Assembly (NCBI GenBank): GCA_945956935.1
Contig: CAMFJD010000020.1
Location: forward strand, 1 to 34,210
Direction: 5' to 3'
Length of the DNA: 34,210 nucleotides
DNA from: an uncultured Bacillota bacterium
GTDB taxonomy: Bacteria > Bacillota_I > Bacilli_A > Culicoidibacterales > ZOR0006
Numbering within the stretch: position 1 is the first letter of the stretch; each line of letters begins with the position of its first letter. The notes below the pieces were generated by a model. That model ran no database searches and was not told the origin of the DNA. It saw only the letters and a list, made by a program, of their open reading frames with translations. This document shows positions 1-34,210 of the stretch, in pieces. The translations under genes were made by a program, and so were the position numbers.

Positions 1-10
1 TTTGCCATAC

Positions 11-49
11 AAAAAGCACCCCATTATTTGTGTCCAAATAATGGGGTGC
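11..49 (-). terminator. Strong hairpin terminator for leftward transcription
   Basis: A perfect 15-bp stem (16-30 with 35-49) closes a 4-base loop. Read on the minus strand it is followed by five T residues (15-11), so it is a convincing intrinsic terminator for the leftward GH13 transcript. The 97 bases between it and the next hairpin at 147-179 show no gene. Confidence 0.75.
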
Positions 50-146
50 ACCGCAATACGTCTTTTTTGGTTATACAGTTGGGAAAGTATTGGATTGTTG
101 GTTTTACCTGTGGAAAAGTGAGGTGAAAGCATTATTTTCCACTGAA

Positions 147-179
147 AAACGAATCCGCTAAAGGTAAAGGGATTCGTTT
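147..179 (-). terminator. Second hairpin just after the GH13 stop
   Basis: A 10-bp inverted repeat (147-156 with 170-179) lies six bases beyond the GH13 stop codon. On the minus strand a short T run follows it. It is a plausible first terminator, with the stronger hairpin at 11-49 as backup. Confidence 0.5.
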
Positions 180-184
180 GAATG

Positions 185-2293
185 TTAAATGAGGAAAATA
201 CGAACTTCTCCTGGTGCAAGAGAAATAGGTAAATTCCAATTGAAATCAAATGAATCTTCCCATAGTTCAGTACACCACTGATGCGTTGAATAAAGAATTT
301 TAGCATGTCGTGCATTATTCCCTACTTTATGCCGTATTTCACTTAAATTGAGTGTAAAATCATGCGATGTATAAACGTCTGTATTTGCGAAAATAATGAG
401 CATATTATCATAGTCACTTGAGAAATCATCATGTAATGCATAACCAAAACCAAGACCATGAGGTGTCCATGAATCGAATCCTATTGGTAAAAACGCTTCG
501 GGATTCATTAATGCGTGAAGGTATGTATGCCGAATTGCACTGAGGTGTTCTAGCATATCGGCAAGTTCCCAACGTTGTTTATCCATCCAGTGGAAAGCAA
601 CTTTATCAAATAAAGCTAGTTTTCCATAATACGGATCGTCTTGTGGTAATAGATAGGCTTCATATTCACGACAATCTAAACCAGTATTCATTGGCTGAAT
701 TTCAAATAGCTCTTGTCCTGAATTTAAGAAAGGAATTCCATTAGGCATAAAAAGGTTCAGTGCAGTCAACATTTTTGCTGTTGTTCGACCACCATCACGT
801 GCAGCTAATCGAGGTGAATCATGTGTTTCTCCTGCAGCAAAAACTGGACAAGCTAAGTGACGAGATTCAAACATGAAATTGTGCATCTGATGGTCCCAAA
901 TACGTGGTTCTTTAAAAAATCCTTGGCCAATAATCATATTATAACCGTTTTCTTTTGCTTCAAAAGCCTTAGGTGCATACAATTCTTCAGCAATAAAAGC
1001 AAAAGTAGAATCATATTTTCTAGCAGTTGTTAAAATTTGGGTAACAAGCTCACTAGGCAATGCATGCCCCATATCAATTCTTGCACCATCAATACCGAAT
1101 GTTTGTTGGTAAAAAGGTAAGACATTGGCGAGTGTATCCCAAAGCTCACTGTTAGGTAGGGCACCTTTAAATGCATTTCCTTTTATTGTATCAAATAAAA
1201 TATAAGGAGCTTGTTGCTCATTAACGAATGTTTGTGCAACAAGTGGATGATCAAGATACAACCTAAAAAATGTGACATCTGTCCAAGGTGGTTGTGGATC
1301 ATTGATATGATCTGAAAAAGCAGGAGCAATAGTTATATTAAATGTTGCTTCAATTACTGAAAGTAATCCATCAGCATGTGGCTCCTGTTTGTATGTTTCG
1401 ACAAATTTTTCCCATAAGTCAGGATTGGTTAGATTTGGTGCAAGGCAAAATTTACGTAAATGTTGCCATACTGCTTCGGATTGATATACGTGTGGTAATA
1501 ATTCAGTTGTTGGTTGTGTATTTTCACCTACATTTGGTACAAAAGGTGGAAAATACTGTTGTTTTTGATCGAGATGAATCCAATAAAACCAGTCTGGATG
1601 ATCTAAAATAAGTTCGCTTTCGACAGAATTTGTGCGTGGAATAAAATCGATTGCAACGCGTAGTCCAATAATATGACAAGCTTCAACAAATGCTTGAAAT
1701 TGTTCCTCAAGTGTGAGTTCAGGAACAATTGGATCAAATAGCGCTTGATCTAGTATTGAAAAACTCGAGACTGCATAAGGTGAACCTAACTCCCCTTTTT
1801 TATCACGTAGACTGAATTGTGATATTGGGAGTAAGTACACCGTAGTAATTCCCATTTTTTTTAATAATGGAAGCAATGCCAGTGATTTGATAAAAGTCCC
1901 TGTTTCTTTCAGTCCATATAAATTTTCATCTTCAAGTAATCCACTTCGATCATGGTCCCATGCCGTTGATGTTCGAACCATCATAGAATAGACGGATGCT
2001 TGCTTTAACCATTCCCCATTGTAATCAGCAGCATTGTCATATATCTTTCCTAATGATTGAAGGTAGTTTGTATTTGGATTATATGAATCAGTTTTAAAAA
2101 TATAATCTTCAATGACACTGGCATAAAAGCTGTACGGATTAACAAGTAATTCCCCCCAAGTTGTTTGCATATTTGCCTGAAATCCAAAGCAATTCCAAAG
2201 ATCTGGAATTGTATAGTTAAAAATAGCTTTGCTTGTACGTTTTTGTTGCTTATGAAGTGATGCAACAACACGTGCCAATTGTGAATTGCCCAT
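185..2293 (-). CDS. GH13 alpha-amylase-family enzyme (maltodextrin-acting or maltosyltransferase-like)
   Basis: This 702-residue protein has the core motifs of a GH13 alpha-glucan-active enzyme. Conserved region I is LRVAIDFIPRTN (Asp216). Region II is GIDGARIDMGH with nucleophile Asp407. Region III is FAFIAEEL with acid/base Glu436 or Glu437. Region IV is GETHDSPR with Asp492. Region I lacks the usual DxxxNH Asn-His pair. The roughly 130-residue N-terminal part is not a module I recognise. No signal peptide is visible, so it is probably cytoplasmic. An AAGGAGG ribosome binding site supports the ATG at 2293. It is divergent from maltose phosphorylase and shares an operator region with it, so a role in maltodextrin processing is inferred. 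The exact reaction (hydrolysis, glucan transfer or GlgE-like maltosyl transfer) cannot be read from the sequence. Confidence 0.8.
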   Translation of the reverse strand: MGNSQLARVVASLHKQQKRTSKAIFNYTIPDLWNCFGFQANMQTTWGELLVNPYSFYASVIEDYIFKTDSYNPNTNYLQSLGKIYDNAADYNGEWLKQASVYSMMVRTSTAWDHDRSGLLEDENLYGLKETGTFIKSLALLPLLKKMGITTVYLLPISQFSLRDKKGELGSPYAVSSFSILDQALFDPIVPELTLEEQFQAFVEACHIIGLRVAIDFIPRTNSVESELILDHPDWFYWIHLDQKQQYFPPFVPNVGENTQPTTELLPHVYQSEAVWQHLRKFCLAPNLTNPDLWEKFVETYKQEPHADGLLSVIEATFNITIAPAFSDHINDPQPPWTDVTFFRLYLDHPLVAQTFVNEQQAPYILFDTIKGNAFKGALPNSELWDTLANVLPFYQQTFGIDGARIDMGHALPSELVTQILTTARKYDSTFAFIAEELYAPKAFEAKENGYNMIIGQGFFKEPRIWDHQMHNFMFESRHLACPVFAAGETHDSPRLAARDGGRTTAKMLTALNLFMPNGIPFLNSGQELFEIQPMNTGLDCREYEAYLLPQDDPYYGKLALFDKVAFHWMDKQRWELADMLEHLSAIRHTYLHALMNPEAFLPIGFDSWTPHGLGFGYALHDDFSSDYDNMLIIFANTDVYTSHDFTLNLSEIRHKVGNNARHAKILYSTHQWCTELWEDSFDFNWNLPISLAPGEVRIFLI

Positions 2294-2331
2294 AAATAAA
2301 ATCCTCCTTTTTCTTTTTTATTGTAACATTG

Positions 2332-2345
2332 AGAAAGCGCTTTTA
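2332..2345. promoter_or_regulatory. cre-like site (probable CcpA operator)
   Basis: AGAAAGCGCTTTTA matches the palindromic catabolite-response element TGAAAGCGCTTTCA at 12 of 14 positions. It lies just downstream of the proposed GH13 -10 box, where CcpA binding would block leftward transcription. That CcpA binds here is inferred from the motif. Confidence 0.6.
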
Positions 2346-2346
2346 A

Positions 2347-2375
2347 AATATAGAAAACGGATGTTAACGGTAACA
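2347..2375 (-). promoter_or_regulatory. Candidate promoter for the GH13 gene
   Basis: On the minus strand TGTTAC (2375-2370) and TATATT (2352-2347) are 17 bases apart. The -35 element is weak. The palindromic operator at 2362-2375 covers the -35 box and part of the spacer, which fits repression. Confidence 0.4.
2362..2375. promoter_or_regulatory. LacI/MalR-type operator 1
   Basis: TGTTAACGGTAACA is a 12-of-14 palindrome with a central CG, the usual look of LacI-family operators. Very similar 14-mers occur at 2404-2417 and 7016-7029, all before maltose-related genes. The regulator gene itself is not in the window. Confidence 0.6.
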
Positions 2376-2403
2376 GTTTCAGGAAACAAAAATTTGTAAA
2401 AAT

Positions 2404-2417
2404 TGGTATCGTTAACA
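2404..2417. promoter_or_regulatory. LacI/MalR-type operator 2
   Basis: TGGTATCGTTAACA matches the reverse complement of operator 1 at 12 of 14 positions. It lies 12 bases upstream of the proposed -35 box of maltose phosphorylase. With operator 1 it would allow a repressor to control both divergent genes, possibly by looping. Confidence 0.55.
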
Positions 2418-2429
2418 TCGGATAAATGG

Positions 2430-2458
2430 TTGACGATAAACAAAATGATTGTTAGCAT
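2430..2458 (+). promoter_or_regulatory. Candidate sigma-A promoter for maltose phosphorylase
   Basis: TTGACG (2430-2435) and TAGCAT (2453-2458) are separated by 17 bases. The -35 box is good and the -10 box moderate. The leader to the start codon would be about 70 bases. Confidence 0.45.
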
Positions 2459-2532
2459 ACGAAATGAAGGTATCGCAGAATGCGGTTTCAATTCTAAACG
2501 ACAATAGACGTTTATTTGGGGAGGATATATGC

Positions 2533-4818
2533 ATGTATACACGCTTATTTGAAATTGATGATTGGAAGATTGTAGAAACAGCATTACATAAAGAGGATTT
2601 TCGCTTAGCAGAATCAATGACATCACTTGGGAATGGTCATATGGGTATGCGTGGAAATTTCGAAGAAAACTATTCGGGTGACTCGCATCAAGGATCGTAT
2701 GTTGCAGGTGTATGGTTTCCAGATAAAACACGAGTAGGATGGTGGAAAAATGGCTATCCTAATTATTTTGGTAAAGTAATTAATTCAACGAATTATATAG
2801 GAATTCGTGTCCTAATAGACAATCATGAGCTTGATTTATACACAGCAAATGTTATTGATTTTTATCGTGAGCTAGATATGCAAACAGGGACATTAACACG
2901 GTATTTTACAATTGAACATGAAGGAAAACAGACGAAGTGTGAAGTTGTGAGATTTTTGAGCGTAGAAACTCGTGAACTTGCTGGTATTTCATATACTGTC
3001 ACACCATTGAATTATGAGGGAACTGTGACATTTATTCCATATTTAGATGGTCTTGTCAAGAATGAAGATTCAAATTACGATGAATGTTTTTGGGAAGCAA
3101 TTGAAAGTAATATGAATTCATTTAGTGGGCATGTTGTAATGCAAACGGTTGGAAATCCATTTGCTACACCACAATTCCGTGTAGCAACTGCAATGCACGT
3201 AATACCAAATGGAGAGATAATTGAAACTGTGACTGAATGCTCAGCGACACGAGTAGGTGTCGAAATTTCGATGCATGCATCAGCAACACAACCAGCGAAA
3301 ATTGAAAAAATGGTAGCTGTAACAACTGATCGTGATTACACAAGTGAACAAGTGCTAACAGCTGCACATGATGTATTAGCAAATCAAAAAGGTTTTGAAA
3401 CTGAATTGAAGTCGAGTCAATTGAAGTGGCGAGAACGTTGGCAATATGCTGATGTTGAAATTAAAGGGGATAGTGAGGCACAACAAGGAATTCGCTTTAA
3501 TTTATTTCAATTATTCGCTACATACTATGGAGAAGATGCACGTCTGAATATTGGTCCAAAAGGTTTTACAGGTGAAAAATATGGTGGTGCGACTTATTGG
3601 GATACAGAGGCATATTGTTTGCCTGTTTATTTAGGAACTGCACAAAGTGAAGTTGCACGTAATTTACTTGTATATCGTCATGAACAATTGCCTGGAGCGA
3701 TTCACAATGCCAAACAACAAGGATTAAAAGGAGCCCTATATCCAATGGTTACTTTTAATGGTGTCGAGTGTCATAATGAATGGGAAATTACGTTTGAAGA
3801 AATTCACCGAAATGGTTCAATTGCATATGCTATTTATAATTATGTAAATTATACAGGAGATATAAAATATTTATCAGAATATGGACTAGATGTGCTTGTG
3901 GCGATTTCACGTTTTTGGGCTGATCGAGTGCACTATTCAAAACGACAAGATGCATATATGATGCACGGTGTTACTGGACCAAATGAATATGAAAATAACG
4001 TAAACAATAACTGGTATACGAATTTTATGGCTCAGTGGACATTACACTATACATTATCAGTGTTGGAGCAGTTGCCAAAAGCAGGAGAAGATGCGTGTAT
4101 TCAACAACAAAATCTCAGTAAAGATGAATTAGCTCAATGGCAATTGATTATTGATAAAATGTATTTACCAGAAGATGATGAACTCGGTGTGTTTGTTCAA
4201 CATGATACATTTCTGGATAAAGATTTAATGCCAACATCACAGTTACAAGCAAGTGATCGTCCATTGAATCAAAAATGGTCATGGGATCGAATTTTGCGTT
4301 CATGCTTTATTAAGCAGGCTGATGTATTACAAGGTATTTATTATTTTCCTGAACAATTTACTGTTGAACAAAAACAACGGAATTTTGATTTCTACGAACC
4401 GATGACTGTGCATGAATCATCATTATCACCATCAATTCATGCAATCTTGGCAGCTGAATTAGGTTTTGAAGAAAAAGCAGTTGAAATGTATGAGCGTACG
4501 GCACGGTTAGATTTAGATAATTACAATAATGATACGGAAGATGGATTACATATTACATCAATGACTGGAAGTTGGTTAGCCATTGTTCAAGGATTTGCAC
4601 AAATGCGAACAGCAAACGATTCAATCAGTTTTGCTCCATTTGTACCACAAAAATGGGAAGGGTATAGTTTTAAAATTAATTATCGTCAAGCATTGATTAA
4701 AATTGTTGTGTCAAAAGAAGCAGTTGTCTTGACACTTGAATCAGGGGAACCATTGATAGTGAAAGTATTTGACGTAGCGTATACATTAACGGATACGTGT
4801 ACTGTAGCGATGTCATAA
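2533..4818 (+). CDS. malP: Maltose phosphorylase (GH65)
   Basis: This 761-residue protein belongs to glycoside hydrolase family 65. The family motif [16 protein letters not shown] is present, and the GPNEYE segment carries the expected general-acid Glu (about residue 485). Maltose phosphorylase converts maltose and phosphate to beta-glucose 1-phosphate and glucose in the cytoplasm. Kojibiose- and trehalose-specific relatives exist, but the motif wording and the neighbouring alpha-glucan genes favour maltose. The start at 2533 is chosen because GGGGAGGA lies 7 bases upstream; a longer in-frame reading from 2449 lacks such a site. The beta-phosphoglucomutase that often accompanies this enzyme is not in the window. 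A bidirectional terminator follows the stop. Confidence 0.9.
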
Positions 4819-4822
4819 TAAA

Positions 4823-4852
4823 AAGCCATCAGGAATTCTGATGGCTTATTTT
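4823..4852. terminator. Bidirectional terminator between malP and the GNAT gene
   Basis: A 10-bp perfect stem (4823-4832 with 4838-4847) has a GAATT loop and T-rich flanks on both strands. It serves the two convergent genes. Its right arm overlaps the stop codon of the minus-strand GNAT gene. Confidence 0.8.
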
Positions 4853-5139
4853 GATTGTTGATTATAGAGCCAATCGACATTATCGGTAGGATGTGAATGA
4901 AGATAGTGAATTGCATAGGGGCATTGCGGAGCAATTCGAACTTCTTTACGATGAAGTTGTTTGAGGTATGTATCCATCAATAAAGTACCGTAACCTTGGT
5001 TTTGAAACTCAGGTTCAATTACGACACGTTCGATAATATGAACATTATGAATACTATCAATTCGAAAAGTGATCGTTCCAACAAGAATTTGTTCTTCAAA
5101 AAGACAGAAGCGATTCAATTCATTTGTAGTAAAACGCAT
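4846..5139 (-). CDS. Small GNAT-family N-acetyltransferase (YjdJ-like)
   Basis: This 97-residue protein is a minimal GNAT fold. The acetyl-CoA loop is seen as FQNQGYGTLLMD, after the beta-strand VVIEPEF. The C-terminal QCPYAIHYL with a histidine-proline segment resembles the short YjdJ-type acetyltransferases, which are about 90 residues long, so the protein is full length. The substrate is unknown; relatives are thought to acetylate small molecules or peptides. It is transcribed on its own, convergent with maltose phosphorylase, and its stop is within the shared terminator. An AGGTG site precedes the ATG. Confidence 0.8.
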   Translation of the reverse strand: MRFTTNELNRFCLFEEQILVGTITFRIDSIHNVHIIERVVIEPEFQNQGYGTLLMDTYLKQLHRKEVRIAPQCPYAIHYLHSHPTDNVDWLYNQQSK

Positions 5140-5258
5140 AATAACACCTACTCTCTGAATATACTGTGTACTATTATTCTACGCTTATTTATGATAATAT
5201 CAAGAAAAAATAGCAAAAAATTATTTGAAAATAAAAATAAAAAGGAAGTGGCCTATAT

Positions 5259-6953
5259 ATGGAGAAATGGTGGCAAAAAGCAGTTGTATATCAAATTTAT
5301 CCACGGAGTTTTCAAGATAGTAATGGTGATGGAATTGGAGATTTACAAGGTATTATTCAACGAATAGATTATTTGAAATATTTAGGTATTAATACAGTTT
5401 GGTTGAATCCGATTTATACGTCACCAAATGATGATAACGGATATGATATTAGTGATTTCCGTGGGATAATGGCAGAATTTGGAACAATGGAGGATTTTGA
5501 TGAACTAGTGACCGTTTTGAAAGCAAACGGTATTCGCATCGTGATGGATCTTGTGTTAAATCATACATCAGATGAGCATCCATGGTTTATTGAAGCACGG
5601 AAAAGTAAGGACAATCAATACCGGGACTATTACTTGTGGGCGCAGGGCTATGAAGGGAAAGAACCGACTAATTGGGAATCATTCTTCGGTGGTAGTTTGT
5701 GGGAACATGATGAAATGACCGATGAATATTATTTACATTTATTCAGTAAAAAAATGCCTGATTTGAATTGGAAAAATGAAAAACTTCGCCAAGAAATGTA
5801 TGCTATTGCTCATTTTTGGTCTGAAAAAGGAGTCGATGGATTCCGAATTGATGCAGTTGTACATATTGATAAAGACACGACGTATCCACAAGCAGCAAAT
5901 GATGGAGGGAGACCCTATGTTATGGCTGATCAGTACTATGCGAATCGTGAATGTGTACATGATTATTGCCAAGAATTTCATCAGCATGTATTGGCTGGAA
6001 CAGATATTATGACAGTTGGAGAAGCTGCTAGTGCGAGCATAGAGGAGGCACTTCGCTATACAGCACCAAGTCGTCAAGAGTTTGATATGATCATTACATT
6101 TGAATCCACGAGTTTTGATATTGATCCGATGTTAAACCCATCTGTGCCACCAAAGTGGACACAGAAAAAGCCAGATTTGTTAGAAATAAAGGCAAGTTGG
6201 ATGAAATGGCAAGATGGATTGTATGGCAAGGGATGGAATACATTATATTGGAATAATCATGATATGCCACGTGTTGTGTCACGATATGGAAATGATGTAG
6301 AATACCATAAAGAAAGTGCCAAAATGCTAGCAACGGTATTGTATGGGTTGTGGGGAACTCCTTATTTGTTACAAGGTGAAGAGATTGGTATGACGAATGT
6401 AGCATTCGAAACATTAGCGGAATATCGGGATGTCGAAATTCAGACATTTTATCGTGAAGCATTAGCAACAGGGAGTGTTTCTCATGAAGAGGCAATGGCG
6501 ATGATTCACTCACGTTCAAGAGATAATGCGAGAACGCCGATGCAGTGGGACGATACTATATTTAGTGGCTTTTCCGATGTAAAGCCTTGGATTGGTGTGA
6601 ACAAAAATCATGCTCAAATTAATGTTGCTACAAGTATGAGCGATGATAACTCAATTTTAGCTTATTATAAAAAGTTAATTGAATTACGTACGACATCAGT
6701 GTATAGTGATGTGTTAACGTATGGAAAAACAACATTATTACTACCTGAACACGAGTCGGTTTTTATGTACACGAGAACATGGAAGAATCAAATACTAGCA
6801 GTAGTGGTAAATTTCTTTGAAACTGAAGAGCAGATTCAATTACCATTTACAATTGACACATGCCTATTGCATAATTATCACACGCTTGATTACGTCGATA
6901 GTATACTCACGCTACGTCCATATGAAGCATGTTGGTTTATTGTGAGTGAGTAA
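5259..6953 (+). CDS. malL: Alpha-glucosidase / oligo-1,6-glucosidase (GH13_31)
   Basis: This 564-residue cytoplasmic enzyme cleaves glucose from short alpha-glucans. The calcium loop DSNGDGIGD is at residues 20-28, region I ends in NH at 101-102, and the MPDLN form of the QPDLN motif is at 166-170. The nucleophile is Asp198 (GFRIDAVVH), the acid/base Glu255 (TVGEAA) and the stabiliser Asp335 (NNHDMPR). The residue after the nucleophile is Ala; oligo-1,6-glucosidases usually have Val there, so linkage preference is uncertain. AAGGAAG precedes the ATG. It is not preceded by an obvious copy of the maltose operator, although it lies between genes that have one. A GNRA-loop terminator follows. Confidence 0.88.
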   Translation: MEKWWQKAVVYQIYPRSFQDSNGDGIGDLQGIIQRIDYLKYLGINTVWLNPIYTSPNDDNGYDISDFRGIMAEFGTMEDFDELVTVLKANGIRIVMDLVLNHTSDEHPWFIEARKSKDNQYRDYYLWAQGYEGKEPTNWESFFGGSLWEHDEMTDEYYLHLFSKKMPDLNWKNEKLRQEMYAIAHFWSEKGVDGFRIDAVVHIDKDTTYPQAANDGGRPYVMADQYYANRECVHDYCQEFHQHVLAGTDIMTVGEAASASIEEALRYTAPSRQEFDMIITFESTSFDIDPMLNPSVPPKWTQKKPDLLEIKASWMKWQDGLYGKGWNTLYWNNHDMPRVVSRYGNDVEYHKESAKMLATVLYGLWGTPYLLQGEEIGMTNVAFETLAEYRDVEIQTFYREALATGSVSHEEAMAMIHSRSRDNARTPMQWDDTIFSGFSDVKPWIGVNKNHAQINVATSMSDDNSILAYYKKLIELRTTSVYSDVLTYGKTTLLLPEHESVFMYTRTWKNQILAVVVNFFETEEQIQLPFTIDTCLLHNYHTLDYVDSILTLRPYEACWFIVSE

Positions 6954-6982
6954 AAAGTGAGTAGGAAACTGCTCGCTTTTTT
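6953..6982 (+). terminator. Intrinsic terminator after malL
   Basis: A 12-bp stem with two G-U pairs (6953-6964 with 6969-6980) closes a GAAA tetraloop and runs into T residues. It begins inside the stop codon of the alpha-glucosidase. Confidence 0.8.
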
Positions 6983-7015
6983 ATTGTTATGACAAAAATA
7001 GTTTACGTAAATGAA

Positions 7016-7029
7016 TGATACCGCTAACA
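7016..7029. promoter_or_regulatory. LacI/MalR-type operator 3
   Basis: TGATACCGCTAACA matches the consensus of the two operators at 2362 and 2404 (TGNTAYCGYTAACA). It lies about 110 bases before the DUF1189 gene. A weaker look-alike is at 7052-7065. It links the DUF1189 gene to the maltose regulon. Confidence 0.5.
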
Positions 7030-7112
7030 ACTAGACTTTTTAGCAAAAGGTTGTTACAGTAAATGTAGTGCACATGATGCATTACTAGCTAGATGTGCTC
7101 GGGGAAGAGAAA

Positions 7113-7142
7113 ATGAAAGTGGTGTATGGAAAATGGGAATGA
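7113..7142 (+). CDS. Nine-codon leader ORF overlapping the DUF1189 start
   Basis: ATG at 7113 follows a GGGGAAGAG ribosome binding site and encodes MKVVYGKWE. Its stop TGA (7140-7142) overlaps ATG 7139 of the next gene as ATGA. That arrangement suggests translational coupling. Nothing shows that the peptide itself has a function. Confidence 0.35.
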   Translation: MKVVYGKWE

Positions 7143-8005
7143 AATTTCCAATGAATTATTTTGTAAGCTTTGTACAACCAGCAAAAATTTATCGCTGGCG
7201 TAAGCAGTATACGTGGCCAAAAATCATAATGTTATTTATTTTTACAATTGCATTTACCTTTTTACCGGTGAGTTTTTTGTTTTTTAGTATGACATCATTT
7301 CAAATGGAAATGTTTATTCCAAATGCGATGAAACTAGTAGATGATGATATGGCAAAATCATTAGCTGATTGTACCTTTAATCAAGGTGTGATGTCATGTA
7401 CAACGACAGCGATAGAGAAAACAAATGGAGTTGTAGCAATTGCTCCTGAACAAGCATACCAACTAGAGGGCACAGGTAATAATATTCAAGTTGTCGGTAT
7501 CCAAAATGCCATTATTTTTGCAGCAGATGAGCTTATTTTAACAGATGAAAATGGTGTTGGTTTTCAAGTGAAGTATCCAAATACAGTAACGAAACTTGAT
7601 GTTGAAAATCAATCAGATGTAAGTCATGTTATTGGCTCACTTTGGTATAGTCAGTTCCGGCCAGTTGTAATCCCAGTTGTGATGATAGCTGTAGCAGCGA
7701 TGCTCTTTGTGACACTTGGGGTGTATTTTGGCTTTGTTGCACTTGTTTTGTATATGATGAAACATAGTCGTATGGTTGAAATTGATACTATAAAAGAAGC
7801 TATTGCGATGATTATCATGGCAGCAGGTTTACCAACGTTGCTTGCAGTTGGCGTATGTTTTATCACACAAGATATTGCAGTATTGCTGACAATACAATCA
7901 TTTGGAATGTTAGCGATGTTACTAATTGCGTACTTTATGACACGATTTCGTTCACCGATACTTCAGAGGTTAGACAAGTATGAGCAACAATTATCAGTAA
8001 AATAA
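7139..8005 (+). CDS. DUF1189 membrane protein (YvdJ/MalA-like, maltodextrin-associated)
   Basis: This 288-residue protein matches the DUF1189 family, whose members often sit in maltose/maltodextrin loci; their biochemical role is not established. One membrane segment lies near the N-terminus (PKIIMLFIFTIAFTFLPVSF). A roughly 130-residue extracytoplasmic part follows, then three further hydrophobic segments (about residues 175-205, 220-245 and 248-270) and a short charged tail. The ATG at 7139 is preferred because it overlaps the stop of a small leader ORF with a strong ribosome binding site; ATG 7133 is two codons upstream and lacks a better site. An operator-like palindrome at 7016 ties it to the maltose genes. 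Confidence 0.75.
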   Translation: MKFPMNYFVSFVQPAKIYRWRKQYTWPKIIMLFIFTIAFTFLPVSFLFFSMTSFQMEMFIPNAMKLVDDDMAKSLADCTFNQGVMSCTTTAIEKTNGVVAIAPEQAYQLEGTGNNIQVVGIQNAIIFAADELILTDENGVGFQVKYPNTVTKLDVENQSDVSHVIGSLWYSQFRPVVIPVVMIAVAAMLFVTLGVYFGFVALVLYMMKHSRMVEIDTIKEAIAMIIMAAGLPTLLAVGVCFITQDIAVLLTIQSFGMLAMLLIAYFMTRFRSPILQRLDKYEQQLSVK

Positions 8006-8011
8006 AGAGAG

Positions 8012-8050
8012 AAAAGGCATCAGTACATCGATTTGATTATGATGCCTTTT
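8012..8050 (+). terminator. Intrinsic terminator after the DUF1189 gene
   Basis: An 11-bp perfect stem (8012-8022 with 8040-8050) encloses a 17-base loop, and the right arm ends in TTTT. Confidence 0.7.
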
Positions 8051-8100
8051 ATTATAAATGTGAATTTGAAAGTGACACTAACTATTTTTGGGAAAATAGA

Positions 8101-8129
8101 TTGTGTTGAATCCCAAAGTCGCTTATAAT
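8101..8129 (+). promoter_or_regulatory. Sigma-A promoter for the P-type ATPase
   Basis: TTGTGT (8101-8106) and a consensus TATAAT (8124-8129) are 17 bases apart, about 36 bases before the start codon. Confidence 0.65.
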
Positions 8130-8164
8130 TGAAACAACGTCAGATTTTTAGAGGTGAGAGACAG

Positions 8165-10777
8165 ATGAGTAAATATTATACGCAACAACCTGAGACAGTT
8201 ATTGCAGAATTCGATAGTGAAGTAGCAACAGGATTGAATGACGCTCAAGTAAATGGAAATCGTGAAAAATTTGGGGAAAATGTCTTGCCTGAAGAAAAAC
8301 AAACGCCAATGTGGCTTGTTTTTCTAGGTCAATTTAAAGAACCATTAACACTTATTTTAATTGTTGTTGCAATTATTTCGTTCTTTATCGGGGAATGGAA
8401 AGAAACGATTATTATTGCATTAATTGTAATTTTTAACGCGACAATTGATACGGTTCAGCAAGGAAAAGCACGGAAATCACTAGCTGCTTTAAAACAAATG
8501 GCTGCACCAAAAGCATACGTACGCCGCAATGGTGAAACAGTTGAAATTGATTCAAGTGATATTGTTGTCGGAGATATTATTATTCTAGATGCGGGTCGAT
8601 TTGTTCCAGCTGATATGCGTATTATTGAGGCAAGTAATTTACAGATTAATGAATCTGCTTTAACTGGAGAATCAGTACCGGTTGAAAAACAAGTGCAAGC
8701 AATTATGAAGGATGATGTTGCGTTAGGAGATCAAGTGAATATGGCATTTATGTCAACACTGGTAACTAATGGACGCGGCCTAGGAATTGTCACAGGTACA
8801 GGTATTAAAACGGAAATCGGAAAAATTGCGGATTTAATGACACAACAAGAAGAAACAGAAACACCGTTACAAGCACGTTTAGCAAGTTTAAGTAAAATTA
8901 TTGCAATTATTGCTTTCGTTTTAGCTGTGACAATCTTCTGTATCGATGTTTTTGTTTATGGAACGCTAGCAAATGATTGGAAAGATGCATTAATTACAGC
9001 AAGTGCTGTTGGAGTTGCAGTTGTTCCAGAAAGTTTACCGGTTATTGTATCGATTATTCTAGCACTTGGTGTCGGTCAGATGGCTAAACGTCATGCAATT
9101 GTAAAAAAATTACCGTCTGTTGAAACATTAGGATCAGTGAATGTTATTTGTTCAGATAAAACAGGAACGCTGACACAAAATCGAATGACAATTACAGAAT
9201 TCTATGCGAATAATCAACATGCAAAAGCAACAGAATTAGTGCAAGAAAGTATTGAAAACCAATTATTGTTACAAGCAATGATTTTGTGTAGTGATGCTGA
9301 AATTACTCAACAAGGTGAAATAGGTGATCCAACTGAGATTGCGCTTGTTGATTTTGGGCGTAAATATGGGCAAGTTGAGCAAGCAGTCCGGAATCAATAC
9401 CCACGTATTGATGAACTCCCATTTGATTCGGAGCGTAAAATGATGTCAACTGTGAATACTGTTGACGAACAAAATTATGTCTTTACTAAAGGTGGTGTTG
9501 ATCAATTATTAAAACGAACAACACGAATTATTGAAAATGGACATATTCGAGAATTAACATCAGAAGATTACACACGTATTTTAGCTATGACTGAAACAAT
9601 GTCGTCACAAGCATTACGTGTGCTCGGATTTGCGTATAAATTATACGATGAGGCACAGCCATTTGAAGAAAATCTTGTTTTTATTGGTCTTGTTGGGATG
9701 ATTGATCCACCGCGTTTAGAAGTTAAAGATGCTATTGCGACTGCAACAGCAGCTGGAATTAAAACAGTTATGATTACAGGTGATCACAAAATCACAGCGG
9801 TTGCAATTGCGAAGGATTTAGGTATTACAGAAACGATTGATGAAGCAATGGAAGGTTCAGAACTTGATCAATATACTGATGAGCAATTAATGAAGATTAT
9901 TCCAAATTTCCGTGTATTTGCACGAGTTTCACCAGAGCATAAAGTACGGATTGTTAAGGCATTACAAGCAAATGATCAAGTAGTATCAATGACTGGGGAT
10001 GGTGTGAATGATGCACCTTCATTAAGTGCAGCAGATGTTGGTGTAGCGATGGGAATTACTGGAACAGATGTCGCTAAAGGTGCAGCAGATATTATTTTAA
10101 CTGATGATAATTTTGCAACAATTGTTAATGCGGTAGAAGAAGGACGTAATATTTATAATAAAATCAAACGTGCTGTACTCTTCATTTTAACGACAATTTT
10201 TGGAGAGGCACTCGTTATTTTAATTGCTGTCCTTCTTGGATTAGGCGATCCACTTGCAGCCGTACACGTATTGTGGATTAATTTAATTGTTGAGTCACTT
10301 ATTGCAATTCCGATGGGAATGGATGTTAGCCGTAAAGAAGTGATGCTTGAACAACCACGTCACAAAAATGAAACAATTTTTGTAGGTATTAGTGTAGCAC
10401 TTGTTTCAGGAGCAATCATTGTCGGATTGAATTCATTGGCAACATATTTTGTTGGATTATCGATGTATGATAACACAACTGCGAATGTTGCTCAAACAAT
10501 GACGTTTTTTGTAACAGCAACTGCACCACTACTATATGCATTGAGTCTACGTCTGCCAAGACATTCAGTGTTTTCAAAACATGTATTTGAAAATAAAAAT
10601 TTGTTGATGGCAATTGGATTAGGGTTAGTACTAAACGTATTGTTAGTCATTACACCAGCGAATGTATTGATGAAATTAACACCAATGACGGTAGAACAAT
10701 GGTGTATTGTAGCAGTGTTTACAATATTACCAGTATTAGCAATGGAAATTGTAAAGCTAATTACACGTAAAAAATAA
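8165..10777 (+). CDS. P-type (P2A, calcium-type) cation-transporting ATPase
   Basis: This 870-residue membrane pump has the P2A layout. The actuator motif TGESVPVEK is followed by TM4 with PESLP and by the phosphorylation motif DKTGTLT (Asp331). TGDH, the hinge GDGVNDAPSL and a C-terminal membrane block complete it. It should export Ca2+ or a related divalent cation from the cytoplasm. The TM4 Glu of the ion site is kept. In TM6 the usual N..TD reads WINLIVES, so the Asp ligand is replaced by Glu (about residue 710) and the TM5 Asn position is Ile. Ion specificity is therefore uncertain. ATG 8165 is chosen because GAGGTGAG lies 6-13 bases upstream; a longer reading from 8129 would begin in the -10 box. 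A terminator follows. Confidence 0.85.
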   Translation: MSKYYTQQPETVIAEFDSEVATGLNDAQVNGNREKFGENVLPEEKQTPMWLVFLGQFKEPLTLILIVVAIISFFIGEWKETIIIALIVIFNATIDTVQQGKARKSLAALKQMAAPKAYVRRNGETVEIDSSDIVVGDIIILDAGRFVPADMRIIEASNLQINESALTGESVPVEKQVQAIMKDDVALGDQVNMAFMSTLVTNGRGLGIVTGTGIKTEIGKIADLMTQQEETETPLQARLASLSKIIAIIAFVLAVTIFCIDVFVYGTLANDWKDALITASAVGVAVVPESLPVIVSIILALGVGQMAKRHAIVKKLPSVETLGSVNVICSDKTGTLTQNRMTITEFYANNQHAKATELVQESIENQLLLQAMILCSDAEITQQGEIGDPTEIALVDFGRKYGQVEQAVRNQYPRIDELPFDSERKMMSTVNTVDEQNYVFTKGGVDQLLKRTTRIIENGHIRELTSEDYTRILAMTETMSSQALRVLGFAYKLYDEAQPFEENLVFIGLVGMIDPPRLEVKDAIATATAAGIKTVMITGDHKITAVAIAKDLGITETIDEAMEGSELDQYTDEQLMKIIPNFRVFARVSPEHKVRIVKALQANDQVVSMTGDGVNDAPSLSAADVGVAMGITGTDVAKGAADIILTDDNFATIVNAVEEGRNIYNKIKRAVLFILTTIFGEALVILIAVLLGLGDPLAAVHVLWINLIVESLIAIPMGMDVSRKEVMLEQPRHKNETIFVGISVALVSGAIIVGLNSLATYFVGLSMYDNTTANVAQTMTFFVTATAPLLYALSLRLPRHSVFSKHVFENKNLLMAIGLGLVLNVLLVITPANVLMKLTPMTVEQWCIVAVFTILPVLAMEIVKLITRKK

Positions 10778-10783
10778 AGCTTG

Positions 10784-10811
10784 AAAAAACTTGGAATTTT
10801 CCAAGTTTTTT
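10784..10811 (+). terminator. Intrinsic terminator after the P-type ATPase
   Basis: A 13-bp perfect inverted repeat (10784-10796 with 10799-10811) has A-rich left and T-rich right ends. It could work in both directions. Confidence 0.8.
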
Positions 10812-10850
10812 ATTTTCACATGAAACCGCTATTTTTTAAGTGCATATTAT

Positions 10851-10880
10851 TTGTATTTTTAAGTATAAACTCGTTATAAT
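10851..10880 (+). promoter_or_regulatory. Sigma-A promoter for nox
   Basis: TTGTAT (10851-10856) and a consensus TATAAT (10875-10880) are 18 bases apart. The Rex-type palindrome begins five bases after the -10 box. Confidence 0.65.
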
Positions 10881-10884
10881 GAAT

Positions 10885-10902
10885 TTGTGAATGAATGCAC
10901 AA
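10885..10902. promoter_or_regulatory. Rex-type operator before NADH oxidase
   Basis: TTGTGAATGAATGCACAA matches the Rex consensus TTGTGAA-N4-TTCACAA at 13 of 14 defined positions. It covers the expected transcription start of nox. Rex is the NADH/NAD+-sensing repressor of Gram-positive bacteria, and nox genes are common targets; binding here is inferred. Confidence 0.7.
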
Positions 10903-10932
10903 ATTATTTTTTGACGTTAAGGGGACAAACAT

Positions 10933-12303
10933 ATGAAAGTAGTAGTTATTGGTTGTACGCATGCTGGAACAGCAGCAATTTTAAACACAAAAAAATTATA
11001 TCCAGAGGCAGAAATTACAGTCTATGAACGGAATGAAACAATTTCTTTTTTATCTTGTGGGATTGCTTTATGCGTAGGTGGTGTTGTGAAGGATACAAAT
11101 GGATTGTTTTACTGTTCACCAGAGGCATTGAACGAACTTGGTGTTGTAACAAAAATGCAACATGATGTAACGAGTATTGATGCACAAGCAAAGACACTAG
11201 TAGTACGTGATTTACAAACGGGTGATGTTTCAAATGATAGTTATGATAAATTAATTATGACAACAGGATCATGGCCTATCGTACCAAATTTACCAGGGAG
11301 TGATTTGGGAAATATTGTGTTATCAAAAAACTATGATCATGCAAAAACAATTATTGAGAAAACGCAAGATGATGCGATTCAAAATGTTGTCGTAGTAGGA
11401 GCAGGATATATCGGAATCGAACTTGTAGAAGCCTTTGAAATGCAGGGTAAAAAAGTAACATTAATTGATATTACTGAACGTGTCTTGGCTAAATATCTAG
11501 ATGAAGAATTTACAACTGTGGCAGAGGCAGAAATGACGAAACGTGGTGTAACACTTGCCTTAGGGGAGTGTGTAGAAAGCTTTGATGGAATACATGGAAA
11601 GGTGACTACGGTTATAACAGATAAAAATACATATGATGCAGATCTCGTTGTGATGTGTATTGGATTCCGTCCGAATACAGGGCTGCTATCAGGACAAGTT
11701 GATATGTTAGCAAATGGTGCTATTGTTGTGGACGCATATATGCGTTCAAGTAATCCTGATATTTTTGCTGCTGGGGATAGTGCAACTATTTTTTATAATC
11801 CGACAAAGAAATGGGAATATATTCCACTTGCAACAAATGCGGTACGAATGGGAACACTCGTTGCACATAATTTATTGGCACCAACACTCCGTTACTTAGG
11901 AACACAAGGGACATCAGGGATTAAAATTTATGAAGAAAATTATGCATGCACAGGATTAACGGTTGAACTTGCACAAGATGCCGGTGTTGATGTGCGAGTA
12001 GCAACGGTGACGGATGCATACCGACCAGAATTTATGCCAACACATGAAGAAATTACAATGAAACTTGTGTATCGAAGTGCAGATCACGTTGTCGTTGGGG
12101 CACAATTAATGTCTAAAGTTGATTTAACAGCAATTATCAATACTGTGTCACTAGCAATTCAAAAAGAAGTAACAATCGATGAATTAGCATTTACTGATTT
12201 CTTTTTCCAACCACACTACAACAAACCATGGAATATTTTAAATTTAGCCGGCTTAGAAGCAATGCAAATTGCGAGTGCTGAAAAATTTAATGAAGTTGAA
12301 TAG
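10933..12303 (+). CDS. nox: NADH oxidase, FAD- and Cys-dependent (Nox / CoA-disulfide reductase family)
   Basis: This 456-residue cytoplasmic flavoprotein belongs to the family of water-forming NADH oxidases, NADH peroxidases and CoA-disulfide reductases. The FAD site GCTHAG is at residues 7-12 with the conserved His10. The single redox cysteine is Cys42 in SFLSCGIAL. The NADH-binding VVVVGAGYIGIELVE and the second FAD motif (DIFAAGDSA) follow, and a dimerisation domain ends the protein. It would regenerate NAD+ using oxygen, a role that fits the Rex-type operator. AAGGGGA precedes the ATG. Separation from CoA-disulfide reductase by sequence alone is not absolute. The DUF309 gene follows after three bases. 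Confidence 0.85.
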   Translation: MKVVVIGCTHAGTAAILNTKKLYPEAEITVYERNETISFLSCGIALCVGGVVKDTNGLFYCSPEALNELGVVTKMQHDVTSIDAQAKTLVVRDLQTGDVSNDSYDKLIMTTGSWPIVPNLPGSDLGNIVLSKNYDHAKTIIEKTQDDAIQNVVVVGAGYIGIELVEAFEMQGKKVTLIDITERVLAKYLDEEFTTVAEAEMTKRGVTLALGECVESFDGIHGKVTTVITDKNTYDADLVVMCIGFRPNTGLLSGQVDMLANGAIVVDAYMRSSNPDIFAAGDSATIFYNPTKKWEYIPLATNAVRMGTLVAHNLLAPTLRYLGTQGTSGIKIYEENYACTGLTVELAQDAGVDVRVATVTDAYRPEFMPTHEEITMKLVYRSADHVVVGAQLMSKVDLTAIINTVSLAIQKEVTIDELAFTDFFFQPHYNKPWNILNLAGLEAMQIASAEKFNEVE

Positions 12304-12306
12304 GCA

Positions 12307-12771
12307 ATGGAATTTCCAGCTGAGTATATGACATTTCTCCTTGTTTTTCATACATCGCGTGATTATTTTGTTTGCCATGACTTACTTGAAGAGCTATGGC
12401 GCGAAGATAGCCTTACTCTCGATAAAAGTCACGTCTATGTCGGCTTGTTACAATTTGCTGTAGCGATGTATCATTGGCGACGCAATAATATGAGAGGTGC
12501 TCAGTTATTAATGACGGGTAGTTATGATAAACTCATTTTGCGGCAATCAGAATTAGAAGAACTTGGTATCAATAGTGAACGTTTATTAGGCTTGATTGCA
12601 ACAGCACAACGAGATATATTTTCTGGATGTGCGTATGCGAGTGTAATGATTCCGCTAAGGCCATCACTACAAATGGAGTGTATGAAACAGTGTGAAAAGC
12701 AAGGGTTACTATTTGGCCAAGCGAGTGATATGAAGGATGAATACATAATTCATCGACACCTCTATAAATGA
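12307..12771 (+). CDS. DUF309 family protein (YpuF-like)
   Basis: This 154-residue protein carries the DUF309 hallmark DYFVCHDLLEELWRE near the N-terminus, followed by YVGLLQFAVAMYHWRRNN. The repeated His, Glu and Trp pattern suggests a helical bundle that could bind a metal, but the function is unknown. It begins three bases after the nox stop with no clear ribosome binding site of its own, so it is probably translated by coupling and made together with NADH oxidase. A terminator immediately follows its stop. Confidence 0.75.
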   Translation: MEFPAEYMTFLLVFHTSRDYFVCHDLLEELWREDSLTLDKSHVYVGLLQFAVAMYHWRRNNMRGAQLLMTGSYDKLILRQSELEELGINSERLLGLIATAQRDIFSGCAYASVMIPLRPSLQMECMKQCEKQGLLFGQASDMKDEYIIHRHLYK

Positions 12772-12796
12772 AAACCTACAATTGTAGGTTTTTTTT
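12771..12796 (+). terminator. Intrinsic terminator of the nox-DUF309 operon
   Basis: A 9-bp stem (12771-12779 with 12784-12792) with an AATT loop is followed by a T run to 12796. It overlaps the last base of the DUF309 stop. Confidence 0.85.
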
Positions 12797-12882
12797 GTTA
12801 AAAGCGAATAGTTAATTAAAAACGTTTGATAGCAATAGGTTATTTGCTTGTTTTTCAGTATAATAAAAAACGGAAGTAATAA

Positions 12883-13491
12883 ATGGAGGTGGAGCATGTG
12901 GATGTAGTAGGAACATACAGTCAAATCCAAATACCATACATCATATTTGTGCTTGGAAGTATCTGCATTATTAGTTGCTTGTTATGGAAAGAACGTTCAT
13001 GGAAAAATTTCATGTGTGGTTTGTTTATTGCATACTGTCTGCATGTTGTGTATTTTGGTTTTTTTAGTACACCATTATATATAGGGTATGATAATGTAGC
13101 GATTGAAAGTTTGACAGCCAAGTTCGGTGTTCACCCATTTTTATTTAAAAATTTAATTCCTTTCCGATCGTTTTTTGACCAGTTGATATGGGATTATTAC
13201 GATTCATCTGTTTTGTTAAATGTTATTTTCACGGTACCACTTGGTGTTTTTATCGTGATTTTTGAGACTATGAATCATCATAAAATATTGATACGGGATG
13301 TCATTGGAAAAGGAATGTTATTTTCACTTGGAATTGAAAGTACTCAACTTTTATTGAACATGTTACTCGGTTATCGCTATCGGATTGTAACTATTGATGA
13401 TGTAATAATGAATACAATTGGTACAGTTTTAGGTGGAGTTTTGGTGATAATTGGCATTAACTGCTGGAAGCGAATAAGAAGGAGTAAATAA
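12883..13491 (+). CDS. VanZ-like integral membrane protein
   Basis: This protein of about 200 residues has four or five hydrophobic segments and the VanZ signatures: NLIPF, LLNVIFTVPLGVF, SLGIESTQLLL and DDVIMNTIGTVLGG. VanZ relatives can lower sensitivity to glycopeptides such as teicoplanin, but most members have no known role. Two starts are possible: ATG 12883, behind GGAAG, or GTG 12898, behind a strong GGAGGTGG (12885-12892) with 5-base spacing. The GTG is quite plausible and would give 197 residues. It directly precedes the ABC-F gene, whose ATG follows its stop codon without a gap. Confidence 0.8.
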   Translation: MEVEHVDVVGTYSQIQIPYIIFVLGSICIISCLLWKERSWKNFMCGLFIAYCLHVVYFGFFSTPLYIGYDNVAIESLTAKFGVHPFLFKNLIPFRSFFDQLIWDYYDSSVLLNVIFTVPLGVFIVIFETMNHHKILIRDVIGKGMLFSLGIESTQLLLNMLLGYRYRIVTIDDVIMNTIGTVLGGVLVIIGINCWKRIRRSK

Positions 13492-15384
13492 ATGATAGTT
13501 TTACAAGCAAATATGGTAGAGAAAAGTTTTTTAGGAACTCCATTACTGATGAACATTAGTTTTGATGTTCAAAGTGGACAACGTATTGCACTCGTTGGGA
13601 GAAACGGAGCTGGGAAGTCAACGTTATTAAAAATGATTGTTGGGAAAGAAAGTCATGATAGTGGAACGATTTCGATTCCTAAACAAGTGACAATTGGTTA
13701 TTTAGATCAACATACAGGTCTTGAAAGTGATCGAACAATTTGGGAAGAATTAATGCTAGTTTTTCACGAATTAAAAAAAATTGAAAAGCAATTAGAGTTG
13801 CTGAGTATTGAGATTACAACAGCAACGGGAACAAACCTAGAGAAAGTGATGAACCAGTACGATCAGTTACAGCAGCAATTTAGTGAGCGTGGGGGTTATC
13901 AATACGAAAAAGAGGCACGAACTGTTTTACATGGTTTTGGCTTTGATGAAACATTTTATGATAGACCAGTTACTAGTTTAAGTGGAGGACAAAAAACGCG
14001 CGTTGCTTTTGTTCGCCTTCTACTCACTCAACCTGAGTTACTTATTTTGGATGAACCAACGAATCACCTCGATGTTGAGACGGTGACATGGTTAGAGACA
14101 TATTTGCAAAATTACCCAGGAGCACTTGTACTTGTCTCACATGATCGCTACTTTCTTGATCGAATTGTTACACAAGTATATGAATTATCACGAGCTAAAA
14201 TGACACGATATCATGGGAATTATTCACGTTATATTGAGCAAAAGCAACAAGATTACGAGAAACATGTGAAGCAATACGAGGCACAACAAAAGGAAATTGA
14301 ACGATTGCAGACATTTGTTGACAAAAATATTGCTCGCGCAACAAGTTCAAATGCAGCTAAAAGTAAACAAAAGGCATTAGCAAAAATGGAACTAATTGAT
14401 GAACCGTTAGGTGGTGAAAAACAAGCACACGTACGTTTTGTTGCTAAAGTTCAAACTGGGAAAGATGTGCTTACTTTAGATGATGTAACAATTGGATATG
14501 ACGAAAAAACACCATTAGCACAACATATTTCATGTCATTTTTATCGTGGAGATCGCGTGGCAGTAGTAGGCCCAAATGGTGTGGGAAAAACAACACTATT
14601 AAAAACAATGTTGAAACATTTACCTGTACTGAATGGAACAATTCAAGAAGGATACCATTTAGAATATGGTTACTTTGATCAAGAGGATGAGTCATTAGAT
14701 CCGAAAAAAACAATTTTAGACGAAGTGTGGGATGAGTTTCCTTTATTGCCACAAACGACAGTTCGAACAGCACTGGGGAATGTATTATTTACAGGAGAAG
14801 ACGTACAAAAAACAATTGGTCAATTGAGTGGTGGCGAGAAAGCAAAAGTGAAATTAGCAAAATTATTTTTACAAGGACCTAATGTGCTTATTATGGATGA
14901 GCCAACGAATCACCTTGATTTAGAAAGTAAAGCAATGTTAGAGACAGCACTCAAAAATTATAATGGGACAGTCATATTTGTTTCGCATGATCGTTATTTT
15001 ATGAATGAACTAGCTACAAAAGTATTGGCATTAACAGCAACACAAGCAACAACGTATCATGGGAATTATGCCTATTATTTAGAAAAATGTGAGCCAGAAG
15101 TAGTTGATTTACAGGTAGATGAGCCAACAAAGAATCAATTGAGTTATGCGGAGTCTAAAGTAAAGCGACGTGAGCAACAACAATTGAAACGTAAAATCGA
15201 AGCAGTTGAGCAAACAATAGCTGAATTAGAGGATGCAATTGAGCAACTACAAGCTCAGTTATTATTACCTGACGTATATCAAGATTATCAGCGCGCAAGG
15301 GATGTACAAGCAAAAATTGATGAACATCAAGTTGAATTAGAAGCATCACTTGAGTTATGGGAAGAGTATGTTGCACAGGAATAA
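13492..15384 (+). CDS. ABC-F family ATPase (YdiF/Uup-like, ribosome-associated)
   Basis: This 630-residue protein has two ABC domains and no membrane segments. Domain 1 has GRNGAGKST and signature LSGGQKTRVAF. The linker (about residues 240-305) is charged and helical, as in ABC-F factors that reach into the ribosomal E site. Domain 2 has GPNGVGKTT and LSGGEKAKVKLA. Both Walker B motifs are intact (LDEPTNHLD and MDEPTNHLD). A coiled coil of about 80 residues forms the C-terminus, as in the YdiF/Uup group. It probably helps translating ribosomes; antibiotic protection is possible but not shown. AAGGAG inside the end of the VanZ gene serves its start. Confidence 0.85.
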   Translation: MIVLQANMVEKSFLGTPLLMNISFDVQSGQRIALVGRNGAGKSTLLKMIVGKESHDSGTISIPKQVTIGYLDQHTGLESDRTIWEELMLVFHELKKIEKQLELLSIEITTATGTNLEKVMNQYDQLQQQFSERGGYQYEKEARTVLHGFGFDETFYDRPVTSLSGGQKTRVAFVRLLLTQPELLILDEPTNHLDVETVTWLETYLQNYPGALVLVSHDRYFLDRIVTQVYELSRAKMTRYHGNYSRYIEQKQQDYEKHVKQYEAQQKEIERLQTFVDKNIARATSSNAAKSKQKALAKMELIDEPLGGEKQAHVRFVAKVQTGKDVLTLDDVTIGYDEKTPLAQHISCHFYRGDRVAVVGPNGVGKTTLLKTMLKHLPVLNGTIQEGYHLEYGYFDQEDESLDPKKTILDEVWDEFPLLPQTTVRTALGNVLFTGEDVQKTIGQLSGGEKAKVKLAKLFLQGPNVLIMDEPTNHLDLESKAMLETALKNYNGTVIFVSHDRYFMNELATKVLALTATQATTYHGNYAYYLEKCEPEVVDLQVDEPTKNQLSYAESKVKRREQQQLKRKIEAVEQTIAELEDAIEQLQAQLLLPDVYQDYQRARDVQAKIDEHQVELEASLELWEEYVAQE

Positions 15385-15409
15385 AAATACGAAAGGAGTA
15401 TACTCATTT

Positions 15410-16042
15410 ATGAAGTGGAAGTATGATTGGTTTTTTACAATTGGGATGTTGGTAGCAACTATTGGAATAGGGATATATGCATATTTAAATGGAAATTCAG
15501 TCCGTGTTATGGATAGTGGGTTGTTATTTATAACAAGTGTTTTGACAATTATTGTTTTTGTTCAATTACGTGTTATAAAGTTTGCCAGTGTTCATTTTTT
15601 AGCACAGTTTTTTATATTCTTAGCATTATTTATTGGTAAATTCTTTGATGTGTATGCCTATTTTCCTTGGTGGGATACATTTTTACATGCCATATCGGGA
15701 GTAATGCTTGGCTTAGCTGCTTTACTCGTGCTTGGTATGTTAGTGCCAAGACAATTTATTCGTCAGTTGTCGCCAGTTTTTTTGGTTGTTTTCGTGTGTT
15801 GTTTTGGTATCGCTATGGCAGGTATTTGGGAAATTTTCGAATTTGCAGGTGATACATTATTTGGCTTCCAGTCACAAGGAAATAGTTTGTGGGATACGAT
15901 GATTGATATTACTATGGGAACTGCTGGGAGTCTAATTGTTGCTCCGTTTGCTTATATTCATCAAAAGAATGGAAATATTCGTTTAATGCGTGACTTATTA
16001 CAGATGGGTAATCAAACAATGGGTGGTCGAGATGCAGCCTAA
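15410..16042 (+). CDS. DUF2238/YjdF-like polytopic membrane protein
   Basis: This 210-residue protein has about six membrane segments. Two motifs resemble the YjdF/DUF2238 family: WWDTFLHAISGVMLG, with an Asp-His pair in a helix, and GIWEIFEF followed by LWDTMIDITMGTAGS. The conserved acidic and His residues within the membrane suggest metal or proton handling, but no function is established. AAAGGAG precedes ATG 15410; an upstream in-frame ATG lies inside the ABC-F gene and has no ribosome binding site. The 3' end overlaps the next gene, the cyclase-like one, by 11 bases, so the two are likely translated together. Confidence 0.6.
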   Translation: MKWKYDWFFTIGMLVATIGIGIYAYLNGNSVRVMDSGLLFITSVLTIIVFVQLRVIKFASVHFLAQFFIFLALFIGKFFDVYAYFPWWDTFLHAISGVMLGLAALLVLGMLVPRQFIRQLSPVFLVVFVCCFGIAMAGIWEIFEFAGDTLFGFQSQGNSLWDTMIDITMGTAGSLIVAPFAYIHQKNGNIRLMRDLLQMGNQTMGGRDAA

Positions 16043-16589
16043 AGAGATGGAAATTGTTGCTTTTTGTATCGACGTTCGTGGATACAAGCAGTTATTAGCT
16101 ACTTCAAAAGAGGAGTTAGCGGCGATTCTAGTTGAGTTTATTGCATATGTAAAGCACTACATTAATCAAATGCCCCATGTTCGACAAGTGAGCGTTCAAG
16201 GTGATGCGATTATTTGTGTGTGTGAAATAGTGGAAGATACTGATATAGTTACAGTATGGATGCAGTTGATGACACTTGTATCAGAACAATATCGATTGAA
16301 GGACCGATTAATGTCGCAGTCACTCTCAACTATTCAGTTTGGGATTGGAATAGATTGTGGATACGTTTATCATCAATCGACATGTATAGAAGCTCCACAT
16401 GGTGATTTATATGTTGGTGGTGTTATTAGTCAAGCTATTCGATGTAGTGATCACGCATGTCGTCCACCGAAGCCGTATGCTGTTATTGTAACGCCAACAG
16501 TCAGTAAGCGTCTCAGTGGCAAATGGAATTTGATTGAAACTGAGACTAGAACAACATATTTTGGTTGGAATAGTAAGGAGAAAAAGTGA
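16032..16589 (+). CDS. Stand-alone class III adenylyl/guanylyl cyclase-like protein
   Basis: This 185-residue soluble protein looks like a single class III nucleotide cyclase homology domain. FCIDVRGY holds the first metal Asp (Asp14), and QGDAII holds the second (Asp58). Their spacing of 44 residues is that of mammalian adenylyl cyclase C1 domains. IQFGIGIDCG matches the central strand and turn. GGVISQAIRCSD resembles the VNxAAR segment; it keeps the catalytic Arg (Arg137) but has Ser133 where the transition-state Asn is expected. It may be an active cyclase, an unusual one or a pseudoenzyme. No sensor domain is attached. Its start lies inside the preceding membrane-protein gene, and its stop lies in the ribosome binding site of the following transporter gene. 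Confidence 0.6.
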   Translation: MQPKEMEIVAFCIDVRGYKQLLATSKEELAAILVEFIAYVKHYINQMPHVRQVSVQGDAIICVCEIVEDTDIVTVWMQLMTLVSEQYRLKDRLMSQSLSTIQFGIGIDCGYVYHQSTCIEAPHGDLYVGGVISQAIRCSDHACRPPKPYAVIVTPTVSKRLSGKWNLIETETRTTYFGWNSKEKK

Positions 16590-16600
16590 GGTGATTTGTC

Positions 16601-17287
16601 TTGTTAACAGTGAAAAATTTAACGTATATAATTGAGCAACAGATTGTATTAAATGATGTCAATTTTGAGATTGAAACGGGTGATTTCGCAGCGGTTATTG
16701 GGCCAAATGGATCTGGAAAATCAACATTACTTAAATGTTTACTTGGTATGAATACGAAGTACGAAGGATCAATTTTGTATGATGAATTGCCATTGAAACA
16801 ATTTTTAAAGCGAGAGAAAATAGGCTATGTGGCTCAACACAGTTTACGATATAATAATTCAATCCCGGTGAGTGTTCAAGAAGTCGTAGCAACGGGATGT
16901 GAAAATTTGATTGGTACAAAAAAAGCAATTGCACAAGCACTTGAGAAAGTTGGACTTATCGGATTTGAGAAGAAACGTTTGAGTGAGCTTTCAGGTGGGC
17001 AGCAACAACGAGTTTTCATTGCTCGTGCCTTAGCAATGAAACCGAGATTACTTGTGTTAGATGAACCGACAGTAGGGATAGATCAAGCGCGTGTGAAAGA
17101 ATTCTATGCATTAATGATGCAGTTACATCGTGAAGGGATGACAATTATTTTAGTGAGCCATGATGTTCACTTAATGAATGCAGAGATTACGAAAGTAATT
17201 GCGATTAATCAAGGAGTTGCGTTTAACGGAAACTATGAGGCGTATCGACGCTATCATGCAAATTATTGTGAGTGTGGTGAGAGTTAA
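16601..17287 (+). CDS. znuC: Metal ABC transporter ATPase (ZnuC/AdcC-like)
   Basis: This 228-residue ABC ATPase has Walker [10 protein letters not shown], signature [15 protein letters not shown], Walker B LLVLDEPT and the switch His in VSHDVH. The pattern is that of zinc/manganese importers, and its partner is a clear ABC-3 permease. The C-terminal tail contains His and Cys residues that could touch metal. It starts at TTG 16601 behind GAGGTGA, which overlaps the stop of the cyclase-like gene. Zn2+ and Mn2+ types cannot be told apart here. No Zur- or MntR-like box is evident. Confidence 0.8.
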
Positions 17288-18132
17288 TGTGGCAACATTT
17301 ATTACAGTATGAATTTTTACAAAATGCATATATTTCAGGTATTCTAATCGGACTTATTGCACCACTACTCGGTGTATTTATCGTGTCAAAACGACTTGCA
17401 TTAATTCCTGATGCACTAAGTCATGTATCTCTTTCAGGGGTAGCAATTGCAACATTTTTAATGAGTATTGGTATTTTACCGCTTGGGTTTAATCCAATGT
17501 TATTAGGGATTGTTTTCAGTATTATTGGGGCAATTATTTTATGGCAACTGACGCGACAGTTTCATAATGTGCAAGAAATAGGTATTGCGATTTTGATGTC
17601 ATTAAGTTTAGGCTTAAGTGTTATTTTTATTGCATTGGCTAAAGGTGTGAAATTGGATTTAACGAGTTATTTATTTGGAAGTATCAACACTATTTCACGT
17701 CAAGATTTAGTATTAATTTTCATATTAACAGTCGCAACGCTCATTTTTGTTAAATTTCAGTATCGGAAGCTATTTGCGATTGTATTTGATGAAGACTTTA
17801 TCCGTGTACGGAATCTTCGAATTAACTTAGTAAATGGTACATTTTTTGTTTTTATTGGTTTAGTTGTGGCTGTGTCAATGAAAATCGTGGGTGTATTACT
17901 TGTATCAGCTTTAATGACGTTACCTGTCGCTATTGCGATTCGGTTAGCTAAAAGTTTCCGACAAACCATTTTTTATGCAATTATTGCTGGAGAAATTGGT
18001 GTGATTAGTGGTTTGGTAAGTTCATACTATTTAAATTTACCAAGTGGTGGTACAATTGTTGTGACATTGGTTTTGTTACTGTTGCTTGTATTCGGATATA
18101 CAAAAATAAGCTCTTTATTAAAAAAAGCTTGA
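17287..18132 (+). CDS. znuB: Metal ABC transporter permease (ZnuB/AdcB-like, ABC-3 family)
   Basis: This 281-residue protein has eight or nine membrane segments and the ABC-3 pattern. LIGLIAPLLGVFIVSKRLALIPDALSHVSLSGVAIA is characteristic, quoted here in parts: SKRLALIPDALSHVSL at residues 33-48 is the family hallmark. The later part, VGVLLVSALMTLPVAIAIRLA, is also conserved. The ATG overlaps the ATPase stop as TAATG, so the two are translationally coupled. No binding lipoprotein (ZnuA/AdcA) is in the window, so it must be elsewhere. The next promoter's -35 box overlaps the stop codon, and no terminator separates the two units. Confidence 0.82.
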   Translation: MWQHLLQYEFLQNAYISGILIGLIAPLLGVFIVSKRLALIPDALSHVSLSGVAIATFLMSIGILPLGFNPMLLGIVFSIIGAIILWQLTRQFHNVQEIGIAILMSLSLGLSVIFIALAKGVKLDLTSYLFGSINTISRQDLVLIFILTVATLIFVKFQYRKLFAIVFDEDFIRVRNLRINLVNGTFFVFIGLVVAVSMKIVGVLLVSALMTLPVAIAIRLAKSFRQTIFYAIIAGEIGVISGLVSSYYLNLPSGGTIVVTLVLLLLLVFGYTKISSLLKKA

Positions 18133-18157
18133 CGTGTCAAAATGTGTTTGATACAAT
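18129..18157 (+). promoter_or_regulatory. Sigma-A promoter of the T-box transporter operon
   Basis: TTGACG (18129-18134) and TACAAT (18152-18157) are 17 bases apart. The -35 box overlaps the stop codon of the metal permease gene. Transcription would start near 18164, just before the first T-box. Confidence 0.75.
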
Positions 18158-18163
18158 TTGGCT

Positions 18164-18440
18164 TGTAAATATAAATTTGAACTTCAAAGAGAAGGAGAGT
18201 AGCATGCCAGTTTGGTGAAGCGACTAGGGGTTGGTGAGAGCCTTAGCGATGACAGTATGTGAACCGCACCTTTGAGAAGGAACTCTGAACATAAACATAG
18301 GGGTTTCCGTCGCCGGCGTTAACGGAAAAATGAGGGGTAAAGTAAATGGGAGTTACTTTACAACAAGAGTGGTACCGCGAATGTTGACATTCGTCTCTTG
18401 AACTTGGCTAATGCCAGTTCAAAAGACGGATGTTTTTTTT
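18164..18440 (+). promoter_or_regulatory. T-box riboswitch 1 (apparent arginine specifier CGC)
   Basis: This leader has the standard T-box order. The S-turn strand AGTA is at 18198-18201, and the stem I distal motif GGTGAGAGCC is at 18233-18242. The opposing GAA is at 18261-18263, followed by one base and CGC (18265-18267). A stem II/pseudoknot-like CCGGCGTTAACGG and the T-box element TGGTACCGCG (18370-18379) follow. An 18-bp terminator stem (18387-18404 with 18416-18433) runs into eight T residues. Uncharged tRNA paired at the specifier would favour the antiterminator. The specifier reading relies on the usual GAA-N-codon spacing. Confidence 0.9.
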
Positions 18441-18475
18441 CGGGAAAAAACAACAATTATATACTATTGATTCAA

Positions 18476-18730
18476 TGAAAAAGAGAGTAATTAATGAACA
18501 GCGTTGCTAGCGAGTAAGGGGTGGTGAGAGCCTTATAACAAGTTCATGAATGAAGCGCACTTTGGAGAACAGACCTTGAAAATAGAGTAGGGGAATGCGT
18601 ATGACCGGCGTTAACGGAAAATGAGGGGTAAAGTTATACATAAGAAAAACTTTACAACAAGAGTGGTACCGCGAAGGAAGTCTGTCTTCGTCTCTTGAAG
18701 CAATTCAAGGGATAAATACAGGCTTTTTTT
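18476..18730 (+). promoter_or_regulatory. T-box riboswitch 2 (apparent arginine specifier CGC)
   Basis: A second complete T-box follows the first. AGTA is at 18486-18489, GGTGAGAGCC at 18533-18542, and GAA (18552-18554) is followed by G and CGC (18556-18558). CCGGCGTTAACGG and TGGTACCGCG (18664-18673) follow. The terminator stem is 18682-18699 with 18704-18721, then a T run to 18730. RNA polymerase must pass both decision points to reach the transporter genes. No convincing promoter lies between the two elements. Confidence 0.9.
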
Positions 18731-18764
18731 ATACCTTCAAATAATCACAACCTAGGAGGAAAAA

Positions 18765-19562
18765 ATGATGAAAAAATTTATGAGTATGATGATGTGTATG
18801 GTATTAGTAGTAGGATTAACAGCGTGTGGAGGCGCGAGTAGTACGAGTGGTTCTGAGAACGAAATTGAACAGATTCAAGCAAAAGGTGAAATCGTTATGG
18901 CAACATCACCAGACTATCCGCCGTTTGAATTTCCATTAGCAGATGGGACTGTAGTAGGATTTGATATTTCAATTGCTGAAGCCATCGCAGCGGAATTAGG
19001 TGTTGAATTGAGAGTAGAGAGTATTGATTTTGATGGATTATTACCAGCACTATCAACTAAAAAAGTTGACATGGTCATTGCAGGACTTTCATCTGATGAA
19101 AAACGTCAACAATCATTTGGGTTATCGGATAGTTATTATGAATCTGGATATGCATTCTTAGTAAAAGCAGGTGATGAAGCGAAATATGCTGATATTGAAG
19201 CGGTCAAAGCAGCGAGTGTTGTTGTTCAAAAGGGCAGTGTACAAGAAGCATATGCAAATGATCAAGGGATGACACAACTAACAAGCTTACCAAAAATGAA
19301 TGATATGATTCAGTATTTAGAAACTGGTCGTGCGGAAGTTGTGATTGTAGATTCGATTGTAGCTGAAACATATGTTGGATTAGGTGATTATGTAATTGCA
19401 CAAGAGGTTACTGAAGGAAGTGAAGGTGGGAATGTGATTGCAGTTCATAAAGAACATGAAGCTTTATTGACAAAAGTAAATGAGATTATTGCTACATTAG
19501 AAGCAAATGGTCAATTAGAGCAGTTTATGGTTGAAGCATTGGAATTACAAGGGCAACAATAA
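18765..19562 (+). CDS. Amino-acid ABC transporter substrate-binding lipoprotein (probably arginine/basic)
   Basis: This 265-residue protein has a Met-rich signal peptide and a lipobox LTAC with Cys21, so it is a membrane-anchored lipoprotein. The mature part is a family 3 solute-binding protein: SPDYPPFEF, GFDISIAEAIA and VDMVIAGLS are the usual N-lobe motifs. Substrate choice is inferred from the two upstream T-boxes with arginine-type specifiers. AGGAGG at 18754-18759 could serve ATG 18765 or ATG 18768; the second has better spacing and would remove one Met. It is the first gene of a binding protein-permease-ATPase operon. Confidence 0.88.
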   Translation: MMKKFMSMMMCMVLVVGLTACGGASSTSGSENEIEQIQAKGEIVMATSPDYPPFEFPLADGTVVGFDISIAEAIAAELGVELRVESIDFDGLLPALSTKKVDMVIAGLSSDEKRQQSFGLSDSYYESGYAFLVKAGDEAKYADIEAVKAASVVVQKGSVQEAYANDQGMTQLTSLPKMNDMIQYLETGRAEVVIVDSIVAETYVGLGDYVIAQEVTEGSEGGNVIAVHKEHEALLTKVNEIIATLEANGQLEQFMVEALELQGQQ

Positions 19563-19596
19563 TATTGTTTTGAACTGAGGAAGGAAGAAAAGAAAA

Positions 19597-20280
19597 ATGA
19601 ATTATGGATTTGTTACTGAATACTGGCCGATGTATTTAAGCGGGGCTGGAGTTACTTTATTACTAGCATTATTTACAGTATTGTTCGGATTTGCATTTGG
19701 GATTTTATTCGCTTTTGCAAAGTTATCGAAACGAAAATGGTTATCATTATTAGCGAGTGCTTATATTGAAATCGTACGTGGAACACCATTACTTGTACAA
19801 ATGTTAATCGTGTTTTATATGTTACCGACATTTGGTGTAAATATTCCAAATTTATTTGGTATTGCTAAGTTTGGTGATTATACGTTAGTTGTGATTGCGC
19901 TTGTGATAAATTCGTCAGCTTATATTGCCGAGATTATTCGTGGCGGAATCCAAGCAGTAGATAAAGGGCAAACTGAAGCAGGTTTAGCGTTAGGGATGTC
20001 ACAGTCTTTATTGATGAGAAAAATTATTTTACCACAAGCAATTAAAAATATTTTGCCGGCGCTAGGAAATGAATTTATTGTTATTATTAAAGAATCGGCA
20101 ATTGTTTCAGTTGTAGGTATTGTCGATATTATGTTCGCCGCTCAGCAAATTCGAACAGCGACGTATTTACCGTTTGAACCACTCATTGTGGCAGCTGTTA
20201 TTTATTTTGTGATGACTTTTACGTTGTCAAAAATTATGAATTATGTTGAAGGGAGAATGAAGCAAGATGCTACACATTAA
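19597..20280 (+). CDS. Amino-acid ABC transporter permease (HisM/ArtQ type)
   Basis: This 227-residue protein has about five membrane segments. It carries the polar amino-acid permease motifs [14 protein letters not shown] near residue 50 and the EAA loop [22 protein letters not shown], quoted in short form as EAGLALGMS. It forms the transmembrane channel for the binding protein encoded 34 bases upstream. GAGGAAGG-type spacing supports the ATG. Its 3' end overlaps the ATPase gene by 14 bases. Confidence 0.88.
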
Positions 20281-20995
20281 AGATGTAAATAAATCATTTG
20301 GCAAGCACCATGTATTAAAAGATATTAATTTTCATGTTGAACAAGGAGAGGTTGTTGCAATTATTGGACCGTCGGGTAGTGGGAAATCAACGGCACTACG
20401 CTGCTTAAATGGTCTTGAAGTTCATGATAGTGGAACAATCACATTAGATGGTGAAGTATTAACACACGATAATGCTATGGTACTGCAAGATATACGCATG
20501 AAAATGGGAATGGTTTTTCAAAATTTTCATCTCTTTCCTCATATGACGGTATTAGAAAATATTACGTTTTCACCAATTTACGTTAAAAATATTGACAAGG
20601 AACAGGCAACGCAACAAGCGCTAGAATTGTTAGCACGTGTGGGTCTATCGGACAAAGCACAGGCATACCCAAGTCAATTATCGGGTGGGCAAAAACAACG
20701 TGTGGCAATCGCACGAGCATTAGCTATGGAGCCTGAGGTATTGTTATTTGATGAACCGACGAGTGCACTTGATCCGGAAATGGTCAATGAGGTTTTGCAA
20801 GTGATGCAAGAACTCGCAGAGCAGGGAATGACAATGATTGTCGTTACGCATGAGATGGGATTTGCCAAAGAAGTTGCAAATCGGATCGTTTTCATGGCTG
20901 ATGGCGAAATCGTCGAAGTAGCTGCTGCGAAGAAGTTAATAGAGCAACCTCAAACAAAGCGTGCACAAGCATTTTTGGCAAATGTGTTAAAATAA
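20267..20995 (+). CDS. Amino-acid ABC transporter ATPase (GlnQ/ArtP type)
   Basis: This 242-residue ATPase has Walker [10 protein letters not shown], a Q-loop in [13 protein letters not shown], signature [15 protein letters not shown], Walker [15 protein letters not shown] and the switch His in VTHEMGFA. The wording is that of polar amino-acid importers. The ATG lies inside the permease gene, behind GGGAGA, so the pair is translationally coupled. With the two genes before it, it completes a standard importer. A hairpin that overlaps the start of the next gene appears to end the operon. Confidence 0.9.
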
Positions 20996-21015
20996 TTGAA
21001 AAAAATGCACAAATC

Positions 21016-21059
21016 ACCACTTCTTCTGTATACTTAAAGCAGAAAGGAGTGGTTTTTTT
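21016..21059 (+). terminator. Hairpin terminator overlapping the next gene's ribosome binding site and start
   Basis: ACCACTTCTT (21016-21025) pairs with AAGGAGTGGT (21044-21053), with one G-U pair and an 18-base loop, followed by seven T residues (21053-21059). It has the form of an intrinsic terminator for the transporter operon. Its right arm contains the AAAGGAG that would start the following gene, and the T run lies inside that gene's first codons. Confidence 0.65.
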
Positions 21060-21870
21060 GTTACCGAGAATTGAACTGACACAAACGATGAGCATTGCAC
21101 GTATTATTCAGGATTTACGTAAATTTTTTAGTAACGAACGTACAAGTGCAGAAGTAGTATATTTTTTTGAGCATGCACTAGAATATGGATATGATACGTT
21201 TTTAATTTCATGTGAGCAAATGGCATTAGAACTTTTAGATGATGTATTTTTACAACGTCCATATTTGCAACAACAAATCAAACTATGCGTTGAATTATCT
21301 CAAAATATCGAAGGAGTTCAGTTTACACATACGAGTTGGGAACAATTGCAACAACGGAGAATGTATGTGGAAGAGCAGCTTGGAACTCCCAATATAGCTA
21401 TAGGTTTTATTAATGGGAATGATCCTTGCTTTGATCCGTTATCGATTAGTACGGGGATGAATGAATTATTTGATGCACATTTTATTCATAGCATTGGTAT
21501 GACAGATGTAACGATGACACAGTTACAAGCAATAAATTTATTTAGCGAACAGCCAGTTTCATTTTTTTTGCTACCGTGGAGTAGAGAATTACTCGTTGAT
21601 TGTGAATTTCAAGCACATATATCACTTCAACAAGTGATGCCATTGTTTCAGATGCCACTGAAAATTCCAAAAGAAGTATTTCAAAAGGAGCCAAATCGAG
21701 TTTCGATGGGTGAAATTAGTATAGAAAGTATGACATTGGCTTTTTTATTTATGCACCCCCTACATATGAGCCTGTTGATTCAACCAGAATCAGCAATAGC
21801 ATATCATCAAGCATTTCAAGAGATGATTCACCATGATTTTGAAATGATTGAATGGTATCAATATTTGTAA
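21058..21870 (+). CDS. Degenerate aldo/keto reductase-like protein (YdhF-like, catalytic residues absent)
   Basis: This protein of about 270 residues follows the outline of YdhF-type aldo/keto reductases. A TSAEVVYFFEHALEYGYDTF segment sits where beta-2 and helix-2 should be. An HFIHSIGMTDVTMTQLQAI segment matches the HFGVSNFTPAQ region. An SIESMTLAFLFMHP segment matches the C-terminal helix before the cofactor site. The DHADxYG stretch that carries the catalytic Asp and Tyr is replaced by LISCEQ, and no clear catalytic Lys/His pair is seen, so it is probably a pseudoenzyme. The most likely start is TTG 21058, eight bases after AAAGGAG; GTG 21049 would add three residues. The relationship rests on pattern reading by eye. 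Confidence 0.5.
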   Translation: MLPRIELTQTMSIARIIQDLRKFFSNERTSAEVVYFFEHALEYGYDTFLISCEQMALELLDDVFLQRPYLQQQIKLCVELSQNIEGVQFTHTSWEQLQQRRMYVEEQLGTPNIAIGFINGNDPCFDPLSISTGMNELFDAHFIHSIGMTDVTMTQLQAINLFSEQPVSFFLLPWSRELLVDCEFQAHISLQQVMPLFQMPLKIPKEVFQKEPNRVSMGEISIESMTLAFLFMHPLHMSLLIQPESAIAYHQAFQEMIHHDFEMIEWYQYL

Positions 21871-21890
21871 AAAGCACAAAATGTGCTTTT
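21870..21890 (+). terminator. Intrinsic terminator after the aldo/keto reductase-like gene
   Basis: A 9-bp perfect stem (21870-21878 with 21882-21890) closes an AAA loop and is followed by a T-rich stretch. It separates this gene from the TetR/ATP synthase unit. Confidence 0.8.
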
Positions 21891-21997
21891 ATTTTTTGGT
21901 TAAATCTAGTTTTTTTCACTTATTGATGATGAAAAAATGTAAAAAATGGTGTAAAAATACCTTTTTTGCGTAAAAAAAAACAAAAAATAAAAAAAGG

Positions 21998-22026
21998 TTG
22001 CATTTTTGAAAAGTGAGGAGTAAAAT
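21998..22026 (+). promoter_or_regulatory. Candidate promoter of the TetR-atp operon, with AACG repeat at the start site
   Basis: TTGCAT (21998-22003) and TAAAAT (22021-22026) are 17 bases apart. Three tandem AACG units (22031-22042) lie at the predicted transcription start. The 12-mer ACGAACGAACGT (22032-22043 region) has partial dyad symmetry, so it is a candidate operator for the TetR protein. The stretch 21900-22000 is otherwise only A/T-rich with no gene. Confidence 0.5.
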
Positions 22027-22060
22027 GAAAAACGAACGAACGTAAGGGAGGTGAAGGCTG

Positions 22061-22630
22061 ATGACTGCGAAACGAATTATTGAAGTAGCAACAGAGTATT
22101 TTGCAAGTTTTGGCTACAACGGGACATCGTTTACGCTCATCGCTGATACAGTTGGAATTAAGAAGCAATCTATCTATGCACATTTCCAAAGTAAAGAGCA
22201 TTTATATTTTGAATGCTTAGCAAATGCAATGGTAATTGAGCAACAACGTGGCCAGCGAGTTCATGCAACTCTTGTTATGAGTGAATCAGTTGATGATGCA
22301 AAACGAATCTTGTATCAATACTTACTTGAGTGTGGAAATCAACAATCTTTTTTGTTTCTTTATCAAATGGCGATGAATGCACCCGAACAATATCGACTGC
22401 AACAACAAAAATATCGTGAACAACACCGACAAATTATGATTGATGCAGTTCGGTTACCAGTTTTAAAATGGAAACAATTAAAACGTGTCGATCGTGATAA
22501 AGAAATATTTCACATGTTATCTTGTTTGATTGACGGATGTGTTGTCGAACGACTTATTTATGGCAAAGTTGCATTTGAACGACGTTTTGCAGTAATTTGG
22601 CCAATCCTCTGGGGTAGTATCGTTCAGTAA
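22061..22630 (+). CDS. TetR/AcrR-family transcriptional regulator
   Basis: This 189-residue protein starts with a TetR DNA-binding domain: IIEVATEYFASFGYNGTSF, then IADTVGIKKQSIYAHFQSKEHL as the helix-turn-helix. The second half is the usual ligand-binding helical region, of unknown ligand. GGGAGGTG precedes the ATG. Only 19 bases separate its stop from atpI, and no terminator is present, so it appears to be the first cistron of the ATP synthase operon. That is not the usual arrangement. Autoregulation through the AACG repeat at 22031-22042 is an inference. Confidence 0.85.
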   Translation: MTAKRIIEVATEYFASFGYNGTSFTLIADTVGIKKQSIYAHFQSKEHLYFECLANAMVIEQQRGQRVHATLVMSESVDDAKRILYQYLLECGNQQSFLFLYQMAMNAPEQYRLQQQKYREQHRQIMIDAVRLPVLKWKQLKRVDRDKEIFHMLSCLIDGCVVERLIYGKVAFERRFAVIWPILWGSIVQ

Positions 22631-22649
22631 ACAGGAGAAAGGTGAGTGT

Positions 22650-23039
22650 ATGGAACAATCATTGCTAGCAAGTTTTAAGAAAGTTGTTAAATACAGCTTT
22701 GGATTGTATACTTTACAAACGATTCTAGGTGTGCTCTGGCAACCAACTCAATGGATTTCGATTTTTTTCGGAGGTCTGTTGGGGACAATAACGAGCTGTA
22801 TTGCAACATATCTATTGTTTCGTTGTTCAAATCAACTGATAACTTTAGGTCAAGAAGACGCTGTATCAGCACAGTTGAAATCTTATATATTTCGATTTGC
22901 GCTTTATATAGTTGCAATTGGTATTGTGATTGTCATAAAACCACTTTTCCATCCACTTTTTGTAATTATTGGCTTCCTAATTCCTAAGGTAGCGCTTGTA
23001 ATCGAAGCTTATGCTTTTAATCAGCAAATGAGGAGGTGA
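22650..23039 (+). CDS. atpI: ATP synthase protein I
   Basis: This 129-residue protein has four hydrophobic segments and matches the ATP synthase I family in size, topology and place directly before atpB. AtpI helps c-ring assembly or Mg2+ supply in some bacteria and is not part of the finished enzyme. Sequence conservation in the family is low, so position carries much of the assignment. Its stop overlaps the atpB ribosome binding site AGGAGG (23031-23036). Confidence 0.75.
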   Translation: MEQSLLASFKKVVKYSFGLYTLQTILGVLWQPTQWISIFFGGLLGTITSCIATYLLFRCSNQLITLGQEDAVSAQLKSYIFRFALYIVAIGIVIVIKPLFHPLFVIIGFLIPKVALVIEAYAFNQQMRR

Positions 23040-23044
23040 ATGAA

Positions 23045-23722
23045 ATGGAAGAACATTTGAGAGGGCTGACAATTGGTGATTTCCACATGTACGAAGGTGG
23101 TGTTTGGTCAGTTATTTTAGTTGTTATTTTGGCAGTTGCATTCATTATTATTGGTCAAAAATTTAAAAAAGCTGATCCCAAAAAACCAAAAGGGATTTTA
23201 TTGTTTTTTGAAATGTTGATGGATATGTTTAAAGGAGTATGTTATGACTTCTTAGACGATGATGCACCGCCATATATACCAATCGTGGCATTTTTTGGTA
23301 TCTATATAGGTTTAGCAAATATGATGCCATTAATTGTTGGAATTAAACCACCAACAACTGACATTAATGTGACAGGTGCACTTGCAATTATGGCATTTGT
23401 CATAATTTATGGTTCAGGAGTGAAACGCAATGGTGTGGGCGGAACAATCAAACATGCATTTTTCGAGCCACTTCCAGCATTGTTCCCAATTATGCTTATT
23501 AGTGAGACGTCTAAAATGGTATCGCTCGCCATGCGTTTATTTGGGGCAATTACAGCAGGATATGTTATTATCGATGTAATTTATTTCTTAGCGGGAATTT
23601 GGATTGCACCAATAGCAGCATTGCCATTGCAGTTTTTCTTCGATATTTTCGATGCACTTATACAGACAGTTGTATTTATGTTTTTATTATTAACATTCAC
23701 AAAAATGAAAATTGCACATTAA
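23045..23722 (+). CDS. atpB: F1Fo ATP synthase subunit a
   Basis: This 225-residue membrane subunit forms the proton half-channels next to the c-ring. The essential Arg is in LAMRLFGAITAGY, and the conserved Gln of the last helix is in ALIQTVVFMFLL. The usual RLFGN reads RLFGA, and the following AGE reads AGY, two departures from common bacterial sequences. ATG 23045 is chosen because AGGAGG ends 8 bases upstream; a GTG at 23036 lies within that site. The subunit acts in the membrane with b and c. Confidence 0.88.
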   Translation: MEEHLRGLTIGDFHMYEGGVWSVILVVILAVAFIIIGQKFKKADPKKPKGILLFFEMLMDMFKGVCYDFLDDDAPPYIPIVAFFGIYIGLANMMPLIVGIKPPTTDINVTGALAIMAFVIIYGSGVKRNGVGGTIKHAFFEPLPALFPIMLISETSKMVSLAMRLFGAITAGYVIIDVIYFLAGIWIAPIAALPLQFFFDIFDALIQTVVFMFLLLTFTKMKIAH

Positions 23723-23750
23723 GAAGGCGTGCAATAAGGAGGACTTTATT

Positions 23751-24002
23751 ATGGAAAATTCAGCAATTATTTATGCAGCAATGGCAATTGGAGCCGCTTT
23801 AGCCGTTTTACCAGGACTTGGTGTAGGTATTGGTTTAGGGAATGCAACACGTGGTGCGGTAGAAGGTATCGCACGTCAACCAGAGGCAAGCTCGGATATT
23901 ACACGTACATTCATCTTAGGGGCCGCTTTAACAGAGGTACCTGGACTATTTGGTGTCGTTATTGCCTTAGTACTCTTATTTGTTAACCCATTTGGTTTAT
24001 AG
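23751..24002 (+). CDS. atpE: F1Fo ATP synthase subunit c
   Basis: This 83-residue proteolipid has two membrane helices joined by the polar loop ARQP (residues 41-44). Glu62 in LTEVPG is the ion-carrying carboxylate. Helix 1 has GVGIGLGNA with Leu where sodium-type c-subunits have Gln, and Val follows the Glu where sodium types have Ser, so proton coupling is more likely. A Pro in helix 1 (residue 21) is uncommon. AAGGAGG precedes ATG 23751; an upstream in-frame ATG inside the atpB end lacks such a site. Confidence 0.9.
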   Translation: MENSAIIYAAMAIGAALAVLPGLGVGIGLGNATRGAVEGIARQPEASSDITRTFILGAALTEVPGLFGVVIALVLLFVNPFGL

Positions 24003-24034
24003 AATCGAAAACAGATTAGAGGAGGTGAGCGTTT

Positions 24035-24538
24035 ATGCATATTTCAATTGATATTTTACCGAGCCTACAGATTATGATTGGCCATACGGTGTCATTAACT
24101 ATTTTATTGCTCATTTTCTATTTCTTTTTATGGAAAAATTTTGCGGAATATCTCAATCGCCGTAAGCAACAAATTACGAGTGAATTTGATAAAGCAAAGA
24201 TAGAACAACAACAAGCAACAAAAAACGTCGCACGTACAAAAGAAGAATACGAATCGGCACGAAAACAGGCACGTAAGATCTTACAAACAGCACAATTTGA
24301 TGCAAAACGTCAACATGAATTAATTGTTGAACGTGCACGTCAAGAAGCAACTGACGAAATTTCACGTGGAAAAAATGTTTCGAATCAACTTTATAATCAA
24401 GCAATGGAGCGTTTTAATCAAGATGCTGTTGAGCTTGCAATGAGTGCAACGAAAAATTTATTGATTGAGCATGCTACATCAAATGCTAGTGACTTAATTA
24501 ATCAATCATTACAAAAAGTAGGTGAACTGAATGATTAG
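24035..24538 (+). CDS. atpF: F1Fo ATP synthase subunit b
   Basis: This 167-residue protein has one N-terminal membrane helix (about residues 15-35) and a long charged helix rich in Gln, Lys, Arg and Glu. That is the peripheral-stalk b subunit, which normally dimerises and holds delta at the top of F1. GAGGTGAG precedes the ATG. The last eight bases overlap the next gene (ATGATTAG), so the b subunit and the fused delta-alpha protein are translationally coupled. Confidence 0.88.
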
Positions 24539-26561
24539 TATTGGAAAGACGTATGCGGATACGATTTTATCGCATTTAAATGATCGTTTAGATCGTTTAG
24601 GGGATATTTTTGCTGATATTGAGAAAGTTCACGAATATTTTCAAACGCATCCACAGCGTATGAGTGATTTTCAAGTTGAAGATATCCATCGTGAATTCGG
24701 GCCAATTGACCCATACGTAATTTATGTTGTAAAAATGATGATTGTTGAGCATAATCTCAATCATTTTAGTGAGTTTTATCAAGAGTTTAAATTTATTTTT
24801 GAGCATAATGCTGAAGTGCTACATGTACGTGTGACATCAGCAGTTGCACTGACACAAGCTCAACGAGTGAAACTAACAGATGATTTAAAAGCAAAATATC
24901 ATAAACCAATCGTAATGGATGTACGTGTTGATGAGGCAATTATTGGCGGATTACAAATTGTTATCGGTGATCTTTTATTTGACGATTCATTACAAACAAA
25001 ATTAGAACAAATGCGTCAATATTTATTGCATCTCGAACATGAAGATGATGCTGAAATTGATGAGTTTGGTCAACGATTGCATCAAAAACTGCATGATTTC
25101 CAATTACATGCAGGTATTGTTGAAATCGGAGAAGTAAGTGCTGTTGCTGATTCAATTGTTTTTGCGACTGGATTAAGTGAAATTATGTACAATGAACTTG
25201 TTGTCTTTGAAAATGGAATGTTTGGGATTGCTCGTAATCTTGAAGAGGACCAAGTTGGGATTATTGTTTTTGGACAAGCAACTGGAATCCGAGAGGGTCA
25301 AATTGTGGCGAGAACATATAAAATCATGTCAGTACCAGTTGGTGAGGAATTAATTGGTCGTGTTGTTAATGCAATTGGTGAGCCGATTGATGGATTAGGA
25401 GAAATTCATACGAAGCAACAACGAGCAATTGAACAGCCAGCTTATGGTGTTATGGATCGTCAAAGTGTCCGACAACCATTACAAACAGGACAAAAAGCCA
25501 TTGACGCACTTGTACCGATTGGAAAAGGACAGCGGGAATTAATTATTGGTGACCGTAAGACAGGGAAGACGACGATTGCAATTGATGCGATTTTAAATCA
25601 AAAAGATACAGGCGTTATTTGTGTTTATGTAGCGATTGGGCAAAAAGATTCGACGGTGCGATCAGTTGTGAATACGTTGCGTGAACATGGAGCACTTGAC
25701 TATACAATCGTTGTGAATGCTTCAAGTGCTGATGCACCAGCATTATTATATGTTGCACCTTACTCTGGGGTAACGATGGCTGAATATTTTATGTTACAAG
25801 GAAAAGATGTATTGATCGTATATGATGATTTAAGTAAACATGCAACTGCTTACCGTGAAATTTCATTATTACTTGGACGACCACCAGGGCGTGAAGCGTA
25901 TCCAGGAGATGTGTTCTACCTCCACTCTCGTTTATTGGAACGCGCAGCTAAGTTATCAGATGAATACGGTGGGGGATCGATTACAGCCTTACCAATTGTT
26001 GAAACACAATCAAGTGATATTTCTGCATATATCCCAACGAATATTATTTCAATTACAGATGGACAAATATTCTTAGAATCTGATTTATTTAACTCTGGGG
26101 TTCGTCCAGCAATTAATGCGGGATTATCAGTTTCACGTGTTGGGGGAAGTGCTCAAATTAAAGCGATGAAAAAGGTATCAGGTACGTTACGTATTGACTT
26201 ATCATCATACCGTGAGTTAGAAGCATTTGCTCAATTCGGAAGTGATTTAGATGATACAACGCAACAAAAATTAGCACGTGGAAAACGTGTTGTAGAAGTG
26301 TTGAAACAACGAGCACATGAAACAATTAGTGCTGAGAAACAAGTTGTTATTCTATATGCATTGACTCATGGTCATCTTGATAGTTTACCACTCGAGTTAA
26401 TTGGACGTTTTGAACAAAAAATGTATGAACAACTTGAAGCCACATCGCTTGGAATGCAAATTCTTGAAACAATTCAAACAACACATGAATTACCAAGTGA
26501 AGCAGACCTTGAACAGTTTATGACTGATTTCAAGGCACTTTTCACACAACAGGTGGTGTAG
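24531..26561 (+). CDS. atpHA: Fused F1 ATP synthase delta-alpha protein
   Basis: This is one continuous 676-residue reading frame. Residues 1 to about 168 are a full-length delta subunit, ending in [16 protein letters not shown]. Residues from about 174 to 676 are a full-length alpha subunit, beginning at [13 protein letters not shown], which aligns with the usual alpha N-terminal helix. Only a few acidic residues (HLEHEDDA) join them. Alpha has the P-loop GDRKTGKT (340-347) and the Arg finger Arg536 in SVSRVGG. No stop, frameshift signature or good internal ribosome binding site is seen at the junction; Met161 and a TTG at 25077 are in frame but poorly placed. Each F1 has three alpha but one delta, so the fusion is structurally puzzling. 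Confidence 0.9.
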
Positions 26562-26564
26562 CTT

Positions 26565-28869
<2,305 letters not shown>

Positions 28870-28881
28870 GGAGGACAAAAA

Positions 28882-29310
28882 ATGGAAAATCAACAAGAGT
28901 TAATTCTCCGTGTAGTTACTCCTTATGGTGTTGTATATGATGGTCCAATTAAATCAGTGGTTGTTAATGGACGCCACGGAAAATTTGGATTGAAACGGAA
29001 TCATTTACCAATTGTTGCACGACTCACAATTGGTGATCTGCAGGCACGTTTTATGGATGATTCAGTTCATTATTTTGCTGTAGCAGGTGGTATGCTAGAA
29101 ATGAGCGATAATATCATTAAAGTATTAACGCTTGATGCAATTGATGCGGCAAATGTTGATACGTTGATTGAGAAACAGCGTGTAGAAGACTTAAAACGCG
29201 AAAAGCGGATGCAACAAAGTCGTTCCGAGCTAATGGCTTTAGATATTGAATTGCAAAAAGCAGTCAATCGCTTAAATGTTGCGGATGTTATGAAAAAAAT
29301 AGGTCGTTAA
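28882..29310 (+). CDS. atpC: F1 ATP synthase subunit epsilon
   Basis: This 142-residue protein has the N-terminal beta-sandwich (LRVVTPYGVVYDGPIKSVVV and FAVAGGMLEMSDN) and a C-terminal pair of helices (about residues 95-142). The C-terminal helices in this family can inhibit ATP hydrolysis. AAGGAGG precedes the ATG 12 bases after atpD. It is the last gene of the operon and is followed by a terminator. Confidence 0.88.
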   Translation: MENQQELILRVVTPYGVVYDGPIKSVVVNGRHGKFGLKRNHLPIVARLTIGDLQARFMDDSVHYFAVAGGMLEMSDNIIKVLTLDAIDAANVDTLIEKQRVEDLKREKRMQQSRSELMALDIELQKAVNRLNVADVMKKIGR

Positions 29311-29354
29311 AAAACAGGAGGCTGTATCATTTACTGATGCATACTCCTGTTTTT
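29310..29354 (+). terminator. Intrinsic terminator of the ATP synthase operon
   Basis: An 11-bp stem (29310-29320 with 29344-29354) has a 23-base loop that holds a smaller partial hairpin. The right arm ends in five T residues. It starts in the atpC stop codon. Confidence 0.8.
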
Positions 29355-29453
29355 ATATGTTGTGTTTCAGTTTGTTAAAAGAACGTATTACTATATAGGG
29401 AGTTTCATGTTAAAATTGCGATGCAACTAGAAATAAAAAAGGAGTGTTTTCGT

Positions 29454-29966
29454 ATGGAAATTATTTGTATAAGTGACACACACTATGAAAGTGACGTCAT
29501 TAGATCAATTTTGGCTGTTCATCCAAAGTGTGCATATTATTTTCATTGTGGTGATTCACAGCTGCAAGCAAATCATGAAATATTACAACAATTTATGTGT
29601 GTTCGGGGAAATACGGATACTGATCATCGCTTTGTATGGGATCAACTAGTAAACGTAGATTGCCTAGATATATTAATCACGCATGGACACCGATACCAAG
29701 TAAATTGGAACTTGGAAGAGTTACACCGTCAAGCGAAATACGAAGGGGTACAGATGGTTTGTTTTGGACATACGCATGTACCGTTATGTAAAGTGTACAA
29801 AGAGGTTATCTTTATTAATCCGGGAAGTGCATTATTTCCAAGGGGGAAATATCCATTCGGTACATATGTGAAAATAAGTATTAACTGTAAAGCACGAATG
29901 ATACAAGTGTATTTTTATCGAAGTGACACACATGAAGTAGTTGACGAACAAATTGTTTACATTTAA
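29454..29966 (+). CDS. YfcE/MJ0936-type metallophosphoesterase
   Basis: This 170-residue protein has the complete calcineurin-like metal-site series: ISDTH, HCGDSQ, RGNTD, ITHGHRY and FGHTHVP, in that order. Small enzymes of this group hydrolyse phosphodiesters with Mn2+ or similar metals; natural substrates are mostly unknown. AAAGGAG precedes ATG 29454, which gives the standard N-terminus; a longer reading from 29421 has no good site. It is the last gene with host-like codon use (CGT/CGA for Arg, ATT for Ile) before the accessory region. No convincing terminator follows it. Confidence 0.85.
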   Translation: MEIICISDTHYESDVIRSILAVHPKCAYYFHCGDSQLQANHEILQQFMCVRGNTDTDHRFVWDQLVNVDCLDILITHGHRYQVNWNLEELHRQAKYEGVQMVCFGHTHVPLCKVYKEVIFINPGSALFPRGKYPFGTYVKISINCKARMIQVYFYRSDTHEVVDEQIVYI

Positions 29967-30024
29967 AATAAAATCCTTTTAAAGCTTATATATAAAGGGA
30001 AATTCAGGTGTTTTAAAATACTAA

Positions 30025-30041
30025 AGTCACACTGGAGTCAC
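30025..30041. repeat. Paired AGTCAC direct repeats at the edge of the accessory region
   Basis: AGTCAC occurs at 30025-30030 and again at 30036-30041, 11 bases apart (one helical turn), with a partial inverted copy (GTGAT, 30049-30053). Short direct repeats of this sort are typical of integrase arm-binding sites, so this may be part of an attachment region. No second end is in the window to confirm it. Confidence 0.3.
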
Positions 30042-30095
30042 AAAAAAAGTGATACATATTCTTTACTTAAGTAGTTATACTTGATACTATGTATA

Positions 30096-30101
30096 TATAA
30101 T
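30096..30101 (+). promoter_or_regulatory. -10 box immediately before the RelA/SpoT-domain gene
   Basis: A consensus TATAAT ends seven bases before the ATG at 30109. Transcription would begin at or beside the start codon, and no ribosome binding site is present. No good -35 box is seen at the usual distance. Confidence 0.35.
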
Positions 30102-30108
30102 ATATTTA

Positions 30109-30753
30109 ATGGATGAATGGTGGAAAATGGTTGCAGAGTTAGTAAATGCTATAAATAAGGTATCAATAGATCACAAAAATTTTTCTGAAAATTTTTATTC
30201 TACTATTATTCCTATGAATTTAAAAAAGACAAGAATATCAGATATTGTGTCGGAATGTGGACAGAAGTATGATACTGACTTTATACATTTATATATAAAA
30301 TATATCGAAGCTGTAAACCTTCATTCCTTAGATTATTACTTAGATGTAGATAAGACTAAAATAGAAGTTAGACATAGAAGTAAACAAAAAGAATCTGCGT
30401 TATCAAAAATCCATTTATATAGAGTGGTGAAAAGCGGCGATGGTAAGTATGCCATACAAAAATCTTTGAACGACTTATTTGGGATACGCTTAATCATTGA
30501 TACAGAAATTGGATATGATGAATTAGAAGAAAAAATTAAATCTTCTGCTGATTTACAGTGTAAACTTTTTCAGACTTACGTTAGAACTGATGGTGAATAC
30601 AAAGCTTTACATATGTATATAAAGGGTGAAGGTAATTCGTATTTTCCGTGGGAAATACAAATATGGAGACAAAGTGATGAGAGTTCTAATGAGAGTTCTC
30701 ATGCATTACATAAAAGTAAACGAACACACATACAATCGGTAATAGAGTACTGA
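30109..30753 (+). CDS. RelA/SpoT-domain protein, probable toxSAS-type toxin
   Basis: This 214-residue protein is a stand-alone alarmone-synthetase-like domain without a hydrolase or regulatory part. It has RxKxxxSxxxK at Arg90, Lys92, Ser96 and Lys100. DLFGIR (Asp122 to Arg127), YKALH (Tyr164, His168) and EIQI (Glu182, Gln184) follow. These are the pyrophosphate-transfer motifs. Small alarmone synthetases of toxSAS type stop growth by pyrophosphorylating tRNA ends or making alarmones. The Panacea gene 20 bases downstream is the known kind of antitoxin partner, which favours a toxin role over housekeeping (p)ppGpp synthesis. No ribosome binding site precedes ATG 30109; ATG 30127 is an alternative. 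Arg codons are mostly AGA, unlike the upstream genes. Confidence 0.7.
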   Translation: MDEWWKMVAELVNAINKVSIDHKNFSENFYSTIIPMNLKKTRISDIVSECGQKYDTDFIHLYIKYIEAVNLHSLDYYLDVDKTKIEVRHRSKQKESALSKIHLYRVVKSGDGKYAIQKSLNDLFGIRLIIDTEIGYDELEEKIKSSADLQCKLFQTYVRTDGEYKALHMYIKGEGNSYFPWEIQIWRQSDESSNESSHALHKSKRTHIQSVIEY

Positions 30754-30773
30754 TAATTGAAAGGAGTGATACT

Positions 30774-31511
30774 ATGTATGAGCATATCGTTGCAATAACT
30801 AACTCTTATACTACAGGAAGAAGAATTGCATGGCATTATTCGGAACAAAAGTTAAACCCAGAAATACTTTCAGGTTTTAAGAGTAAAATGATAGAATATG
30901 ATGTATTTTCGGATATTTCATTTCATAAATTACAAACTGATTCTCAAAGTTGGTCTAGTATAGTAGAAAAAGATAGCTTTTTTGCTGATTTAAAAACATA
31001 TGATGAATATAAAGAATTTTTGACAATAGCAAAAAAAGAAAAGGAAATATCAGCAATAGATATTGCGAAATACGTATTATCAAGATGTTCAATGTCAAAC
31101 TTGAAATTACAAAAAATCGTGTATTTTATTTATGCTGATTATTTGACAAGAACTGGTAAGAAATTATTTGATGATGAAATAATAGCGCTACAATATGGAC
31201 CGGTTATTTCTAATGTATATGACTATTATAAATGTAATGGTCGAAAAGAGATAACTGTAAATACAGATAAAAGGGAAGTAATGATTCCTGCAACATTTGC
31301 AAAACTATCGAAATCAGACGATAGTGATGAAATGATAAAGTCTATTGAAACTATTTTAAATAAGTATGGATCAAAAAAAGCTTCTACTTTGGTAGATATA
31401 ACGCATAGAAATGGAAGTCCATGGGAATTTGTTGTTTCTAAGGGGAAGGGTATTGGGACAAGCATAACTGATGACGTAATAATAGAAAATCATGACATAG
31501 AATTAATGTAA
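30774..31511 (+). CDS. Panacea (DUF4065) domain protein, probable antitoxin
   Basis: This 245-residue protein has a C-terminal Panacea domain (about residues 94-235). Its motifs are DIAKYVLSRC, NLKLQKIVYFIYADYL and LQYGPVISNVYDYYK. The first 90 or so residues are an additional segment I do not recognise, which could bind the partner. Panacea proteins neutralise many unrelated toxins, including toxSAS enzymes. The upstream RelA/SpoT-domain gene in the same direction fits such a pair, with the antitoxin second. AAAGGAGTGAT gives a strong ribosome binding site, stronger than that of the upstream gene, as expected for an antitoxin. Confidence 0.72.
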   Translation: MYEHIVAITNSYTTGRRIAWHYSEQKLNPEILSGFKSKMIEYDVFSDISFHKLQTDSQSWSSIVEKDSFFADLKTYDEYKEFLTIAKKEKEISAIDIAKYVLSRCSMSNLKLQKIVYFIYADYLTRTGKKLFDDEIIALQYGPVISNVYDYYKCNGRKEITVNTDKREVMIPATFAKLSKSDDSDEMIKSIETILNKYGSKKASTLVDITHRNGSPWEFVVSKGKGIGTSITDDVIIENHDIELM

Positions 31512-31540
31512 AAAAACACCGTTTAATAACGGTGTTTTTT
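31511..31540. terminator. Bidirectional terminator between the Panacea gene and the integrase
   Basis: A 13-bp perfect stem (31511-31523 with 31528-31540) closes a TAAT loop, with A and T runs at its ends. It can end both convergent transcripts. Confidence 0.85.
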
Positions 31541-31543
31541 TGT

Positions 31544-32662
31544 TTATCCTAAATATTCATCTAATATTGTAATGATGGTATTCTCACGTTCTGGAAAGAA
31601 ATGGCTATAAATATTTAGTGTTGTGGTAACATCAGTGTGTCCAAGTCTTGAACTCACCAACAATGGATCAGCACCAGCGTTAATCAGTAACGAAGCGTGG
31701 GAGTGTCTTAAATCATGCATTGTAATCTTAGGTAAGTTACTGGTTTGCATGACTTTATTGAAGTATCGTAGAACTTTGTGATATCTAGTTGGCGTCTCTT
31801 TATGTGTGCTAAATATAAACCATTCTTTTTGAAATCCAATTACAGACTTATCTATCTGATAGTACCGTTGTATTGTAGTAGCAGTTTCTTTTGTCATAAC
31901 TATTTCTCTAATTGATGATTTGTTTTTTGGAGGAATGATAACATCTTGGAAAGATCCATTTACTCTCGTATATCCTAAATTTTGTCTGACTATAATTTTA
32001 TTGTTTTCAAAGTCAATATGATTATACGTTAAGGCTAACAACTCACCTATTCTCAACCCAGTGTGATAAAGCAACTTAATTATATCTGCGATAAATTTAT
32101 CTGTAGATTCAGCATGAGATAACAATTTGTCCATTTGATCTTTAGTATAAAATTTCAATTCAGATGATGTAATTAAATCTGCTCTCTTTGGTGGTTTTAG
32201 TTTATGGCTAATTCGTGGAATATCGCAGTGCGTTTCTGCATATTTTAGCATAGTGATAAGACGAGAATGAGTAAGTTTAGCAGTAGCAAGGCTTAGATTT
32301 TGTTCATCTAAGAGGAAATTATGAAATTTATTAACCCTGATTTGATTTATCTCGGATACTTTGAGGCGACCGAAAAATGGGAGTATGTATCTTTTTAAAG
32401 CTGATTCTAAATAATAGTATGTTGTAGTCTTTAAATCGCTCTGTCTAGATTCTAAGTATATTTTTGCAAGTTCATCTACAGTTATATCTGTTGTGTGTAG
32501 AACACCGTAATTTAAGCTGTTTAAAAAGTCGCGCTCAGCTTCTTGGGCTTCACGCTTGGTAGAAAAACCACGTAAACGCTTTTGTTTACGCACACCTCTA
32601 ATATCAGTATAGCGAGTACAGAACTCCCATGTAGATTTATTAGTAGTTTTTTTTATTGCCAT
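31544..32662 (-). CDS. int: Tyrosine site-specific integrase (phage/ICE type)
   Basis: This 372-residue recombinase has an N-terminal arm-binding domain (WEFCTRYTDIRGVRKQKRL), a SAM-like core-binding domain and the catalytic domain. Active-site residues are Arg204 in HTGLRIGEL, His316 and Arg319 in HDLRHSH, His342 in LGHTD and Tyr352 in NIYSHFF. A lysine in the beta-hairpin region near 246-248 is likely the sixth. All are intact, so it appears functional. AAAGGAG precedes the ATG. It lies in the middle of the accessory genes and not at the left edge, so the element may have rearranged or extend well to the right. No excisionase was recognised. Confidence 0.88.
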   Translation of the reverse strand: MAIKKTTNKSTWEFCTRYTDIRGVRKQKRLRGFSTKREAQEAERDFLNSLNYGVLHTTDITVDELAKIYLESRQSDLKTTTYYYLESALKRYILPFFGRLKVSEINQIRVNKFHNFLLDEQNLSLATAKLTHSRLITMLKYAETHCDIPRISHKLKPPKRADLITSSELKFYTKDQMDKLLSHAESTDKFIADIIKLLYHTGLRIGELLALTYNHIDFENNKIIVRQNLGYTRVNGSFQDVIIPPKNKSSIREIVMTKETATTIQRYYQIDKSVIGFQKEWFIFSTHKETPTRYHKVLRYFNKVMQTSNLPKITMHDLRHSHASLLINAGADPLLVSSRLGHTDVTTTLNIYSHFFPERENTIITILDEYLG

Positions 32663-32755
32663 TATTAAAGCTCCTTTATAAAATTTGAAATGGTTTAAGT
32701 GGAAAATTGTTATTGCAAGGGTTAAGGATTTAGGAAAATAATAAAAGTATTTAAT

Positions 32756-32784
32756 TTTACAAAATGTACTTTTTAGGTTATTAT
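32756..32784 (+). promoter_or_regulatory. Candidate promoter for the AAA ATPase gene
   Basis: TTTACA (32756-32761) and TATTAT (32779-32784) are 17 bases apart, about 25 bases before the start codon. The rest of the 140-base gap to the integrase holds nothing else recognisable. Confidence 0.5.
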
Positions 32785-32809
32785 TTAAATATAGAAAGGT
32801 GTTGTGAAA

Positions 32810-34099
32810 ATGGAGAATTTGAAAGCCTATATGACTAGATTATCAATAAAAGGTGCAAAAAAATTAGAAAATGAAATAGTTCTGGAATTTGCACCAAAAA
32901 ATATACATAGCAATACAGATTTAGGGTTATATAATGTGAAATCTATTTATGGAATGAATGGTAGTGGTAAATCTGGAATTGTTCAAGCAATGAACATATA
33001 CAAAAAAATTTTATTAGATAAATCTATGCTATTTGATAAAGATGGTGTGAGATATATTGAAGAAATGATAAATAAGAAGAGCAAAAAACTTGAGATAGAT
33101 GTTTCTTTCTTATTTACTGTCGATAATGAGACACCCAAAATATACAGACACAAAATTGTATTGAAAATAAATACTTTGATGAAGGGAAAACCAGGAAGTA
33201 TAATTATCAATGAAGAACAATTAAGTTTTAGAGGTACTTCAAAAAATAGTAAAGAATATATTCTTTTTCATTCAAACGGTGGTGAGTACGTAAAGGGTGA
33301 ATTATCAGAATATCTACTGGAAAAAAGTACAAATCTATTAGATCATCAATCAATTATTGGGGTTTACCAAGATTTGTTTGAGAAAGATGATAAATACGAT
33401 AAAGATCAAAGACTAGTAGCATTTTGGTATTTTGCTACAAATATCTTTATCTGTCGAACAACAGAAGATGAGCATGAAAAAAGATGGTTCCTAAAGGAAG
33501 ATGATAAATCAATGTATCCTTTTTTACACTTTACAGGAGACTTTATACCTAGTGAAAGAATAGAAGATTATAAGAAACAGATGGAGTCTCTCGAAAAATT
33601 TGTGAAACTTTTCAAAGTTGATTTAAATAAAATAGAACTTAAGTTCAAGGAAGTTAGTGATAATGTTTCTGAAGTAGACAAATATTTTGTCTATGATGAT
33701 TTTAAAGTACACTATGAATATGAGAGTACAGGTGTGAAAAAAATAATGGAACTATACTATAGTATTAAGGCAGCAGCTAATAATAAAATAGTGTTCATTG
33801 ATGAATTTGATGCGAATATTAATGATATTTACTTAATGAAACTTATTGAATATGTTTCAGAAGAAACAAAAGGACAATTGATTTTCACAACTCATAATGT
33901 TTCTCCTATGAAAGTACTGAAAGGAAAAAAGAAATCAATAGATTTTTTAACTATGAATGGAGAAATAATTTCGACAACGAAGAGAGGCAACTACTCTATC
34001 GAAAATCTATACAGAGCAGGAATGATAGAAGGATTGCCATTTAACATAAATTCATATGACTTTATTAGTATATTTTCTCCAAAAACGGAGGGAATTTAA
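32810..34099 (+). CDS. AAA/ABC-type ATPase (AAA_15/RloA-like), candidate defence protein
   Basis: This 429-residue protein has an ABC/SMC-like ATPase core split by a middle region. Walker A is GMNGSGKS (48-55), a short signature ESTG is at 305-308, Walker B is KIVFIDEFD (Asp331, Glu332), and the switch His is in FTTHNVS (His362). Such RloA/AbiLi- or OLD-like ATPases are frequent in phage defence loci, usually with an effector gene beside them. The middle region (about residues 90-300) is not recognised. ATG 32810 is preferred over GTG 32804, which is too close to AAAGGTG. Its stop overlaps the next small ORF as TAATG. Arg codons are almost all AGA. Confidence 0.7.
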   Translation: MENLKAYMTRLSIKGAKKLENEIVLEFAPKNIHSNTDLGLYNVKSIYGMNGSGKSGIVQAMNIYKKILLDKSMLFDKDGVRYIEEMINKKSKKLEIDVSFLFTVDNETPKIYRHKIVLKINTLMKGKPGSIIINEEQLSFRGTSKNSKEYILFHSNGGEYVKGELSEYLLEKSTNLLDHQSIIGVYQDLFEKDDKYDKDQRLVAFWYFATNIFICRTTEDEHEKRWFLKEDDKSMYPFLHFTGDFIPSERIEDYKKQMESLEKFVKLFKVDLNKIELKFKEVSDNVSEVDKYFVYDDFKVHYEYESTGVKKIMELYYSIKAAANNKIVFIDEFDANINDIYLMKLIEYVSEETKGQLIFTTHNVSPMKVLKGKKKSIDFLTMNGEIISTTKRGNYSIENLYRAGMIEGLPFNINSYDFISIFSPKTEGI

Positions 34100-34194
34100 T
34101 GTCTGTACAATTACTTTTTTGTGTCGAATGTAAAAAACAATGTAAATCTGATGAATGTATATGGTATTCTAAAAACGAACACAGATGCATTTGA
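34099..34194 (+). CDS. 31-residue Cys-rich ORF coupled to the ATPase
   Basis: The ATG overlaps the ATPase stop (TAATG) and has GGAGGG 6-12 bases upstream. The product carries Cys at positions 8, 11, 15, 20 and 30 and His28, beginning CVECKKQC, which resembles a zinc ribbon or small metal-binding knuckle. It could be a real microprotein of the system or the remnant 5' end of a longer effector gene broken by a frameshift. The window ends 16 bases later, so this cannot be decided here. Confidence 0.4.
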   Translation: MSVQLLFCVECKKQCKSDECIWYSKNEHRCI

Positions 34195-34210
34195 AAAGTT
34201 AACGTGAACG

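Follow-up and report, generated by a model that had tools for sequence, protein, structure and literature searches.

Two T-boxes in series with arginine specifiers precede a polar amino-acid importer operon in an uncultured Bacillota bacterium

One survey reports that tandem T-boxes are enriched upstream of artQ-glnQ-artP operons in Bacillota, where triples also occur but are rare (PMC12452182, Table 2); in the passages drawn on here, it also describes tandem T-boxes before trp operons and thrS. In C. difficile, single T-boxes precede operons encoding amino-acid binding proteins (PMC11477304), and a review notes that it is not known how tandem T-boxes act (PMC7583486). The pair described here lies in a 34,210-nucleotide stretch of DNA from an uncultured Bacillota bacterium (hereafter the window, meaning the whole stretch analysed). 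It is a new example of this known regulatory arrangement and no new type of regulator: all elements modelled in the transcriptional T-box family RF00230 are shared, twice over and in the standard register, and the tandem arrangement is the sole difference. An earlier note on this DNA, made from the letters alone, had called tandem T-boxes known but uncommon; this is right, and tandems upstream of artQ-glnQ-artP operons have already been published (PMC12452182).

As in the artQ-glnQ-artP tandems, two complete serial T-boxes precede a polar amino-acid ABC importer. The gene order here (binding protein, permease, ATPase) differs from that of the surveyed operons, for which the passages drawn on give no specifiers, whereas both boxes here read arginine; the survey may not include the present lineage (PMC12452182). 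The trp operon and thrS tandems in the same passages (PMC12452182) likewise place T-boxes for one amino acid in series, but their targets are biosynthesis and synthetase genes rather than import, and the amino acids are others. Single arginine T-boxes in Peptostreptococcaceae (L016–L035) share the target family and an arginine specifier, but these leaders have one box and read AGA, not CGC. Finally, a tandem pair in an uncultured Tissierellia bacterium (L023) resembles the present one in reading the same amino acid before a homologous importer, and differs in its AGA specifiers and in its apparent origin by a separate duplication.

The leader follows a metal-type ABC permease gene (17287–18132) and precedes a three-gene importer operon. 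Two complete tandem T-boxes had been claimed for 18164–18730, and a covariance-model scan had been proposed as a check. Searching with Rfam (RF00230; gathering score 93) gave exactly two matches above the gathering score in the window, both of them T-box leaders spanning the whole model with ungapped specifier loops, and the coordinates of the span are correct. The features of the leader, in order, are:

18129–18157, + strand: sigma-70-type promoter-like site, TTGACG-N17-TACAAT with TG before the −10 (consensus scan, 10/12)
18178–18401, + strand: T-box 1, stem I to antiterminator (RF00230, 115.9 bits, E = 3.2e-25, model positions 1–219)
18196–18201, + strand: T-box 1 S-turn AGAGTA, 5′ strand of the specifier loop, present in nearly all related leaders
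18265–18267, + strand: T-box 1 specifier CGC (arginine), in the 8-nt loop GAA-C-CGC-A, ungapped in the Rfam alignment
18364–18400, + strand: T-box 1 antiterminator, containing TGGTACCGCG at 18370–18379 (fold −12.5 kcal/mol)
18386–18440, + strand: T-box 1 terminator hairpin and T8 run (18433–18440), overlapping the 3′ strand of the antiterminator (fold −35.3 kcal/mol)
18466–18698, + strand: T-box 2, stem I to antiterminator (RF00230, 115.3 bits, E = 4.5e-25, model positions 1–219)
18484–18489, + strand: T-box 2 S-turn AGAGTA, 5′ strand of the specifier loop
18556–18558, + strand: T-box 2 specifier CGC (arginine), in the 8-nt loop GAA-G-CGC-A, ungapped in the Rfam alignment
18659–18696, + strand: T-box 2 antiterminator, containing TGGTACCGCG at 18664–18673 (fold −11.7 kcal/mol)
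18678–18730, + strand: T-box 2 terminator hairpin and T7 run (18724–18730; fold −28.1 kcal/mol)

Each leader retains the S-turn, specifier, distal stem I motif, TGGTACCGCG element and its own terminator, as the earlier note had described; the distal motif AGCGA...GGTGA occurs with TGGTACCGCG in both boxes. Within each box, a CGTCTCTTGA strand is common to antiterminator and terminator, of which the terminator has the stronger fold by the energies listed, and the antiterminator, with the UGGN bulge that is a T-box hallmark, is mutually exclusive with the terminator. Applied to 13 leaders, RNAalifold recovered the helices of distal stem I, stem II and stem III, and 17 of 29 pairs showed double changes; it missed the helices flanking the specifier because the alignment was not structural, and helix arms were therefore compared directly. 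The minimum-energy fold of the whole leader contained cross-box pairs and was set aside, since an equilibrium fold of 567 nt is not the same as co-transcriptional folding. A generic terminator scan found no terminator in the regions of either species, its loop and arm limits being unsuited to T-box terminators.

Very probably, the leader comprises two class-I T-boxes in series, each reading tRNA-Arg via CGC, that gate an arginine importer. The CGC specifier of each box would pair with the anticodon of tRNA-Arg; the free NCCA end of an uncharged tRNA would then pair with the antiterminator TGGT, preventing the following terminator from forming, while with charged tRNA that terminator would form. 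Polymerase from the single upstream promoter would have to pass both terminators, such that the importer genes would be transcribed when two uncharged tRNA-Arg are bound, and the importer would then supply arginine. If the gates were independent, read-through would be the product of the two, giving a lower leak, a steeper response and a lower maximum; we infer from this serial layout that two boxes may give a steeper or tighter response. An unlikely elaboration is that each box responds at its own level of uncharged tRNA-Arg, owing to differences in terminator strength, stem I and the spacer base, and that the pair thereby produces a two-threshold response that would be impossible with a single T-box.

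The nearest relative that has a name is a sister species, Firmicutes bacterium ZOR0006 (L015), whose binding protein is 74% identical. It carries the same T-box pair, with GAA-C-CGC-A in both boxes and 119 bits for each. A second genome from the genus (G003) has match positions and scores equal to those of ZOR0006 and probably represents the same strain. In two more distant genomes from the order (G001 and G002), the corresponding gene showed no T-box. Between the two species, identity is 84% for box 1 and 75% for box 2, against 67% (this genome) and 70% between the boxes within a species. Because each copy is closer to its counterpart in the other species than to its neighbour in the pair, the duplication is older than the species split and both copies have been retained. 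The genome's remaining 11 T-boxes are 43–53% identical to these two, and the Peptostreptococcaceae arginine boxes, from single-box leaders, 53–66%. The helix above the specifier loop is wholly different in sequence between the boxes, yet paired within each (6, 7, 6 and 8 of 8), and exchanging its arms between box 1 and box 2 reduces pairing to 3–4 of 8. Both copies appear to be under selection.

It is improbable, on these comparisons, that box 2 is a passive leftover of duplication with no regulatory contribution. Single T-boxes do suffice before the related Peptostreptococcaceae importers, and slippage can create tandem duplications, as the near-identical L023 pair suggests. Against this, every element is kept in both copies, with the full scores noted above in the sister, and the helices have stayed paired despite sequence change while the binding protein drifted to 74% identity between the species. 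The L023 pair itself comprises two AGA T-boxes before a homologous importer, with copies that are 86% identical to each other and 44–50% identical to the boxes here; to judge from these identities, it is an independent, more recent duplication. With this second, unrelated pair, the tandem arrangement has arisen at least twice.

The serial reading, in which both boxes act on one transcript, also depends on where transcription starts. Two complete sensor and terminator units follow a single promoter-like site, with none between them. Promoter-like sites in the region were no more numerous than in shuffles, so the promoter call at 18129–18157 depends on its location and on comparison with the sister species, where TTGACA-N17-TAGAAT (11/12) occupies the equivalent place. 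This site is a candidate promoter for both boxes and the importer genes. Highly improbable is a separate promoter for box 2 between the boxes, which would make the two boxes alternatives rather than a series: a −10-like hexamer, TATACT, is present at 18459–18464, but no site between the boxes passed the consensus scan in this window, and the only such site in the sister is a weak 9/12 match that overlaps box 2 and has a different hexamer.

Turning to the identity of the specifier, both loops are closed below by 4/4 pairs (GAA-C-CGC-A/CC in box 1 and GAA-G-CGC-A/CU in box 2), and the frame was calibrated within the genome. Thirteen T-boxes lie above or near the cut-off, these two and 11 others, the latter upstream of tyrS, metG, leuS, asnA, serS, pheS, aspS, ileS, thrS and glyS (NCBIfam) and of a putative asnS, assigned by reading of the gene outside the NCBIfam scan. 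The specifier triplet begins one base after GAA in the tyrS (TAC), metG (ATG), asnA (AAC), asnS (AAC) and glyS (GGA) boxes, and directly after GAA in the leuS (CTC), serS (TCA), pheS (TTC) and aspS (GAC) boxes. Since the spacing varies between 0 and 1 among the boxes of this genome, distance from GAA alone cannot fix the frame; a fixed GAA spacing was ruled out as a frame rule by the four boxes with spacing 0, and the frame was instead counted from the loop's 3′ end. The spacing departs further in the ileS and thrS boxes, and specifier frames counted from GAA would be misread in this genome.

In TBDB, the specifier is defined as positions 2–4 counted from the 3′ end of the loop (PMC7778990), which gives CGC in both boxes, a triplet that makes up 52% of the arginine specifiers in that database (PMC7778990). 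The rule accounts for both GAA spacings and returns the correct amino acid at the leuS, serS, aspS, asnA, asnS and glyS boxes of the same genome, among which the GAA spacing differs. At the pheS box, the Rfam alignment sets the specifier one base off, with low posterior; the covariance model alone is thus no proof of frame. Related importer leaders have the same 8-nt loop, and all 13 loops compared give arginine by the TBDB rule: the sister species and two Bacillales genomes carry CGC, and leaders from Peptostreptococcaceae and Tissierellia carry AGA. Among these 13 loops, the spacer base before the triplet is C, G or A; it is T in the importer leaders L033 and L034. The synonymous exchange of CGC and AGA in exactly this frame is, at the level of sequence comparison, the strongest evidence for arginine. 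Both boxes also show the T-box hallmark of an S-turn specifier loop (AGAGTA / GAA-N-CGC-A) with a codon matching the probable substrate of the downstream importer.

Least credible is the register one base earlier, which the earlier note had itself set against its arginine reading and in which box 1 would specify proline (CCG) and box 2 alanine (GCG), making the pair a two-input gate for two different tRNAs. In its favour, the GAA distance is variable, with the triplet right after GAA in the leuS, serS, pheS and aspS boxes, and A73, which fits TGGT, ends both the tRNA-Pro found in a related genus and the tRNA-Ala encoded by this genome. Against it, the 3′ loop strand that is one base shorter in the leuS, serS and aspS boxes, seen as a gap in the Rfam alignment, is not seen in the two boxes here, related leaders would read CCG, GCG, GAG, AAG and TAG (proline, alanine, glutamate, lysine and a stop), box 2 of the sister would read CCG where box 2 here reads GCG, and GCG accounts for 1% of alanine specifiers (PMC7778990). 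The arginine reading stands, with covariance-model alignment, frame calibration and relatives in agreement on CGC in both leaders.

On the tRNA side, a tRNA-Arg reading CGC (anticodon ACG) was not found in the draft assemblies of the species or its sister, both of which seem to be missing several tRNAs. In a related genus, the discriminator base of tRNA-Arg(ACG) is G73, which would pair with TGGT only by G-U wobble; TBDB accepts such a discriminator wobble for Trp (PMC7778990). The tRNA-Arg(CCG) of this genome has A73 and fits TGGT. As a test of tRNA identity, the discriminator base is of limited value: the boxes for Asn and Asp in this genome carry TGGT as well, and neither draft contains the tRNA-Arg(ACG) gene.

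The operon downstream of the two arginine T-boxes encodes three proteins:

18765–19562, + strand: substrate-binding lipoprotein of a polar amino-acid ABC importer, ArtI-like (best PDB relative 4ymx, 3.3e-42)
19597–20280, + strand: permease, ArtQ-like (4yms chain D, 8e-61, its only PDB relative at E ≤ 1e-10)
20267–20995, + strand: ATP-binding subunit, GlnQ/ArtN-like (NCBIfam GlnQ, 3.5e-99, under cut-off)

The binding protein and permease are related to 4ymx and 4yms, which are structures of ArtI and Art(QN)2 from a thermophile determined with basic amino acids, and which place the importer in the Art type. The binding protein matches the NCBIfam Lys/Arg/Orn-binding subfamily at 2.4e-38, under the cut-off of that family, and reached no NCBIfam equivalog (named-substrate) cut-off; protein sequence alone therefore does not fix the substrate. 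Arginine as the substrate is supported by the specifier, the relatives and the missing biosynthesis genes. For the last two arginine-making genes, argG had no match in this genome (99.8% complete) or the sister, and argH only a 68-bit match, against a cut-off of 279.5; both families were above cut-off in 13 of 14 control genomes. With argG and argH not found, the cell is probably unable to make arginine and needs an outside supply. Arginine deiminase (arcA) is present at 529 bits, and the cell may also burn arginine. An arginine importer as the target of the leaders, as previously suggested, finds support in the specifier frame, the relatives and the Art-type homology.

Taken as a regulatory system, the locus is a clean case: two complete arginine T-boxes with the same specifier, retained from before the divergence of two species and standing upstream of an importer on which an arginine-requiring cell probably relies. 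As a same-specifier pair, it offers a simple system in which to measure the contribution of a second copy, and its arginine T-boxes also support arginine as the importer substrate.

Other sensors were observed at related importers. A paralogous amino-acid binding protein in this genome (L102 1144–1313; contig 1, before 170238) has a lysine riboswitch upstream, as does the paralogous binding protein in the sister genome (L100 1177–1347), placing two related importers under two different RNA sensors. Related importers in Fructobacillus/Fructilactobacillus have T-boxes (L041 2688–2914, L043 2699–2926, L048 2699–2926 and L054 2716–2943) with the loops GAA-C-GTC-G or GAA-T-GTC-A, which are not arginine; they read valine by the usual rule and serine one base later.

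Elsewhere in the window, a single 676-aa frame at 24531–26558 fuses the ATP synthase delta (OSCP, residues 13–165) and alpha (198–661) subunits. The sister genome has the same 676-aa delta-alpha fusion (87%), and both genomes encode, on another contig, a second F-type ATP synthase in which delta and alpha are separate. Beside the metal ABC transporter, a 199-aa frame (15990–16586) matches the adenylate/guanylate cyclase catalytic domain (1.1e-7), which is unusual for so small a protein in that position. Finally, a 245-aa frame at 30774–31511 contains a SocA-like Panacea antitoxin domain (6.2e-20).
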